Below are positions 1 to 64,000 of a stretch of 64,000 bases of DNA, piece by piece. The notes under the pieces were generated by a model that did not search any database, had not been told where the DNA came from, and was given only the letters and a program-made list of their open reading frames with translations. Both the position numbers and the translations under genes were made by a program. The DNA is from Jannaschia seohaensis (GTDB lineage: Bacteria; Pseudomonadota; Alphaproteobacteria; Rhodobacterales; Rhodobacteraceae). Every line of letters starts with the position of its first letter. The first letter of the stretch is position 1. The DNA lies in contig NZ_UETC01000001.1 of the NCBI RefSeq assembly GCF_900116765.1, positions 682,001 to 746,000 of the forward strand. Direction: 5' to 3'.

Positions 1-3000
1 TTGTTGTTCGCGTCGATCAGCAGCTTGGCGAGCTCCAGTTCGAGTGCGATCTGGGTGCCGCCCGGTACGCCGAGCACGAGGATCTCTTCGCTGAGAAGCT
101 CGCCATCGGGGGTGTTTTCCTTGTCGGCATGCCGCTCGTTGTCCTGGATAGCGTCCCAGAACTGCGAGCCCCATTTCGATCCCCAGTAGCCCGGTGTGCG
201 AACGCCCGGCGCATCGCCGTCCCAGTTGCCGAAGTTCAGCACCTCGGTCTGCTCGAAGCGGCCCTCGAAGCTTGCCCCGCTCTCGCCGACGACGGTCGTG
301 CTGCCGTCATAGGTGTTGGTCCAGCCCTCCCGCTGCACCTCCTCGATGGTATAGGTGCCCGGCATCAGGTCGGTGAAGCTGTAGGAGCCGTCAGCGCCGG
401 TCTGCTGCGAAACGGTGTTGCCGTCCTCGTCGGTGAGCGTGATCGTCCAGCCCAGGATCCCCGGTTCACCGCCGTTCCAGACCCCGTCTCCGTTGAGATC
501 GTTCCACTTATGGCCCGAGATGTCGAAGAGCTCAAAATTGGCGAAGTCGAGGTTGGCATTGTCGTTGCCGGAGGTCGGATCGATCACGTAGCCGTCCAGA
601 CCGCCGGTCTGGAGCCAGCCTCCCTCTGACACTTCCTGGACATAGTACTTCTCGCCCGCATCCAGCGGACCGACCGCGGCCGACCAGTTTCCGTTGGCCG
701 GGTCGGTGGACGCCTCGGCAACCGCGGTCAACTCGCCCGCGTCCACCAAGCCGTCCCCGTTGCCGGACGCGTCGTCCCAAGCATAGATCCCGATGGAGAA
801 GCTCTGGCTCGATCCGGCCGTCCAGTCGGCCATGTCGCCATTGCCGTAGCGGTCGGTGAACTTGATGCCCGACAGGTTGAGGAGCCGGAAGTTGGCGAAG
901 TCGTTGTTGGTATCCTCGCCGCCGGAGCCGGGGTTGTCGACGGTGTTGACGGTTCCGGTTGTCTCGGTGGTGCCGTCGGGTAGGATTTCCAGAATGTCGG
1001 CGTCCACGGCGTCGAGGCCGACCCCGGAGATCGACCAGCTGCCGTCATTGCCGACCGTGGTCGAGTAACCGTCGTCATTATCGCCGTTGCCGTTGACGTC
1101 GATGAAGATAGTGACCGCGCCGAGCGCGGAGGCGTCCCAGGCCACATCGTCGCCGCCGCCGAGGCCGTCGCCGTTCACGTCGTCATACTTGGTGCCCGAG
1201 ATCGAGAAGTCGCGGAAGTTGGCGAAGTCGTTGCCGCTGTCGGTGCCGCCGGAGCCGGGGTTGTCGACGGTGTTGACGAGGCCGGTGGTCTCGGTGGTGC
1301 CGTCGGGCAAGATCTCGAAGATCTCGGCGCCCACGGCGTCGAGGCCGAGGCCGGAGATGGACCAGGTGCCGTCATTGCCCACATCGGCGCTGACGTCGCC
1401 CGCGGTGAGCCCCTCCACGTCGTCGAGTTCGACGTAGATAGTGACCGCGCCGAGCGCGGAGGCGTCCCAGGCCACATCGTCGCCGCCGAGGCCGTCGCCG
1501 TCGATGTCCTCGTACTTGGTGCCGGAGATCGAGAACTCCTGGAAGTTCTCGAAATCGTTGCCCGTGCTGGACCCGCCGCTGGTGGCGGCGATGGGTCCGG
1601 AGACCGGGCCGGTCACGACCTCCCAGCCGTCCTTGTCCTCTTCGGTCACGAAATAGGTGCCCGGCCCGAGGTTCTCGAAGCTGTAGGCGCCGCCGGCGAC
1701 CGTCAGGGTCGAGCCCTCGTTCGAGTCCTCGTTGGCCTCGAAGACGCCGTCGCCGTCATCCTTCCACAGCGTCATGCTCCAGCCCGCGACGCCGTCGGTA
1801 TAGTTGCCGTCCCCGTCCAGATCCGTGAACTTCGCCCCCGAGATCGAGAAGTCGCGGAAGTTGGCGAAGTCGTTGCCGCTGTCGGTGCCGCCGGAGCCGG
1901 GGTTGTCGACGGTGTTGACGAGGCCGGTGGTCTCGGTGGTGCCGTCGGGCAAGATCTCGAAGATCTCGGCGCCCACGGCGTCGAGGCCGAGGCCGGAGAT
2001 GGACCAGGTGCCGTCATTGCCCACATCGGCGCTGACGTCGCCCGCGGTGAGCCCCTCCACGTCGTCGAGTTCGACGTAGATAGTGACCGCGCCGAGCGCG
2101 GAGGCGTCCCAGGCCACATCGTCGCCGCCGAGGCCGTCGCCGTCGATGTCCTCGTACTTGGTGCCGGAGATCGAGAACTCCTGGAAGTTCTCGAAATCGT
2201 TGCCCGTGCTGGACCCGCCGCTGGTGGCGGCGATGGGTCCGGAGACCGGGCCGGTCACGACCTCCCAGCCGTCCTTGTCCTCTTCGGTCACGAAATAGGT
2301 GCCCGGCCCGAGGTTCTCGAAGCTGTAGGCGCCGCCGGCGACCGTCAGGGTCGAGCCCTCGTTCGAGTCCTCGTTGGCCTCGAAGACGCCGTCGCCGTCA
2401 TCCTTCCACAGCGTCATGCTCCAGCCCGCGACGCCGTCGGTATAGTTGCCGTCCCCGTCCAGATCCGTGAACTTCGCCCCCGAGATCGAGAAGAACGCGA
2501 AATTGGCGAAGTTAAGTCCGCTCTGGTCAGTGCCGTCCAGGTCGTAGCCGGCTCCGCCTACGGTCTGGGTGTAGCCGCTCGGCAGCATCTCGAAGACCCG
2601 CACGTTCGGATCGGAGAAGTCGTAATCCTCATCGGTGAGGGTGAAGGACCAGTCTCCGTTTGCGTCGGTCACGGTGGAGCGTTCGCCGGCGTCCAGGGTG
2701 CCGTCGCCATCCTCGTCGATGAAGATCGTGACACCGTCGAGCGTGCCATCGTTCCCGTCGATGCCGTCGCCGGTGATGTCCTCGTACTTGGTGCCGGAGA
2801 TGGTGATGATATCGGGCGAGACCCCGATCTGCTTGAAGGATCCGCCGCCGTCACCGTCGCCATCGCCGTCCGTGTCGGGGCCGACCGACCGAATGCGGAC
2901 GCCGAAATAGGAATCCGCAAAATCCTCGAGTGTCAGGGCGCGGTCGCTGCTGCTGATGACGAAGCTGAGCGTGCCATAGTCGTCTTCGCCCTCACTGTCG

Positions 3001-3368
3001 GGCGGGGCGGAGGTGACGAGAAAGCCGTAGTCGAAGCCGTCATCGTCGCCATAGCCGACACCGCTCAGGTTGGCCGAGATGTTGCCGTCGGTGAGGTCCG
3101 TGACGCTGTCATCGCCATACTCGGGAACGGAGATGTCCGGGGTGAAACCGGCGCTGGTTGCCTCCGGCGTGATGGTGAGCGATCCGATGAGTGACTCGTC
3201 CGCCACGTCAAACCAGAAGGCCTGATAGTCGCCGAGGTCTGTGCCGTTCGTTGCGAATTGCTTGAACGTTATCAGGATCTCGCCGTTGGCGAGTTCCGTG
3301 AGCGTAATTTCCGTTCCGACGGGGTTGCCGGTGGAGGCCCCATCGAGCGTGAAAGTGATGGTATCCAA
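1..3368 (-). CDS. Giant SdrD/prealbumin-like repeat surface protein (C-terminus outside window)
   Basis: At least 1122 residues are visible and the reading frame is still open at the left edge. The start is TTG at 3368, chosen because a GGAGG Shine-Dalgarno lies 7 nt upstream and no ATG fits. There is no N-terminal signal peptide. After an N-terminal domain of about 180 residues come eight SdrD-B/prealbumin-like modules of roughly 107 residues, each opening with a motif like SISGTKYEDIDGDG, near residues 190, 293, 400, 507, 614, 721, 829 and 947. Near residue 1057 is RTPGYWGSKWGSQFWD, a motif often seen after such modules. The Asp/Gly-rich loops suggest calcium binding. By family it is a secreted or surface adhesin-like protein. 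The missing signal peptide suggests type I secretion with a C-terminal signal beyond the window; that part is inference. Confidence 0.85.
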   Translation of the reverse strand, partial: MDTITFTLDGASTGNPVGTEITLTELANGEILITFKQFATNGTDLGDYQAFWFDVADESLIGSLTITPEATSAGFTPDISVPEYGDDSVTDLTDGNISANLSGVGYGDDDGFDYGFLVTSAPPDSEGEDDYGTLSFVISSSDRALTLEDFADSYFGVRIRSVGPDTDGDGDGDGGGSFKQIGVSPDIITISGTKYEDITGDGIDGNDGTLDGVTIFIDEDGDGTLDAGERSTVTDANGDWSFTLTDEDYDFSDPNVRVFEMLPSGYTQTVGGAGYDLDGTDQSGLNFANFAFFSISGAKFTDLDGDGNYTDGVAGWSMTLWKDDGDGVFEANEDSNEGSTLTVAGGAYSFENLGPGTYFVTEEDKDGWEVVTGPVSGPIAATSGGSSTGNDFENFQEFSISGTKYEDIDGDGLGGDDVAWDASALGAVTIYVELDDVEGLTAGDVSADVGNDGTWSISGLGLDAVGAEIFEILPDGTTETTGLVNTVDNPGSGGTDSGNDFANFRDFSISGAKFTDLDGDGNYTDGVAGWSMTLWKDDGDGVFEANEDSNEGSTLTVAGGAYSFENLGPGTYFVTEEDKDGWEVVTGPVSGPIAATSGGSSTGNDFENFQEFSISGTKYEDIDGDGLGGDDVAWDASALGAVTIYVELDDVEGLTAGDVSADVGNDGTWSISGLGLDAVGAEIFEILPDGTTETTGLVNTVDNPGSGGTDSGNDFANFRDFSISGTKYDDVNGDGLGGGDDVAWDASALGAVTIFIDVNGNGDNDDGYSTTVGNDGSWSISGVGLDAVDADILEILPDGTTETTGTVNTVDNPGSGGEDTNNDFANFRLLNLSGIKFTDRYGNGDMADWTAGSSQSFSIGIYAWDDASGNGDGLVDAGELTAVAEASTDPANGNWSAAVGPLDAGEKYYVQEVSEGGWLQTGGLDGYVIDPTSGNDNANLDFANFELFDISGHKWNDLNGDGVWNGGEPGILGWTITLTDEDGNTVSQQTGADGSYSFTDLMPGTYTIEEVQREGWTNTYDGSTTVVGESGASFEGRFEQTEVLNFGNWDGDAPGVRTPGYWGSKWGSQFWDAIQDNERHADKENTPDGELLSEEILVLGVPGGTQIALELELAKLLIDANN
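1195..2493. repeat. Perfect 642-bp tandem duplication inside the repeat protein gene
   Basis: The block 1195-1851 reappears at 1837-2493 with an offset of exactly 642 bp (214 codons); wherever I compared the two copies they were identical, including third codon positions. Each unit encodes one SGAKFTDLDGDG module followed by one SGTKYEDIDGDG module. The next module downstream (about 865-1190) is related but diverged. The identity implies very recent duplication or active gene conversion, and a region prone to copy-number change or assembly collapse. Confidence 0.95.
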
Positions 3369-4294
3369 GGTTCGCCCTCCTGCAACGGGACCGGCTCGGT
3401 CCCGATTGAAATCAAGTGAGCTCGTCTGGATTCCTTAACCGTTGCGGGGATCCCGGGTACTCGTTCAAACGCAAGACTCTTGGGGAGACCCTCTGACCTG
3501 CCAAACCAAAATGTGTCAAAACTTTAACACATCGTTAACCTTCATGTTTTTGTGGCGGATGTCCACTTCTTTGTACAATTTTCGTGCAAGAGAATGTTGC
3601 GGTCAAAAAAACCTTTCTATGCATAGTTTTAAAGGTGGTGGCCCGAAGGTGGCCTGCGCCATGCTGGCTTTGGGGGCTGATTCGCCTCGCTCTGGATTAT
3701 AGTATTGTATGCAAGGGCGAAACAATCGGAGGCCGGAACCACCCGATCGGTTGGAAACGCGAGGCGCTCGCGTCCGCTGACGGTGCGCGCTGCGGGACAG
3801 GCAAAGGTTAACGAAGGGACCCCTTTCGAGCGCAGTTGACGACCGACGCGCCGTGGCGCGAGGCGGTGCGCCTACTCGGCTCGGCTTGGCCTCGAGCGCG
3901 GCGGTGGCACCGGTGGCCGCAGTTCCGGGAAGAGGGCCGGAAGCGGGGAATGATCGGGCGCCATCCGTCTGACCTGTGCAAGATTTTCCGCCGTTTCGAG
4001 AGGGATCCGCCAGAGGGCCGTCGTAATGAGGCGGGCCAATCCGAATCCGTGGATCGATCTCGGAAGGGGTGGTCGTTGCTTACCCGTCCCGGGCGGGAGA
4101 CGCCGGCGTCTTTGCCTTCCGGCGCTCGCAGGCCCGCTCCATGCCCGGACAAGATCGTGCGGCACGGAAGCGGCCCGTTGGCCCGCGCCGTCAGGGAGAT
4201 CGGTTCGACCTCGGCGGCGGGGAATGCGGTGCGCGATGACGCCGCGTCTGGTCCTGCGGGCGCGTGGGTAGACCGTCCGCGCGCCCCACGGCTC
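3369..4294. other. 926-bp intergenic region, no gene seen
   Basis: This gap lies between the start of the repeat-protein gene and the stop of the DUF2125 gene, both on the minus strand. Positions 3500-3640 are clearly richer in A and T than the surroundings and probably hold the promoter of the repeat-protein gene. Positions 3700-4294 are GC-rich, but the open frames there lack recognisable domains and ribosome binding sites, so I call no gene. Confidence 0.6.
3512..3531 (-). promoter_or_regulatory. 20-bp palindrome overlapping a TTGACA -35 box
   Basis: The sequence TGTGTCAAAACTTTAACACA is symmetric at 16 of 20 positions. On the minus strand it contains a consensus TTGACA (3519-3514) about 145 bp before the TTG start of the repeat-protein gene. 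The matching -10 (TCAGAG, 3496-3491) is weak, which would suit a regulated promoter. An operator role is inferred from position and symmetry only. Confidence 0.4.
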
Positions 4295-5764
4295 TTAGCG
4301 GAGCGGCATCCCGTTGGCGGTGATCGCGCCGGAGGGCGTGAATTCGATCACGCTGCGGAGCTGGTCTTCGCCCACGGTCTCGGCCACCATGCCGGCCATG
4401 CCCTTGGCCATGGCGGCCTGCTGCGGCGGCACAAAGCCCAAGGCCACGAGACGGTCGACCAAAGCCAGCCCGCCATTGAGCGCCAGGGTGACTGTGCCCA
4501 CGGGCTGCGGGATCGGGCCCGGATTGGGGAATTCCAGGGCCCCCGCTCCGGTCAATTCGGCCCCGGCGAGCGAGACCAGGAGCTCCGCAAGCTCCATCGA
4601 CTTTAGCTCGCCCGGAGGGCCGGACAGGCCCGCCATCGCCTCGGGGTCGCCGAAGATATCGGTGCTCATCACCGCCGTCCCTTCGAGGTCCAACGCCACC
4701 GTGGCCGGCTCGCGCGGCAGTTGCCCGGTCGGATCGAAGAGGCCCCAGATGGCATCGTCCACCACCAGATCGCGCAGCGTCAGCGCGAGGCCGAACGGCT
4801 TCGGTGTCTCCGACACGCCGACCGGCAAGCGGAAGCCCGTGGACAATTCAGCTAGGCTGCCCTGGATCGGGACAGGAAAGGCCGCGGGCTGGACGCTCAC
4901 CGTCGCCTCGGTCGAGGAGATCTCGTATCCGATACTGTCCGCGCCTAGGCTAAAGCCGAACCGCCCGGCAGCGGAGGTTCCGGTCAAGGCGAACGGTCCG
5001 GTGTCGCTCGATTCGACGTCCAGGGACAGCGTGCTGCCCGAGTGGGTCGCGGCGCCGGTGAAATCGAGTCCCATCTCCGAAAGCGATGTGGATTGCGGCG
5101 CGGCGCTCAGGTCGATCGTCCCGGTCACGTCCATCGCCAGCCCGGTCAGCGCATAGGACATGTCGAATACGTCGCCGGTTCCTTCGGCGCCGCTGACGGC
5201 GAGCGTCATCTCGGAGGCGGAGACATCCTGGTCGAGGTTCAACAGATCGCCGACCGTGGTGCTCGTATAGAGGCTCTCGGTTCCGGTCATCGTCACGACG
5301 GCGGTAACGGGCATTTCGCCGCTGTCGTCGGAAAAGCTGTAGACGAGCCGCGCGGCGTCGATGTCGTAGACGCGCGCCGGGCCGTCCTCGCGGATGAAAG
5401 CGTCGAGCCCCTCGCTCTCCATCACGACGGTCTGGATCTGGGGGGCGCCCAATCCGGTCGTTTCGGTCACGATCTCCAGTCGCGCCGGAATATCGAGCCG
5501 CAGCGTGCCGTCCGACTGCTCGATCAGCGTGATCGTGCCGTAGCTGCTAATGGTCTCGAACCCGCCGACCGTTCCGGTGGTGGTGACGCCGGTCAGGGTC
5601 AGGCGGCCATCGGCATAGTCCTCGCTCTCGGCCGAGAGGGTGCTGCCCATCGCGTTGTAGACGCGCTGCCAGTCGTTCCAGACGCCCTGGGCCGTCAACT
5701 CGGCGGCGGCGGGGCCCGCGCAGAGCGCCAATGCCGCTCCGGCCGCAATCGCATGTTTCGGCAT
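4295..5764 (-). CDS. DUF2125 domain-containing secreted protein
   Basis: A 489-residue protein with a clear signal peptide (MPKHAIAAGAALALCAGPAAA, cleavage before ELTA). It matches my recollection of the Rhodobacterales DUF2125 family, including the opening motif around VWNDWQRVYNAMG and a body of short beta-strand-like segments rich in TLTG and LDLEG patterns. It is probably periplasmic or attached to the outer membrane. The family has no established function. It stands alone, divergent from the SDR gene, with 73 bp between the two starts, and its stop faces the 926-bp gap. The ATG at 5764 is followed directly by the signal peptide, which supports this start. Confidence 0.8.
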   Translation of the reverse strand: MPKHAIAAGAALALCAGPAAAELTAQGVWNDWQRVYNAMGSTLSAESEDYADGRLTLTGVTTTGTVGGFETISSYGTITLIEQSDGTLRLDIPARLEIVTETTGLGAPQIQTVVMESEGLDAFIREDGPARVYDIDAARLVYSFSDDSGEMPVTAVVTMTGTESLYTSTTVGDLLNLDQDVSASEMTLAVSGAEGTGDVFDMSYALTGLAMDVTGTIDLSAAPQSTSLSEMGLDFTGAATHSGSTLSLDVESSDTGPFALTGTSAAGRFGFSLGADSIGYEISSTEATVSVQPAAFPVPIQGSLAELSTGFRLPVGVSETPKPFGLALTLRDLVVDDAIWGLFDPTGQLPREPATVALDLEGTAVMSTDIFGDPEAMAGLSGPPGELKSMELAELLVSLAGAELTGAGALEFPNPGPIPQPVGTVTLALNGGLALVDRLVALGFVPPQQAAMAKGMAGMVAETVGEDQLRSVIEFTPSGAITANGMPLR

Positions 5765-5837
5765 GGTGCACCTTTCTGTATCGAATGCTCGATCGCACCA
5801 TCCCCGCCCCTGGAGGCGGGGTCAACCGGAGGGACTC

Positions 5838-6590
5838 ATGACCGACATGACCGCCAAGACCGTGCTCATCACCGGGGCTTCCCGCGGGATCGGCGCGGCC
5901 GCCGCCCGGACGTTTGCCGCCGCGGGGGCGAATGTGGTGCTGGTGGCGCGCTCTACGCTGGAGATCGCCGATATCGCGGGCGAGATCGGGGATCGGGCCC
6001 TGGCCATCCCCTGCGACGTGGCCGGTTGGTCCGAGATGGCGCGCGCGGTGCAAGCGACGCTGGACACGTTCGGCCGCCTCGACGTGCTGATCGGCAACGC
6101 GGGCATCATCGAGCCGATCGGCGATATCGCCGAGACCGATCCGGCAGGCTGGACCCGCGTGATCGATGTGAACCTCAAAGGCGTCTACCACGGGATGCGC
6201 GCCGCGATCCCGGTGATGGAGGCGCAGGGCGGCGGCACCATCATCACGATCTCCTCGGGCGCCGCCCATCGCCCCCTGCCGGGATGGTCGGCCTATTGCA
6301 CCTCCAAGGCCGCAGCCAAGATGCTGACCGACTCCGCCCATGCGGAGCATGGCGAGACCTTGCGCATCATGGGCCTGTCGCCGGGGACCGTCGCCACGCA
6401 GATGCAGCGCGACATCAAGGCGTCCGGCGTGGGCCCGGTGGCGCAACTCGACTGGGAGGATCACATCCCGCCCGAATGGCCTGCCAAGGCGCTCCTCTGG
6501 ATGTGCTCCCCCGAGGCGGACGACCTGCGCGGCTCCGAACTCAGCCTGCGCGACGAGGGGTTGCGCGCCCGGATCGGCCTGACGGCATGA
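5838..6590 (+). CDS. Short-chain dehydrogenase/reductase
   Basis: A 250-residue classical SDR. The Rossmann motif TGASRGIG is at 12-19, NAG at 87-89, Ser at 139-140, and the catalytic YCTSK gives Tyr153 and Lys157. The start at 5838 is preceded by GGAGG and begins right before the Rossmann strand; longer starts would add non-homologous residues. The gene overlaps the next one by ATGA, so the two are translationally coupled. The substrate cannot be read from the sequence; the crotonase partner hints at acyl-CoA or short-chain alcohol/ketone metabolism (inference). Confidence 0.9.
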   Translation: MTDMTAKTVLITGASRGIGAAAARTFAAAGANVVLVARSTLEIADIAGEIGDRALAIPCDVAGWSEMARAVQATLDTFGRLDVLIGNAGIIEPIGDIAETDPAGWTRVIDVNLKGVYHGMRAAIPVMEAQGGGTIITISSGAAHRPLPGWSAYCTSKAAAKMLTDSAHAEHGETLRIMGLSPGTVATQMQRDIKASGVGPVAQLDWEDHIPPEWPAKALLWMCSPEADDLRGSELSLRDEGLRARIGLTA

Positions 6591-7183
6591 TCCGCGCCGA
6601 CCGCGACGGGGCGGTGACCGTCCTCACCATCGATCGGCCCGACAAGGCCAACTCGCTGACCGGCGAGATGCTGGAGACCTTGGGCGACCACGTGCTGGGC
6701 CTCGGCCCCGAAACCGGCCTGCTGATCCTGACCGGAGCGGGGGACAAGGTCTTCAGCGCCGGCGCCGACCTGGAAGAGGCCCGCGCCGGTCTCGCCACCT
6801 CCCCGCTCTGGGAGCGGCTCTCGGGTGCCATCGCCGCGACGCCGTGCCTGACGGTGGCGGCGCTGAACGGAACGCTGGCCGGGGGCGCCTTCGGGATGGC
6901 GCTGGCCTGCGATATCCGCCTGGCCGTGCCGCAGGCCAGCTTCTTCTACCCGGTGGCTAAGCTGGGCTTCCTGCCGCAGCCTTCGGACCCTGCGCGCCTT
7001 GCCGCGCTGATCGGCCCGGCCCGCGCCAAGCTGATCCTGGCGGCGGGCGCCCGGCTCGATGCATCCGAGGCGCTGGCCTACGGCCTAATCGAGCGCATTG
7101 TGCCCGACCCGCTGGCCGCTGCCCGCGCCCTGGCCGTCGGCGCCCCGGAGCACGTCGCGGCCATCAAGGCCATGGTGCCCTGA
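6587..7183 (+). CDS. Short enoyl-CoA hydratase/isomerase (crotonase) family protein
   Basis: A 198-residue crotonase-fold protein. The oxyanion-hole motifs are present: FSAGADL at 56-62 and NGTLAGGAFG at 94-103. Typical family members have about 260 residues; this one stops after the AEALAYGLIERIV-like segment plus a short tail, so most of the C-terminal trimerisation helices are missing. It overlaps the upstream SDR by 4 nt (ATGA). The usual acid/base glutamates of true hydratases are not evident, so the exact reaction is unknown. It may be a divergent family member rather than a decayed gene, because the frame is clean and codon use matches its neighbours. Confidence 0.8.
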   Translation: MIRADRDGAVTVLTIDRPDKANSLTGEMLETLGDHVLGLGPETGLLILTGAGDKVFSAGADLEEARAGLATSPLWERLSGAIAATPCLTVAALNGTLAGGAFGMALACDIRLAVPQASFFYPVAKLGFLPQPSDPARLAALIGPARAKLILAAGARLDASEALAYGLIERIVPDPLAAARALAVGAPEHVAAIKAMVP

Positions 7184-7198
7184 CCGAGAAAGGCCGGT

Positions 7199-7263
7199 CC
7201 TTCTTCTGGCCGGAAATACTCCGGGGGGAGTCGGCCTCCGGCCGACGGGGGGCAGCGCCCCCC
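7199..7263 (-). repeat. Dispersed extragenic element, copy A
   Basis: Located between the convergent ends of the crotonase and lolA genes. On the minus strand the box reads GGAGTATTTCCGGCCAGAAG with flanking G/C (7199-7228). It is followed on the plus strand by two hairpins: GTCGGCC-TCC-GGCCGAC (7230-7246) and GGGGGGC-AGC-GCCCCCC (7247-7263). Related copies are at 26610, 39145, 42811 and 51061. The hairpins may also end transcription. Confidence 0.75.
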
Positions 7264-7286
7264 GCCCCCTCACCGCCGGGCGCAGG

Positions 7287-7883
7287 TCACTCCGACAGGC
7301 CGCGCCGCTGCATCTCCAGCGGGATGTTGAACAGGCCCGAGGCCAGCGACGCGTCCGCCTCCATATCGCCCAGGATCACGGTCGTCTGCGTGCCGGTGTC
7401 ATCGGTGATGACCCATTGCCGCAGCGTCGTGGGCGAGGGCGTGAAGATCAGTTGAATGTTGCCGTATTGCGGGTTCTCCGGGTCCTGGAGCGTGATCGCC
7501 GTCTGGGTCGCGTCGCCTCCGTGGCGGACCACCATGTCGGAGTTCAGGTCCACCTGCTCCGCCAGGATCAGCGACAGCGGCGTCTGGGACAGGGGATATT
7601 GTTCGGGCGGGGTATTGGAGACCGGATCGAACACGGCGACCTGCCCGCCGCCGGCGATGACCAGCGACTTGTTGGGCGCGTCGTAGTCGAACCGCGCCCG
7701 CCCGGGCCGGCGCAGCGAGAGGTCGCCGGTCGAGATCGTGCCGTCCGAATTGACCTGGGTGAAGGCGGCCTGCGCGGTGCGGAAGCTGTTGAGATAGCGG
7801 GCGATCTCGCTGATCGGGATCTCTGCCTGCACGGGCGAGGCCAGGGTCGCGAGGGCGAGGAAAAGAGAGGCGAGGATGCGCAT
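7287..7883 (-). CDS. lolA: Outer-membrane lipoprotein carrier LolA family protein
   Basis: A 198-residue periplasmic protein with a signal peptide (cleavage after PVQA, about residue 20). It has the LolA layout: an N-terminal helix with YLNSFRTAQAAFTQ, then beta-strands containing LRRPGRARFDYDAP and a C-terminal QTTVILGDM-like region. LolA carries lipoproteins released by LolCDE across the periplasm to the outer membrane. In related genomes lolA commonly sits next to ftsK and xthA; here it stays near xthA but ftsK is 11 kb away (recalled gene order, not checked). The ATG at 7883 begins directly before the signal peptide. Confidence 0.85.
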   Translation of the reverse strand: MRILASLFLALATLASPVQAEIPISEIARYLNSFRTAQAAFTQVNSDGTISTGDLSLRRPGRARFDYDAPNKSLVIAGGGQVAVFDPVSNTPPEQYPLSQTPLSLILAEQVDLNSDMVVRHGGDATQTAITLQDPENPQYGNIQLIFTPSPTTLRQWVITDDTGTQTTVILGDMEADASLASGLFNIPLEMQRRGLSE

Positions 7884-8046
7884 GGGGGCTCCTGTCTGGT
7901 GTGGCGTCCATATAGGGGTGGCATGGCCCGATGTCCCGTCGTCATGCGATGACGGCCGCGTGACGGCCGATGGCGTGGGGCGGCGCTGCTCGGTCAGCGG
8001 TCCGTTCCGAAGCCAAGACGCCGCGAGAGAACGTAAGGAACCCCCC

Positions 8047-8922
8047 ATGATATCGCCCGCCCCGTTCCCCGATGCGGCGCCCCTAGCCTTTGGCACGATG
8101 CGTTTGGCCGGCGCCCCCCCGGCGCAAGTGCGTGCGCTGCTGGAGGCCACGTTGGAGGCGGGGCTGACCTTGGTCGATACAGCGCCGATCTATGGCGCGT
8201 GCGGTCCGGGCTTTGGCGATGTCGAGTCGCGCTTGGGCGCGGCCTTCGCCGAGGCGCCCGGCATGCGCGACCGGATCGTGCTTGTGACCAAGGCGGGGAT
8301 CGAGCCGGGGATGCCCTACGACTCGTCGGCCGGAGCCCTGCGCGCCTCCTGCGAGGCGTCGCTGCGGCGGATGGGCACGGACCGGATCGACTTGTTCCTG
8401 ATCCATCGCCCCGACGTTTTGACCGGCCCGGCCGAAGTGGCCGAGGCACTGGACCGGCTGGTCGCGGACGGCCTGGTGGGGGCGGTCGGGGTTTCGAACC
8501 ACACGCCCGCCCAGGTCTCGGCCCTCGCGCACCACATGGAAGCGCCCCTTGTCGCCAATCAGGTGGAGGTCTCGCCCCTTGCGATTGGCGCCCTGTTCGA
8601 TGGCACGCTCGATCAGTGCCAGGAGCGGGAGATCGTGCCGATGGCCTAGTCGCCTTTGGGCGGCGGGGCGCTGTTGACGCCGACGGAGGCGCGGGGCGCC
8701 GCGGTGGCGACCGCTTTGGATGCGATCGGGGCCGAGGCCGGTCTGCCCCGCGAGGTGGCCGCACTGGCCTGGCTGCGGGCGCATCCGGCGGGGATCGTCC
8801 CGATGCTCGGCACCGGCAGGGTGGAGCGGGTCGCGGCGGCGGCGCGCGCGCTGGACCTCACGGTGCCCCGCCCGCTCTGGTATGCGGTGCTGGAGGCCGC
8901 GCGCGGCGCGCCCATGCCCTGA
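8047..8922 (+). pseudogene. Aldo/keto reductase interrupted by an in-frame amber codon
   Basis: The frame from ATG 8047 encodes an aldo/keto reductase with all four catalytic residues visible: Asp44, Tyr49 (DTAPIYG), Lys82 (VTKAG) and His120 (LFLIHRP). Codon 201 (8647-8649) is TAG, where family members typically have Trp in a PMAWSPLGGG-like motif. The same frame continues after the stop for 91 more codons with clear family sequence (SPLGGGALLTPTEARG to the end at 8922). A single G-to-A change (TGG to TAG) explains it. The truncated product would lack the C-terminal NADPH-binding part, so the gene is probably inactive, unless this is a sequencing error or a suppressed codon. Confidence 0.9.
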
Positions 8923-8981
8923 ACGGCTGGCCCCGCGCGGCCCGGTCTGGCAAAAGCGGGCGACCCCGACCCGGAGCCGCC

Positions 8982-9770
8982 ATGCCCTTCACTCTCGCCA
9001 CCTGGAACATCAACTCCGTCCGCCTGCGCGAGGCGCTGGTGCGGCGCCTGCTGGAGGAGGCGGCCCCCGACATCCTGTGCCTTCAGGAATGCAAGGCGCC
9101 GGTCGACCTGATCCCGCGGGAGGGGTTCGACGCGCTCGGCTACCGCCACATGGTAGCGCGCGGGCAGAAGGGCTATAACGGCGTCGCCATCCTGTCGAAG
9201 CTCCCGCTGGAGGAGGCGGGGTCCGACGACCATGCCGGGCTGGGCCATGCCCGCCACGTCGCCGCGCGGCTGGAGGATGGAACGGTAATCCATAACTTCT
9301 ACGTGCCGGCCGGCGGCGATGTGCCCGACCGGGAGGTGAACGAGAAGTTCGGGCAGAAGCTCGATTACCTCGCCTCCATGCGCGACGCCTTCCACGCCGA
9401 CCCGCCCAAGCGGTCGATCCTGGTCGGCGATCTCAACATCGCGCCCAGGGAGGACGACGTCTGGTCGCACAAGCAACTGCTCAAGGTCGTCTCCCATACG
9501 CCGGTCGAGGTCGCGGCCCTGGGCGAGACGCAGGAGGCGGGCGGCTGGGTGGATGTCACCCGCAAGGACATCCCCGAGGGGCAGCTCTATTCCTGGTGGT
9601 CCTACCGGGCGAAGGACTGGTCGGCTGCCGACAAGGGCCGCCGCCTGGACCATGTCTGGGCCACGCCGGATATCGCCAACGCGGCCCATTCCAGCCGCGT
9701 GCTGCGCGATGTGCGCGGCTGGGAGAAGCCCTCGGACCACGCGCCGGTGATGGCGACCTTCGACCTGTGA
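8982..9770 (+). CDS. xthA: Exodeoxyribonuclease III
   Basis: A 262-residue endonuclease/exonuclease/phosphatase-fold enzyme for base-excision repair: AP endonuclease and 3'-5' exonuclease. Visible catalytic residues are Glu36 (LQECK), Tyr107 (FYVPAGGD), Asp150 and Asn152 (VGDLNIAP), and His253 (SDHAPV). Length and motif order match E. coli-type ExoIII. The ATG at 8982 starts at the first conserved strand (FTLATWNINSVR). It stands alone between the broken reductase gene and the PPOX flavoprotein gene. Confidence 0.95.
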   Translation: MPFTLATWNINSVRLREALVRRLLEEAAPDILCLQECKAPVDLIPREGFDALGYRHMVARGQKGYNGVAILSKLPLEEAGSDDHAGLGHARHVAARLEDGTVIHNFYVPAGGDVPDREVNEKFGQKLDYLASMRDAFHADPPKRSILVGDLNIAPREDDVWSHKQLLKVVSHTPVEVAALGETQEAGGWVDVTRKDIPEGQLYSWWSYRAKDWSAADKGRRLDHVWATPDIANAAHSSRVLRDVRGWEKPSDHAPVMATFDL

Positions 9771-9850
9771 GCCGGGCTGGCGCGCCTTTCGCAGACGGCC
9801 CGATCCGGGCGGGCACGCCCTGCGGAGAGGGGCGGTGCCGTCCCTAAACG

Positions 9851-9880
9851 TTGACTCAGGGTCAGTCACCGCCGCATAGT
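9851..9880 (+). promoter_or_regulatory. Possible sigma-70-type promoter before the PPOX flavoprotein
   Basis: TTGACT (9851-9856) and CATAGT (9875-9880) are separated by 18 nt and lie about 65 bp before the start at 9945. The -35 is good and the -10 moderate. This is the only promoter-like pair I find in the gap. Confidence 0.35.
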
Positions 9881-9944
9881 TCAGTCGGCGCCGACCGGCC
9901 CACCCCCGCTCCCCGCGACGCGCCTGCGAGACAGGGACGTCACC

Positions 9945-10583
9945 ATGCCTTATGAGCCCGCTGAAATCGTCACCAGCGAAGCACAACTCCGGTCGATCGT
10001 GCCGAAGCCGCCGAGCGGCACGCAGGACGTAAAGATCATCGACCATATCGACCGGCATTGCCGGGTCTGGATCGAGCGCTCTCCGTTTCTTGTCATGACC
10101 ACCTCCGATGCGGACGGGCGGCTGGACTGTTCGCCCAAGGGCGATCCGGCCGGGTTCGTGAAGGTGATCGACGAGAAGACGCTCGCGATCCCGGACCGGC
10201 CCGGCAACCGCCGGTTCGACGGCTTTCTCAACATCATGCAGACGGGCCGGATCGGGCTGTTGTTCTTCGTGCCCAATCGCAACGAGACGGTGCGGGTGAA
10301 CGGCACCGCGCGCGTCGTTCGGGATCTCGCCCTGCGCGAGCGGATGGCGATCAAGGGCCGGGTTCCGGAACTGGCCGTCCTCGTCGGCGTGGAAGAGGCC
10401 TTCTACCATTGCGGCAAGGCGATCATCCGCTCGGGGCTCTGGGCGCCCGAAAAGGCCGTCTCGACCGATGGTCTGCCGACCTATGCCGAGGCGAATGTCG
10501 ACCATACCGGGCGGGACTACTCGCTCGAACAGGTCACGAAATGGTTCGAGGACAACGAGAAGTATCGGCTCTACGACGATTGA
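9945..10583 (+). CDS. Pyridoxamine 5'-phosphate oxidase-family flavoprotein
   Basis: A 212-residue split-barrel FMN protein of the PPOX family. The features are an early basic/aromatic segment (IERSPFLVMTTSDADGRLDCSPKGD), the strand LAIPDRPGNRRFDGFLNIM, then FFVPNRNETVRVNGTARVV, which resembles the MSMEG_1061-type subfamily. These proteins bind FMN or a deazaflavin and reduce small molecules. The substrate is unknown, and it is not the pyridoxine biosynthesis enzyme PdxH, whose PLP-binding pattern is absent. It is monocistronic with a likely promoter at 9851. Confidence 0.8.
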   Translation: MPYEPAEIVTSEAQLRSIVPKPPSGTQDVKIIDHIDRHCRVWIERSPFLVMTTSDADGRLDCSPKGDPAGFVKVIDEKTLAIPDRPGNRRFDGFLNIMQTGRIGLLFFVPNRNETVRVNGTARVVRDLALRERMAIKGRVPELAVLVGVEEAFYHCGKAIIRSGLWAPEKAVSTDGLPTYAEANVDHTGRDYSLEQVTKWFEDNEKYRLYDD

Positions 10584-10680
10584 CCGCCGGGCGCGTTGCG
10601 ACACGGGCCAGGGACGGAAAGAGCGGAGCCGTCGCCGGGGCCGGTCTTGCTGCCGGGGCTCCGCCGCCTACCATTCGAGA

Positions 10681-11109
10681 ATGCGCTGGATCGCCGCCCT
10701 TCTTCTGATCCCCGGACCGGCCCTCGCCTGGGAGTTCTCGCCTTTGCCGGTCTGCACGCTCCGCCATGCGGGCGAGGCGGCGGAGGTCGTCGTGACCTAC
10801 GATCCCAGCCTGCCCGAATACGCGATCTCGGTGACCCTGGCGGAGGGGACCTGGCCGGCCGCGCCACTCTTCGCCATCGCCTTTCAGGGCGGGGCGGCCT
10901 TGACGATCACCACCGACCGCCATGTGCGCTCGCCCGATGGCCGCACGCTCACGGTGACGGATCGGGGCTTCGGCAACGTGCTGAACGGCCTCGAATTCAA
11001 CGGCGTGGCGCAGGCCATGTCCGGGGGGCGGACCGTGCCCGTCGCGCTGGACGGCGCGGCCGCGCCCGTTCGGGCGTTCCGCGGCTGCCCATCGCTCGCA
11101 ACATCGTAG
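10681..11109 (+). CDS. Small secreted protein of unknown function
   Basis: A 142-residue protein with a short signal peptide (MRWIAALLLIPGPALA, cleaved before WEFSP). The mature part is mostly beta-strand-like, with Cys in PVCTLRH near the start and in RGCPSLA near the end that could form one disulfide. I recognise no domain. Codon use matches the neighbours. The ATG at 10681 begins the signal peptide; the ribosome binding site is weak. It is probably periplasmic. It ends 60 bp from the stop of the convergent Trm112 gene. Confidence 0.65.
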   Translation: MRWIAALLLIPGPALAWEFSPLPVCTLRHAGEAAEVVVTYDPSLPEYAISVTLAEGTWPAAPLFAIAFQGGAALTITTDRHVRSPDGRTLTVTDRGFGNVLNGLEFNGVAQAMSGGRTVPVALDGAAAPVRAFRGCPSLATS

Positions 11110-11169
11110 TCGGGGCGGGGGCGCCTGACCGCTCGGCACGGAAGGAGGGGCGGAACCCGCCGCGCGCTC

Positions 11170-11358
11170 TCAGTCCAGCCGTCGGGCTTCGTCGATCAGC
11201 ATGATCGGGATGCCGCCCCGGATGGGATAGGCCAGGCCCGCCGATTTCGAGACCAGTTCGTGCCGCTCCGCGTCCCAGGTCAGAGGGCCGTGGGTCTGGG
11301 GGCAGACCAGCGCCTCCAGCATTCGGCGGTCATGCTCGCGCTCGGGTGTCTGGGTCAT
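11170..11358 (-). CDS. Trm112 family protein
   Basis: A 62-residue protein with the Trm112/YcaR layout: [13 protein letters not shown], then a strand ending [21 protein letters not shown]. In other organisms Trm112 proteins bind and activate methyltransferases. It overlaps the LON-domain gene by 4 nt (ATGA, 11355-11358), so the two are coupled. Only one Cys is present, so the four-Cys zinc site of the eukaryotic proteins is missing, as is common in bacterial versions. Confidence 0.85.
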
Positions 11359-11999
11359 TGCAGCTTGTCCTCGCCCGCGCCGCCGCGCAGCGCGATCTCC
11401 ATCAGGGTCACGACGGTCTCGCGCCGGGTCGCGAGGCTGGGCGCTTCGAGCAGGGCCTGCTTTTCCTCCTGCTCGAAGGGGCAGAGCATCGACAGCGAGT
11501 TGAGCAACAGCTCTTCGTCGGCGTCGCGCAGGCTGTCCCAGTCGGTGGAGAGATGCTGGCTCTCGAAATAGCGGCTGAGCAGGTCGAGGAAGGCGGGCCG
11601 GTCGAAGCCCTCGTCCACCTCGGGTTTGCCCAGATCCCGTTCGAACCCGTCCCAGGACACGTCGGCCTTGAGATAGGGGGTGAAGCCCGAGATTTCGCGC
11701 GTGATCCGGTAGCGCGACACGCCCGCGAGCGTGATCATGTAGCGCCCGTCCTCGGTCTCCGAGAGCTGCGTGAGCCGCCCGGCGCAGCCGATGGTCTGAA
11801 GCGTTCGCCCATCCTTCCCGGCCTGAGCGCGAGGCTGCACCATGCCGATCAGCCGATGCTCGGTCTTGAGGCAATCGTCGATCATCTGCAGGTAGCGCGG
11901 CTCGAAGATGTGGAGCGGCAACCGGGCGCGTGGCAGCAGCAACGCGCCCGGCAACGGAAAGACGGGGATCGTCGCGGGGAGGTCGGTCGGTCGCATCAT
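11355..11999 (-). CDS. LON N-terminal (substrate-binding) domain protein
   Basis: A 214-residue protein consisting of the Lon N-domain alone, with [26 protein letters not shown] at the start. There is no AAA or protease domain. I chose ATG 11999 because an AGGTG sits about 8 nt upstream; a GTG three codons earlier (12008) is possible. It lies in a minus-strand run thioredoxin - LON domain - Trm112 with short spacers, a grouping I associate with Rhodobacterales. The function is not established and is probably related to substrate binding or protein quality control (inference). Confidence 0.88.
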
Positions 12000-12063
12000 A
12001 AGGTGCACCTAGGGCGCGACGCCCACGCGCAAAGGTTGATTCGCGCGATCGGTCATCCGCGCC

Positions 12064-12975
12064 TCAGGCGAAGATCATGGAGGACAGGCGCCGCCGGCCC
12101 GTCAGCACCGCCGGGTCCTTGGGACCGGCCGCGTCGAAGATGGTGAACAGCTGCGCGCGGGCCGCGCCGTCGTTCCACTCCCGGTCGCGGCGGAACAGCT
12201 CCAGCAGGTGATCGATGGCGCCCGCGGTGTCCCCGGTGGCGTGCAGCGCCTGCGCCAGGTCGAACCGCGCCTGATGGTCGTCCGGGTTGGCCTCGACGGC
12301 GGCGGTCAGATCGGCGACGGGCCCCGCATCGGCGGCTTGGCGGGCCAGGGCCAGCTTGGCCCGGGCGGCCTCGATCTCGGGGGCGTCCGCCATCGCGCCG
12401 GAGACGCCGTCGAGCAAAGCCTGCGCCTGATCCAGCTCCTCCAGGACGATATGGGCCCGGACGAGGCCGCCCAGCGCGGCGGCGTTGTCGGGCGCTTCGC
12501 CCAGGATGGCGGCGAAGGTCTGGGCCGCGTCCACGGCCGCACCCTGCTCCAGCATCTCGTCGGCGGCGGCCACCGCCTCGGCCAGCGCATCCGCCTCGGA
12601 GGTGTTGAGCGCGGCGATGCGGTTCACGAAGTCCTGCACCTCGCCCTGGCTGATCGCGCCCTGGAAGCCGTCGACGGGCTGGCCCTGCCAGAAGGCGTAG
12701 ACGGTCGGGATCGACTGGATGCGCAGCTGCGCCGCGATCTGCTGGTTCCGGTCGACATCCATCTTGGCCATCTTGACCTTGCCGCCCTGCGCCTGGACGG
12801 CGGCTTCCAGCTGCGGACCCAGCGTCTTGCAGGGGCCGCACCAGGGCGCCCAGAAGTCGACGATGACCGGCGTGGTCTTGGACGTCTCGACGACGTCCTG
12901 CATGAAGGTCGCCTCCTCGACGTCGAAGACGTGGCTGTCGGCGGGGGCGGCTTGGGTCTGTCCGAATTCGAGCAT
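12064..12975 (-). CDS. Thioredoxin-like co-chaperone (YbbN/CnoX type)
   Basis: A 303-residue protein. Residues 1-115 form a thioredoxin domain with active site WCGPC at 45-49, followed by tetratricopeptide-like repeats to the end (segments with AQALLDG, ARFDLAQALHATGD). This is the YbbN/CnoX architecture, in which thioredoxin plus TPR acts as a chaperone or redox holdase. E. coli YbbN lacks CxxC, whereas this protein keeps CGPC and so could be redox active. The start at 12975 gives MLEFGQTQ, usual for the family. It is the first gene of the minus-strand run that continues into the LON-domain and Trm112 genes. Confidence 0.88.
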   Translation of the reverse strand: MLEFGQTQAAPADSHVFDVEEATFMQDVVETSKTTPVIVDFWAPWCGPCKTLGPQLEAAVQAQGGKVKMAKMDVDRNQQIAAQLRIQSIPTVYAFWQGQPVDGFQGAISQGEVQDFVNRIAALNTSEADALAEAVAAADEMLEQGAAVDAAQTFAAILGEAPDNAAALGGLVRAHIVLEELDQAQALLDGVSGAMADAPEIEAARAKLALARQAADAGPVADLTAAVEANPDDHQARFDLAQALHATGDTAGAIDHLLELFRRDREWNDGAARAQLFTIFDAAGPKDPAVLTGRRRLSSMIFA

Positions 12976-13058
12976 GGCGGAGGCTCCGGGATGGGCGGGA
13001 AATGATGCGCGTTGAGCGCGATCTAAGGGCCCCGCCCGCCCATCGCAAGCAACCGGGC

Positions 13059-15044
13059 TCAGACGAAGAGCGCGTCCCGAGGCGTGAGGTCCGATTGCGC
13101 GACGCCCCACAGCGTCAGGCTGTCGCCTTCGCCGAAGTCGATCAGGACGTCCTCGCCGACCTGTCGGATCTCGGCCGTCCGGATGAGCTGCCGCACGCCG
13201 CCGATGCCGTCGAAGTCGAACTCGACACGGTCGCTGCCGGGGGTGAAGTCGACGATCACGTCGGCACCACGGCCTCGCGCGAAGACGAAGACGTCGTCGC
13301 CCGCGTCCCCCCTCAGCGTGTCGTCGCCCCGTCCGCCATCGATCCGGTCGTCCCCGCCGAGCCCTGCGATCCGCCCGCCGCCCGCGCCGGCGACGAGGAT
13401 GTCGTCGCCTTCGGTCGGACCGGTGATGCCGCGGACGGGGTCGGAGGCGATCCGCTCCAGATCGCCATAGGCGTCAAAGAAGCTGACCTCGACGAAGATG
13501 TCCGAGCCTACATCCTCCGCGGTCACGCGATAGTCGGGCGTGAAGGCGCCCTCGATGACCGCGCCGTCGCGATACCACTGGTAGGTGAAGGCGCCCTCGG
13601 GGATGCCGTCGGTGTCCGTGATCTCGGGGAGGGCCCGCAGTACCCGTCCCTCCCAGGGCGTGCCCGCGATGGGGATCGTCCCCTCGGCCGGATCGGGGAC
13701 GTTCTCGATCGTGCCGCGTCTGAAACGGGACGTTTCGAACCATTCTTCAACGACGATGCTCTGGTTCTCGCCGGCCTCTACCGCGGCGCGCACAAAAATG
13801 TACTTGTCCACCTCCTCGGGCCCGGTGACGAACCGGAGCCCCGTCGCGCCTTCGATCGCCTCGGCACCTTCGCGATGCGCATCGCTACGGAACCATTGCA
13901 AGTCCACGGACTCGATCGGACGGTTCGTATCGACGCGACCTTGCAGGCGGAGCGTCGATCCCTCGGCCGGATTTCCGATAATCTCGCCATAGGCCCGCAG
14001 GTAGGGACGCTCGATCAGGGAGAACGCGCCCTCCGCCAATGTGGGGACGGGGACGGTGCGCGCCATGACTTCGGTGTCGCCCTCTACCCTATCCTGCCAA
14101 GTGAATAGTATCTCGTCATTCGAGACCGCAGCGACGGAGGGGCTGGGCGCGACCGCTTCGGTCCGGGCAACCACGAAGTTGTCGCCGCGATGACCGCCTG
14201 CGCCGTCGAACAACTGCGCGCGGACGACGCCGTCGATCGACCAGGTGACGACGAACCCGCCATCGGGCAGCATGCCGAGATCGTAGCCGTCGATGCCCGA
14301 CACGCGCACGTCCTCGACGATGGAGATTGGTGTGTCGTCACCCAGCAAGCTCACATGGAGTGGCGAATAACTGGGAGACGGCGGCCTGTCGTACTCGAAG
14401 AGCACGGTTTCGATCCCGCGCCCGTTCTCGAGCCGCGTTGTCTGACGGTCCCAACCGAGGCTGAGGTCGATGTCATATTCCGCCCCGTAATATATAGCCG
14501 GAAGGTTGGCTCCGTCGTAGCGGAGATCGTAGGTCCCCCGATCGTTGCCTCCCGGCACGAGGACATCGTTTGCCTCGAACTCGGTCCATTTCACGTTCCC
14601 CGACTCGGTCAGGGCCGCGACACCGAACCCGCCTTCCGGATCCACCTCGACGCGATAGTCCTCGAACTGACGCGCCTCGCGTACGAGACGGGAGTCGAGC
14701 GCGATCACCGGCGACAGCGGCACGCCGGACTCGCTCAACAGTTGGCCCAGGACGTTGCTTTTTGGGCCGGGGTCGCTCTCTGTGCGCCCCAGCCACGTCA
14801 GCAGCAGCGTCCCGTCGCTCAGGGTCGCGACCTCGGCGTTGCGGGCGCGGGTCCAGTCGCCCGCGGGGCGATACTCCGGCCCGAGCGTCCCGTCCGCCTC
14901 GCGCAGGCGCAGGACGATGTCAAAGACGTCGCCCTCGGCGGGGCGGGACTGGTAGGCGAAGACCGCACGGCCCCCCGAAAGCGTGGTTACTGCGGGGTTT
15001 CCATCCACCCCGGGATTGGGGGCGTTGACGATTGTGCGGGTCAT
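13059..15044 (-). CDS. RTX-type secreted protein with Ig-like segments
   Basis: A 661-residue protein with no N-terminal signal peptide. Residues 1-330 look like a beta-propeller-type repeat (DGTLLLTWLG, DGGFVVTWSIDG). Residues 340-540 hold two Ig-like segments (TLRLQGRVDTN..VDLQWFRSD and FTYQWYRDGAVIEG). Residues 561-584 are RTX nonapeptides (GLGGDDRIDGGRGDDTLRGD), followed by a C-terminal domain of 77 residues ending ALFV. RTX plus a hydrophobic C-terminus indicates calcium-dependent folding and type I secretion. No ABC exporter or catalytic domain is nearby. The gene sits between the thioredoxin block and ubiH, in what looks like an otherwise conserved neighbourhood, so it may be an accessory insertion. 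Confidence 0.88.
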   Translation of the reverse strand: MTRTIVNAPNPGVDGNPAVTTLSGGRAVFAYQSRPAEGDVFDIVLRLREADGTLGPEYRPAGDWTRARNAEVATLSDGTLLLTWLGRTESDPGPKSNVLGQLLSESGVPLSPVIALDSRLVREARQFEDYRVEVDPEGGFGVAALTESGNVKWTEFEANDVLVPGGNDRGTYDLRYDGANLPAIYYGAEYDIDLSLGWDRQTTRLENGRGIETVLFEYDRPPSPSYSPLHVSLLGDDTPISIVEDVRVSGIDGYDLGMLPDGGFVVTWSIDGVVRAQLFDGAGGHRGDNFVVARTEAVAPSPSVAAVSNDEILFTWQDRVEGDTEVMARTVPVPTLAEGAFSLIERPYLRAYGEIIGNPAEGSTLRLQGRVDTNRPIESVDLQWFRSDAHREGAEAIEGATGLRFVTGPEEVDKYIFVRAAVEAGENQSIVVEEWFETSRFRRGTIENVPDPAEGTIPIAGTPWEGRVLRALPEITDTDGIPEGAFTYQWYRDGAVIEGAFTPDYRVTAEDVGSDIFVEVSFFDAYGDLERIASDPVRGITGPTEGDDILVAGAGGGRIAGLGGDDRIDGGRGDDTLRGDAGDDVFVFARGRGADVIVDFTPGSDRVEFDFDGIGGVRQLIRTAEIRQVGEDVLIDFGEGDSLTLWGVAQSDLTPRDALFV

Positions 15045-15174
15045 TGCAGGACTCTGTCTTGAGCTTCGATGCCCAAGTTATGAGCAAGCGGAAAAGGGCC
15101 GCAATCCCAGGTACCCCGAGGTCAACCTATTAATTAGAAAAGACTTCTCTGCCTTTGGCTGACCTCTCGCGCCC

Positions 15175-16383
15175 TCACCCCTGCATCAGCCGCGGAACGT
15201 CGCCTGCAAGCCCCGCGGCCTGCCGGATGAAGGCGCGGCGGGCCATCGGCGTGGCCGAGATCAGGCCCATCCCGAGGTCGCGACCCAGCCGCAGCACCGG
15301 GTTGTCGTTGGAGAAGAGCCGGTTCACCGCATCCGTCGCCACCCCCATCGACACCGTGTCGAAGCGGCGCCAGCGCTGATAGCGGGCCAGGACATCGGGC
15401 GCGGCGATGTCCTCGCCGCGGCGGCGGGCCTCCCGCAGGACATCCGCCAGGGCGGCGATGTCCTTGAAGCCCAGATTGAGCCCCTGGCCCGCGATGGGGT
15501 GGATGCCGTGGGCGGCGTCGCCGACCAGCGCCACGCGGGGGGCCACGAAGTCCTGCGCCAGGGTCAGCGACAAGGGATAGCTGTAGCGCGCTCCGGCCAG
15601 GGCGATCTCGCCCAGGAAATCGCCCACGCGCCGTTGCAGGATCTCCAGATAGGCGGCGTCGGGCAGGGCGTTGATCTCCGCCGCGGTCTCGGTGGTCTCG
15701 GTCCAGACGATGCTGGAGCGGTTGCCGCGCAGCGGCAGCATGGCGAGCGGCCCCGCCGGCATGAAGAACTGATGCGCCACCCCGTGATGCGGCCGCGTAT
15801 GCGAGATCGCGCAGACCAGCGCCGTCTGGTCGTAGCTGGCGCCGACCCGCCCGATGCCCGCGCGCCGCGCCACCTCCGAGCCGCGCCCGTCGCAGCCCAG
15901 CAGAAGGCGTCCCGAGAGGGAGGTGCCATCCTCCAGCGTGATCGTGACGGCGCTCGCCGTCGCTTCCTGTGCCGTGACGCGGGCGCTATAGCGCATCTCG
16001 ATGCGCGGCTCGGCGGCGCAGGCGTCCAGCAGGGCCGGGCGCAGATGCCGGTCCTCGACCATCTGGCCCATATAGGGCGCGCCGATCTCCGCGGCGTCGA
16101 AGGCGAGATGCAGCGGCGAGGCGCCCTCGCCCGCGCGCCCGTCCGAGGCGCGGATGCCGGTGATCGGCTGCGCCTCCGCCTCCAGCGCGTCCCACAGGCC
16201 CAGGGCCTGCACCATCCGAACCGAGCCCAGCGCCACCGCATAGCTGCGGCCGTCGAAGCTGCCGTCGAAATCGCTGCGCGGGCGCGCGTCCACGATCAGG
16301 CAGCGCAACCCCTCGCGGGCGAGCGCCAGCGCCGCGAGGGGGCCGTTCAGCCCGCCGCCGACGATCAAAACATCCGTATCCAT
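15175..16383 (-). CDS. UbiH/Coq6-family FAD-dependent hydroxylase (ubiquinone biosynthesis)
   Basis: A 402-residue FAD monooxygenase. The dinucleotide motif VGGGLNGPLAA is at 8-18, the DG motif is LLLGCDGRGSEVARRAGI, and the FAD/ribityl motif GDAAHGIHPIAGQGLNLG is at 288-305, characteristic of UbiH/UbiF/Coq6. It hydroxylates the ring of ubiquinone precursors at the membrane. Which ring position it modifies cannot be told from the sequence. It is divergent from the amidase gene, with 81 bp between the starts. The ATG at 16383 lies directly before the Rossmann strand. Confidence 0.92.
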   Translation of the reverse strand: MDTDVLIVGGGLNGPLAALALAREGLRCLIVDARPRSDFDGSFDGRSYAVALGSVRMVQALGLWDALEAEAQPITGIRASDGRAGEGASPLHLAFDAAEIGAPYMGQMVEDRHLRPALLDACAAEPRIEMRYSARVTAQEATASAVTITLEDGTSLSGRLLLGCDGRGSEVARRAGIGRVGASYDQTALVCAISHTRPHHGVAHQFFMPAGPLAMLPLRGNRSSIVWTETTETAAEINALPDAAYLEILQRRVGDFLGEIALAGARYSYPLSLTLAQDFVAPRVALVGDAAHGIHPIAGQGLNLGFKDIAALADVLREARRRGEDIAAPDVLARYQRWRRFDTVSMGVATDAVNRLFSNDNPVLRLGRDLGMGLISATPMARRAFIRQAAGLAGDVPRLMQG

Positions 16384-16464
16384 GGCGCAGATATGCCCAC
16401 CGACGCGGCATTGTCCAACCGCCCCGCGCGGCCTAGCCTGCGGGCAAAAGTCACGGAGGCGAAG

Positions 16465-17790
16465 ATGGACGACTGGCTGACCGCAAGCGGTGCCGATCTG
16501 GGGCGCGGAATCGCGCGGGGCGAGATCGATCCGGAGGCGCTCTGCGAAGCGCATCTGGCGGCCATCGCCGCCCATCCCCATCGCGACAGCATCTTCACGG
16601 TCGTCACCGAGGATCGTGCGCGCGCCGAGGCGGCTGCCGCGGCGGAGCGCGCCCGGCTGGGCCTCCGGCGCGGGCCGCTGGACGGCGTGCCGGTCAGTTG
16701 GAAGGATCTGTTCGACAGCGCCGGCGTGGCGACCGAAGCGGGCAGCAAGCTGCTGGCCGGGCGGGTGCCGCAAACGGATGCCGCGGTGCTCGCCAACGCG
16801 ACCCATGGCGGCAGCGTCTGCCTGGGCAAGACCCATATGTCCGAACTGGCCTTCAGCGGCCTCGGGCTGAATCCGTCCACGGCGACGCCGCCCAACGTGA
16901 ACGACGCGGGTCTGGTGCCCGGGGGGTCGTCCTCGGGGGCGGCGGCTTCGGTCGCTTTCGGGCTGGCGCCGATCGCCATCGGCTCGGATACCGGCGGCTC
17001 GGTGCGCAACCCGGCCGCCTGGAACGATCTGGTGGGGCTCAAGACGACGCTGCACCGGGTGGACGTGACCGGCACCGTGCCCCTGGTCGAGAGCATGGAC
17101 ACGATCGGCCCGCTCTGCCGCACGGTGGAGGATGCGGCCCTGGCGCTGGCCCTGCTGGAAGGCGGCACCCCCGCCGACCTGCGCGGCGCCAATTTGGAGC
17201 GCCGCCGCCTTCTGGTGCTGGAGGATTACACGGAGACCAGCCGCGACGCCCCGCGCGCCGCCTTCGAGGCCGCGGTGACGCGGCTGGCCGAGGCGGGGGC
17301 GCGGATCGAGCGCGCCGTCTCCGCGCCGGCGAATCGGGCGATGGCGCTGACGCCGCATCTGTTCTCGCCCGAAGCCTACGCGATCTGGCGCGACACCATC
17401 GAGGCGGCCCCGGACAAGATGTATCCCCGCATCCTGGATCGCTTTCGGACCGGTAAGGATGCCGACGCCGCCGACGTCCTGGCCGCTTATCGCGCGCGGG
17501 CGGCGGCGGAGGCCGACTTCCTGGCCGAGACCGCCGGATTCGACGCGGTCCTGCTGCCCAGCTCGGCGATTCTCCCGCCCGAGACGCAACGCCTGCTCGA
17601 TGACGACGAGTATTACGTCACCGAGAATCTCATGGCGCTGCGCAACACCCGGGTCGGGAACGTTTTGGGGCTCTGCGGGCTGACGCTGCCGACGGGGGTG
17701 CCCTCCTGCGGGCTGATGGCGCTGGCCCCGCCCATGGCGGAGGAGCGTCTGCTGCGGCTGGGCGCGGCGATGGAGGCGGCGCTCGCCTGA
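16465..17790 (+). CDS. Amidase signature family enzyme
   Basis: A 441-residue amidase with the Ser-cisSer-Lys system: Lys80 in PVSWKDLFD, the cis-Ser within GGSSSG (153-158) and the nucleophile Ser179 in GSDTGGSVR. There are no partner subunits of a GatCAB-type complex nearby and it lacks GatA-specific context, so it is a stand-alone hydrolase of unknown amide substrate. The start at 16465 follows GGAGGCGAAG. After the stop, two perfect hairpins at 17803 and 17827 may terminate transcription. Confidence 0.9.
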   Translation: MDDWLTASGADLGRGIARGEIDPEALCEAHLAAIAAHPHRDSIFTVVTEDRARAEAAAAAERARLGLRRGPLDGVPVSWKDLFDSAGVATEAGSKLLAGRVPQTDAAVLANATHGGSVCLGKTHMSELAFSGLGLNPSTATPPNVNDAGLVPGGSSSGAAASVAFGLAPIAIGSDTGGSVRNPAAWNDLVGLKTTLHRVDVTGTVPLVESMDTIGPLCRTVEDAALALALLEGGTPADLRGANLERRRLLVLEDYTETSRDAPRAAFEAAVTRLAEAGARIERAVSAPANRAMALTPHLFSPEAYAIWRDTIEAAPDKMYPRILDRFRTGKDADAADVLAAYRARAAAEADFLAETAGFDAVLLPSSAILPPETQRLLDDDEYYVTENLMALRNTRVGNVLGLCGLTLPTGVPSCGLMALAPPMAEERLLRLGAAMEAALA

Positions 17791-17802
17791 AGGGGCCAGG
17801 GC

Positions 17803-17846
17803 GGAGTTTTCACGAAAACTCCAGACAAAGTCTTCACGAAGACTTT
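17803..17846. terminator. Two tandem perfect 8-bp hairpins with identical CACG loops
   Basis: GGAGTTTT-CACG-AAAACTCC (17803-17822) and, four bases later, AAAGTCTT-CACG-AAGACTTT (17827-17846). Both stems are perfect and share the core TTCACGAA. They start 13 bp after the amidase stop and lie about 125 bp before the aminotransferase start. There is no T-run, so they may act as a factor-dependent terminator, an mRNA-stabilising structure or protein-binding palindromes. Confidence 0.6.
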
Positions 17847-17969
17847 GATCCCGACCGGAAAGCCACACACGCCGTTCGGTCGTGTCGGTAGGATTGGACC
17901 AAGCGGGCCCGTTCCGTCTATCCTGGCGACCGGACGGGGCCGGCAGAGCATCCGCATGAGGCATCAGGC

Positions 17970-19160
17970 ATGAAATCACCGAAGCGGTTCTCGGAACTGC
18001 CCGAATACGCGTTTCCCAGGCTGCGCCGCCTGCTGGGCGACCGCGCGCCGGGATCGAACGCGCCCGTCGAGATGACCATCGGAGACCCGCGCCACGACCC
18101 GCCCGCCTTCGTGGCCGAGGTCATCGCGGAGCATGCCGAGGGCTTCCGTGGCTACCCGCCCAATGATGGCGCGCCCGAACTGCTGACGGCCTGCGCCGAC
18201 TGGCTGCACCGGCGCTATGGCTATGCCGCCGATCCGGCGACGGACATCCTGGTGCTGAACGGCACGCGCGAAGGGCTCTACAACACCACCATGGCGCTCT
18301 GCCCCGAGCAGAAGAACGGCCAGACCCCCGCGATCCTGACGCCGAACCCGTTCTATCAGGTCTATGCCGTGGCCGCGCTCTCGGTCGGGGCCGAGCCGGT
18401 CTATGTGAACGCGACCGCCGCGACGGGCCACCTCCCGGATTTCGGGGCGCTCGATCCGGGGCTGCTGGACCGCACCGCCGAGGTCTATATCTGCTCGCCC
18501 GCCAACCCGCAGGGCGCGGTGGCGTCGATGGGCTATTGGTCGGACCTGCTGGCCCTGGCCGAGAAGCACGATTTCAAGATCCTCGCCGACGAGTGCTACG
18601 CCGAGATCTATCGCGACACGCCGCCCACCGGCATCCTGGAGGCCGTCCGCGCCACCGGCGCCGATCCGGAGCGGGTCGTGGCCTTCCATTCCCTCTCGAA
18701 GCGGTCGAACCTGGCCGGTCTGCGCTCGGGCTTCGCCGTCTCCGGGCCGGGCAATATCGCCCTCATGAAGCAGCTTCGGAACTATTCCGGCGCCCCGCTG
18801 CCTCTGCCGCTCCAGATGGCCGCCGCCGCCGTCTGGGCCGACGAGGCCCATGTCGAGGAGAACCGCGCCCTCTACCGTGCCAAGTTCGACGCGGCCGAGC
18901 GGATCCTGGGCGACCTGCCCGGCGTGGAAATCCCCGAGGCGGGCTTTTTCCTTTGGCTGCCGGTTCCCGGTGGCGACGGAGAAGCCGCCGCCCTGCGCCT
19001 CTGGGAGGAGGCGGGGGTCAAGGTGCTGCCCGGCGCCTATCTCGCCCGCGACACGGCGGACGGAAATCCCGGCACCCCCTTCGTGCGCGCCGCTCTCGTG
19101 GCGCCGCTCGATCAGGTGGAGGCCGGGCTGACCCGCCTGCGCGCCCATCTCACCCCCTGA
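17970..19160 (+). CDS. Class I/II PLP-dependent aminotransferase
   Basis: A 396-residue fold-type I aminotransferase. The PLP Schiff-base lysine is Lys244 ([10 protein letters not shown]), Asp207 lies in [11 protein letters not shown], and NPQGA near 179-183 is the usual cofactor loop. The sequence resembles DapC-type N-succinyldiaminopimelate aminotransferases (SLSKRSN is typical), so a role in lysine/diaminopimelate synthesis is plausible but not proven. It is followed after 10 bp by ftsK, so the two are probably co-transcribed. Confidence 0.88.
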
Positions 19161-19170
19161 CGGAGTCCCC

Positions 19171-21915
19171 ATGGCCTACCAGACGCGACAGCGCGACCCG
19201 CTCCTGGACACGACGCTTCAGATCACCCTCGCCCGCCGTGGGCGCGAGGGGCTTGGCGTGGTCATGGCGCTGGCTGGGATCGTGCTGGCGCTGATGCTCT
19301 GGACCTCCCATCCGGAGGATCCGAACTGGTTGGCGGCGACCGATGCGACGCCACAGAACTGGTTCGGGCTGCTCGGGGCGTCGGTGGCGGCGACGCTCTA
19401 TTTCGGTTTGGGCTACGGCGCTTACGCGCTCGCCGCCGGGCTGATCGTCTGGGGCGTGCGCTTCGCCTGCCATTGGGGGGCGGAGCGGGCCCTGCCGCGC
19501 GCGCTCTTCGTGGCGGGCTGGGCGCTGGTCGTGTCGCTGTTCTGCACCTCGATGACGCCGATCCCGGGCTGGAGCTACGATTTCGGCATGGGCGGCCTGT
19601 TCGGCGAGACGCTGACCGGGGCGCTGCTGACCATCCTGCCGATCCATGCGGCGGTCGGCCTGAAGCTGTTCACGCTGATGCTGTCGGCGGCGGTCGTCGG
19701 CGTCGGGGCCTGGGTGCTGGGCTTTACGCGCGAGGATCTGGGGCGGGCGGTCGTCTTTCTGCTCAACGGCTTCGGCTCGGCCTGGTATCTCCTTCGCATC
19801 CTGACCGGGGCCGCGGCGCGGGGGGCGGCGACGCAGACCGTGCGCACCGCCGGGAGCCTGCGCGACCGACGTGCCGCGCGGGCCGCCGAAGCCGATCCCG
19901 CGCCGGACCCCGCGCCGCGCCGCGGCCTGTCCTCTTGGCTGCCGCGCCGCGCGCCTGCGCCGAAGGGCGAGATCGACGCGGGCGAGCCGGAAACCGATGA
20001 CGACCGTGTGCGCGCGCGCATCGCCTCGGCCGTGCGCAGCCGCGTCCGCCACGCGGCGCCCGAGACGGCGGAAGATGCGACGCCCGCCCGCGCCGAGCCG
20101 GTCCTGACCGCGCTCAGCGCGGCCGCCGAGCGGCGTGTGGAGCCGGTGCTGCACGCGCCCGACGCGCCGTCCAGCTTCGTCCCGCCCGTCCCGGAGGAGC
20201 CCGCCCTGACCGCGCCCCGCGCGCGGCCGGAGGGAGAGGAGGACGCGCTGTTCGAGGCCCCGGACCCCGTGCCAGCGCCCAAGGCGACCCGCGCCCCGAT
20301 CTCGCGCAAGGTGGTGCAGCCCGCCGCCAAGCCGCCCGCGCCGTCCCGGCAGGCCAAGGCCGAGGCGCAGCCCGGTCTGCCCTTCGATGGCCCGTCGGAC
20401 GACTACGAGATGCCGCCGCTGAGCCTGCTGGCCGATCCCGCCACGGTGGAGCGTCACGTCCTCTCGGACGAGGCGCTGGAAGAAAACGCGCGGATGCTGG
20501 AGACCGTGCTCGACGACTATGGCGTCAAGGGCGAGATCACCCAGGTCCGGCCCGGCCCGGTCGTCACCATGTACGAGCTGGAGCCCGCTCCGGGTCTCAA
20601 GGCCAGCCGCGTGATCGGCCTCGCCGACGACATCGCGCGCTCCATGTCGGCCCTCTCGGCCCGCGTCTCGACCGTGCCCGGACGCTCTGTCATCGGCATC
20701 GAACTGCCCAATGAGCGGCGCGAGAAGGTCGTCCTGCGCGAGATCCTCTCGGCCCGCGACTATGGCGACAGCACCCAGGCGCTGCCGCTGGCCTTGGGCA
20801 AGGATATCGGCGGCGCGCCCATCGTCGCCAACCTCGCCAAGATGCCCCACCTGCTGATCGCGGGCACCACCGGCTCGGGCAAGTCGGTCGCGATCAACAC
20901 CATGATCCTGAGCCTGCTCTACAAGCTGCGCCCCGAAGAGTGCCGGATGATCATGATCGACCCGAAGATGCTGGAACTCAGCGTCTATGACGGCATCCCG
21001 CACCTGCTGTCGCCGGTCGTCACCGACCCGAAGAAGGCCGTCGTCGCGCTCAAATGGGTCGTGGGCGAGATGGAGGAGCGCTACCGCAAGATGAGCCGCA
21101 TGGGCGTGCGCAACATCGACGGCTATAACGGGCGCGTCGCGGACCTGCTGGCCAAGGGCGAGATGATCACGCGCACGATCCAGACCGGCTTCGACGAGGA
21201 GACGGGCGACCCGGTCTTCGAGACCGAGGAAGAGACGCCCGAGAAGATGCCCTATATCGTCGTCATCGTCGACGAGATGGCCGACCTGATGATGGTCGCG
21301 GGCAAGGAAATCGAGGCCTGCATCCAGCGTCTCGCGCAGATGGCGCGGGCCTCCGGCATCCACCTCGTGATGGCGACGCAGCGCCCCTCGGTCGATGTCA
21401 TCACCGGCACGATCAAGGCGAACTTCCCGACCCGGATCAGCTTCCACGTCACCTCCAAGATCGACTCGCGGACGATCCTGGGCGAGATGGGGGCCGAGCA
21501 GCTGCTGGGCATGGGCGACATGCTCTATATGGCGGGCGGGTCGAAGATCACCCGCATCCACGGCCCGTTCTGCTCCGACGAGGAGGTGGAGGAGATCGTC
21601 AATCACCTCAAGAGCTTCGGGCCGCCGGACTACGCGGCCTCCGTGCTGGACGGCCCGGACGAGGACAAGTCCTCCGATATCGACGCGGTGCTGGGGCTCG
21701 GCGGCAATACCGGCAGCGAGGACGCGCTCTACGATCAGGCCGTGGCGATCGTTGCGAAGGACCGCAAGTGCTCGACCTCCTACATCCAGCGCAAGCTGGG
21801 CATCGGCTACAACAAGGCCGCGCGCTTGGTGGAGCAGATGGAGGACAATGGCGTCGTCGGGGCCTCCAACCAGGTCGGCAAGCGCGAGATCCTGGTGCCG
21901 GAGATCGGTGGGTGA
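19171..21915 (+). CDS. ftsK: DNA translocase FtsK
   Basis: A 914-residue cell-division DNA translocase. Residues 1-215 hold about four to five membrane segments, 230-410 are a Pro/Ala/Glu-rich linker, and the rest is the ATPase motor: Walker A GTTGSGKS near 568-575 and Walker [10 protein letters not shown] near 697-705. A C-terminal winged-helix gamma domain ([26 protein letters not shown]) reads KOPS-type sequences. FtsK clears and segregates chromosome ends at the septum and activates XerCD at dif. The stop is 1 bp from the convergent methyltransferase stop. Confidence 0.96.
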
Positions 21916-21916
21916 T

Positions 21917-22708
21917 CTAGCGTCGGCCGGTCACCACGTTCACGGCATCGGGATAGCGGAGCCGCCCGTTCCGAATCCGGTCGGCCAACCTTGACGTCAC
22001 CTCGTCGGCGATGGCTGCGCGTGCGGCGTAGGGAAGGGCCGCGACCGCCCCGGCGATGGGCATCGAGGCGATGTGAAGAGGGACGAATTCAGCCGGCTCG
22101 GGGACGTCGATCTCCAATTCCTGACGATGGACGGCGATCTCGCGGAACCCCGCGGCATCTAGCAGCGCGCTCAGGACGTCCGGTGCAGGTGTCTCCCGTT
22201 GGCTGCGCTGCTTGGCGACGGTCTCGGGGGAGAGGTGCGGTTCCAGCGCGCGACAGAGCGCCTCAGTATAAGGGCTGTGCCCGACCCAGATCGAGTGTGC
22301 GGTTCGCCCCCCGGGGACCAGCAGGCGCCGGATCTCCCCCAGTGCGGCAGCCGGCTCGGGGAAGTAATGCAGACCGTGCTGGGAGATGACAGCATCGAAG
22401 CTGGCGTCGGCCAGAGAAATCTCCGCCACGTCGCTCTCCAGCCAGTCGATATCGGAGCCGGGGGCGAGGGTGCGGGCCTGCGCCAGCATGCCGGCGTTGA
22501 TGTCGAGCCCGGTGACACGGCCGGTCGGGCCGACGCGGTCCCGAAGCGAGCGCGTCGTGATCCCGGTTCCACAAGCCAAGTCGAGGATGCGCTCTCCCGG
22601 GGCCGGGGCCACCAGATCCAGCAAGGCTTCGGCCCAGCGTCCGAACCACAGGGGCACCATGACCGTCTCATAGATTTCCGGCCCGCGCCCGGTGAGTTGG
22701 AATGACAT
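21917..22708 (-). CDS. Class I SAM-dependent methyltransferase (paralog 1)
   Basis: A 263-residue UbiE/Methyltransf_11-type enzyme. SAM motif I is ILDLACGTGITTRSL near 41-55; later motifs are GLDINAGMLAQAR and FDAVISQHGLHYFPEP. It begins SFQLTGRGPEIYETVMVPLWFGRWAE, the same layout as its divergent neighbour at 22841 (WQLSGGAAERYEAYLVPVIFAPWAQ). The substrate is unknown. The two starts are 132 bp apart and probably share a regulatory region. Confidence 0.87.
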   Translation of the reverse strand: MSFQLTGRGPEIYETVMVPLWFGRWAEALLDLVAPAPGERILDLACGTGITTRSLRDRVGPTGRVTGLDINAGMLAQARTLAPGSDIDWLESDVAEISLADASFDAVISQHGLHYFPEPAAALGEIRRLLVPGGRTAHSIWVGHSPYTEALCRALEPHLSPETVAKQRSQRETPAPDVLSALLDAAGFREIAVHRQELEIDVPEPAEFVPLHIASMPIAGAVAALPYAARAAIADEVTSRLADRIRNGRLRYPDAVNVVTGRR

Positions 22709-22840
22709 CGGTCCCCCTTTGCACGACGTTAGGAGGGCAAGAGCGGCCCCGTCAACGCATCGCCTGCCCCTACGGAAACTCTTGTTGACGAGGATCGCCC
22801 CGACCCTGCTACGCTGACGTCAGCTTCAGGGGGATGCGTG

Positions 22841-23635
22841 ATGAACACGGGGTGGCAGCTTTCGGGTGGGGCGGCGGAGCGCTACGAGGCGTATCTTGTC
22901 CCCGTCATCTTCGCGCCCTGGGCGCAGGATCTCTTGGACCGGGCCGGGGTCGGCCGGGGCGACCGCGGTCTCGACCTCGCCTGCGGCACCGGCATCGTCG
23001 CGCGCCTGGCCGCAGCGCGGGGGGGCGAACCCACGGGGCTCGACGTCAACGAGGGCATGCTGGCCGCCGCGCGGGCCCATCCGCAGGGGCAGGGGCTGCG
23101 CTTCGTGGTAGGAGATGCCGGGGGCCTGCCGCTGGAGGACGCGGCCTTCGACCACGTCATCTGCCAGCAGGGCTTTCAGTTCTTTCCCGACCGGGACGCG
23201 GCGCTGCGCGAGTGCCACCGCGTTCTGAGGCCCGGAGGGCGCGCGATCTTCTGCACCGCGCGGGGGCTCGACGAAAACCCTCTGATGCAGGCGCAGGTCA
23301 CCGCGCTGTCCGCCCAGTTCGGCCCCGAGGCCGCTGGCCCGATCCGTGCCGTCTGCGGCTTCCCGGACGCCGAGGCGACCGGCGCCGCCTTCGAAAATGC
23401 CGGGTTCGAGACCGATATCGAGACCGTCGTCCTGATGCTCGAAGCGCCCGACGGCCCGGCCTTCGTCGAGGGGCTTCTGAAATCCACTCCCGTGGCCGAG
23501 CGGATCGCCGCGCTGAACCCGCCCGCCCGCACCGCGCTGCGAGATGCGGTGCTCGACGCTTTTGGCGCCTGCTACGACGGCAGGTCCCTGCGCTTCCCGC
23601 ATAGCGCCAACGTGGTCTCCGCCGCCCGGCCCTGA
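22841..23635 (+). CDS. Class I SAM-dependent methyltransferase (paralog 2)
   Basis: A 264-residue methyltransferase with SAM motif I GLDLACGTGIVARLA, then GLDVNEGMLAAAR and FDHVICQQGFQFFPDR. I start at ATG 22841, which has AGGGGG seven bases upstream; a GTG directly before it (22838) is also possible. It is clearly a paralog of the divergent gene at 21917-22708, sharing the order of motifs and the N-terminal LSGGAAERYE-like segment, but diverged in the C-terminal substrate-binding half. The substrate is unknown. Confidence 0.87.
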   Translation: MNTGWQLSGGAAERYEAYLVPVIFAPWAQDLLDRAGVGRGDRGLDLACGTGIVARLAAARGGEPTGLDVNEGMLAAARAHPQGQGLRFVVGDAGGLPLEDAAFDHVICQQGFQFFPDRDAALRECHRVLRPGGRAIFCTARGLDENPLMQAQVTALSAQFGPEAAGPIRAVCGFPDAEATGAAFENAGFETDIETVVLMLEAPDGPAFVEGLLKSTPVAERIAALNPPARTALRDAVLDAFGACYDGRSLRFPHSANVVSAARP

Positions 23636-23703
23636 TCCGGGAAAAATGCTTCCCCGAATGGTCGTCGCAGGTCTAGGCTGGCCACCTGTACGGGAGGACA
23701 GAC

Positions 23704-25503
23704 ATGCTAGACACCACGCTTGCCGATCAGACACAGGCGTTTCTCGACAGCTTCGGACGCGCCCTGGAGGAGGGCGATGTGGCCGCCGCGACCGAGATGT
23801 TCAATGAGGATTGCTATTGGCGCGACCTCGTCAGCTTTACGTGGAACATCAAGACAATGGAGGGGCGCGACCAAGTCCGCGACATGCTGGAGCACCAGCT
23901 TGCCACGGTCAAGCCGACGGGCTGGAGCCTGGCCGAGGGCGAGGTGCCGACGGAAGATGGCGGGATCGTCACCGCCTGGATCTCTTTCGAGACCGACGTC
24001 GCGCGCGGCTACGGCCTGATCCGCCTCAAGGAGGGCAAGATCTGGACCCTGCTGACCACCATGGTCGAGATCAAGGGCCATGAGGAGCCCCATGGCGAAA
24101 ACCGGCCGCTCGGCGCCAAGCACGGGGCGGGCAAGCATCGGACCACCTGGCTGGAGGAGCGGGAGGCCGAGGCCAAGACCCTGGGTTACGAGACCCAGCC
24201 CTATTGCGTCATCATCGGCGGCGGCCAGGGCGGCATCGCGCTGGGCGCGCGGCTCAGGCAACTGGGCGTGCCCACGATCATCGTCGAGAAGAACGACCGC
24301 CCCGGGGACAGCTGGCGCAAGCGCTACAAGTCGCTCTGCCTGCATGACCCGGTCTGGTACGACCACCTGCCTTACATCAAGTTCCCGGACAACTGGCCCG
24401 TCTTCGCGCCCAAGGACAAGATCGGCGACTGGCTGGAGATGTACACCAAGGTCATGGAGCTGAACTACTGGTCCAAGACCACCGCCAAATCCGCCTCCTT
24501 CGACGAGGCCACTGGCGAATGGACCGTCGTCGTCGACCGCGACGGAGAAGAGGTCACGCTGCACCCCAAACAGCTGGTCATGGCGACCGGCATGTCCGGC
24601 AAGAAGCGAATGCCCGACTTCCCCGGCATGGAGAAGTTCAAGGGCGTCCAGCAGCACAGCTCGGAGCATGACGGGCCGGACAAGTGGGCGGGCAAGAAGG
24701 TGGTCGTGGTCGGCTCCAACAACTCTGCCCACGACATCTGCGCCGCGCTTTGGGAGAACGACGCGGATGTCACCATGGTGCAGCGCAGCTCAACCCATAT
24801 CGTGCGCTCGGACACGCTGATGGAGATCGGGTTGGGCGATCTCTATTCCGAGCGGGCGGTCAAGTCGGGCGTCACCACCGAGAAGGCCGACCTGATCTTC
24901 GCCTCGCTGCCCTACGCCATCCTGCACGAGTTCCAGATCCCCGCCTATGCGGCGATGAAGGAGAAGGACGCGGCCTTCTACGAGGGGCTGGAGAAGGCCG
25001 GGTTCTGGCTGGATTGGGGGGACGACGACTCGGGCCTGTTCATGAAATATCTGCGCCGGGGCTCGGGCTATTACATCGATGTGGGCGCCTCGCAGCTCAT
25101 CATCGACGGCAAGATCAAGCTCAAGCGCGGGCAGGTGGTCGAGGTCGACGAGACCGGCGTGATCCTCGATGACGGCACCCATCTCGACGCGGACCTGATC
25201 GTCTACGCGACCGGCTACAACTCCATGAACGGCTGGGTCGCCGACCTCATGGGGCAGGAGACGGCGGACCGTCTGGGCAAGGTCTGGGGCCTCGGCTCGG
25301 ACACGACCAAGGATCCGGGGCCTTGGGAAGGCGAGCAGCGCAACATGTGGAAGCCGACCCAGGTGCCCAATCTCTGGATGCATGGCGGCAACCTGCATCA
25401 GTCGCGGCACTACTCGCAGTTCCTGGCGCTGCAACTGAAGGCCCGGATGGAGGGGGTCGATACGCCCGTCTACGGCCTTCAGGAGGTCTATCACACCTCC
25501 TGA
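23704..25503 (+). CDS. Flavin-containing monooxygenase with N-terminal NTF2-like domain
   Basis: A 599-residue protein. Residues 1-125 are an NTF2/SnoaL-like domain (FLDSFGRALEEGDVAAATEMF, followed by DCYWRDLVSFTWNIKTMEGRD). Residues 165-590 are a flavin monooxygenase: FAD motif IIGGGQGGIALGARL near 170-184 and a second nucleotide motif VVVVGSNNSAHDICAAL near 333, where the usual third Gly is replaced by Asn. The conserved ATGMSGKKRMP and ATGY boxes are present. It probably oxygenates a small organic substrate with NAD(P)H and O2; the substrate is unknown. The start is preceded by GGAGGA. A UUCG-loop hairpin follows the stop. Confidence 0.87.
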   Translation: MLDTTLADQTQAFLDSFGRALEEGDVAAATEMFNEDCYWRDLVSFTWNIKTMEGRDQVRDMLEHQLATVKPTGWSLAEGEVPTEDGGIVTAWISFETDVARGYGLIRLKEGKIWTLLTTMVEIKGHEEPHGENRPLGAKHGAGKHRTTWLEEREAEAKTLGYETQPYCVIIGGGQGGIALGARLRQLGVPTIIVEKNDRPGDSWRKRYKSLCLHDPVWYDHLPYIKFPDNWPVFAPKDKIGDWLEMYTKVMELNYWSKTTAKSASFDEATGEWTVVVDRDGEEVTLHPKQLVMATGMSGKKRMPDFPGMEKFKGVQQHSSEHDGPDKWAGKKVVVVGSNNSAHDICAALWENDADVTMVQRSSTHIVRSDTLMEIGLGDLYSERAVKSGVTTEKADLIFASLPYAILHEFQIPAYAAMKEKDAAFYEGLEKAGFWLDWGDDDSGLFMKYLRRGSGYYIDVGASQLIIDGKIKLKRGQVVEVDETGVILDDGTHLDADLIVYATGYNSMNGWVADLMGQETADRLGKVWGLGSDTTKDPGPWEGEQRNMWKPTQVPNLWMHGGNLHQSRHYSQFLALQLKARMEGVDTPVYGLQEVYHTS

Positions 25504-25512
25504 GCCCTCCTT

Positions 25513-25538
25513 GGGCGCCGCGCTTCGGCGCGGTGCCC
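25513..25538 (+). terminator. Hairpin with UUCG tetraloop after the monooxygenase gene
   Basis: GGGCGCCGCGC-TTCG-GCGCGGTGCCC forms an 11-bp stem (one G-U pair) closed as C(UUCG)G, 9 bp after the stop. There is no T-tract, so termination efficiency is uncertain. Confidence 0.5.
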
Positions 25539-25609
25539 CGCGCGGCGGTACCTCCGCCGTCGTCAATCGGGCCGGAGCGCGGGGAGGTGGCGCGGCCCGT
25601 GGCCTCCGC

Positions 25610-25623
25610 TTGATCGGTATCAA
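25610..25623. promoter_or_regulatory. Perfect FNR/FnrL-type box upstream of ppk2
   Basis: TTGATCGGTATCAA matches the FNR-family consensus TTGAT-N4-ATCAA at every defined position. It ends 57 bp before the ppk2 start, a distance that fits activation by an FNR-type regulator. It is the only perfect match I noticed in the window. Confidence 0.65.
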
Positions 25624-25680
25624 GGTCTCTGGCCGGCCCTTCTGGCACAGAACCGTGGCACATCCAGCCCGGAGGCCACC

Positions 25681-26544
25681 ATGAACGAACAGACCCCTGT
25701 GACCGGTGGCACGCCCGCCCGCGACGCGGCCCGGACCGAGAGCGCGCATTATCCCTACAGCCGTCGCCTGGGCCGTGCGCCCTATGAGCGCGAGAAAGCC
25801 GCGCTCCAGGTCGAGCTTTTGAAGGTGCAGCAGTGGTTCCAGGCGACGGGCCAGCGCTGCGTGATGCTGTTCGAGGGGCGGGACGCGGCCGGCAAGGGCG
25901 GCACGATCAAGCGCTTCACCGAGCATCTGAACCCCCGGGCGGCACGCGTCGTGGCGCTCAACAAGCCCACCGAGGAAGAGCGCGGGCAGTGGTTTTTCCA
26001 GCGTTATGTCAAGCACTTGCCGACGAGCGGCGAGATCGTTCTCTACGACCGCTCCTGGTACAATCGCGCGGGCGTCGAGCGGGTCATGCGCTTTTGCGAG
26101 CCGACCGAGTATCTGGAATTCATGCGCCAGACGCCGGAATTCGAGCGGATGCTGACCCGGTCGGGCATCCGTCTCTACAAATACTGGTTCTCGGTCACCC
26201 AACGCGAGCAGCGCCGCCGCTTCACCTCGCGGGAGACCGACCCGCTCAAGCAGTGGAAACTGTCGCCCATCGACCGGGCCTCCTTGGACAAATGGGACGC
26301 CTATACCGAGGCGAAGGAGGCGATGTTCTTCTACACCGACACCGCCGACGCGCCGTGGACGGTGATCCGTTCCGACGACAAGAAGCGGGCGCGGCTGGCC
26401 TGTATGAAGCATTTCCTCTCGACCCTCGACTACCCTGGGAAGAACCCGGAGGTGGCCACGCCGCCCGACCCGCTGCTGGTCAAGCGGCCGGGCCACGAAA
26501 TCCACGGGGCGGAGCACGTGCTGTCGGCGCCGCTGGCCGATTAG
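25681..26544 (+). CDS. ppk2: Polyphosphate kinase 2
   Basis: A 287-residue PPK2 of the single-domain class. The Walker A region EGRDAAGKGGT is at 65-75 with Lys72, the Walker B/lid motif LYDRSWYNRAG starts at 121 with Asp123, and KYWFSVTQREQRRRF is also typical. The enzyme transfers phosphate between polyphosphate and ADP or GDP. The subclass cannot be fixed by eye. The RBS GGAGG lies upstream of ATG 25681. A perfect FNR-type box 57 bp upstream suggests control by oxygen. The gene is monocistronic and followed by extragenic repeat copy B. Confidence 0.92.
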   Translation: MNEQTPVTGGTPARDAARTESAHYPYSRRLGRAPYEREKAALQVELLKVQQWFQATGQRCVMLFEGRDAAGKGGTIKRFTEHLNPRAARVVALNKPTEEERGQWFFQRYVKHLPTSGEIVLYDRSWYNRAGVERVMRFCEPTEYLEFMRQTPEFERMLTRSGIRLYKYWFSVTQREQRRRFTSRETDPLKQWKLSPIDRASLDKWDAYTEAKEAMFFYTDTADAPWTVIRSDDKKRARLACMKHFLSTLDYPGKNPEVATPPDPLLVKRPGHEIHGAEHVLSAPLAD

Positions 26545-26609
26545 GCGGCGGAGCGGCCACCGCCTCTATGCGCGCCGGAGGCCGGTGGCCGGATCTGTGG
26601 CCCGGGTTC

Positions 26610-26640
26610 GGGATTTGAGTATTTTTGGCCAGAAGAAGGA
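26610..26640 (+). repeat. Dispersed extragenic element, copy B
   Basis: The 31-bp box contains GAGTATTTTTGGCCAGAAG and differs from copy C (39145-39175) at a single base. It lies 66 bp after the ppk2 stop. No obvious hairpin pair is attached, unlike copies A and D. Confidence 0.8.
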
Positions 26641-26771
26641 GGAGGGGGGCTCTCGAATTGGGGGAGGTCACGAATGCGTGGGGGCGGTTTCTTCCGCTAG
26701 GCCGGAGGGCTAGGTTTTCCCGCGACCGTGACCGCGCGCGCCCGGCGTGGCGCTTTGTAGGAGAGATTGCC

Positions 26772-27260
26772 ATGATCTCCCTTCGCCGACGCACCGTTCT
26801 TGCCACGGGCGCGGCCGCTCTCGCGGCGCCCGCGCTGATCCTGCCGGCCCGGGCAGAGGGTCTGGCCCCGACGCCCACGATGCGGGGCGGGGCGAACAAT
26901 TGCCGCCCCGGCGCCCCTCTCGTGGATCGGATCGGCGGGGGCGGCTTTCTGATGACCGGCTCGGTGCGGCGGGCGGGCGACGGCGCGCCGCTGCCCGGGC
27001 GTCGCATTCAGATCTGGGCCCATACCACCGAGGGGCATGAGCGCGACGCCCGCTCCCATGGGGCGACGCTGACGGATGCGGAGGGGCACTTCGCCCTGGA
27101 CATGCCGCAGATCGTCCCCGCCTTCGGGCAGCCGCACGGGCATCTGGCCTATGACGCGGATTACGATGACGGCGGGTTCCGGACCGTGTTCCTGAGGCCG
27201 ATCATGGGGTCGGCCCGTGACCGGACGCTGGACGTGGCCTTCGTGCTGGAGCCGGCCTGA
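26772..27260 (+). CDS. Tat-exported intradiol dioxygenase-like protein
   Basis: A 162-residue protein with a twin-arginine-like signal (LRRRTVLATGAAALAAPALI, cleavage after ARA near residue 27). The body follows the intradiol ring-cleavage dioxygenase fold pattern: GSVRRAGDGAPLPGRRIQIW, TLTDAEGHFALD, then HGHLAYDADYDDGGFRTVF. The two iron-ligand tyrosines of true dioxygenases are not visible and only the His region remains, so it is probably non-catalytic or binds something else. It is followed at once by a membrane protein gene, which suggests a two-gene periplasm/membrane unit. The ATG at 26772 begins the Tat signal. Confidence 0.72.
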   Translation: MISLRRRTVLATGAAALAAPALILPARAEGLAPTPTMRGGANNCRPGAPLVDRIGGGGFLMTGSVRRAGDGAPLPGRRIQIWAHTTEGHERDARSHGATLTDAEGHFALDMPQIVPAFGQPHGHLAYDADYDDGGFRTVFLRPIMGSARDRTLDVAFVLEPA

Positions 27261-27286
27261 TCCGAGCGGTCCTTACCTGGGCCGCC

Positions 27287-27841
27287 TTGGGCCTGGCCCT
27301 CGGGGTGCCGCTGGCGGCGTCGTCGTCCAGCCCACTGCTGGCTTGGCGCGAGCCGGTCTATATCGTCGCGGGCTTTGCCGGGGTCGTGGCGCTTGGGTTG
27401 CTGCTGGTGCAGCCATTGCTGGTCGGAGGGCACCTGCCCGGTCCGCGCGGCCGTGTGGCGCATCGCTGGGTCGGCGCGGGGCTGGTCGCTGCGATCGTGG
27501 TCCATGTGGCGGGCCTCTGGATCACCAGCCCCCCGGACGTGATCGACGCGCTGACCTTCACCTCGCCGACGCCGTTCTCCGGCTGGGGCGTGGTGGCGAT
27601 GTGGGCGGCCTTCGGCGCGGCCGGGCTGGCGGCGATCCGGCGGCGGATGCGCCCGCGCCTCTGGCGGCCCGCGCATTCGGCGCTGGTCGCGGTCGTCGTG
27701 ATCGGCACGGTGGTCCATGCGCTGCTGATTCAGGGGACGATGGGGACCGTCTCCAAGGCGGTGCTCTGCGCCTGCGTGCTAGCGGCGGCGGGGGCGGTGA
27801 TGTCGCGCCTGCGCGCCTGGGCGCCTTTGCTGCGCCGCTAG
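27287..27841 (+). CDS. Ferric reductase-like/cytochrome b-type membrane protein
   Basis: A 184-residue polytopic membrane protein with about five hydrophobic segments. Histidines in or beside the helices (AHRWVGAGLVAAIVVHVAG and RPAHSALVAVVVIGTVVHALL) are placed as haem ligands in ferric-reductase-like domains. TTG 27287 is the first ordinary start, but it cuts the first helix. The in-frame sequence from CTG 27257, which overlaps the previous stop, adds LIRAVLTWAA and completes it. The partner is probably the preceding Tat-exported protein. The stop shares the palindrome CTAG with the stop of the convergent MFS gene. Confidence 0.7.
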   Translation: MGLALGVPLAASSSSPLLAWREPVYIVAGFAGVVALGLLLVQPLLVGGHLPGPRGRVAHRWVGAGLVAAIVVHVAGLWITSPPDVIDALTFTSPTPFSGWGVVAMWAAFGAAGLAAIRRRMRPRLWRPAHSALVAVVVIGTVVHALLIQGTMGTVSKAVLCACVLAAAGAVMSRLRAWAPLLRR

Positions 27842-29028
27842 TCCAGTCGGAGCCGCCGCGCCGCGAGCGCAAGTGCGACCAGGGCGACGAGGCCCGCGAT
27901 GGCATAGGCGCCCAGCACCGCGCGCAGATCGGCTTCGGGCATCTGGCCGATCTCCGTCGTCGAAGCCGCGGCGACCCAGAGCGTCGCCGCGAAGAGCAGC
28001 CGCGCGATCAGGCTCTGCATCGACAGCACCGTCGCGCGGGCGTCCTTGGGCAGGAGCGGCTGCACCCGCGCCAGAAGGAAGGGCCGCGCCAGCGCGTCGG
28101 GCACCATGCGCGTCAGCAGGAGCAGCACCGCCAGCGGCCCGGTCGCGAGGGCCAGCGCGCCGGGCAGGGCCACTTGCAGGGCGAAGGCGGCCAGCAGCAT
28201 CGCTGTCAGCCCGACAGCGGCCCGCAACCGTGGCGCGAAGAGGGACACCGCCAGCGAGACTGTCATCATCGCCGCTGTGACCGCGCCGGAGACGACCGGC
28301 GCCTCTGCGGCCAGCGCCGTGTCCGCGAGGGTGGTCAGGATGAAGGGCTGGCCGAAGACGAACGGCACATGGCTGAAGCCATACATCAGGATCAGCAGCG
28401 CCAGCAGCCAGAGCAGCGCAGGCTGCCGCAGGGCCTTCGCGATCTGGGCGAGTGGGGGCGCCGCTTCCGGCAGGCGGGCCGCGCGCGGCGGCTCCCGCAG
28501 GAGAAGCGTGATCAGGGTCAGCCCCGCGAAGGCGAGCGCGGAGGCCCAATAGGCCCAGCTCAGATCCATCCGCGCCAGCGCCCCGCCCACCAGTGCCGAT
28601 AGGGCGAGCCCGGCAAAGCCCGCGCGCCAGCCGATCAGTTCGTGACGCTCGATCTCGGCCTCCCGCCCTTCGGCAGCGAGCGACTCATAGAGCAGGGCGC
28701 TGTCGGTGCCCGAGGCGAAGGCCGCATGCGCCCCGAGCAGGAGTTGCGCCAGGGCGAACCACCAGAACGGCCCGCCCGCGCCCTGCATGACCGCCGCCGC
28801 AAGGGCCGCCGCACCCGACAGGATCAGGGTCGGCCGTCGGCCCCAGCGATCCGAGAGCCAGCCGGAGGGCACTTCTAGCAGCGTCGTGGTGATGTCGTAG
28901 ATCGCATACATCGCGATGGCTTCGGCCGCCGAGAGCTCTGCCTGGATGTAGAGAAACCAGATGGCTTGCCAGAAGATCAGCTCGCGCAGGAAGCGATACC
29001 AGGGCCAGAGGCGGAGGTTGCGCGTCAT
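27838..29028 (-). CDS. MFS transporter
   Basis: A 396-residue protein with 12 predicted membrane segments. The loop 2-3 signature of the major facilitator superfamily is visible as GWLSDRWGRRPTLILSG near 55-71. A second half begins after a cytoplasmic loop (LREPPRAARLPEAAP). The sequence resembles drug/solute efflux-type members; the substrate is unknown. The start at 29028 (MTRNLRLWPWYRFLRE) gives the normal N-terminal end. It is preceded by the DUF2461 gene, 26 bp away on the same strand. Confidence 0.88.
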   Translation of the reverse strand: MTRNLRLWPWYRFLRELIFWQAIWFLYIQAELSAAEAIAMYAIYDITTTLLEVPSGWLSDRWGRRPTLILSGAAALAAAVMQGAGGPFWWFALAQLLLGAHAAFASGTDSALLYESLAAEGREAEIERHELIGWRAGFAGLALSALVGGALARMDLSWAYWASALAFAGLTLITLLLREPPRAARLPEAAPPLAQIAKALRQPALLWLLALLILMYGFSHVPFVFGQPFILTTLADTALAAEAPVVSGAVTAAMMTVSLAVSLFAPRLRAAVGLTAMLLAAFALQVALPGALALATGPLAVLLLLTRMVPDALARPFLLARVQPLLPKDARATVLSMQSLIARLLFAATLWVAAASTTEIGQMPEADLRAVLGAYAIAGLVALVALALAARRLRLD

Positions 29029-29054
29029 GTGGGACGCGTCGTCGGCACCGGCGG

Positions 29055-29714
29055 TCACAGGCGCTCGGCCAGGAATCGGCGAAACGGCATCAGGAGTTCG
29101 AACCGCTCGGTCAACGCGGCGACGACGCCCTCGCCGCTTTCGCGCCATCCCTCTGCCAATGGCAGGCCGAGCGCCAGGGACTTTCGCCTGAGCAGGTCGC
29201 CATGGATGTGGTCCGGGTCGTAAGGCTTGGGCACGCGCTTGAGCGGCTCCGGCCCGATCTCGGCCAGATGCCCGCCCGAGGCGTCGATAATCTCGGTGAG
29301 CCGGTCGCCCCAGCGATCAACCATGGCCCGGTAGCGGGTGAGACCCTCCTTGTCGAAGCCGGGCGTGCCGCAGCCGACGAAGGTCCGGTCCGGCTCGATC
29401 CCGAAATAGAAGGCCGGCGCGAGTGAGTCGGCATCGCCGGACGACCAGAGCATCGCCAGCATCGTCTTGTAGGGCGACTTGTCCTTGGAGAACCGCACGT
29501 CGCGGTTGATGCGAAAGACCTTGCCGGTATGGGCATCGCCGGTCAGGCGCGACAGCTCTTCGGCCATGATTTCGGCCAACAGCTTGGCGGGCGCCTCGAT
29601 GTCACGCTTCCACGCCTCTTTGCGCGGCTCGAACCAGTCCTTGGAGTTGTTGCGCGCCAGATCGCCATAGAACGCCTGCGCCCGGTCGAGCATCTCGGTA
29701 AAGCCATCCGACAT
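29055..29714 (-). CDS. DUF2461 / TIGR02453 family protein
   Basis: A 219-residue protein of the DUF2461 family. The hallmark segments are FYGDLARNNSKDWFEPRKEAW, VFRINRDVRFSKDKSPYKTM and YFGIEPDRTFVGCGTPGF. It is cytoplasmic and has no known function. The start at 29714 gives MSDGFTEML, usual for the family. It probably shares a transcript with the MFS gene 26 bp downstream. Confidence 0.88.
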   Translation of the reverse strand: MSDGFTEMLDRAQAFYGDLARNNSKDWFEPRKEAWKRDIEAPAKLLAEIMAEELSRLTGDAHTGKVFRINRDVRFSKDKSPYKTMLAMLWSSGDADSLAPAFYFGIEPDRTFVGCGTPGFDKEGLTRYRAMVDRWGDRLTEIIDASGGHLAEIGPEPLKRVPKPYDPDHIHGDLLRRKSLALGLPLAEGWRESGEGVVAALTERFELLMPFRRFLAERL

Positions 29715-29918
29715 CCTTGTCCCCTCGCCAGCCGCGCAGCGTAGGATGGCGGCGGAGACGCGCATTTCCAACTGAAATGGTGGACACGGCCGCGCGCTGC
29801 GCTTTGCCGCAGGCTCGGGCATTGGGGAGAGGCGTTCCCTTGCCCGCTGGCGTGTTGCTGCTTTGGGGCAGGTGCGGCGCGTCTGATCTGGCCGGTTCAG
29901 GTCAGCCCTTTGCCTCGG

Positions 29919-29947
29919 AAAAAAGAGGCCGGACGCGAAGTCCGGCC
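29919..29947 (-). terminator. Rho-independent terminator
   Basis: A perfect 8-bp GC-rich stem, GGCCGGAC (29947-29940) with GTCCGGCC (29934-29927), 5-nt loop, then a run containing six T on the minus strand (29924-29919). It ends the candidate small RNA and any read-through from the response-regulator gene. Confidence 0.9.
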
Positions 29948-30001
29948 CAGTCCAACAGGGAGGTTGCGTCCGATAGACCGCGGACGCCGCGGTATCTTTC
30001 G
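29919..30001 (-). ncRNA. Candidate small RNA with anti-Shine-Dalgarno loop
   Basis: A complete small transcription unit on the minus strand between the response-regulator stop (30080) and the DUF2461 gene start. A promoter (TTGACG at 30037-30032, 18-nt spacer, TATAGT at 30013-30008) predicts a start near 30001. The RNA would have hairpin 1 ACCGCGG-CGT-CCGCGGT (29993-29977), a short hairpin CAAC-CTCCCT-GTTG whose loop is complementary to a Shine-Dalgarno sequence, and a terminator GGCCGGAC-TTCGC-GTCCGGCC followed by TCTTTTTT (29947-29919). About 80 nt. The loop sequence suggests pairing to ribosome binding sites, as in known alphaproteobacterial sRNAs. Confidence 0.68.
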
Positions 30002-30007
30002 AGTATA

Positions 30008-30037
30008 ACTATAACGCCCGGGTTCCCCTAACGTCAA
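30008..30037 (-). promoter_or_regulatory. Strong sigma-70-type promoter for the small RNA
   Basis: TTGACG (30037-30032) and TATAGT (30013-30008) on the minus strand, 18 nt apart (17 nt if TTATAG is used). It lies downstream of the response-regulator stop, so it does not serve that gene. Confidence 0.65.
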
Positions 30038-30079
30038 TTTGCGCTAACTGGAGAATCCCCCGCCGATGTGTTTCCCTCG

Positions 30080-30766
30080 TCACGCCATCAGACGGTAACC
30101 GCCGCTCTCGGTGACCAACAAACGGGCGTTGGAGGGATCGGGTTCGATCTTCTGGCGGAGGCGGTAGATGTGGGTTTCCAGCGTGTGAGTCGTGACACCG
30201 GCATTATAGCCCCAGACCTCGTGCAGCAGCACGTCGCGGGCCACGGTGCCGTCCCCCGCGCGGTAGAGGAACTTGAGGATATTCGTCTCTTTCTCGGTCA
30301 GGCGAATCCTCTTGTCGTCCTCGGTGATGAGCGTCTTCATCGACGGCTTGAAAGTGTACGGCCCGAGCTGGAAAACGGCGTCCTCCGATTGCTCATGGGT
30401 GCGGAGCTGGGCGCGAATCCGGGCCAGAAGGACGGGGAATTTGAAGGGCTTGGCGATATAGTCGTTGGCGCCCGCATCCAGGCCGAGGATCGTGTCCGCA
30501 TCGGTGTCGTGGCCGGTCAGCATGACGATCGGGCACTTCACGCCGGACTTGCGCATCAGACGGCACAGCTCCCGCCCATCCGTGTCGGGCAGGCCCACAT
30601 CCAGCACCACGAGGTCGTAGATCTGCTCCTTGGCGCGGGACATGGCGCTGGCGCCCGAGTCGGCTTCGAACACGTCGAATTCTTCGGTCATCACCAGCTG
30701 CTCCGCCAAAGCGTCGCGCAGGTCGTCGTCGTCATCCACCAGAAGGATCTTCTTGAGGTTAGCCAT
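30080..30766 (-). CDS. OmpR/PhoB-family response regulator
   Basis: A 228-residue two-component regulator. The receiver domain (1-120) has the acidic cluster Asp11-Asp15, phospho-acceptor Asp56 (LVVLDVGLPD), Thr84 and Lys106 (IAKPF). The C-terminal winged-helix DNA-binding domain ends with THTLETHIYRLRQKIEPDP. No histidine kinase lies beside it, so it is an orphan regulator here. The promoter would lie in the 187-bp divergent region before ribA. Target genes are unknown. The ATG at 30766 gives MANLKKILLVDDD, typical of receiver domains. Confidence 0.93.
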   Translation of the reverse strand: MANLKKILLVDDDDDLRDALAEQLVMTEEFDVFEADSGASAMSRAKEQIYDLVVLDVGLPDTDGRELCRLMRKSGVKCPIVMLTGHDTDADTILGLDAGANDYIAKPFKFPVLLARIRAQLRTHEQSEDAVFQLGPYTFKPSMKTLITEDDKRIRLTEKETNILKFLYRAGDGTVARDVLLHEVWGYNAGVTTHTLETHIYRLRQKIEPDPSNARLLVTESGGYRLMA

Positions 30767-30953
30767 CCCGGGTCTCCAGTCTTCGGTTGCCATAGTCGTG
30801 CCGCATGCGGAGGCCGTCGCCAAGCGCCGGGGCGCGGGTCTCACGGCTGCTTCACGGGCACGTGTCGCCAAGCCGGGATTTGTTTCATATGCAGGCCGGG
30901 GCGCGCCTAAGCTGCGTCCCATTGTTACAGGATCTGACATGCCAGGGGGTGCC

Positions 30954-31991
30954 ATGCTGGGCCCGACCGCTACGGAACGCGCCGCGCGCGCCCGCACCGA
31001 CCTGCGGCTCGGTCTGCCGATCGCGGTGGGGCCGCTCGTGCTGGCCGCGGCCGAGACGCTACGGGGCGAGCGGCTGGAGGCGCTGCGCGCGCTGGGGCCG
31101 CTCACGATCGCGCTGACGGGGCGGCGTGCGGCGACGCTGAAGGCGCGCGCCTATGACGGCGACATCGCGCGGGTGCGCGTGCCGGAGGGGGCGGATATGA
31201 CCTGGCTGCGGGCGCTGGCGGATCCGGCCTTCGATCTGCGCGTCCCGATGAAGGGCCCGCTCACCACGCTGCGCGCGGGCGACCCGACCCCCTGGCGGAC
31301 GGGGATCGCGCTGGCCAAGGCGGCCCAGGTTCTGCCCGCCGTGATCGGGGTCGAGGCGGAGGCGCCCGAAGGGCTCACGCGGCTGCCCGCGACGCTGCCC
31401 TATGCGGAGGTGCCCCCCACCGAAGTGGCCGCGGCCCGCCTGCCGATGCTGGCCGGCGCGGGCCGCCTGCACGTCTTCCGCGAGGGCCGGGGCGGGGAGG
31501 AACATTACGCCGTCGAGATCGGCGCCGTCGACCGTGCGGAGCCCGTGCTGGTGCGGCTCCATTCGGCCTGCTTCACCGGCGACGTGCTGGGGTCGCTCAA
31601 ATGCGATTGCGGGCCGCAGCTGCACGGGGCGCTGGACGCCATGGGGGCCGCGTCGGGCGTGCTGCTTTATCTCAACCAGGAGGGGCGGGGGATCGGGCTG
31701 GCCAACAAGATGCGCGCCTACGATCTGCAGGACCAGGGCTTCGACACGGTGGAGGCGAACCATCGGCTGGGCTTCGAGGATGACGAGCGGGATTTCCGTC
31801 TGGGCGCGGCGCTGCTGCGGCGCATGGGGATCACGCGCATCCGGCTGATGACGAACAATCCGCGCAAGATCGCGATGATGGAAGGGCAGGGCATCGAGGT
31901 GGTGGAGCGAGTGCCTCTGCATGTCGGGCGGCGGGCGGAGAACGCGGCCTATCTGGACGTCAAGCGGACCAAGTCGGGGCATCTGGAATGA
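30954..31991 (+). CDS. ribA: GTP cyclohydrolase II with N-terminal extension
   Basis: A 345-residue protein whose C-terminal about 200 residues are GTP cyclohydrolase II, the first step of riboflavin synthesis (GTP to 2,5-diamino-6-ribosylamino-pyrimidinone phosphate). The zinc cysteines are in HSACFTGDVLGSLKCDCGPQ and the active-site motif is NQEGRGIGLANK. The N-terminal about 140 residues are an extension not found in E. coli RibA (196 aa); they lack visible DHBP-synthase (RibB) motifs. ATG 30954 has AGGGGG upstream; ATG 30939 in frame is also possible. It overlaps the L,D-transpeptidase gene by ATGA. Confidence 0.9.
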   Translation: MLGPTATERAARARTDLRLGLPIAVGPLVLAAAETLRGERLEALRALGPLTIALTGRRAATLKARAYDGDIARVRVPEGADMTWLRALADPAFDLRVPMKGPLTTLRAGDPTPWRTGIALAKAAQVLPAVIGVEAEAPEGLTRLPATLPYAEVPPTEVAAARLPMLAGAGRLHVFREGRGGEEHYAVEIGAVDRAEPVLVRLHSACFTGDVLGSLKCDCGPQLHGALDAMGAASGVLLYLNQEGRGIGLANKMRAYDLQDQGFDTVEANHRLGFEDDERDFRLGAALLRRMGITRIRLMTNNPRKIAMMEGQGIEVVERVPLHVGRRAENAAYLDVKRTKSGHLE

Positions 31992-32491
31992 CGCCCGAGG
32001 ATATCGTCGTCACCCCCACCGGCGCGCGGTTCCGGGGGCGCCGCTTTCCCTGCACGGTTGGGCGTGGCGGCATCGTCGCGGAGAAGCGCGAGGGGGATGG
32101 CGGGACGCCAGTGGGGGTGCATCGGATCGTGGGGATGCTCTGGCGGCCCGACCGCATGGCGCGGCCCGCTGATTGGGCGGTGCCGATTCGGCCCGGCGAC
32201 CTGTGGTGCGACGACCCCCGGCACGAGGACTACAACCTGATGGTCCGCGCGCCCTTCCCGGCCTCGGCAGAGGTGCTGCGCCGGGCCGATCCGCTCTACG
32301 ATCTGGTGATCCTCACGGATTGGAACTGGCCGCAGGCCGAAGCGGGCCGGGGTTCGGCGATCTTTCTGCATCGCTGGCGCCGGCCGGGCTTTCCGACCGA
32401 GGGCTGCGTGGCCTTCGCCCCCGCGCATCTGCGCTGGATCGCCGGGCGGATCGGGTTCGAGACGCGGCTGGTGGTGCGGGCGGCGGGCTGA
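31988..32491 (+). CDS. L,D-transpeptidase (YkuD) family protein
   Basis: A 167-residue protein with the YkuD catalytic motif: His128 (IFLHRWRRPGFPTEGC) and Cys140 in the TEGC box. YkuD enzymes form 3-3 peptidoglycan cross-links or attach proteins to the wall. There is no obvious signal peptide, and the family form here (no LysM, short) matches the cytoplasmic-looking YkuD proteins of alphaproteobacteria, so its substrate is uncertain. It is coupled to ribA by a 4-nt overlap. A strong hairpin overlaps its stop. Confidence 0.88.
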   Translation: MTPEDIVVTPTGARFRGRRFPCTVGRGGIVAEKREGDGGTPVGVHRIVGMLWRPDRMARPADWAVPIRPGDLWCDDPRHEDYNLMVRAPFPASAEVLRRADPLYDLVILTDWNWPQAEAGRGSAIFLHRWRRPGFPTEGCVAFAPAHLRWIAGRIGFETRLVVRAAG

Positions 32492-32527
32492 ACCCCGCCC
32501 TACAGGGCGCCAGGTAGGGCGGGGGTT
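32491..32527. terminator. Bidirectional hairpin between convergent stops
   Basis: AACCCCGCCCTAC (32491-32503) pairs with GTAGGGCGGGGGTT (32514-32527) with one bulged G; the loop is AGGGCGCCAG. It begins at the last base of the L,D-transpeptidase stop and runs into the stop of the PLP-protein gene, so both genes share it. Confidence 0.7.
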
Positions 32528-33182
32528 ACCCCGCCGTCTCCCGCGCGCCGAAGATCGCGGAGCCCACGCGGATATGGGTCGCGCCCTTGGCGATCGCGGT
32601 CTCGAAATCGGCGCTCATGCCCATCGACAGGCCCGAGAGGCCGTTGCGCGCCGCCATGTCGGCGAGCATGTCGAAATGCGGGCCGGGATCGGCGTCGGCG
32701 GGCGGGATGCACATCAGTCCGGCGACCGGCAGGTCCAGGGCGCGCACGTCGCGCACGAAGGCATCGACCTCGTCCGGCGCGACGCCCGCCTTTTGCGGTT
32801 CGGCCCCGGTATTGACCTGGAGGAACAGATCCGGCGTGCGCCCGACCTCCTGACCGATATCGGCGATGCGTCGGGCGAGTTTGAGCCGGTCGACGGAGTG
32901 GATGGCGTGGAACAGCTCCACCGCGGGCCGGACCTTGTTGGATTGAAGCGGGCCGAGCAGGTGGAGTTCGACGCCCGCATAGGTCTCCATCCAGGCGGGC
33001 CATTTTCCCTGCGCCTCTTGGACGCGGTTCTCGCCGAAGATCCGGTGGCCTGCATCCAGGACGGCGGTGACCCGGTCGGCGGGCTGCACCTTGGAGACGG
33101 CGATCAGCGTGATCTCGGCCGGTGATCGGCCAGCGGCGGCGCAGGCGGCGTCGATGCGGGATTGGATGGCGGCGAGCGACAT
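32526..33182 (-). CDS. YggS-family pyridoxal phosphate homeostasis protein
   Basis: A 218-residue PLP-binding protein of the YggS/PROSC family. The PLP lysine is Lys31 (LIAVSKVQP), with FGENRVQEAQGKW, HLLGPLQSNK and CIPPADAD typical of the family. It controls cellular PLP levels; no enzymatic activity is known. ATG 33182 is preceded by GGAGG (5 nt), which is better than the upstream ATG at 33200. It is convergent with the L,D-transpeptidase gene. Confidence 0.92.
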   Translation of the reverse strand: MSLAAIQSRIDAACAAAGRSPAEITLIAVSKVQPADRVTAVLDAGHRIFGENRVQEAQGKWPAWMETYAGVELHLLGPLQSNKVRPAVELFHAIHSVDRLKLARRIADIGQEVGRTPDLFLQVNTGAEPQKAGVAPDEVDAFVRDVRALDLPVAGLMCIPPADADPGPHFDMLADMAARNGLSGLSMGMSADFETAIAKGATHIRVGSAIFGARETAG

Positions 33183-33225
33183 GGGGGCCTCCGGCGACAA
33201 GCGGGCCTCCTATGTCGGATACGAA

Positions 33226-33250
33226 AAGGGCGGGCACAAGGCCCGCCCTT
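33226..33250 (-). terminator. Terminator of the porin gene
   Basis: AAGGGCGGGC and GCCCGCCCTT form a perfect 10-bp stem around ACAAG, 22 bp after the porin stop on the minus strand. A short T-run (TTTT) overlaps the end of the stem. Confidence 0.75.
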
Positions 33251-33272
33251 CCGTGAACATGATCCTGGTGGA

Positions 33273-34220
33273 TCAGAAGCTCATCGCAACACCCAGCGAG
33301 TAGGTGTCGAAGCTGTCGGCACCGTCCGGGTCGTTGTAGCCGTAGCCGAACTGGATGACGGCGCCGCCGCCCAGGTCGTAACCGGCGGTCAGGCCGAAGC
33401 CCTCGTCGTCGCCACCGCCATCGTAGTCGTACACGCCGTAGTTAGCGTGCAGCGAGATCGCGCCCGTGGTGTAGCCGACGCCGATGCCGACGTGATCGTA
33501 GTCACCGGCGCCGCCGCCGTCGACGTCGAAGTTCATGTAGGACAGGCCGGCGGTGAAGCCGCCACCGAAGGAGCCATTGGCCGACAGCGCGAGCACGTCA
33601 GCGATGTCCGAACCCTGGTAGCCGAGGCCGAGGTTGATGGACGAACCACCGAGGTCGAGGCCATAACGGAAGCCGATGCCGAAGGCGGTGTCGTCGCCGG
33701 CGTCAGCGCCAACGCCCGGGATCTGCTCGGCCGACACGGCGACGCCGAAGTCACCGAACGAGTAGTCGTAGCGCAGAACCTGGCCGTCGGAGTTGCCCAG
33801 CGAGCCATCGTGACCGGCGTTGCCGTTGTAGCCGATGTGCTCTTCGTTGTCGACGATCGAGCCGGAGTTGAACAGAACCTCGGTGACGGCCCAGTCCAGA
33901 GCGCCGTCGGTGTCGCCCATCGTGATGGTGCCGAAGTTGCCCGACAGGAAGATGGTCTCACCGCCCTGGGTGTCGCCGTCGAAGGCGGGCGACGGATCGC
34001 CGTCGGACTCGTCGAGGTCGATCGACGCGCCGAAGGTCAGGCCGTTGTCGGTCTCACCGGACATGGTGAACGTGACGTCGATGTCGGTGTGGAACTGGGT
34101 GTCCACATCGGTCGCGCCGAAGAAGCCCATTTCGGCGAAGCCGCTGACGGCCACGCCCTGCGCCGCGGCGGCGCCGGTGAAGGCAACCAGGGCGGTCGAG
34201 GCGAAGAGGATGGATTTCAT
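33273..34220 (-). CDS. Outer-membrane porin
   Basis: A 315-residue porin with a signal peptide (MKSILFASTALVAFTGAAAA, cleavage before QGVAVSG). The mature protein is made of short amphipathic strands rich in Gly and Asp and ends in Phe (LGVAMSF), the usual C-terminal signature of outer-membrane beta-barrels recognised by BamA. It resembles the general porins of Rhodobacteraceae. The strong terminator at 33226 and favoured codons suggest high expression. The 278-bp divergent region upstream holds an AT-rich -10-like element at 34412. Confidence 0.9.
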   Translation of the reverse strand: MKSILFASTALVAFTGAAAAQGVAVSGFAEMGFFGATDVDTQFHTDIDVTFTMSGETDNGLTFGASIDLDESDGDPSPAFDGDTQGGETIFLSGNFGTITMGDTDGALDWAVTEVLFNSGSIVDNEEHIGYNGNAGHDGSLGNSDGQVLRYDYSFGDFGVAVSAEQIPGVGADAGDDTAFGIGFRYGLDLGGSSINLGLGYQGSDIADVLALSANGSFGGGFTAGLSYMNFDVDGGGAGDYDHVGIGVGYTTGAISLHANYGVYDYDGGGDDEGFGLTAGYDLGGGAVIQFGYGYNDPDGADSFDTYSLGVAMSF

Positions 34221-34388
34221 TTTGATCCCTCAAGTGTTCGAAGTCGTCCCCATCACGTGAATCGCGCTGGGCGTGACGGTGGTTTGGACCCATCGCCCGG
34301 CGCCTTCAAGAAAGGCCCGCAAGCCCCCCCGGTTTCGCCGCCCCACCGGTGCAGTCTTGCCACAGTGCGGCCCCCGGCCCAGCGAGGA

Positions 34389-34419
34389 TTGGGGCCCGCG
34401 ACTGCCCAGACCCTATAAA
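34389..34419 (+). promoter_or_regulatory. Possible promoter in the porin/DUF3576 divergent region
   Basis: TATAAA (34414-34419) lies in the near-symmetric CTATAAATAG with TTGGGG (34389-34394) 19 nt before it. It is about 80 bp upstream of the DUF3576 start. The symmetry also gives a -10-like sequence towards the porin. Confidence 0.35.
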
Positions 34420-34498
34420 TAGGCGTGTTCCAGAGCCTTGTGAGCCCTGCCCGCCATAGGCTAGGCAGGACGCAAGAGAGCAGGGTTGCGAGGGCGGC

Positions 34499-35023
34499 AT
34501 GGCGGCTATGACTGGCGCGGGACTGAGGCGCGGCGCGCGGGGAATCGCGGCGACCTGCGCCCTGCTGATTCTGGCCTCCTGCGGGGGCGGCACGTTCTTC
34601 GGTCAGACCCGGGAAGAGCGGATCGCCAATCAGGAGAACCCCGCCACCCTCGCCCGGGACGCGCGCCGCAACCGCACCCAGTCCTCGGTCTTCGACCTGT
34701 TCAGCAATTCCGACGATCCGAACACCACAATCGAGGTGAACAAGTATCTCTGGGCGGCTTCGCTCGACGTGCTGTCCTTCATGCCGGTGCAGAACGCCGA
34801 TCCGTTCTCCGGGATCATCCAATTCGGCTTTGCCGCGCCGCCGGGCGGCGGGCGCGCCTATCAGGCGACGGTCTATGTGCGAGACCCCGCGCTCGATGCC
34901 CGGTCGCTCAACGTCGCGCTGCGGACCCGGAGCGGGGCCGCCCCGCGCGAGACGCAGCGGGCCATCGAGGACGCCATCCTGACCCGCGCGCGTCAGCTCC
35001 GTATCCAGGACAGCCGCCTGTAA
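34499..35023 (+). CDS. DUF3576 domain lipoprotein
   Basis: A 174-residue lipoprotein with a signal sequence and lipobox (LILASCGGG, acylated Cys near residue 28). The rest matches the DUF3576 family by the segments [31 protein letters not shown] and [16 protein letters not shown]. The function is unknown; in many alphaproteobacteria it sits directly before leuS and near lptE, which suggests an outer-membrane role (inference). 56 bp separate it from leuS. ATG 34499 is followed by a basic N-terminus suited to a signal peptide. Confidence 0.87.
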
Positions 35024-35079
35024 TTCAGATTTCGCCGTCCGGACCCCTGGGCGGCCCAGACGCCCGAGGACTCCGAAGA

Positions 35080-37623
35080 ATGGACCGCTACGACGCCGCC
35101 GCCACCGAACCGAAGTGGCAAGCCGAATGGGACGGCGCGGACCTGTTCCGTGCCACCCGCGACGAACGCCCCAAGTATTATGTGTTGGAGATGTTCCCCT
35201 ACCCGTCGGGGCGCATCCATATCGGCCATGTCCGCAACTACACCATGGGCGACGTAATCGCCCGTTATAAGATGTCCTGCGGGTTCAGCGTTCTGCACCC
35301 GATGGGCTGGGACGCGTTCGGGATGCCCGCCGAGAACGCGGCAATGGCGTCGGGGGGGCACCCCAAGGATTGGACCTACCAGAATATCGACGTGATGCGG
35401 GGGCAGATGAAGCCGCTGGGTCTCTCGATCGACTGGAGCCGGGAATTCGCGACTTGCGACCCCGAATATTACGGTCAGCAGCAGGCGCTGTTCCTCGACA
35501 TGCTGGAGGCGGGGCTGGTTTATCGCAAGCCGGCGGTCGTGAACTGGGACCCGGTCGACATGACCGTGCTCGCCAACGAGCAGGTGATCGACGGGAAGGG
35601 CTGGCGTTCGGGCGCGGAGGTCGAGCGCAAGGAACTGGTGCAATGGGCCTTCGCGATCTCGTCGATGGCCGAAGATCTGCTCGAGTCGCTGGGCCGGCTG
35701 GACGACTGGCCCGAAAAGGTCCGGTTGATGCAGGAGAACTGGATCGGCAAGTCGCGCGGCCTGGAGATGACCTTCAAGCTGACCGAACCGGCCCATGGCC
35801 ATGCCGGCATCGACATCTATACGACCCGGCCCGACACGCTGCGGGGCGCTTCCTTCATCGCCATCGCGCCCGAGCATCCGCTGGCCAAGGCCCTGGCCGC
35901 CGAGGATGCCGATCTGGCGGCCTTCTCGACCGAGGTCCGCAAGGGCGGAACCACCGAGGAAGCCTTGGAAAAGGCGGAGAAACGCGGCTACGATACCGGC
36001 CTGACCGTGGACAATCCGCTGGGCGGGACGCTGCCCGTCTGGGTCGCGAATTTCGTGCTGATGGATTACGGGACGGGTGCGATTTTCGGCTGCCCCGCGC
36101 ATGACCAGCGCGACCTGGATTTCGCGCGCAAGTATGGACTGCCCGTCATCGACACCTTCGTCGCGATGGACGACGATTCCCGGGTCGAGACCGAGGCCTT
36201 CGTGCCGCCCAAGACCGAAAAGGTCCGCTGGATCGACCAGCCCGCCGGCGTGGAGGTCGCCACCGGGCAGGAAGCCATCGACGCGACCATCGACTGGGCC
36301 GAGCGCGAGGGGCTGGGCCGCGGCCGGACCCAATTCCGCCTGCGCGACTGGGGCCTCTCGCGGCAACGCTACTGGGGCTGCCCGATTCCGGTCGTGCATT
36401 GCGACGCCTGCGGGGTGGTGCCCGAGAAGAAAGAGAACCTGCCCGTCCGCCTGCCCGACGACGTGACCTTCGACGTGCCGGGCAACCCGCTGGACCGCCA
36501 CCCGACCTGGCGTGACGTGGCGTGCCCCTCCTGCGGCAAGCCGGCCAAGCGCGAGACGGACACGATGGACACCTTCGTCGATTCGTCCTGGTATTTCGCC
36601 CGCTTCACTGCGCCGCATGCCAAGACGCCGACGAATCTCGACGACGCCGCCTATTGGATGAATGTCGACCAGTATATCGGCGGGGTGGAGCACGCGATCC
36701 TGCACCTGCTCTACTCGCGCTTCTTCGCCCGCGCGATGGTCCGCACCGGCCACCTGCCCAAGGGCACCGAGGAGCCGTTCGACGCGCTTTTCACCCAAGG
36801 GATGGTCACCCATCCGGCTTATGTGACCAAGGGCGACAAGGGGCAGCCGGTCTACCATCTGCCGGAAGAGGTCGATATCTCGGCCAAGACGGTCAAGGCG
36901 ACCGGCGAGACCATCGAAATCGTGCCCGCGATCAAGATGTCCAAGTCCAAGAAGAACGTCGTCGATCCGATGGACATCATCGCTCAATACGGTGCCGACA
37001 CCGCCCGCTGGTTCGTGATCTCCGATTCGCCGCCGGAGCGGGACTTCGAATGGACGCCCGAAGGGGCCGAGGCCGTGGCCAAGCATCTGGCGCGCGTCCA
37101 CCGCCTGGCCTCGGACATCCTCCGCGCCGACCGGCCTGCGAATGATGCCGACAAGGAGTTGGAGAAGCAGACGGCGCGGGCCATCCACGAGGTCACCCAG
37201 GGCATCGAGGGCTTCGCCTTCAACAAGGCGGTGGCCAAGCTCTATGAATTCACCAACACCCTGCACCGTTCGGACGCGGGCGCCGAGGCGCGGCGGACCG
37301 CGATGAAGGTGCTGGCGCAGCTGATGGCGCCGATGGTTCCTCATCTGGCCGAGGAAATCTGGTCGATGCTGGGCGGTGAGGGCTTCGTCGTGACCGCGCC
37401 CTGGCCCGTGGCCGATCCGGCGCTGCTGGTGGACGACACGGTGACGCTGCCGATCCAGATCAACGGCAAGCGGCGCTCCGAGCTGGTCGTGGCCAAGGAC
37501 GCGCCCAAATCCGAGGTCGAGGCGCTGGCGCTCGCCGATCCGGCGGTGGTGCGGGCGCTGGACGGGGCGCAGCCCAAGAAGCTGATCGTGGTGCCCGGAC
37601 GGATCGTGAATGTCGTGGTCTAG
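35080..37623 (+). CDS. leuS: Leucyl-tRNA synthetase
   Basis: An 847-residue class I synthetase that charges tRNA-Leu. HIGH is at 47-50 ([13 protein letters not shown]) and KMSKS at 619-623; the editing (CP1) domain with [10 protein letters not shown] lies between about 225 and 420. The length is normal. It starts at ATG 35080 ([14 protein letters not shown]). The last 14 nt overlap the start of lptE, so translation is probably coupled. Confidence 0.97.
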
Positions 37624-38095
37624 GCGGACGCTCGTCGCCTCCGCCCTCTGGGCGTCGCTCCTCGCCGGGTGCGGCTTCGCTCCGGTCTACGGGCCCGGCG
37701 GCGGTGCGCGCGCCTTGCGGGGGGCGATTCGCGTGGCCGATCCGGAGACCGAGTTCGGCTTCGACTTCGTCACCCGCTTCGAGGAGCGGATCGGGCGGCC
37801 CGACGCGGCGCGCTTCGCGCTGGACTGGACCCTCTCGGTGAAGGAGCGGGAACTGGCCATCGACGATGAGAACACGATCACGCGCTTCAACCTGGAGGGG
37901 ACGCTGGCCTGGCGGCTGACGCCGCTCGGGGCGGAAGACCCGGTGCTGACGGGGCGCGAATCGAGCTTTACGAGCTATTCGGCCACCGGCTCGACGATTT
38001 CGACGCTGGAATCGCAGCAGGATGCGGAGCAGCGGCTGGCCGTGATCCTGGCCGACGCCGTGGTGGCGCGGTTGCTGGCCTCGGATCTGACGTGA
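37610..38095 (+). CDS. lptE: LPS-assembly lipoprotein LptE
   Basis: A 161-residue outer-membrane lipoprotein with lipobox LLAGC (acylated Cys21) followed by GFAPVYG, characteristic of alphaproteobacterial LptE. It forms the plug complex with LptD that inserts lipopolysaccharide into the outer membrane. It starts inside leuS (14-nt overlap) and is followed after 10 bp by holA, the usual order leuS-lptE-holA. Confidence 0.92.
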
Positions 38096-38105
38096 AGGCG
38101 GTGTC

Positions 38106-39104
38106 ATGAACCTGCGCGGCGCGCAGGCCGCGCGCTTCTTCGCCAAGCCCGACCCGGGGACGGCGGGCGCGCTGATCTACGGCGCTGACGCCATGCGGGT
38201 CTCCCTGCGCCGTCAGGAGCTGATCGCCGCCCTGGCCGGGCCGGACGCCGAGGCCGAGATGCGCCTGACCCGGATGAGCGGCGCTGAGGCCAAATCCGAC
38301 CCGGCCTCTGTCACCGATGCGGTCAAGGCGGTGGGCTTCTTCCCCGGACCGCGCGTGGTGCTGGTCGATGGGGTGACGGAGCTTCAGGCCCAGCCGGTGC
38401 TCGCGGCGCTGTCGGATTGGGCGGTGGGTGACGCGGCACTCGTGGTGACGGCGGGGGCGCTGAAGAAGACGTCGAAGCTGCGCAAGGCGTTCGAGTCCCA
38501 TCCCTCCGCGGTCGCCGTCGGGCTTTATGACGACCCCATGAGCGCGGAGGAGGTCGCGGCGGCCATCGCCGCCGAGGGGATCGACGTCACGCCCGAGGGA
38601 CGCAGGGGGATCGAGGCTCTCGCGGCCACGCTGGATCCGGGCGACTTCCGTCAGGTGCTCACCAAGATCGCGCTCTATGCGGGCGAGGAAGAGGTCGGAC
38701 CCGAGGCGGTGCGACTGATGGCGCCGGCGACGCTGGAGGCGGGGGCCGATGAGGTCATCGCCGCCGCCGCCGATGGGCGCGCCGCGGCGATCGGCCCGCT
38801 GATGACCCGGCTCGCGGGGCAGGGGGTGACGCCGGTGACGCTGGTGATCCAGGCGACGCGGCATTTCCAGCAGCTGCACATGGCGGCGGTCTCAGGCGGC
38901 GTCGGGGCGCTCCGCCCCCCGGTCTACGGCGCTCGTCGCGACGCGATGGAGCGGCAGGTCCGCGACTGGGGCGCGCGGCGCCTGGAGGCGGCCTTGGCGC
39001 TGCTGATGGAGACGGATCTGACACTGCGGTCCTCTTCGCGCGCCCCCGCGATGGCGGTGATGGAGCGCGCCTTGATCAAGCTGTCGATGATGGGGCGGGG
39101 CTAG
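38106..39104 (+). CDS. holA: DNA polymerase III delta subunit
   Basis: A 332-residue clamp-loader subunit. It has the HolA layout: an N-terminal AAA-like domain without functional Walker motifs (ALIYGADAMRVSLRRQELIAAL), a middle helical domain and a C-terminal collar domain (LEAALALLMETDLTLRSSSRAP). It opens the beta clamp during loading on DNA. The position after lptE is the standard one. Confidence 0.92.
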   Translation: MNLRGAQAARFFAKPDPGTAGALIYGADAMRVSLRRQELIAALAGPDAEAEMRLTRMSGAEAKSDPASVTDAVKAVGFFPGPRVVLVDGVTELQAQPVLAALSDWAVGDAALVVTAGALKKTSKLRKAFESHPSAVAVGLYDDPMSAEEVAAAIAAEGIDVTPEGRRGIEALAATLDPGDFRQVLTKIALYAGEEEVGPEAVRLMAPATLEAGADEVIAAAADGRAAAIGPLMTRLAGQGVTPVTLVIQATRHFQQLHMAAVSGGVGALRPPVYGARRDAMERQVRDWGARRLEAALALLMETDLTLRSSSRAPAMAVMERALIKLSMMGRG

Positions 39105-39144
39105 AGGCGCGCCGTCCCACACCGCCGCGCCTGGGGGCGCGGGC

Positions 39145-39175
39145 GGGATTTGAGTATTTCTGGCCAGAAGAAGGA
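39145..39175 (+). repeat. Dispersed extragenic element, copy C
   Basis: The 31-bp box has GAGTATTTCTGGCCAGAAG and is identical to copy B (26610) except for one base. It lies between the convergent stops of holA and the GhrA-type reductase gene. Confidence 0.8.
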
Positions 39176-39190
39176 GCGCGGGGCGCGCGA

Positions 39191-40123
39191 TCAGGCCAGG
39201 GCCTCGCTGCGATCGACGAGATGGAGCAGCGGCTCGCCCGCCTCGCCGCGGCGGATGTTCTCGGCCAGGGTGCGGGCCGCGCTGGCGGGCCGCGTGGTCG
39301 AGGCGATATGCGGCGTGACCGTCACCTTAGGGTGCGACCAATAGGGGGCGTCCTCGGGGAGGGGTTCGACCCGGAAGGCGTCGAGGGTCGCATGGCCCAG
39401 CCGCGGCAGGGCCGCCAGCAGCGCCGCATCGTCAATCAGCGCGCCGCGTCCGGGGTTCAAGAGAACCGCGCCGTCCCGCATCAAGGAGAGCCGTTCCGCG
39501 TTCATGAGGTTCTCGGTCGAGCGCGTATGCGGGGTCAGCAGCACGACGATATCGGCGCCCTCCAGTGCGACGCGCAGCCCGTCCTCGTCGGTCAGCGACC
39601 GCACGCCGGGCACATCCTTGACGCTGCGCGACCAGCCGGTGACCGGGAAGCCCAGATCCCGCAACGCCTTGGCGCAGGCAGTGCCGAGCACGCCCATGCC
39701 CAGCATCGCCACCGGCCGGTCGCGGGTGAGCGGCGGCGGCGTCGGATCCCACGGCGCCCCATGGATATGCGCGTCCATTCCCAGATGGTGGCGCAGCACA
39801 TGGCCCGTGACCCATTCGACCATGCCTTGGGTCAGGTCCGGGTCGACCATGCGGGCGAGGGGGGCGGTCAGGGTCCGGTTGCCCTCCACGTTCTCGACGC
39901 CGGCCCAGAGGTTCAGGACGCCCTTGAGCCTGGTGTAGGGCGTGAAGTCCTGGAGCGGGGAGGAGGGCGCGTAGATCACCCAATCCACCGTCGCCGGGTC
40001 GGGGGCGTCGGAAAGCTGGAGGATCTCGTGGTCGACCCCGGCCGCCTCCAGGGCGGCGGGCAGAACCTGGGCGTAGTTTTCCCAGCTCTCGGAACTGGCG
40101 GCGAAGAGGATACGGGTGGTCAT
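39191..40123 (-). CDS. GhrA-type glyoxylate/hydroxypyruvate reductase
   Basis: A 310-residue D-2-hydroxyacid dehydrogenase of the GhrA branch. The NAD(P) motif is GMGVLGTACAKAL, the catalytic Arg is in NPGRGALID, and the His lies in TPHIAS near residue 280. It reduces glyoxylate or hydroxypyruvate to glycolate or glycerate. It is a single gene, with 61 bp between its start and the stop of the ogt-like gene on the same strand. Confidence 0.88.
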   Translation of the reverse strand: MTTRILFAASSESWENYAQVLPAALEAAGVDHEILQLSDAPDPATVDWVIYAPSSPLQDFTPYTRLKGVLNLWAGVENVEGNRTLTAPLARMVDPDLTQGMVEWVTGHVLRHHLGMDAHIHGAPWDPTPPPLTRDRPVAMLGMGVLGTACAKALRDLGFPVTGWSRSVKDVPGVRSLTDEDGLRVALEGADIVVLLTPHTRSTENLMNAERLSLMRDGAVLLNPGRGALIDDAALLAALPRLGHATLDAFRVEPLPEDAPYWSHPKVTVTPHIASTTRPASAARTLAENIRRGEAGEPLLHLVDRSEALA

Positions 40124-40184
40124 GCGCCCGGTTTAGGCGCTCCCGCGGGGGAGGGGAACCGGCTTGCGAACCGGCGGGGTGCTG

Positions 40185-40658
40185 TCACAGCAGGCGGGGC
40201 TGGCGCTGCGCCCCTTCGAGTTCGAGCAGCGCGCGCTTGATCTCGGGCGGGCCGGAGAAGCCGCCGAGTCTATCGGCGGCGACGACTCGGTGGCAGGGGA
40301 TCAGGATTGGCAGCGGGTTGGCTCCATTGGCGCGGCCGACCGCGCGGGTCGCGCCCGGCTGGCCGATGGCGGTGGCGATGTCCTTGTAGGTCGCCGTCTC
40401 GCCCATCGGGATCGCTTGGAGCGCGGCCCAGACCCGGCGCTGGAACGGGGTGCCCTCGGGGGCGAGGGGCAGATCGAAGCGCGTGAGGTCTCCCGCGAAA
40501 TAGGCGCGGAGCTGGGCGCGGGCCTCGGGGAAGGCATCGGAATCGCTCCGCCAGGTGGGATCGGGCGCGTCTCCGGGAAAGCGCAGGTGGGTCAGCGCCG
40601 CCTCGCCCGCCAAAAGCAAGGGGCCGAGGGGCGAAGCGACCGAGACGACGCGGGTCAC
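40185..40658 (-). CDS. ogt: Methylated-DNA-protein cysteine methyltransferase
   Basis: A 157-residue DNA repair protein with the acceptor-cysteine motif IPCHRVV (Cys near 120) and the helix-turn-helix segment VGRANGANP. It removes methyl groups from O6-methylguanine by transfer to its own Cys. Its start is GTG at 40658, overlapping the stop of the upstream dehydrogenase (GTGA). It is last in the overlapping chain proC-csaA-dehydrogenase-ogt. Confidence 0.92.
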   Translation of the reverse strand: MTRVVSVASPLGPLLLAGEAALTHLRFPGDAPDPTWRSDSDAFPEARAQLRAYFAGDLTRFDLPLAPEGTPFQRRVWAALQAIPMGETATYKDIATAIGQPGATRAVGRANGANPLPILIPCHRVVAADRLGGFSGPPEIKRALLELEGAQRQPRLL

Positions 40659-41596
40659 ACGGGGTTTGGTGGGGCGCGGCCCTCGGCTATGGCGATGGCG
40701 TTGTCGAGCGCCATGCGGCCCATGGCCTCCCGGACTTCCAGCGTCGCGGTGCCCAGGTGGGGCAGCAGCGTGACCGTATCGAGCCGGCGCAGCGCCTCGG
40801 GCACATGCGGCTCGTGCTCGTAGACGTCGAGCCCGGCCCCGCCGATCCGGCCCGCCTGGAGCGCGTCGATCAGGGCCGCCTCGTCGATGATGTCGCCGCG
40901 CGCGATGTTGACGAGAATCGCATGGGGCCGAATCGCCGCCAGCGCCTCGGCGGCGATCAGGTGGCGGGTCTCGGGGGTGGCGGCCAGCGCGATGCAGACG
41001 ATGTCGGCGGTGGCACAGACCTCGGCCACGCTGCCGAGTTGCCGCGCGCCGGGGATCTCCTTTTCGGAGCGGTTGTAGAACACCACCTCCATCCCGAACC
41101 CCGCGTGGCAGCGATGGGCGATCGCCTGACCGATTCGGCCCATGCCGATGACACCGAGGGTCTTTCCGGTCACGTGCAGGCCCAGCATCTGGGTCGGGTG
41201 CCAGCCGGACCAGTCGCCCGCGCGAACGAGACGCTCGCCTTCGGCGGCACGGCGCGCCGTCATCAGGATCAGGGTCATCGCGATGTCGGCGGTGGCGTCG
41301 GTGACGGCGCCGGGCGTGTTGGTGACGACCAGGCCCGCAGCGCGGGCGGCGGCGACGTCGATATGGTTGTAGCCCACCCCGAAATTGGCGAGCCCCTTGG
41401 CGCGGATCTCGCCGCTGAAGGCCTCGGCGCCCAGCGCGTCGCCGAGCGTGGGCAGCAGCACGTCATGGGTGGCGAGTGCGGCGCGGATCTCGTCCAGATC
41501 CATCGGCTGCGTGCTGTCGCGGGTGGTGACGTCGAAATGGGCGCGGGCCGCGTCCATGACGCTGTCGGGCAAAATGCGGGAGACGTGGAGTTTCAA
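40655..41596 (-). CDS. D-2-hydroxyacid dehydrogenase
   Basis: A 313-residue NAD(P)-dependent D-2-hydroxyacid dehydrogenase. Cofactor motif GVIGMGRIGQAIA, with the catalytic triad Arg in NIARGDIID, Glu in DVYEHEPHV and His in LLPHLGTAT. It resembles glyoxylate/D-glycerate dehydrogenases. The start is TTG 41596, which overlaps the stop of csaA (TTGA). Longer in-frame starts would extend into csaA and add no homologous residues, so I prefer TTG. This gives two hydroxyacid reductases within 2.5 kb. Confidence 0.88.
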   Translation of the reverse strand: MKLHVSRILPDSVMDAARAHFDVTTRDSTQPMDLDEIRAALATHDVLLPTLGDALGAEAFSGEIRAKGLANFGVGYNHIDVAAARAAGLVVTNTPGAVTDATADIAMTLILMTARRAAEGERLVRAGDWSGWHPTQMLGLHVTGKTLGVIGMGRIGQAIAHRCHAGFGMEVVFYNRSEKEIPGARQLGSVAEVCATADIVCIALAATPETRHLIAAEALAAIRPHAILVNIARGDIIDEAALIDALQAGRIGGAGLDVYEHEPHVPEALRRLDTVTLLPHLGTATLEVREAMGRMALDNAIAIAEGRAPPNPV

Positions 41597-41922
41597 TGCA
41601 TCCGCCCTCCTTCGGGCACGGGCTGATCTGGGGAGAGGAGTACGACCTCGCCATCGGCATCGGGCAGGCCGAGCACGAGAACCTCGGACATGAAGGGACC
41701 GATCTGGCGGTGCGGGAAGTTGACCACGGCCAGGACTTGGCGGCCGACGAGCGACTCGGGGGTGTAGTGCCGGGTCACCTGGGCGGAGGTCTTGCGCTCG
41801 CCCAACTCGCCGAAATCGATCCACATCTTGATGGCGGGCTTGCGTGCCTCGGGGAAGGGTTCGGCCCGGGTGACGCGGCCGACGCGGATATCGACCTTGA
41901 GGAAGTCGTCGAAGGAGATCAC
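41593..41922 (-). CDS. csaA: CsaA-type tRNA-binding/chaperone protein
   Basis: A 109-residue OB-fold protein of the tRNA-binding/EMAPII-like family (VDIRVGRVTRAEPFPEARKPAIKMWIDFG, then VLAVVNFPHRQIGPFMSEVLVLG), matching CsaA. It binds RNA or unfolded proteins and is reported to assist export. The start is GTG 41922, overlapping the proC stop; its stop overlaps the next start (TTG). Confidence 0.88.
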   Translation of the reverse strand: MISFDDFLKVDIRVGRVTRAEPFPEARKPAIKMWIDFGELGERKTSAQVTRHYTPESLVGRQVLAVVNFPHRQIGPFMSEVLVLGLPDADGEVVLLSPDQPVPEGGRMH

Positions 41923-42710
41923 CCGCGCAGCTCCCGGGAGCGCTCGGCGGCGGCGGCCACGGTGCGGGCCAGGAGGTCGGGCAGTTCCGGCATCAGCACT
42001 TCGAGCCCCGCCTGGGTGGTGCCGTTGGGCGAGGTGACGTTGCGGCGGAGCTCTTCCGGGCTCTCGCCCGTCATCGCCAGCTGGCCGGCGCCTGCGACCG
42101 TGGCGCGGGCCAGCCGGAGGGCGAGATCGGGTGCAAGGCCCTGGGCGATCCCGGCCTGGGTCATCGCTTCGATGAGGTGGAAGACGTAGGCCGGGCCGGA
42201 CCCGGACAGGCCGGTGACGGCATCCATCTGGTCCTCGTGGTCGAGGCGCACGACCTCGCCCACCGCCGACAGGAAGGTCTCGGCCAAGTCGAGATCGGCG
42301 GGCGTGGCGGCGGCGTTTCCGACAATCGCCGTGATGCCCTGGCCGATGGCGGCGGGCGTGTTGGGCATGGCGCGGATCAGTCGGATCTGGCCCAGCGCCG
42401 CCTCATAGGCGGAGATCGGCGTGCCCGCGGCCACGGTAACGAAGAGCGTGTCGGAGAGGCCGCGCAGGGCGGGCAGGGCCTCCTGCATCATCTGCGGCTT
42501 GACCGCGACGACGGTGATCGCAGGGGCGGGGGGCAGCTCAGTGTTGAGGTGCACCCCGGTGCCGCGCAGCCAGTCCGAGGGCGCCGGATCGATCACCGTC
42601 ACGGCGCCGGGAGACAGTCCCCGGTCGAGCCAGCCCGAGAGCATCGCCGATCCCATCTTGCCGCAGCCCAAAAGCACGACGCCGCGCGCGTTCGTCTCGG
42701 TGAAATCCAT
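41919..42710 (-). CDS. proC: Pyrroline-5-carboxylate reductase
   Basis: A 263-residue enzyme for the last step of proline synthesis. The Rossmann motif VVLLGCGKMGSAML is at the start, with VKPQMMQEALP and the C-terminal signature GLSGSGPAYVFHLIEAMTQAG. It is first in an overlapping four-gene chain. The start at 42710 has an RBS (GGAGGGA) upstream. Confidence 0.93.
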   Translation of the reverse strand: MDFTETNARGVVLLGCGKMGSAMLSGWLDRGLSPGAVTVIDPAPSDWLRGTGVHLNTELPPAPAITVVAVKPQMMQEALPALRGLSDTLFVTVAAGTPISAYEAALGQIRLIRAMPNTPAAIGQGITAIVGNAAATPADLDLAETFLSAVGEVVRLDHEDQMDAVTGLSGSGPAYVFHLIEAMTQAGIAQGLAPDLALRLARATVAGAGQLAMTGESPEELRRNVTSPNGTTQAGLEVLMPELPDLLARTVAAAAERSRELRG

Positions 42711-42810
42711 GGGTCCCTCCCTGTTGCGCCGGTTCTAGGCCGCGGGGCGCGCGGCGTGCAAGCGGGGGGCGCGCCATGCTGCGGCGGGGGGGCGGTGCTG
42801 GGAGGGGAGA

Positions 42811-42864
42811 GGGGGCTCTGCCCCCGCCTTCGGCTCCCCCGGGATATTTGGGCAGGGAAGAAGA
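42811..42864 (+). repeat. Dispersed extragenic element, copy D
   Basis: On the plus strand: hairpin GGGGGC-TCT-GCCCCC (42811-42825), small hairpin GCC-TTC-GGC (42826-42834), then the box GGATATTTGGGCAGGGAAG with flanking bases (42836-42864). This is the same order as copy A in the reverse orientation. It lies between the nusB stop and the proC start. Confidence 0.72.
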
Positions 42865-42910
42865 GGGGGTTGGGGCTTGGGGCGGAGCGGGAGGGGCCTG
42901 GCGTGCTCGG

Positions 42911-43387
42911 CTAGAGGCGGGCGAAGGCCTTGGCCATGTGGTCGAGCACGGCATTGACGAGGCCGCCTTCCTTGCCCTCGGGGAAGAAGGCGCGGGCGAT
43001 CTCAACATATTCCGTGATGATGACCTTGGGCGGCGTGTCGCTGATCAGGAGCTCGGCGCCGGCCGCGCGGAAGAGCGCGCGCAGCGTGGGGTCGATGCGT
43101 CCCAACGGCCAGCGGTCGACGAGGGCCGCATCGGTGGCGCGGTCGACGCGCACCTGCTCATCGACGGCACCCTCGAGCAGTTTGCGGAACAGGTCGACAT
43201 CGCCTTCGGAGAGCTGCCCCATCTCCGTGGTCATGCCGAAGCGGTGATCCTCGAACTCCCGGCGCACGCGGTCGGCCCCCTGTCCGGACGCTTCCATCTG
43301 GAACAGCGCCTGCACGGCATAGAGGCGGGCGGCGGATCGCATGCGGCGGCGGAGCGCGCGCTTCTCGTCTGGAGAGGGCTCGGACAT
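42911..43387 (-). CDS. nusB: Transcription antitermination protein NusB
   Basis: A 158-residue NusB. The all-helical fold is signalled by RLYAVQALFQMEASGQ, then RIDPTLRALFRAAGAELL and the C-terminal VIITEYVEIARAFFPEGKEGGLVNAVLDHMAK, the family signature. With NusE (S10) it binds boxA RNA and allows rRNA operon antitermination. The start at 43387 gives MSEPSPDEKRALRRRMRS. The spacer to proC (200 bp) holds repeat copy D. Confidence 0.95.
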   Translation of the reverse strand: MSEPSPDEKRALRRRMRSAARLYAVQALFQMEASGQGADRVRREFEDHRFGMTTEMGQLSEGDVDLFRKLLEGAVDEQVRVDRATDAALVDRWPLGRIDPTLRALFRAAGAELLISDTPPKVIITEYVEIARAFFPEGKEGGLVNAVLDHMAKAFARL

Positions 43388-43601
43388 GGAGCGCGGGTTA
43401 TGGGGCGCGGCGGGCGGGGTCAAGCGGCGGCACGCTGCTGCGCGCCTGGATGCGGGCCATGCCGATGTGTGCGATCGCATGCGGACTCTGCGACGGATCG
43501 ACCCTTGGGGCCTTCCTGGGGTTGCCTGACCCCCGCTGCTATGATTTCAGACGGCGAGTTTCAGCGGAGAGTCCTCTCTTCGCGGATCCTGTGCAGCTAG
43601 G

Positions 43602-44480
43602 ATGACCGGAATGACCGTCAAGACCCTCCGCGCCGCGCTCGGCGCCGCCACCGCTTCTTTCGCCGCCCTGCCCGCCATGGCGCAGAGCTTCGACTTCGGC
43701 GAGCTTCCCATCATCGGCGAGCCGCAGCCCGGTGGCGTCGGCTTCCAGCCGGCGGTGACCTCGCTGGCCCGCGACATCCATTGGCTGGACAGCTTTCTGC
43801 TGGTGATCATCACGATCATCGCGCTGTTCGTGACCGCGCTGCTGGCCTGGGTGATCGTGCGCTACAATGCCAAGGCGAACGCGGATCCGGCGCGCTTTAC
43901 CCATAACTCTCCGCTGGAGGTGACCTGGACGGTCGTGCCGATCCTGATCCTGGTGGGAATCGGCGCCTTCTCCCTCCCGGTGCTCTTCGATCAGCAGCGC
44001 ATCCCCGAGGGGGACGTGGTGGTGAAGGTCTCGGGCTTTCAGTGGGCCTGGGAATACGAATATCCCGACGAGGACATCTCTTTCCAGAGCTACATGATCG
44101 GCGCCGATGCCGGGAACATGCTGACCCCGGAGGTTTCGGCGCAGCTGCAAGAGGCGGGCTATAGCGACGATCAGTTCCGTCTGGCCACCGACACCTCGGT
44201 CGTGGTGCCCGTGGGCAAGACCGTCGTGATGCAGGTGACCGCCACCGACGTGATCCACTCCTGGACGATCCCCGCCTTCGGCGTGAAGCAGGACGGCATT
44301 CCCGGCCGTCTGGCGCAGCTCTGGTTCGTCGCCGAGGAGGAGGGTGTCTATTTCGGCCAGTGCTCCGAGCTTTGCGGCATCGCGCATGCCTATATGCCGA
44401 TTACGGTGAAGGCCGTCTCGGAAGAGAAATACGCCGAATGGCTGGAGGCCATGAAGACCGGCGATCTCGTGACCTGGTGA
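43602..44480 (+). CDS. ctaC: Cytochrome c oxidase subunit II
   Basis: A 292-residue subunit of the aa3-type cytochrome c oxidase. Signal peptide (cleavage near AMAQ, residue 28), two membrane helices (about 60-85 and 105-125), then the periplasmic CuA domain with ligands His219 (DVIHSW), Cys254, Glu256, Cys258, His262 and Met265 in [12 protein letters not shown]. It receives electrons from cytochrome c. It is the first gene of a tight operon ctaC-ctaB-small protein-ctaG-ctaE. Subunit I (ctaD) is not in the window, as is usual when it lies elsewhere on the chromosome. Confidence 0.97.
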
Positions 44481-44484
44481 TCCG

Positions 44485-45426
44485 TTGACCGACGCCTCGC
44501 TTCATATCCCGACACGCAGCGTCCCCGCCGATCAGGCGGGGCTCGGCGACTACTGGCAGCTGCTCAAGCCGCGGCTGATGTCGCTGTCGGTGTTCACGGC
44601 GCTGGTCGGCCTGCTGGTCGCGCCGGGGACGCCGCATCCGATCCTCGGCGCGGCGTCCATCCTTTGGATCGCGCTGGGGGCGGGGGCGTCGGGCGCGCTC
44701 AACATGTGGTTCGACGCCGATATCGACCGGGTGATGAAGCGGACGCGCAAGCGGCCCATCCCGGCTGGGCGTGTGGCGCCGGGCGATGCGTTGGCGCTGG
44801 GCCTGTTCCTGACGGGCGTGTCGGTCGTGATGCTGGGGCTGACGGCGAACTGGGTCGCGGCCGGGTGGCTGGCCTTCACGATCTTCTTCTACGCCGTGAT
44901 CTACTCGATGTGGCTCAAGCGGACGACGTCCTGGAACACGGTGATCGGCGGGCTGGCCGGCGCGTTCCCTCCGATGATCGGCTGGGCGGCCGCGACAGGC
45001 GCGACGCCGCTGGAGGCGTGGCTCCTGGTCGGGCTGATCTTCATGTGGACGCCGCCGCATTTCTGGGCGCTCGCACTCTTCGTCAAGCTCGACTACCACG
45101 AGGCCCGCATCCCGATGCTGACCGTGACCCATGGGCGCGAAGAGACCCGGCGTCAGGCGCTGCTCTACTCGGTCGGTCTGGCCATCGTGTCGATCTGGGT
45201 CGCCACGACCTCGATCGGAGGGCCGCTGACGCTGGCGGTGGCGGTCGTTCTGAACGCCGTCTTCGTCAAGCGCGCCTGGGACATGTTCCGCCGCAGCGAC
45301 GCCGCGAGCGAGGCGGACGGCCATGCCGTCGAGAAGGGGCTGTTCAAATGGTCCCTGTTCTATCTCTTCGCGCATTTCTCGGTCTTCGTGATCGAGGCGG
45401 CGCTGGGCCCCTGGGGAGGCTGGTGA
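44485..45426 (+). CDS. ctaB: Protohaem IX farnesyltransferase (haem O synthase)
   Basis: A 313-residue membrane enzyme that attaches a farnesyl chain to haem B on the way to haem A for the oxidase. About nine membrane segments, with the prenyl-diphosphate motif NMWFDADIDRVMKRTRKRP near 73-91. The start TTG 44485 is 5 bp after the ctaC stop; no ATG fits the family length. Its stop overlaps the next ATG. Confidence 0.94.
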   Translation: MTDASLHIPTRSVPADQAGLGDYWQLLKPRLMSLSVFTALVGLLVAPGTPHPILGAASILWIALGAGASGALNMWFDADIDRVMKRTRKRPIPAGRVAPGDALALGLFLTGVSVVMLGLTANWVAAGWLAFTIFFYAVIYSMWLKRTTSWNTVIGGLAGAFPPMIGWAAATGATPLEAWLLVGLIFMWTPPHFWALALFVKLDYHEARIPMLTVTHGREETRRQALLYSVGLAIVSIWVATTSIGGPLTLAVAVVLNAVFVKRAWDMFRRSDAASEADGHAVEKGLFKWSLFYLFAHFSVFVIEAALGPWGGW

Positions 45427-45614
45427 TGTATAAGGACTCCGCGACCCATATCGAACGCCGAGGACGCAATTTCGGCATTCTGGCGGTTCTGCTGGCCTTC
45501 ATCGTGATCGTGTTCGGAATCACGGTTGCCAAGATCCAGACCGGCGGCTTCTCCGAAGGCTTCGACCATGTGGCGCGCCCGGCTCTCATCCCGCAGGAGG
45601 AGGCGTCCCAATGA
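45426..45614 (+). CDS. Small single-span membrane protein of the cox operon (CoxF-like)
   Basis: A 62-residue protein with one membrane helix (NFGILAVLLAFIVIVFGITVAKIQ, about 18-41), a basic N-terminus and a short periplasmic tail. The gene starts at the last base of the ctaB stop (ATG 45426-45428) and overlaps ctaG by 4 nt, so it is fully embedded in the operon. Similar short proteins lie between ctaB and ctaG in Paracoccus/Rhodobacter-type loci and are thought to help assemble the oxidase. Its function is not firmly established. Confidence 0.8.
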   Translation: MYKDSATHIERRGRNFGILAVLLAFIVIVFGITVAKIQTGGFSEGFDHVARPALIPQEEASQ

Positions 45615-46201
45615 TCGGTCCATTCCGCAATCTCAGCCCTAACGGCCGGGTCATCGCCATGACCACGTCGACGGTGATCGCCTTTGGCGCGCTCGGCTGG
45701 GCGGCGGTGCCGCTCTATGACCTGTTCTGCCGGGTCACGGGCTATGGCGGGACGACGGGGCAGGCGGAGGTCGCCCCCGCTCAGATCCTGGAAGAGACGC
45801 GACTCGTGCGGTTCGACGCCTCGCGGGAGCGGGACTTCCCCTGGGAGTTCAAGCCGGTGCAGCGCCAAATGCGGGTCAATATCGGCGCGACCAATATCGC
45901 CTTCTACGAGGCGCATAACCCGACGGACCGCCCGGTGGCCGGCACGGCCAGCTACAACGTCGCGCCCTTCGCGACCGGGGCGCATTTCGTGAAGATCGAC
46001 TGCTTCTGCTTCGAGGAGCAGATCTTGATGCCCGGTGAGACGGTGTCGATGCCGGTGACCTTCTTCATCGATCCGTCGATCCTCGACGACCCCGAGGCGA
46101 AGCACATGCCCGAGATCACGCTGTCCTACACGTTCCACGCGATGGACTTGCCCGAAGAATTCGCCGCGCTGGACACGCGCGCGACCCAGACGACCAACTA
46201 G
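45611..46201 (+). CDS. ctaG: Cytochrome c oxidase assembly protein CtaG/Cox11
   Basis: A 196-residue copper chaperone that delivers CuB to subunit I. One N-terminal membrane helix (about 15-34), then [17 protein letters not shown] with Cys40 and the copper motif [10 protein letters not shown] with Cys131 and Cys133. A beta-rich periplasmic domain follows. It overlaps the small upstream gene by 4 nt and is followed by ctaE after 10 bp. Confidence 0.95.
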
Positions 46202-46211
46202 GGGACGACCC

Positions 46212-47024
46212 ATGGCCCACGCCAAGAACCACGACTACCACATCCTGCCACCGTCGATTTGGCCGTTCGTCGGCGCCGTCTGCGGTTTCTTCATGCTTAT
46301 CGGCGCCGTCATCTGGATGTCGCCCAACGTCTCCAACAACCACCCCTGGCTGTTCCTGGCGGGCTTCATCGGCGTGCTCGGCGTGATGGTCGCCTGGTGG
46401 ACCGATGTGGTGAAGGAGTCGAATGTGGGCGATCACACGCCCGTCGTGCGTATCGGCCTGCGCTACGGCTTCATCTTCTTCATCATGTCCGAGGTGATGT
46501 TCTTCGCGGCGTGGTTCTGGTCGTTCTTCAAGCACGCGATCTATCCGATGGGCCCCCAGAGCCCGGCGGTGGACGGCGTCTGGCCGCCGGTCGGGATCGA
46601 GACCTTCGACCCCTGGCACCTGCCCCTGATCAACACGCTGATCCTGCTTTGCTCCGGTGCCGCCGCGACCTGGGCGCACCACGCCCTGGTGCATGAGAAC
46701 AATCGGGAAGACATGAAGTGGGGTCTGATCCTGGCCATCGCGCTGGGCGTGCTCTTCACCGGCTTCCAGATCTACGAATATAGCCACGCGGCCTTCGGCT
46801 TTGCCGGGAACATCTACGGCGCCAACTTCTTCATGGCGACCGGCTTCCACGGCGTGCATGTCGTGATCGGGACGATCTTCCTGGCGGTCTGCCTGCTGCG
46901 GCTGCAGCAGGGGCATTTCACCCCGGAGAAGCATATCGGCTTCGAGGCGGCGGCCTGGTACTGGCACTTCGTCGACGTGGTCTGGCTGTTCCTCTTCGCG
47001 GCGATCTACGTCTGGGGCGCCTGA
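46212..47024 (+). CDS. ctaE: Cytochrome c oxidase subunit III
   Basis: A 270-residue integral membrane subunit with seven helices. Family segments: [37 protein letters not shown], and the C-terminal [18 protein letters not shown]. It stabilises proton uptake through subunit I. It is the last structural gene of the operon, followed by a cluster of hairpins and then SURF1. Confidence 0.96.
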
Positions 47025-47036
47025 CGGTTCGGTCTG

Positions 47037-47080
47037 CCGGTTTCTTCCAGGAAACCGGCCAAACCCTTCAAGGGATTTGG
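47037..47080. other. Two adjacent hairpins downstream of ctaE
   Basis: CCGGTTTC-TTCCAG-GAAACCGG (47037-47058, perfect 8-bp stem), followed without a gap by 47059-47080, a second near-symmetric hairpin (CCAAA.. pairing with ..TTTGG, one bulge). The pair resembles the tandem hairpins at 17803-17846 in size and spacing. They may stabilise the upstream mRNA end. Confidence 0.6.
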
Positions 47081-47081
47081 G

Positions 47082-47111
47082 CGGCGCGGTCTTCGCGCCG
47101 TTCTCCTTTTT
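47082..47111 (+). terminator. Rho-independent terminator between ctaE and SURF1
   Basis: CGGCGCG-GTCTT-CGCGCCG is a perfect 7-bp GC stem (47082-47100) followed by TTCTCCTTTTT (47101-47111). The SURF1 start follows at 47121, so termination may be partial, lowering expression of SURF1 and later genes relative to the oxidase subunits. Confidence 0.7.
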
Positions 47112-47120
47112 CGAGGTCAC

Positions 47121-47777
47121 ATGCGCGTTCTCGTTCCCCTTCTCTTCGGCCTCGTCGGCTTTGCCGTCCTCGTCTCGCTGGGTGTCTGGCAGCTACAGCG
47201 CCTGGAGTGGAAGGAGGGCGTGATCGCCCGCATCGAGTCGCGCATCGGCGCGGACCCGGTCCCGCTGCCCGCGGCGCCCACGCCCGAGGCGGATGACTTC
47301 CTGCCGGTGACGCTGGAGGGCACGGTCTCGGGGGCACCGCTTCGCGTGCTGGGCGCTTGGCGCGGTGGCACCGGCTATCGGATTGTCGCCCCGGTCGAGA
47401 CCAGCGGGCGGCGCGTGCTGGTCGATTTGGGTATTGTCCCGTTGGAGACGGGCGCGCTCGACCTCGGTGGCACGGCCCTGACGATCGAGGGGAATCTCGC
47501 CTGGCCGGATGAGACGAACTCCTCGACGCCGGTGCCCGACGGGGAGACGTGGTTCGCGCGCGACGTCCCGGCCATGGCGGAGGCCCTGGACACCGCGCCG
47601 ATTCTGGTCGTCGCCCGGACAGTCACGCCCAATGTCGCTCCCACGCCGTCACCTGTCGGCACCGATGGCATCCCCAATTCGCATCTGGGTTATGCCATCC
47701 AATGGTTCGGTCTGGCGCTTGTCTGGGCGGGGATGACAGTGTTCCTGCTGTGGCGTATCACGCGCCGCACCGTTTGA
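47121..47777 (+). CDS. SURF1 family cytochrome oxidase assembly protein
   Basis: A 218-residue protein with one helix near each end (about 3-22 and 192-212) and a periplasmic loop containing LGVWQLQRLEWKEG and HLGYAIQWFGLA, both diagnostic of SURF1. It helps insert haem A into subunit I. It lies after the ctaE terminator and 9 bp before thrC. Confidence 0.93.
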   Translation: MRVLVPLLFGLVGFAVLVSLGVWQLQRLEWKEGVIARIESRIGADPVPLPAAPTPEADDFLPVTLEGTVSGAPLRVLGAWRGGTGYRIVAPVETSGRRVLVDLGIVPLETGALDLGGTALTIEGNLAWPDETNSSTPVPDGETWFARDVPAMAEALDTAPILVVARTVTPNVAPTPSPVGTDGIPNSHLGYAIQWFGLALVWAGMTVFLLWRITRRTV

Positions 47778-47786
47778 GGGAGTTCC

Positions 47787-49172
47787 ATGCGCTACGTCTC
47801 GACCCGCGGCCAGGCGCCGAGCCTTGGTTTCGAGGACACCATGCTGACCGGGCTCGCCCGGGATGGCGGTCTCTACGTGCCCGAGACGGTGCCGGTCCTC
47901 TCCGAGGGCGACATCGCCACGCTCGCCGGCTTGTCCTATGAGGAGGTCGCGCAGCGGATCATGTGGCCCTTCGTCTCCGAAGCCTTCGCCGAGGACGAGT
48001 TCGCCGAGATGATCGCCCGCGCCTATGCGGGCTTCGGGCACGCCGCCCGCGCCCCGCTCGTGCAGCTGGGGCCGAACCATCACCTGCTGGAGCTGTTCCA
48101 CGGCCCGACCCTGGCCTTCAAGGACTTCGCGATGCAGCTCATCGGCCAGATGTTCGAGCATGTGCTGACCCGGCGCGGCGACCGCGTGACCATCGTCGGC
48201 GCCACCTCGGGCGACACCGGCTCGGCGGCCATCGAGGCCTTCCGCGGTCTCGACGCGGTCGACGTGTTCATCCTCTATCCGCATGGCCGCGTGTCCGAGG
48301 TGCAGCGCCGCCAGATGACCACCCCGTCCGAGGCAAACGTCCATGCCCTAGCCCTCACCGGCCATTTCGACGACTGTCAGGCCCGCGTGAAGGACATGTT
48401 CAACGACTTCCCCTTCCGCGACCGGGTGGGGCTGGCCGGGGTGAACTCGATCAACTTCGCCCGGGTGTTGGCGCAGGTCGTCTATTACTTCACGTCCGCC
48501 GTTTCGCTGGGCGCGCCGCATCGGCCGGTCTCCTTCACCGTGCCCACCGGCAATTTCGGCGATGTCTTCGCGGGGCATATCGCCAAGCGCATGGGCCTGC
48601 CGATCGAGAAGCTGGTCGTCGCGACGAACCAGAACGACATCCTGCACCGCTGCCTGACCACCGGGGAATATCGCCCGGGGACGGTCACGCCCTCGATCTC
48701 GCCGTCGATGGACATCCAGGTCTCGTCCAACTTCGAGCGCGCGCTGCACCTCGCCTATGGGGGCGACGGCGCTGCCATCGCGCAGCTCATGGACGAGCTG
48801 AAAGGCGGCGGGTTCACCGTGTCGCAAGGCGCGCTCCAGGCGCTGCGGGAGGTCTATGTTTCGGGCCGCGTCTCCGAGGAGGAAACCTCCGAGACGATCC
48901 AGACCGCGCTGGCCCAGACCGGCGAGCTGCTCTGCCCCCATTCCGCCGTCGGCGTAAAGGTCGCCGAGGCGCTTCTGGGCGCGACCCCCATGGTCACGCT
49001 CGCCACCGCCCATCCGGCCAAGTTCCCCGACGCGGTCGAGGCGGCGACCGGTGTCCGGCCCGCCCTGCCGCCCCGGATGGCCGACCTGTTCGAGCGCGAC
49101 GAGCGCATCACCCGCGTCGAGAACGACCTCGCCGCGGTCGAGGCCGTCATCGATGAAAGGCGCGCCGCATGA
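47787..49172 (+). CDS. thrC: Threonine synthase
   Basis: A 461-residue PLP enzyme converting O-phosphohomoserine to threonine. The PLP lysine is Lys112 in GPTLAFKDFAMQ, with GATSGDTGSAAIEAF as the phosphate-binding loop. The length fits the longer proteobacterial class. It overlaps the M16 peptidase gene by 4 nt (ATGA), a pairing common in Rhodobacterales. Confidence 0.96.
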   Translation: MRYVSTRGQAPSLGFEDTMLTGLARDGGLYVPETVPVLSEGDIATLAGLSYEEVAQRIMWPFVSEAFAEDEFAEMIARAYAGFGHAARAPLVQLGPNHHLLELFHGPTLAFKDFAMQLIGQMFEHVLTRRGDRVTIVGATSGDTGSAAIEAFRGLDAVDVFILYPHGRVSEVQRRQMTTPSEANVHALALTGHFDDCQARVKDMFNDFPFRDRVGLAGVNSINFARVLAQVVYYFTSAVSLGAPHRPVSFTVPTGNFGDVFAGHIAKRMGLPIEKLVVATNQNDILHRCLTTGEYRPGTVTPSISPSMDIQVSSNFERALHLAYGGDGAAIAQLMDELKGGGFTVSQGALQALREVYVSGRVSEEETSETIQTALAQTGELLCPHSAVGVKVAEALLGATPMVTLATAHPAKFPDAVEAATGVRPALPPRMADLFERDERITRVENDLAAVEAVIDERRAA

Positions 49173-50428
49173 GCGTCGAGATCACCCGCCTGTCCAACGG
49201 CTTCCGGGTCGTGACCGAGAGAATGCCGTCGATGGAATCGGCGGCCATCGGCATCTGGGTCGGCGCGGGTGGCCGGCACGAAGCCCCCGAGCAGAACGGG
49301 ATCGCCCATTTTCTGGAGCACATGGCCTTCAAGGGCACCGCCCGGCGCAGCGCGCTCCAGATCGCCGAGGAGATCGAGGATGTGGGCGGCTATATCAACG
49401 CCTATACCTCGCGCGAAGTGACGGCCTACTACGCCCGGGTTCTCAGGGGCGACGTGCCGCTGGCGGTCGATCTGATTTCGGACATCGTGCTCAACCCGGT
49501 CTTCGACGCGCGCGAGATCGAAGTGGAGCGCGGCGTCATCCTGCAGGAGATCGGGCAGGCGCTCGACACGCCCGACGACATCATCTTCGACTGGTTGCAG
49601 GAAGCGGCCTATCCGGAGCAGTCGATGGGCCGCACGATCCTCGGCCCGAGCGAGCGGGTCTCGGCCTTCTCCCGTGCGGATCTGACCCAGTTCGTGAGCC
49701 AGCACTACGGGCCCGGCCAGATGATCCTGTCGGCCGCCGGGGCCGTCGATCACGACGCCATCGTCCGGCAGGCGGAGAAGATCTTCGGCGGCCTCCCCGC
49801 GATCGCGCAATCCACCCCGGAGGTCAGCCGTTTCCTGGGGGGCGAGGCCCGGCGGGTCAAGGATCTGGAGCAGGCGCATCTCGCTCTGGGCTTCGCCCAG
49901 CCCGGCTATCGCGACGAGGGGATCTATACCGCGCAGATCTTCGCCTCCGCCTTAGGCGGGGGCATGTCGTCCCGCCTCTTCCAGGAGGCGCGGGAGAAGC
50001 GCGGCCTGTGCTACTCGATCTTCGCCTCGGTCGGCGCCTATTCCGATACCGGGCTGCTGACGATCTATGCGGGCACTGCGGGCGCGGATGTGGGCGATCT
50101 GGCGCGCCTGACGATGGACGAGTTGGGCCGCGCGGCCGAGGACATGTCCGAGGCCGAGGTCGCCCGCGCCCGGGCGCAGATGAAGTCGGGGATGCTCATG
50201 GGCCTCGAATCGCCGTCCAGCCGGGCGGAGCGGCTGGCCCGCGTCCTGGCCGTCTGGGATCGGGTGCCCCCGCTCTCCGAGGTGGTCGAAAAGATCGACG
50301 CCGTCGACGCCGCCGCCGTGCGCGCCCATGCCGCCCGGCTGGCCGGGGCGGCGCCCGCGCTGGCGCTCTACGGCCCCGTGCAGGGCGCGCCGGACGTAGA
50401 CTCCTTGCGCGCCCGGCTCGCCGCGTGA
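49169..50428 (+). CDS. M16 family zinc metallopeptidase
   Basis: A 419-residue protein related to mitochondrial processing peptidase beta. The inverted zinc motif HFLEH is at 47-51 (His47, Glu50, His51), and the distal glutamate lies in EVERGVILQEI near 123-130. Two homologous halves are present, as usual. The natural substrates of the bacterial forms are poorly known. It is coupled to thrC and to the following acetyltransferase gene (ATG overlaps its stop by one base). Confidence 0.92.
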   Translation: MSVEITRLSNGFRVVTERMPSMESAAIGIWVGAGGRHEAPEQNGIAHFLEHMAFKGTARRSALQIAEEIEDVGGYINAYTSREVTAYYARVLRGDVPLAVDLISDIVLNPVFDAREIEVERGVILQEIGQALDTPDDIIFDWLQEAAYPEQSMGRTILGPSERVSAFSRADLTQFVSQHYGPGQMILSAAGAVDHDAIVRQAEKIFGGLPAIAQSTPEVSRFLGGEARRVKDLEQAHLALGFAQPGYRDEGIYTAQIFASALGGGMSSRLFQEAREKRGLCYSIFASVGAYSDTGLLTIYAGTAGADVGDLARLTMDELGRAAEDMSEAEVARARAQMKSGMLMGLESPSSRAERLARVLAVWDRVPPLSEVVEKIDAVDAAAVRAHAARLAGAAPALALYGPVQGAPDVDSLRARLAA

Positions 50429-51003
50429 TGCTCGGGCCCCTGCGCAAGACCCGGATCGAGACCGAGCGCATGACGCTGCGCCTGCCGCAGCACGGCGATT
50501 ACCGCGCCTGGGTCGCGCTGCGGGAAGGCTCCATGGCCTTCCTCCAACCCTGGGAGCCGGAATGGGCCGCAGACCACCTGTCGCGCAAGTCATTCACCAA
50601 CCGTGTCTATTGGGCGCAGCGCAGCCATAGCCAAGGCACCGCCCTGGCCCTGTTCCTGACGCGCAAGCCCGATGGCGCGCTGCTGGGGGCGATCACGCTC
50701 GACAATGTGCGCCGTGGTCCCGCGCAATCGGCGACCATGGGCTATTGGATCGGCCAGCCCCATGCGCGGCAGGGCTACATGGCCGAGGCGATCGAGGCAT
50801 TGTCTCACCACGCTTTCCGCCGCCTGGATCTGAGCCGTCTGGAGGCCGCCTGCCTGGAGGAGAACGCCGCCTCCCGCGGGCTGCTCGAAAAGTCGGGCTT
50901 CAAATACGAGGGCGTCGCCCAGTCCTACCTCCAGATCGCGGGGCGCTGGCGCAATCACGTGCTCTACGCGATGCTCCGGATGGACCGGCGGGGCCGGGTC
51001 TAG
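50428..51003 (+). CDS. GNAT acetyltransferase (RimJ-like)
   Basis: A 191-residue GNAT of the RimJ/RimL type. Signature segments: IETERMTLRLPQHGDYRAWVALRE, GYWIGQPHARQGYMAEAIEAL (acetyl-CoA motif A) and RLEAACLEENAASRGLLEKSGF. RimJ-type enzymes acetylate N-termini of ribosomal or other proteins. The start at 50428 overlaps the peptidase stop by one base. Confidence 0.88.
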   Translation: MLGPLRKTRIETERMTLRLPQHGDYRAWVALREGSMAFLQPWEPEWAADHLSRKSFTNRVYWAQRSHSQGTALALFLTRKPDGALLGAITLDNVRRGPAQSATMGYWIGQPHARQGYMAEAIEALSHHAFRRLDLSRLEAACLEENAASRGLLEKSGFKYEGVAQSYLQIAGRWRNHVLYAMLRMDRRGRV

Positions 51004-51060
51004 GTCTCCGAACAGGCCCAAGGCCGCCGCCGCAGGGGCCTATGCGCGCCGCGCCCCCCT

Positions 51061-51107
51061 CTTCTTCCCTGTTTAAATATCCCGGGGGTCCGGGGGCTGG
51101 CCCCCGG
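51061..51107 (-). repeat. Dispersed extragenic element, copy E
   Basis: On the minus strand the box reads GGGATATTTAAACAGGGAAG with flanking bases (51061-51088), differing from copy D by three adjacent bases (AAA for GGG). It is followed on the plus strand by hairpin CCGGGGGC-TG-GCCCCCGG (51090-51107). Located between the acetyltransferase stop and mtnP. Confidence 0.75.
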
Positions 51108-51207
51108 TCCCGCCCGCCCGGCAAGCCCTTCCGGCCCAGACGGTGCGACACGCGTTGCCACGAGCCGCCCGGCGCCTATCCTCAGGGAACGCAAGACCGG
51201 AGGGCCG

Positions 51208-52065
51208 ATGTCGCCAGTAATCGGAATCGTCGGAGGCTCGGGCCTCTACGGAGTGGACGGGCTCGAAGGGGCCGAATGGCGCGCGGTGGACACGCCCTGG
51301 GGGGCGCCCTCGGACGCACTTCTGCATGGGACGCTGGACGGCACGCGGATGGTCTTCCTGCCCCGCCACGGGCGCGGCCATGTCCATACGCCGACCACCG
51401 TGCCTTACCGAGCCAATGTCGCCGCGATCAAGGCGGCGGGGGTCACGCATCTCGTCTCCATCTCCGCCGTTGGATCCTTCCGAGAGGAGATGGCGCCCGG
51501 CCACATGGTAATCGTCGACCAATTCGTCGACCGGACCGTGGCGCGAGCGGCCAGCTTTTTCGATGCCGGGTTGGTGGCCCATGTCTCGATGGCCGCTCCG
51601 GTCTGCGCGACGCTGGCGCAGGCCTGTGCCCGGGCCGCCCGCGCGGCGGGGGCCACCGTCCACGAGGGCGGGACCTATCTGGCGATGGAGGGGCCGCAAT
51701 TCTCTTCCATGGCCGAGTCGCGCCTCTATCGCGGCTGGGGCTGCGACGTGATCGGCATGACCAACCTGCCCGAGGCGCGTCTCGCCCGCGAGGCGGAACT
51801 GCACTACGCGACGGTCGCGATGGTCACGGATTACGACAGCTGGCACGCGGATCACGGCGCCGTCGCCGTCTCGGACGTGATCGCGACGCTGCGCGCCAAT
51901 GTGGCGACCGCTGCTGCCTTGGTGGCCGCGCTGCCGCAGGAGGTGGGCGGCGGCTGCGGGACCGGCTGCGCCACCGCGCTGGATCACGCCGTGATGACCG
52001 CGCCGGAGAAGCGGGATCCGGCCATGGTGGAGCGGCTTTCCGTCATCGCGGGCCGCGTCTTGTGA
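51208..52065 (+). CDS. mtnP: S-methyl-5'-thioadenosine phosphorylase
   Basis: A 285-residue phosphorylase that splits methylthioadenosine into adenine and methylthioribose-1-phosphate. Typical segments are IGIVGGSGLYGVDGL, LPRHGRGHVHTPTTVPYRAN and YLAMEGPQFSSMAES. The adenine product can be used by Apt encoded 0.7 kb downstream, so the two form a salvage route. GGAGGG precedes ATG 51208. The stop overlaps the next GTG start. Confidence 0.95.
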   Translation: MSPVIGIVGGSGLYGVDGLEGAEWRAVDTPWGAPSDALLHGTLDGTRMVFLPRHGRGHVHTPTTVPYRANVAAIKAAGVTHLVSISAVGSFREEMAPGHMVIVDQFVDRTVARAASFFDAGLVAHVSMAAPVCATLAQACARAARAAGATVHEGGTYLAMEGPQFSSMAESRLYRGWGCDVIGMTNLPEARLAREAELHYATVAMVTDYDSWHADHGAVAVSDVIATLRANVATAAALVAALPQEVGGGCGTGCATALDHAVMTAPEKRDPAMVERLSVIAGRVL

Positions 52066-52718
52066 GGCTGGCTGCCCTGGCGCTGCTCGCGACGCCGCTG
52101 GCGGCGCAGGAGTTCGTCGAGGTGCCGGGACGTTTGAGCGACGAGGCATTCTACCGCGCCGTCGCCTGCGGTGCCCCGCCCGAGGGCGCCTGCCGCAAGC
52201 CATTCCTGCTCTGGCCCGAAGAGATGCGCGCGGATCTGACCGTGGGGCTCGCCAGCGCACCGGACGACCTGCCCCCGTTTCGCCGCCGGCTCTTCGAGAC
52301 CGGGGTCGAGGGTGCCATCGCCGAGATCAACGGGCTGGGCGCCGGGCTGCGGTTGCGGCGGGACGATATCGCGCCCGCGATCGAGATTCACATTGTCGAC
52401 ACCCCGCCTTGGGGCGTCATGACCCGCACGGGCGTTCCCCTGCTGGATGGCGCGCTCCTGCCGCTTGCCCTCGTCGTGCTGCGCCCGCGGGAGGGGGCCA
52501 TCGGCGAGGCTTTGATCGCCATCTCCGCCGAGGCCCGGCGGCGGGAGATCGCATCTGTCCTGCTGGAGGAGATCACCCAGTCCCTGGGCCTGATGACGGA
52601 TATCGCAGGGCCGGCCTACGACCGCTCGCTATTCTCGGAGACGGGCAATTCCGTCACCCGTCTGACGGGCCAGGACGCGATGGCGGTGCGCCGCCACTAT
52701 CCCCCTTTCGACGATTGA
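52062..52718 (+). CDS. Secreted DUF2927 domain protein
   Basis: A 218-residue protein with a short signal peptide (VRLAALALLATPLAAQ). The C-terminal half contains VVLRPREGAIGEALIAISAEARRREIASVLLEEITQSLGLMTD, which fits the DUF2927 family, and four cysteines are likely oxidised in the periplasm. The E-E-I-T-Q-S-L-G segment resembles the conserved helix of zinc peptidase-like folds, but no HExxH is present. GTG start at 52062 overlaps the mtnP stop. The function is unknown. Confidence 0.8.
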   Translation: MRLAALALLATPLAAQEFVEVPGRLSDEAFYRAVACGAPPEGACRKPFLLWPEEMRADLTVGLASAPDDLPPFRRRLFETGVEGAIAEINGLGAGLRLRRDDIAPAIEIHIVDTPPWGVMTRTGVPLLDGALLPLALVVLRPREGAIGEALIAISAEARRREIASVLLEEITQSLGLMTDIAGPAYDRSLFSETGNSVTRLTGQDAMAVRRHYPPFDD

Positions 52719-52807
52719 GGCCGCCTGCGCCTCCGGGCGGCTTGCGCCCCGCCGCGTCATGCGCTTTGCCTCAATCGGCGGCGCCCGCAGTGACCAGAGG
52801 ATGAGCG

Positions 52808-53344
52808 ATGCAGAAGAAGACCGTTCGCGACTACATCCGCACGATCCCGGACTTCCCCCATGAGGGGATCATGTTCCGGGACGTGTCGACCCTCTTCGCG
52901 GATGCGCGCGGGATGCGGCTCTGCGTCGATCAGTTGCTCGCCCCCTTCGCGGGCGAGAAAATCGACGCCGTTGCCGGCCTGGAGGCGCGGGGATTCATCC
53001 TGGGCGGGGCGGTGGCGCATCAGTTGGGCACGGGCTTCGTGCCGATCCGCAAGAAGGGCAAGCTGCCCGGCCCGACCTATTCCCAGGACTATGCGCTCGA
53101 ATACGGGCAGGCCACGGTCGAGGTGCACAAGGATGCCTTGCCTGCGGGATCCAGAGTGCTGCTGGTCGACGATCTGCTGGCCACGGGCGGCACCGCGCAG
53201 GCGGGGATCGCGCTGCTGGAGCGGTTGGGCTGCGATGTGATCGGTTGCGCCTTCGTCGTGGACTTGCCGGAGCTCGGGGGGCGGGCCTTGCTGGATCGGA
53301 TGGGGATGCCGGTCCATGCGCTCTGCGAGTTCGAAGGGATGTAA
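52808..53344 (+). CDS. apt: Adenine phosphoribosyltransferase
   Basis: A 178-residue enzyme converting adenine and PRPP to AMP. The PRPP motif [17 protein letters not shown] is at 117-133. It is encoded close to mtnP, matching adenine recycling from methylthioadenosine. A good rho-independent terminator lies at 53445-53482. Confidence 0.96.
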
Positions 53345-53444
53345 GAAAATCCGCCGCGCGCCCTCCACGTTAGCTTTTTGGTAAGTTTTATTCGCCATCC
53401 TCTGTCTCGTGGCTTCGGCAGACAGCCACTTACTTCCCCCCCCG

Positions 53445-53482
53445 GCGCCCCGTCTTTCCCCCAGGACGGGGCGCATTCTTTT
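53445..53482 (+). terminator. Rho-independent terminator downstream of apt
   Basis: GCGCCCCGTC (53445-53454) pairs perfectly with GACGGGGCGC (53465-53474); the loop is TTTCCCCCAG, followed by ATTCTTTT. The sequence before it has a C-run (ACTTCCCCCCCC, 53432-53443) and a short hairpin CTGTCT..AGACAG (53402-53425). Confidence 0.85.
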
Positions 53483-53486
53483 GGCC

Positions 53487-54899
53487 TCAGAGTCGCAGAA
53501 CCGCCCCGGGATTGAAGATGCCCGCCGGGTCCAGCGCGGCCTTGATCGCCCGCATCGCGGCCAGCTTGGTCGGATCGCCATAGCGCTCCAGATCGCCCAC
53601 CTTGAACCGCCCGATCCCGTGCTCGGCGCTGACCGATCCGCCATGGGCATGGACGAGATCGTGGATGGTGCGGGTGATCTCCGCGGCGCGATCGGCATGG
53701 GCCGCGCGGCTGTCGCCCGGCGGGGGGAACACGTTGTAATGCAGGTTTCCGTCGCCGACATGGCCGAAGCAGTTGATCCGGAACGCGCCCAGCTCGGCGA
53801 GGGCCGCGCGGCCCTCGTCGATGAAGCGCGGCAGGGCCGAGAGCGGCAGGGAGATGTCGTGGCTGGCAATGGCGCCGATCCGGCGATTTGCGGCCGGGAT
53901 CGATTCGCGCACCGTCCAGAAATCGGCTCGCTGCGCCTCGGACTGCGCGATCACGCCATCGGTGACGAGTTCCGCCTCCGCCGCCGCCTCGAAGAGACCC
54001 ATCAGCGCCTCTTCGGGATCGCCGTCGTCGCCCAGGCCCAGATCGATCAACACAGACCAGTCTGGCTGCCCGATCGGCAGCCGCACCTCGGGCATCGTCT
54101 CCGCCAGGAAGGTCAGGCCCATTCCGCCGATCAGTTCGAAGGCCGAGACCCCCTCGCCGATCCGGTCGCGGGCCAGGTTCAGAAGCTCCAGCGCCGCGGC
54201 CGCGTCCCGCAGCACCATCATCGCCGCGCCTGTGCGGGCGGGCCGGGGCAGCAGCTTGAGCGTCGCCGCCGTGATGATGCCCAAGGTCCCCTCCGCGCCG
54301 ATCAGCAGGTGGCGCAGATCGTAGCCCGTGTTGTTCTTGCGCAGAGGGGACAGTCCGTGCAGCACCGAGCCGTCGGGCATCACCGCCTCGAGCCCCAGGC
54401 ACAGATCGCGCGCATTGCCATAGCGCAGCACGTTCACGCCGCCTGCATTCGTCGCCAGGATGCCGCCGATCCGGGCCGATCCCTGCGACGCGATCGAGAG
54501 AGGGAAAAGCCGGTCCACCGCTTCCGCCGCCTCCTGCACGGTTTGCAGGATCACCCCGGCTTCCACGGTCATCGCATTCTCCGCCGGATCGACTGAGCGG
54601 ACCCGGTTCATCCGGTCCAGCGACAGGATTACCGGCGCGTCCAGCGCGTCCGAGACCTGGCCACCGACCAGCCCGGTGCCCCCGCCATAGGGCAGGATGG
54701 GCACGCAGGCGGCCGCGCAAGCCTGGACGATGGCCGCGACCTCCCCGGTCGAGCCCGGCGCCAGCAGCAGGCCGCCCGTGCCCCTCCACCGTCCGCGCGG
54801 CTCCTCCAGGAAGCGGGGCTCCATCTCGCGGAAGGCGGCGTTGGGCAGAACGGCGTGCAAGCCTTCCGCAAAGGCGTCGGTCGCGGGAGAGAGGGTCAT
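53487..54899 (-). CDS. FAD-linked oxidoreductase (GlcD/D-lactate dehydrogenase type)
   Basis: A 470-residue enzyme of the FAD-binding type 4 (PCMH) plus FAD-oxidase-C architecture. FAD-binding PYGGGTGLVGGQVSD near 72-86, IGAEGTLGIITAATLKLLPRP, and the C-terminal GHVGDGNLHYN and SAEHGIGRFK boxes. Family members oxidise D-lactate, D-2-hydroxyglutarate or glycolate and pass electrons to cytochromes or an ETF; the exact substrate is not readable. Its start overlaps the stop of the MBL-fold gene (ATGA), so the two are co-translated. Confidence 0.88.
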   Translation of the reverse strand: MTLSPATDAFAEGLHAVLPNAAFREMEPRFLEEPRGRWRGTGGLLLAPGSTGEVAAIVQACAAACVPILPYGGGTGLVGGQVSDALDAPVILSLDRMNRVRSVDPAENAMTVEAGVILQTVQEAAEAVDRLFPLSIASQGSARIGGILATNAGGVNVLRYGNARDLCLGLEAVMPDGSVLHGLSPLRKNNTGYDLRHLLIGAEGTLGIITAATLKLLPRPARTGAAMMVLRDAAAALELLNLARDRIGEGVSAFELIGGMGLTFLAETMPEVRLPIGQPDWSVLIDLGLGDDGDPEEALMGLFEAAAEAELVTDGVIAQSEAQRADFWTVRESIPAANRRIGAIASHDISLPLSALPRFIDEGRAALAELGAFRINCFGHVGDGNLHYNVFPPPGDSRAAHADRAAEITRTIHDLVHAHGGSVSAEHGIGRFKVGDLERYGDPTKLAAMRAIKAALDPAGIFNPGAVLRL

Positions 54900-55717
54900 T
54901 CCGGGTCGACCAGATAACGGGGTCGCAGCACCACCACGGTCGGTTGCCGGGGCAGTGTGGCCAGCGAGACCTCCAGGTGGTTGGCATCGCGCCGGTCGAT
55001 TTCGAACGTGCCCTCCATACCGGTGAGGAAGCGTTGCAGCGCGCCTTCTCCGAACCAGTGCATCGGGATCACAACCGAGGAGCGCAGCCGCGTCAGCACC
55101 CGGATCATCGTTTCGATATCCAGGGTGAGGCCGCCATCGACGGGCGCCATGACCACATCCAGCCGGCCGAGCGCGGCATATTGCTCGGGCGAGGGTTCGT
55201 GATGGAGGTGGCCCAGATGGCCGATGCAGAGCCCGCCGACCTCGAAGACGAAGATCGAGTTGCCGTTCCGCTCCACGCCCCCGTCGAACCGCGACCGGAT
55301 GTCGGTGGAAACGGATCGGACCAGCATCTCGCCCAGATCCAGGTAATGGCCCGCGGGCTCGCCCACGGTGTCGGACCAGCCGCGCAGCACATGGTCGATC
55401 TCGGGGTCCGGGTCCGGGTCCCAATGGGAGATATGCGCGCGGTTCATCGTCACCACGTCCGGCGCCTCGGTCGAGCCGATGAAGCCCACGAAATCGGTGA
55501 CGGCACGCAGGCCGCCCGGTGTCTCGAGCATGAACATCGCATGGTCGATATAGTTGAGCCGCACGGTGTAGTCGTCGGGCAGCGGCGCACGGTAGCTGGC
55601 CTTGTGGACATAGTCCAACCCCGGCGCCTGGGCGACGGCGATGCAATGGCTCGGGCGGCGGTCCTGCGCCAGCGCGGCGGCGGGCAGGATGAGCAGGCAG
55701 GCGAGAAGTCTGAGCAT
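54896..55717 (-). CDS. Secreted MBL-fold (UlaG-like) metallohydrolase
   Basis: A 273-residue protein with a signal peptide (MLRLLACLLILPAAALA, cleavage before QDRR). The metal-binding region reads MNRAHISHWDPDPDPEIDH, a variant of HxHxDH in which the final His is displaced, followed by GHLGHLHHEP and VIPMHWFGEG as further ligands. The layout is UlaG-like metallo-beta-lactamase fold. The substrate is unknown. ATG 55717 has GGAGGG upstream. It is first in a two-gene unit with the FAD oxidoreductase. Confidence 0.8.
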   Translation of the reverse strand: MLRLLACLLILPAAALAQDRRPSHCIAVAQAPGLDYVHKASYRAPLPDDYTVRLNYIDHAMFMLETPGGLRAVTDFVGFIGSTEAPDVVTMNRAHISHWDPDPDPEIDHVLRGWSDTVGEPAGHYLDLGEMLVRSVSTDIRSRFDGGVERNGNSIFVFEVGGLCIGHLGHLHHEPSPEQYAALGRLDVVMAPVDGGLTLDIETMIRVLTRLRSSVVIPMHWFGEGALQRFLTGMEGTFEIDRRDANHLEVSLATLPRQPTVVVLRPRYLVDPE

Positions 55718-56152
55718 GGCGGTCCCTCCTGTGGTCCACAATAGCGCATCGCGCGCCCGCGTCCCGTCCGATCCAGGGATTGTCGGGCCGTGCGCGCATG
55801 TTGCCAGGAGAGGGCGTGCTCGGACAGGTCAAAGGTGGTCGCGGGGTGCGGGGCGACGGGGCTCGCGCCACTCTCCGGATCTACCTTGCGGCCCGTCGGT
55901 CGCCACAGGGGGCAAGGGATCGCCGCCGACCCAATGCAGCCCCGGGTCCAGGCCCTCGGAGCCGGAATCGGAGCCGGCAGCGGCGGCGATGGCGATCTCC
56001 CGCAGGCCGCAGGGGCCTGTTCGGCGCCCTTTGGGAATGCGCGTCGGCGCGGGCCCAGTTCTCCGGGCTGCGCCGAGCGCGGGGTTGTGCCGAAGGGCGG
56101 ATAGAGGGTAGGGCGCGGGCGACCCCATATATCCGATCCGAAAGTGCGCCCG
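55718..56152. other. 435-bp divergent intergenic region, no gene seen
   Basis: This lies between the divergent MBL-fold and SulP genes. Open frames are present on both strands because of high GC, but none has a start with an RBS, a domain or a signal peptide. I see no strong promoter or operator. Confidence 0.5.
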
Positions 56153-57748
56153 ATGAGCACCTCACCGCTGGCGAGCCTCGCCGCCGTATTCGACCGAACC
56201 GACCTGCGTGTCGCCCCCACCGCCCCGCTGACGCCCTCCCGCCTGCGCGTCGAGATCCTGGCCGGCCTGACCGTCGCGCTGGCGCTCGTGCCTGAGGCCG
56301 TGGCCTTTGCCTTCGTCGCGGGGGTGAACCCGCTGGTGGGTCTCTATGCGGCGTTCCTGGTGGGGCTCATCACGGCGCTGATCGGGGGGCGGCCCGGGAT
56401 GATCTCTGGCGCGACGGGCGCGCTGGCCGTGGTCATGGTCAGCCTCGTGGCGCAGCACGGGGTGGAGTATCTCTTCGCGACGGTCGTTCTGATGGGGCTG
56501 CTCCAGATCTTCGCGGGCGCGATGCGTTGGGGCAAGTTCATCCGGTTGGTGCCGCACCCGGTGATGCTGGGCTTCGTCAATGGGCTGGCCATCGTGATCT
56601 TCCTGGCGCAGCTGACGCAATTCCGCACCGCCGAGGGTACCTGGCTGCCGCCCGCGGATATTGCGCTGATGCTGGGGCTGGTCGCGGTGACCATGGCGGT
56701 GATCTGGGGCCTTCCCAAGATCACCAGCATCGTTCCGGCCCCGCTGGCCGGGATCGCCGTGACCGCCGCTGTCGTGATCGCCTTCGGCCTGCCCACGCCG
56801 ACGGTGGGGGACATGGCCTCGATCTCGGGCGGGTTGCCGCAATTCCATATCCCGATGGTGCCGCTGAACCTGGAGACCTTGCAGATCATCCTGCCCTACG
56901 CGCTGATCCTGGCCGCGATCGGCCTGATCGAGTCGCTGCTGACGCTGAACCTCGTGGGCGAGATCACCGGCCAGCGGGGCGGCGCCTCGCAGGAGTGTAT
57001 CGCCCAGGGCGCCGCCAATACTGTCACCGGCTTTTTCGGCGGCATGGGCGGCTGCGCCATGATCGGGCAGTCGATGATCAACGTGAAGTCGGGCGGGCGC
57101 ACCCGCGTCTCGGGCATCTCGGCGGCCCTGTTCCTGCTGGCCTTCATTCTGGTCGCCGCGCCGCTGATCGAGCGCATCCCGCTCGCGGCCCTGGTGGGCG
57201 TGATGTTCATGGTCGTGATCGGGACCTTCGCCTGGAACTCGATCCGTATCCTGGCCAAGGTGCCGCGCATCGATGCCGTGGTGATCGTGCTGGTCACGAT
57301 TGTGACCGTGCTGACGGACCTCGCCATCGCGGTGATCGTGGGCGTGATCGTCTCGGCCCTGGCCTATGCTTGGCAGAATGCGACGCGCATCCGCGCCAGC
57401 GTCTACGAGACCCCGGAAGGCGCCAAGGTCTACCAGGTCAAGGGCCCGCTGTTCTTCGGCTCGGCCACCGGTTTCGTCGAGATGTTCGACCCGGCCGCAG
57501 ACCCGTCCCGCGTGATCGTGGACTTCGCCGAGAGCCGGGTCGCGGATCAGTCCGCGCTCCAGGCCATCGAGGCGGTCGCTGCCAAGTACGAAGAGGCCGG
57601 AAAGGAGATCCAGCTGCGCCATCTCAGCCGGGATTGCCATCGGCTGCTCAAGAAGGCCGGACACTTGATGGTCGATAGCGACGACGATCCCGATTACGCC
57701 ATCGCGGCGAATTACGGGGTGCGGACGGGCATCCTGGGCGGGCATTGA
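56153..57748 (+). CDS. SulP-family anion transporter with STAS domain
   Basis: A 531-residue transporter with about 11 membrane helices (residues 35-415), including the SulP hallmark GLTVALALVPEAVAFAFVAGVNPLVGLYAAF, followed by a C-terminal cytoplasmic STAS domain (430-520; RVIVDFAESRVADQSALQAIEAV). Bacterial members carry sulphate, bicarbonate or dicarboxylates; no carbonic anhydrase gene lies beside it. ATG 56153 is preferred over GTG 56144. Confidence 0.92.
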   Translation: MSTSPLASLAAVFDRTDLRVAPTAPLTPSRLRVEILAGLTVALALVPEAVAFAFVAGVNPLVGLYAAFLVGLITALIGGRPGMISGATGALAVVMVSLVAQHGVEYLFATVVLMGLLQIFAGAMRWGKFIRLVPHPVMLGFVNGLAIVIFLAQLTQFRTAEGTWLPPADIALMLGLVAVTMAVIWGLPKITSIVPAPLAGIAVTAAVVIAFGLPTPTVGDMASISGGLPQFHIPMVPLNLETLQIILPYALILAAIGLIESLLTLNLVGEITGQRGGASQECIAQGAANTVTGFFGGMGGCAMIGQSMINVKSGGRTRVSGISAALFLLAFILVAAPLIERIPLAALVGVMFMVVIGTFAWNSIRILAKVPRIDAVVIVLVTIVTVLTDLAIAVIVGVIVSALAYAWQNATRIRASVYETPEGAKVYQVKGPLFFGSATGFVEMFDPAADPSRVIVDFAESRVADQSALQAIEAVAAKYEEAGKEIQLRHLSRDCHRLLKKAGHLMVDSDDDPDYAIAANYGVRTGILGGH

Positions 57749-57770
57749 CCCGCCCGGACGACGGCGGCTG

Positions 57771-58406
57771 TTACGGGCAGCCCGGGCCCTCGCAGGCGTA
57801 ATCCGCGATTGGCACGCGAAGTTCGCCGAAGCCTACCACCTCGAGCACGTAGATACCGTCCTCGACCGCCAGCATGGTCCCTTCGATGGACATGCCGTTG
57901 CCGATGATCCGCGCGGGACCGCCGGGTCTGGGGGCCGAGGCCGAGGCCGGCGTCATGCAGGCGCTGCCTTCGCAGCGAACCATCATGGCCGGCACGTGCA
58001 TCTCCCCGATATTCGTGGCCAGGACATAGGTCTCGTCCACATACTTGAGCAGGTCGCCACGGATCACCGAGGTCCCGTCATGGGAGGTCAGCACCAATTC
58101 AGCCGACGTGATCTCCGGCGCCGATGCGACCTCCGGCGCCGTGCCCGGGGGGCAGGCGTCGCCGATGCAGGAGACGCCCTCCACCGGGATGGCCACGAGG
58201 CCGATGGGCGAGTCGAGCAGGAAGCGGTCGCCGTCGAACTCGGTCAGCGTCCCCGACAAGCTCTCGCTGCCCAGGCCGTTATCGAAGACCAGCGTCACGG
58301 GGCCCAGACCCTGCGCCGCGGCGCCGCCCCCGAGCAGCGCTGCGGTCAGCAGCACGCCCAGGGCTCGGCCTCTGTTGGGATTTTCGGATGCAAACAGTCT
58401 CATCAT
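57771..58406 (-). CDS. Periplasmic protein with three CxGxxC repeat modules
   Basis: A 211-residue protein with a signal sequence (cleavage near AAAQ, residue 32). The mature part is three copies of a 47-51-residue module at 36-86, 101-151 and 165-211: a strand, then G-x-L-x(4)-D-x-x-Y-V-L, then G-E-x-x-V-P, and a closing Cys pair (CIGDAC, CEGSAC, CEGPGC). It resembles the N-terminal module of Rhodobacterales OmpA-family/substrate-binding fusion proteins as I recall them. It lies 24 bp downstream of a LysM-substrate-binding protein gene, which suggests a joint role. The function is unknown. Confidence 0.75.
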   Translation of the reverse strand: MMRLFASENPNRGRALGVLLTAALLGGGAAAQGLGPVTLVFDNGLGSESLSGTLTEFDGDRFLLDSPIGLVAIPVEGVSCIGDACPPGTAPEVASAPEITSAELVLTSHDGTSVIRGDLLKYVDETYVLATNIGEMHVPAMMVRCEGSACMTPASASAPRPGGPARIIGNGMSIEGTMLAVEDGIYVLEVVGFGELRVPIADYACEGPGCP

Positions 58407-58430
58407 TCACCTCACTCCAAGCGTTCCCGC

Positions 58431-59555
58431 TCAGTTCATTACAGTCGCCTGAACCTGTTCCCGGACGATGCTGAACCATTCGCCCGACAGGCGTAGTTCC
58501 GCGAGACCCTCGTTCAGCGTTTCGAGATAGGCGACCGAAGCCGGGTCGTTCTTCGGCACGAAGACATGCATCGTGGTGGCGCCCTTCAGGTCGCTCAATT
58601 CCGCGATCTGCCCGTCCAGTCCCAACTCGCGCATATCCTCTTTGGCGACCTGCGTGTCATAGGTGATCACGTCGACCTCGCCGGCCTGCATCTTGGACCA
58701 GCAATCCAGCTGGTTGCCGGGCCAGAGCAGGGACACGTTCGGCTCGGTCAGGCCGCGCCCCTCCAAGTCGAAGGAGAACCAGCCATCGGGCCGGCAGATC
58801 GTGGCGCCATACAGTTCTTCAGGCGTGGTGGCCCCGACATAGGGGCTGCCGGCCAGCGTGTAGTAGCTTACGCCTTCCTGATAGAGCGGGTCGGAATGGG
58901 CGAAATCTGTGCAGCGCCGGGCATTGGCGGGCGAGAGCAGTTCGACCTTGTCGCAATCGGGCAGCGACCAGGGGAAGCCCATGTCGAAGGCCGCCGTCGG
59001 CAAGAGGTCGCCCAGATGCGCGCCCCAGTCGTTCACGAAGATGACCTTGAACTCCCGATCCGGGTCGGCCAGCTCCAACGCGCGCTTGACCATCTGGGTG
59101 ATCGCGCCGCCTTCGGGCAGGCCCTCATCGGTGAAGGGCGCAAAGCCGGAGCCGGTCAGGAAAACGATCGGTTCGTCGGCGGAGAGTTCGGGCTCCGGCT
59201 CGGCGGCGGCCGGGGTGGCGATCTGCACGACCGCGGTCTCGGCGGACGCCGGAGCCCGCGCGCCCTCGGGGCAGGGAATCGTCAGCACTTGTCCGACTTC
59301 CATCATATGCGGGCTGTAGAGCACGTCTCTGTTGGCCCGGTAGAGCGCGCGGTAGCCGCCGGGAACCTGGGCGCGGTCGGCGATCTTGCCCAGCGTGTCG
59401 CCGCGGGCCACCACGTAGCGGGAGCAGAGCTCCTGCGCCTGCGCGTCCGAGGTCGACAGCGCCACTCCACCGAGCGCAGCAAAGACGCCCGTGGCCAGCA
59501 TCGTCCCCGTCGTCAGCTTCGCCTTCGTGCAGGCAATCACACCACCATTCGCCAT
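58431..59555 (-). CDS. LysM domain plus solute-binding (SBP3-like) periplasmic protein
   Basis: A 374-residue protein. Signal peptide to about residue 40, LysM-like segment at 45-95 (YVVARGDTLGKIADRA, then NRDVLYSPHMMEVGQVLTIP), a Glu/Pro/Ala linker, and a type 2 periplasmic binding domain from about 130 (GFAPFTDEGLPEGGAITQMVKRAL, then FDMGFPWSLPDC). The LysM suggests binding to peptidoglycan. No ABC permease or ATPase is encoded nearby, so it may be a sensor or scaffold rather than a transport receptor. Start 59555 chosen for the signal peptide; longer starts exist. Confidence 0.78.
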   Translation of the reverse strand: MANGGVIACTKAKLTTGTMLATGVFAALGGVALSTSDAQAQELCSRYVVARGDTLGKIADRAQVPGGYRALYRANRDVLYSPHMMEVGQVLTIPCPEGARAPASAETAVVQIATPAAAEPEPELSADEPIVFLTGSGFAPFTDEGLPEGGAITQMVKRALELADPDREFKVIFVNDWGAHLGDLLPTAAFDMGFPWSLPDCDKVELLSPANARRCTDFAHSDPLYQEGVSYYTLAGSPYVGATTPEELYGATICRPDGWFSFDLEGRGLTEPNVSLLWPGNQLDCWSKMQAGEVDVITYDTQVAKEDMRELGLDGQIAELSDLKGATTMHVFVPKNDPASVAYLETLNEGLAELRLSGEWFSIVREQVQATVMN

Positions 59556-59756
59556 CGGACCATTCCCGCAGATTGTTTCCGTCCTCACAGCCAAAGCGTG
59601 ACGAGGAGACGAAAATGGGGCGAATCCGGGATAATCTCTGAAATTCACGTCTCGGACGGTCCGCCAATGCCATTATTGCATCGGTCTTTCCCTTCGACGC
59701 GCGCTATGGGCAACGGGAGAGGCCCCCGATCTCCGCGTTCGTCCGACGCCGGGGGA

Positions 59757-60293
59757 TCAGAGATTCCGGGCGATCTGCTCCGCGAGAATCAGCCAGGCCG
59801 CCTCATGCGCGGCGATGATCGTGACGTAATCAGCTGTCGCGACCGGGACGTCGATGGCGAAGGTCTCGACCTGGCCCGCGGCCTCTTCGCGTCGGATCGC
59901 GTAGCTGCCGGTGAAGCGTAGCGCACCGGAGGAGAGAACGATCATGTCCTCGACGAAGACCGAGACCTCGACCTCTGGAAAGCCGCCCAGCGGCCAGGGC
60001 TCCACCGCGACTTGCGCGTCGGTGATCGTGTTGAGATGGCGCATCAGCGCGCCGGCCAGCGCCCGGTCCGGCAGATCCGCCCAAAGCTGGTCCGTATCCG
60101 TCGTCAGCGAGCCGTCGGGCTGCTGGATCGGGATCTCCTGGTTGATCGCGTATTCCGGGATTGACGCCTCGTTGATCATCACCGTGTCGGGGCGGACGTT
60201 CAGCCGCAGCTCCGATTGGCTCGGCAGAGGGGCGTAGAACTGGGTCTGGCCGCAGGCGGCCAGCGCCAGGACGAGGGGGAGGGCAAGGCGCAT
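59757..60293 (-). CDS. pqiC: PqiC-like ABC-type transport auxiliary lipoprotein
   Basis: A 178-residue lipoprotein with lipobox LALAACG (Cys14). It matches the ABC-type auxiliary lipoprotein family (PqiC/YmbA): FYAPLPSQSELRLNVRP near the start and WADLPDRALAGALMRHLN in the middle. It is anchored in the outer membrane and completes the PqiABC conduit. The gene starts 3 bp after the pqiB stop. Confidence 0.87.
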   Translation of the reverse strand: MRLALPLVLALAACGQTQFYAPLPSQSELRLNVRPDTVMINEASIPEYAINQEIPIQQPDGSLTTDTDQLWADLPDRALAGALMRHLNTITDAQVAVEPWPLGGFPEVEVSVFVEDMIVLSSGALRFTGSYAIRREEAAGQVETFAIDVPVATADYVTIIAAHEAAWLILAEQIARNL

Positions 60294-60296
60294 GGT

Positions 60297-63200
60297 CTAT
60301 CTTCCCAGCAACAGTGAGTTCGGATTGCGTTCGATGGTCCGCGACAGCGAGGACACGTCCTCGGCGGCGCGGGTGGCGGCGCGCAGCGCGGCGTAGAGCT
60401 CCTGATTGACGCGGGAGCCGTCCGAGTAGCTTTCGAGCAGGGTGCCGGCCTGCGCGGTGAGCGTCGAGAGGCGGCGGACCAGCGCGGGCAACTCGCCCGT
60501 GGTCTGGGCCACGCTGTCGGCGGCATCGCCCGCCGAGAGCAGCGTGCGGTTCAGGTTGTCCAACGTGCCGCCGGTGCGGATCGTCTCGACGGTCCGGCGC
60601 AGCTCTTCCAGCGTGTTCGACAGGACGACCGGCACATCGCCGGCCTCATCCGAGGACAGGAAGGCGTCCGCCGTGGTCATCAGATCGGTCGTGGCCGTCA
60701 CGAGTTCCTCCAGGGCGAGGCTCTCGGCCTTGACGGCGAGGCGGTTGAGCCCGGCGCCCAGTTCCTCGGCCTGGGCCAGCACGCGTTCGGCAGAGGCCGA
60801 GAGGCTGGGCAGATCCCGGGTGCCTTCGGCCACGGTGAGCGCGGCCTGCTCGGCGGCCTCCAGCGCGCCCGTCAGCCGCGCGGCGGCCTCCTCGGCGGCG
60901 AGCTGCGCGGTGATGCTGCGAATGTCCGTCGCCGTGGCCGTCAGCTCGGAGATGAGCGTTCGGATTTCCGGCGAGGCGACCAGCTCCCTGCCGTCCTCGA
61001 TCAGACCCAGCGTGGCGCCGGGCAGGGCCTGCACCTCTTGTGAGGCGAGCAGCCGGTCGGCGGAGGCCACGACCCGGTCCACGCCCTGCGCGATCGTGTC
61101 CAGGCCGACCGTCGCGTCCGCCAGGTTCCGCGCGGCCTCGGCCCCGGCGGTGACGGCCTCGTTGATGCGGGGGGCGAGCGTGGCCGCGCCCAGATCGCCG
61201 ACGATATCGTTGATCGTCGCGGTCGCGGCGGCGGCATCGTCCAGGATGGCGGCGATCTGGCCACCCGTCACCAGCGCGCGGCTGTCGGCGATCAGGCCGC
61301 GCCCCTCTTCCAGCGTGGCCAGGGCAGAGCCCGGCAGGGCCTGGACAGCTTCGTCGTTGAGAAGGGTCGTGGCGGCGTCGGCCGCCTCGGAGAGCGCAGC
61401 GGTCAGGGCGTCCAGTTCCGCCGTGCCGCGGGCGATATTGGCGGCGGCCGCGTCGGCCGTCTCAAGCGTGGCCGTCGCCTGGGTCACGAGGCCGGCCTCG
61501 ACCAACTCCTGCGAGATGGCGGCCAAGTCGCCGGTCAGCGCTTCGATGTCGTTCAGCACCGCCGTCACCTGCGGCGAAGTCAGGATGGCGCGGCCGTCGG
61601 CCACCAGCCCCCGCCCGTCTTCCACCGCGGCCAGCGCGGCGCCGGGGATCGCGGCCGTGGCCGGATCGTCGAGAATGGCGCGCGCCGTTGCGGTGGCCAC
61701 GGTCAGCTCGTCCACCAGTGCGTCCAGATCGGCCGTCGCGCGCGCGATATTGTCCGAGGCCGCGCCGGCGGCGGTGAGCGTGTCGGAGAGACGGGCCGCG
61801 ACCTGCTGCTCCACCAGGGCCTCCGACAGGGCGGCGATATCGGCGGTGGCTGCGTCGAGCGCGCTGAGCGCCCGGGCGATCTCCGGTGCGGAGACGACGG
61901 TGCGGCCCTCGGCGATCAGGCCCTCGCCTTCCTCCAGCACCGAGAGCGCCGCGCCGGGGATCGCCCGGGTCGCGTCGTCGGCGGCGATGCGGTTGAGGTT
62001 GTTCAACAGGTCCGTGGCGGAAGTCAGCAGATCCTCGACCGGCAGGGCCGCGAGCCGGTCGAGCATCCCCGAGGCGCTGGCCGCCAGGCTCGATTCCTCG
62101 GCCGGTGCGCTGGGCAGAAGGGGTGTATCCGTCACACCGATCTCGATTCGGGCGGGCGGGGCGCCCGGCAACTCGACCAGCTCCACCGCGAGACTGCCGC
62201 CGAAGAGGCCGGTCGCCGCCGGTCGGATGCGCAAGCCGTCGCGCACGAGATCGGTCAGGAAATCGATGCCCTGCAGCTCGCTCTGCATGTCCTCGAGGCC
62301 CATCTTGGCCGGTTGCAGCGAGAGAACCGCCAGAAGCTGCACCACCCCCGTCGGATCGTCGGGGCGCACGAAACCGGTGATCGACGCCACGCTGCCAACG
62401 CGCGCGCCCTGATAGCGCACCGGGGCCCCCGCGCTCAGCCCCTGGGTCGAGGACGGGAACAGCACCGAGACCAGGACGGAGCGTTGATCGGGCGACTCGA
62501 AGGTGGAGGCACGCGCAGCCTCCAGATCCGAGAAGATGGCGTAGACATGGCCCGGCCCGACCTCGGTCCCGCCTGAAATCAGCGTATCGAAGTTGAGCCC
62601 GCCCTCCACCAGCGTGGCGAGGGAGCCGATATTCAGCTCCACCCCGCCCGCGCCGACATCCACCGAAACGCCCGACGCGTCCCAGAAGCGGGTCGCGGTG
62701 GACAACTGCCGATCATAGGGCGCGCGCACGAAGGCGTCGATCCGGATCTCGGAGCCGTCGGGCGACAGGCGCGGTTGCGCGACCTCTCCGACCTCAATGC
62801 CGCGGTAGAGGATGGGCGCTCCGGGGCCAAGGCGCGAGCTTTCGCGCGTGGTCAGCACGATGGCGGTGCCTTCGACGTCGGGCGGCACGATCGGCGCACG
62901 TTCGTCGCCCAGGAAGGCGGTTTGTGGCGTCCCGATCTCGCTGTCCCAGGTGCCCTGGATATAGGTGCCCGACAGGATGGTGTTCAGCCCCTCGACCCCG
63001 CGGGTCGTTACTTCGGGCTGGACGACCCAAAAGGACGCGCTCTCGTCGAGATAGGGGGCGATGTTGCGGGAGACGCGGACATAGACGTTGACCTGGCTCA
63101 GGTCCGAGGAAAACCCGACATCCTCGACCACGCCCACCGTCACCTCGCGGAAGCGAAGCGTGGTCTGCCCGATCTCGACCCCGCTTGCATCCGGGAAGGC

Positions 63201-63377
63201 GATGGCCACCAGCACGCCGCGATTGGCATAGGACTGATAGGCGATGGCGAGGGCGATGATCACCGCCACGATCGGCACCAGCCACACGGCCGAGACCATG
63301 CCGCGCCGACGGCGCGGGCGTTCGTAGTCGGGAGGCGGCGGCCGGGAGGCGTCCGCGGGCGGAGGCGTGTCAGTCAT
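60297..63377 (-). CDS. pqiB: PqiB-like MCE protein with long repeat-built C-terminus
   Basis: A 1026-residue protein, about twice the length of E. coli PqiB (546). One N-terminal membrane helix (26-48), then three MCE/MlaD domains beginning near 54, 168 and 298. Residues 430-1026 are Ala-rich helical sequence. Between 472 and about 885 are four repeats of 104 residues, each opening with an A-[IL]-P-G-[AS] anchor followed by EDGRGLVADGR-like sequence. PqiB forms a periplasmic tunnel for lipids; the repeats probably lengthen its C-terminal coiled-coil needle (inference). It overlaps pqiA by 8 nt. Confidence 0.93.
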   Translation of the reverse strand: MTDTPPPADASRPPPPDYERPRRRRGMVSAVWLVPIVAVIIALAIAYQSYANRGVLVAIAFPDASGVEIGQTTLRFREVTVGVVEDVGFSSDLSQVNVYVRVSRNIAPYLDESASFWVVQPEVTTRGVEGLNTILSGTYIQGTWDSEIGTPQTAFLGDERAPIVPPDVEGTAIVLTTRESSRLGPGAPILYRGIEVGEVAQPRLSPDGSEIRIDAFVRAPYDRQLSTATRFWDASGVSVDVGAGGVELNIGSLATLVEGGLNFDTLISGGTEVGPGHVYAIFSDLEAARASTFESPDQRSVLVSVLFPSSTQGLSAGAPVRYQGARVGSVASITGFVRPDDPTGVVQLLAVLSLQPAKMGLEDMQSELQGIDFLTDLVRDGLRIRPAATGLFGGSLAVELVELPGAPPARIEIGVTDTPLLPSAPAEESSLAASASGMLDRLAALPVEDLLTSATDLLNNLNRIAADDATRAIPGAALSVLEEGEGLIAEGRTVVSAPEIARALSALDAATADIAALSEALVEQQVAARLSDTLTAAGAASDNIARATADLDALVDELTVATATARAILDDPATAAIPGAALAAVEDGRGLVADGRAILTSPQVTAVLNDIEALTGDLAAISQELVEAGLVTQATATLETADAAAANIARGTAELDALTAALSEAADAATTLLNDEAVQALPGSALATLEEGRGLIADSRALVTGGQIAAILDDAAAATATINDIVGDLGAATLAPRINEAVTAGAEAARNLADATVGLDTIAQGVDRVVASADRLLASQEVQALPGATLGLIEDGRELVASPEIRTLISELTATATDIRSITAQLAAEEAAARLTGALEAAEQAALTVAEGTRDLPSLSASAERVLAQAEELGAGLNRLAVKAESLALEELVTATTDLMTTADAFLSSDEAGDVPVVLSNTLEELRRTVETIRTGGTLDNLNRTLLSAGDAADSVAQTTGELPALVRRLSTLTAQAGTLLESYSDGSRVNQELYAALRAATRAAEDVSSLSRTIERNPNSLLLGR
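60717..61964 (-). repeat. Four 104-residue repeats inside pqiB
   Basis: Repeat units start at 61964, 61652, 61340 and 61028, exactly 312 nt apart for the first three; the fourth has a short internal gap. Anchors are AIPGAALSV, AIPGAALAA, ALPGSALAT and ALPGATLGL. The units are diverged at the DNA level, so they are old and maintained by selection rather than recent slippage. Confidence 0.9.
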
Positions 63378-64000
63378 TCGAAAGCGTCTTGATCCGGTCC
63401 CAGATGGCGCGGCTGTCGAAGCTGAGCGCAGACAGCATCGTGAAGACAACCGAAAGCGCAAAGCAAACCGCCGCGATCCCTGGATTGATCGTAGCGATGA
63501 GGTCGAACTGCACCAATGCGACCAAAATAGCCACTACGAAGACGTCGATCATCGACCAGCGGCCGATCCACTCCACGAATTCGAACAGATGCAGCAGATG
63601 CTTGGGCTTGGTGCGGTGCCCGCGCTGCACCAGGATGGCGAGATAAGCGATGGCCACGAACTTGCCCACGGGGATCATCACCGAGGCGAAGAACACGATA
63701 CCGGCCACCCCGTAGGAGCCGTAATGCAGAAGTTCGATCACCCCGCCGACGATCGTCGCCTCGGAGGCGCGGCCCACGGTCGAGGTGATCAGCATCGGGT
63801 AGGTGTTGGCCGGGATGAAAAGCAATGCACCCGCCAGCCACCACGCCCAGACCCGTTGCAGCGCGCCCGGGTCGCGGCTGCTGAGCCGCGCGCCGCAGCG
63901 CGGGCAGCGCTCGTCCGCCGCCTCGCAGACACGGGTGCACTGGCGGCAGCCGACCAGCCCCGCCTCGCGTGCCGTGAGCGTCGGCGCGCTCAGCGCCGCG
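63370..64000 (-). CDS. pqiA: PqiA-like membrane protein (N-terminus cut by window edge)
   Basis: At least 210 codons of a paraquat-inducible protein A. A zinc-ribbon-like segment (CRQCTRVC, then CPRCGARL) is followed by four membrane helices, with LLFIPANTYPM and FEFVEWIGRWSMIDVFVVAIL typical of the family. Single-domain length, unlike the double-domain E. coli PqiA (417). It overlaps pqiB by 8 nt, so pqiABC is one operon. Only a few N-terminal residues are probably missing beyond the right edge. Confidence 0.9.
   Translation of the reverse strand, partial: AALSAPTLTAREAGLVGCRQCTRVCEAADERCPRCGARLSSRDPGALQRVWAWWLAGALLFIPANTYPMLITSTVGRASEATIVGGVIELLHYGSYGVAGIVFFASVMIPVGKFVAIAYLAILVQRGHRTKPKHLLHLFEFVEWIGRWSMIDVFVVAILVALVQFDLIATINPGIAAVCFALSVVFTMLSALSFDSRAIWDRIKTLSND

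Follow-up and report, generated by a model that had tools for sequence, protein, structure and literature searches.

In a 64,000-nt stretch of a Rhodobacteraceae genome (hereafter the window), the minus-strand locus directly 3′ of the response-regulator gene cenR is, judged by its covariance match, the gene for the small RNA (sRNA) SorX. The explanation that best fits our sequence comparisons, and one that we consider quite probable, is that SorX lies behind cenR with an H-type pseudoknot and a trans-acting core, and that within the genus it has, at least partly, its own promoter. The RNA family, which is stress-related and occurs in purple bacteria and their relatives, was already known and the locus is a further member; since the RNA is known, finding the gene itself is ordinary. 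In the literature searched, which did not extend to the primary paper on SorX by Peng et al. (2016), no paper was found that names SorX together with a pseudoknot or with CenR. Any claim of novelty for the pseudoknot or the promoter is conditional on that primary paper, and SorX and CenR are linked here as a gene pair.

The SorX gene behind cenR

The locus had been predicted as an unnamed sRNA gene with an anti-Shine-Dalgarno-like core. The covariance search supplied the name: Rfam RF02784 (SorX) gave a full-length match at 29921-29994 on the minus strand (70.1 bits against a cut-off of 46.6; E 4e-15 in a scan of the 64-kb window; model positions 1-73 of 73), which was the sole Rfam match in the window at gathering score, and the core itself is nearly invariant in 71 aligned loci. 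Every element of the original prediction was located on the minus strand as claimed. There, from 42 nt past the cenR stop codon, the order is TTGACG-N18-TATAGT, two 5′ stems, CCTCCCTGTTGGACT and an intrinsic terminator, and an sRNA length of ∼75-80 nt is supported. The fold of the whole 119 nt is only mildly better than that of shuffles (z −1.55; 13 of 200 shuffles equal or better), so folding energy alone leaves the RNA unproven and it is the Rfam covariance match that proves it. The features, with S1 and S2 the two stems of the proposed pseudoknot and L1 and L3 its loops (all from the gapless fit), are:

30083..30766, minus strand: response-regulator gene, orthologue of R. sphaeroides RSP_0847 = CenR by domains and identity
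30022..30037, minus strand: degenerate 16-nt box TTGACGTTAGGGGAAC, which holds the −35 first predicted and aligns with the genus box TTAACCTTACGTTAAC
30008..30013, minus strand: TATAGT, the −10 hexamer first predicted, 14 nt before the structured 5′ end
30002..30007, minus strand: TATACT, −10-like, at the position shared in the genus, 8 nt from the pseudoknot
29921..29994, minus strand: SorX sRNA (RF02784), inferred 5′ end ∼29995 and 3′ end ∼29919
29990..29993, minus strand: S1, 5′ strand ACCG
29989-29988, minus strand: L1, 2 nt
29981..29987, minus strand: S2, 5′ strand GCGTCCG
29977..29980, minus strand: S1, 3′ strand CGGT
29976-29973, minus strand: L3, 4 nt
29966..29972, minus strand: S2, 3′ strand CGGACGC, followed by AA and then the core
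29949..29963, minus strand: conserved core, with CCUCCCU as the anti-Shine-Dalgarno-like stretch
29926..29948, minus strand: intrinsic terminator stem-loop, then T run

The core CCUCCCUGUUGGACU is near-invariant among the aligned loci, and its CTCCCTG columns are invariant in all 71 alignment rows. The same is not true of the CTCCCT hairpin that had been proposed to present the core in its loop. The minimum free energy (MFE) fold of the window does draw, besides a 5′ hairpin, a CAAC/GUUG hairpin of 4 bp that exposes CUCCCU, as predicted, but a hairpin of at least 4 bp can form in only 15 of 83 loci and was rejected as a conserved element. In nested folds CCUCCCU is moderately open, with a median unpaired probability of 0.70 (at least 0.7 in 40 of 83 loci). 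The strong terminator with a T run was borne out by a 9-pair stem and T run at 29948-29926; in the 71 rows 92.2% of its cells are paired, and six of eight pairs are changed on both sides somewhere.

The upstream regulator carries receiver and winged-helix domains, and the SorX core begins 116 nt past its stop codon on the same strand. Passages in PMC9275681 identify RSP_0847 as CenR, which is essential and regulates envelope and division; the text on CenR in that source makes no mention of SorX. The SorX match C4:2598225-2598299 in genome G051 (locus L096) adjoins the published SorX RNase E site at 2,598,224. Because the two positions coincide, we took L096 as the reference; it is almost certainly the R. 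sphaeroides SorX, with the RSP_0847 orthologue as its regulator. The window's regulator shares 83% identity with the orthologue in L096, the locus taken as published SorX, and 83-89% (best segment) with those of the 80 named relatives kept.

These 80 loci were picked by cenR alone, as the best 80 of 592 candidates, and 63 of them have a SorX core at most 500 nt downstream of cenR (61 by a rule of at most two mismatches plus two added by hand). Among the 17 misses is L040, where the contig ends and just 47 nt of downstream sequence are left. In the same genus, the core stands behind cenR in 19 of 20 genomes, the present one included; L119 (genome G205) is the only one of the 20 without a core within 400 nt of cenR. 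A search of 198 family genomes gave SorX matches at E ≤ 0.001 in 188 and above the cut-off in 157, frequently with several copies. A second match in the present genome (L002:1501-1574, plus strand; contig C17:101844-101917 of G000; 57.1 bits, over the cut-off) has the same core and terminator and lies downstream of a gene that is LysR-like by eye. No pseudoknot could be fitted to this copy, which may also be 3′ UTR-derived.

Promoter region and biogenesis

In R. sphaeroides, SorX is reported to be processed from a transcript that it shares with RSP_0847 and that starts at an RpoHI/II promoter (passages in PMC3320616, PMC6238624 and PMC9438474). RSs2461 is, like SorX, described there as an RSP_0847 co-transcript (PMC3320616), and RNase E is stated to yield the 75-nt SorX from a 116-nt precursor (PMC6238624). 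We think it unlikely that SorX in the window is likewise only a processed piece of the cenR mRNA, beside which the promoter-like hexamers are incidental. Such an origin would follow the published route, and no terminator turned up in a scan of the interval from the cenR stop codon to SorX, which leaves room for processing of cenR read-through RNA and makes "self-contained", as the gene had been called, too strong a term. The spacing between cenR stop and core is also below 50 nt in 9 of 63 loci, so that those nine have no room for a promoter past the stop codon. In the window, the scan of 29400-31000 gave a single sigma-70-like site, TTGACG-N18-TATAGT (30037-30008, minus strand), where shuffles average 0.2, but such hexamers are no better than chance in 64 loci of the family (3 of 64 at shuffle p ≤ 0.05, the chance rate), and a conserved sigma-70 site was rejected at that level.

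Other signals argue against incidental hexamers. Aligned with relatives, the shared hexamer is the adjacent TATACT and not TATAGT: among 19 genus loci (the window plus 18), 17 have TANNNT at a fixed place, 41-44 nt ahead of the core, and in 18 it precedes S1 by 6-9 nt, often with a CtrA-like box above it. This 16-nt box, TTAACCTTACGTTAAC (TTAAC-N5-GTTAAC), is perfect in 6 of the 19 loci, and 11 match TTAACNNNNNGTTAAC within two mismatches where 0.29 would be expected, far above shuffles; as read from the sequence, the window's TTGACGTTAGGGGAAC differs from TTAACNNNNNGTTAAC at 3 of 11 defined positions. TTAACCTTACGTTAAC fits the CtrA consensus TTAA-N7-TTAAC as quoted in PMC4046655. Perfect TTAAC-N5-GTTAAC is listed 9 times in the genome (8 distinct sites), compared with one for the reversed pattern. 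By eye, the open reading frames (ORFs) beside these sites did not amount to a clear CtrA regulon, and we therefore call the genus box just CtrA-like. One of the 9 listed places is the palindrome TTAACACATCGTTAAC at 3524-3539 of the window, 171 nt from the start of a repeat-rich ORF on the other strand.

Outside the genus, 18 of 63 loci carry a perfect FNR box (0.035 expected). Of the 18, 7 are named Ruegeria, so that these loci are not independent events; in 39 of the 63 family loci no FNR box was found within one mismatch. Among the 16 perfect-box loci with a pseudoknot, the distance from the box centre to S1 is 43 nt in 12 and 44, 49, 49 and 51 nt in the others, and this fixed distance, too, argues against processing as the only route. 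Since a 41.5-bp position is described as almost optimal for Fnr-dependent promoters (in passages of PMC5398030), the 43-nt distance gives a predicted RNA start 1-2 nt before S1 in those 12 loci. Also against processing alone is an FnrL ChIP-seq site reported for R. sphaeroides in the putative promoter of RSs2461 = SorX, where regulation is not shown (passages in PMC4263372). Near SorX in the window there is no FNR box with up to one mismatch, and the best in L096 has two, a match expected by chance. Elsewhere in the window, a perfect FNR-type box, TTGATCGGTATCAA, lies at 25610-25623, shortly before an ORF starting at 25681 on the plus strand.

Autoregulation by CenR through TGA-N8-TGA (the motif given in PMC9275681) was rejected as there was no clear excess: exact matches were found in 2 of 63 family loci against 1.7 in shuffles and in 0 of 19 genus loci, and matches within one mismatch numbered 30 in the 63 family loci against a mean of 20.4 and a maximum of 28. 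We consider a promoter between cenR and SorX likely in the genus; to this extent the original prediction holds, and what fell away is the conservation of its hexamers as such. An own promoter in the genus and an RNase E cut in R. sphaeroides would make SorX one RNA reached by two routes, according to lineage. In our reading of L096 the RNase E cut falls ∼3 nt before S1; for the window and the 12 FNR-box loci, the start is predicted 1-3 nt ahead of that stem. Most simply read, the pseudoknot would define the mature RNA.

A predicted 5′ pseudoknot

The 5′ hairpin that had been predicted is present in the MFE fold of the window, but the relatives favour another structure and suggest that the 5′ end of SorX is a small H-type pseudoknot rather than a plain hairpin. 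S2 is the only 5′ stem before the core that the Rfam model and RNAalifold draw. S1 was seen in the alignment: its loop holds the 5′ strand of S2, and the 3′ strand of S2 comes after S1. A loose definition of the pseudoknot fits 76 of 83 loci, where 20 whole-sequence shuffles gave 14.4 on average and at most 21, and a pseudoknot without a gap between the stems fits 74 of the 83. In these 74 gapless fits, for which L1 was limited to 1-4 nt, L1 is 1, 2 or 3 nt long in 32, 36 and 6 loci and L3 is 4 nt in 53. The gapless fit fails in nine loci (L005, L018, L032, L041, L045, L046, L051, L061 and L081). Under the looser fit the window prefers other pairs (S1 of 6 bp and S2 of 5 bp), and its nested MFE fold pairs CCGCGG/CCGCGG instead.

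The published R. sphaeroides SorX (L096) fits the same pseudoknot. Of the 30 SorX loci that scored best in the family search, 20 have the core in the stored orientation; each of these fits the pseudoknot and is linked to cenR (L096 belongs both to these 20 and to the 83). Nine of the other ten look alike by eye, unscored.

Both stems appear to be kept by compensatory change, as two interleaved helices of a pseudoknot would be. On 71 rows, 83.1% of the S1 cells and 90.3% of the S2 cells are paired. With fixed MAFFT columns, S1 has at least 3 bp in 61 of 71 rows, against a mean of 41.0 and a maximum of 53 in 5000 permutations in which the S1 5′ strand was exchanged between sequences. In rows not selected on S1, the stem is present in 68 of 76 (mean 49.9, maximum 60; 5000 permutations). 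Neither permutation control removes relatedness. For S1 alone, 0 of 500 shuffles reach the observed pairing, doubly changed cells or covariation score; the observed number of S1 pairs changed on both sides is reached by 87 of 500, and that of further pair types by 136 of 500. S1 is short and C/G-rich, and sliding it by −3 gives a covariation score of 0.200 versus 0.194, yet only 41% versus 83% of cells are then paired. In the fixed columns only the innermost S1 pair changes often on both sides (19 rows, against 1 and 0 for others). This pair is G-C in 46, C-G in 17 and U-G in 4 of 67 unique domains, and it changes 11 times on the cenR tree (74 rows, selected for S1 fit). An independent-pair sign test for S1 on that tree, with rows again selected for S1, gave just three supported pairs, too few for significance, and we draw on the tree for the number of changes alone.

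That both stems form at once is a prediction of this model, and conservation of both strands would look similar if S1 and S2 were alternative hairpins of a switch. Each stem is possible alone, with a computed energy in the window of −12.5 kcal/mol for the S2 hairpin and −2.6 kcal/mol for that of S1. Against a switch, a weak S1 could hardly rival S2. The stems also follow each other directly in 73 of the 76 loose fits, where 0-2 nt were allowed, and together with the short L1 and L3 this is textbook H-type geometry. We regard a switch as improbable.

In the pseudoknot model, SorX in the genus would be at least partly a primary transcript, made from a TANNNT −10 with an activator box around −34 and starting 1-3 nt before the pseudoknot, close to the 5′ end that RNase E leaves in R. 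sphaeroides. The pseudoknot would cap the 5′ end, protect the RNA and hold the core open. SorX would then act in trans with Hfq, its CCUCCCU core pairing with purine-rich translation-initiation regions and blocking translation, the way SorX is reported to act on potA in R. sphaeroides. With only slightly better than even confidence, we propose for the Rhodobacteraceae as a whole that the compact pseudoknot sets the mature end of SorX whichever way this end arises, by RNase E in R. sphaeroides, from an FNR-type promoter behind cenR in many genera and from a CtrA-like promoter in the window's genus, and that the inputs of SorX have been switched among stress, oxygen and the cell cycle with its place behind cenR unchanged.

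To our knowledge, few trans-acting bacterial sRNAs have a conserved pseudoknot. If the structure is true, SorX would be another, family-wide and with covariation that is easy to test. The loci would also form a natural series for how 3′ UTR-derived sRNAs shift between mRNA processing and an own promoter.

Comparison with known sRNAs

Among the closest known systems is SorX of R. sphaeroides (RSs2461, from the 3′ UTR of RSP_0847/cenR), which shares the neighbour, the kind of terminator and the fitted pseudoknot, and whose core is nearly the same (GGATC where the window has GGACT). Unlike R. sphaeroides SorX, the window has a predicted promoter after cenR, and for its mature 5′ end the prediction is a transcription start in place of an RNase E cut. 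As summarised in passages of a review (PMC9438474), R. sphaeroides SorX depends on Hfq, reacts to singlet oxygen and represses the translation of potA. In the present genome, TIGR01187 gave 133 matches, none over the cut-off, and there are too many ABC ATPases to name a potA orthologue.

SorY of R. sphaeroides (RF02651; L146) contains a 16-nt stretch, ACCUCCCUGUUGGACU, identical to the window's, and both RNAs end in a terminator. It is reported to have its own promoter (passages in PMC6238624) and differs in having a nested 5′ hairpin by eye and no pseudoknot fit.

The alphaR8 RNAs (suhB/MmgR, RF00519; SisA-D in Caulobacter) have, as described in PMC12559287, the same CCUCCCU core between a 5′ hairpin and a terminator. 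They differ in the core UUUCCUCCCU, a weak simple hairpin and the usual linkage to an FGase gene (PMC12559287); in the window the 10-mer UUUCCUCCCU is replaced by GCAACCUCCCU, the last seven of its ten. It is improbable that the window's RNA belongs to alphaR8/MmgR/SisA and not to SorX proper, with SorX, SorY and alphaR8 as one superfamily: the three have in common a CCUCCCU core followed by a terminator, and the window gives sub-threshold cross-matches, but these, at 38.2 bits for SorY and 22.6 for suhB, are far below the cut-offs of 111 and 41, the neighbour is cenR and not an FGase gene, and the genome has no alphaR8 match at E ≤ 0.001. Beside the genome's three FGase genes, an alphaR8 copy was sought by eye and rejected, as no CCUCCC with a terminator was seen. 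Of 61 family genomes, 27 have a suhB/alphaR8 match at E ≤ 0.001, which in 8 exceeds the cut-off (L171-L182). Genomes G033 and G054 have such a match and no SorX match in the family search, and it is possible that one anti-Shine-Dalgarno-type sRNA has been replaced by another there.

For SorX as we read it, two analogies bear on function. Caulobacter SisA, with the same CCUCCCU stretch, is described in passages of PMC12559287 as repressing a large regulon, and we infer that the window's core may be used as in SorX and SisA. The enterobacterial Hfq sRNA RydC works alike, as a trans-acting RNA with a pseudoknot beside its seed, and that pseudoknot is reported to be needed for stability (passages in PMC4337610). 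The RydC seed is described as 5′, whereas the SorX core is 3′ of the pseudoknot, and no sequence relation is known between the two; by analogy with RydC, the SorX pseudoknot may have a protective role.
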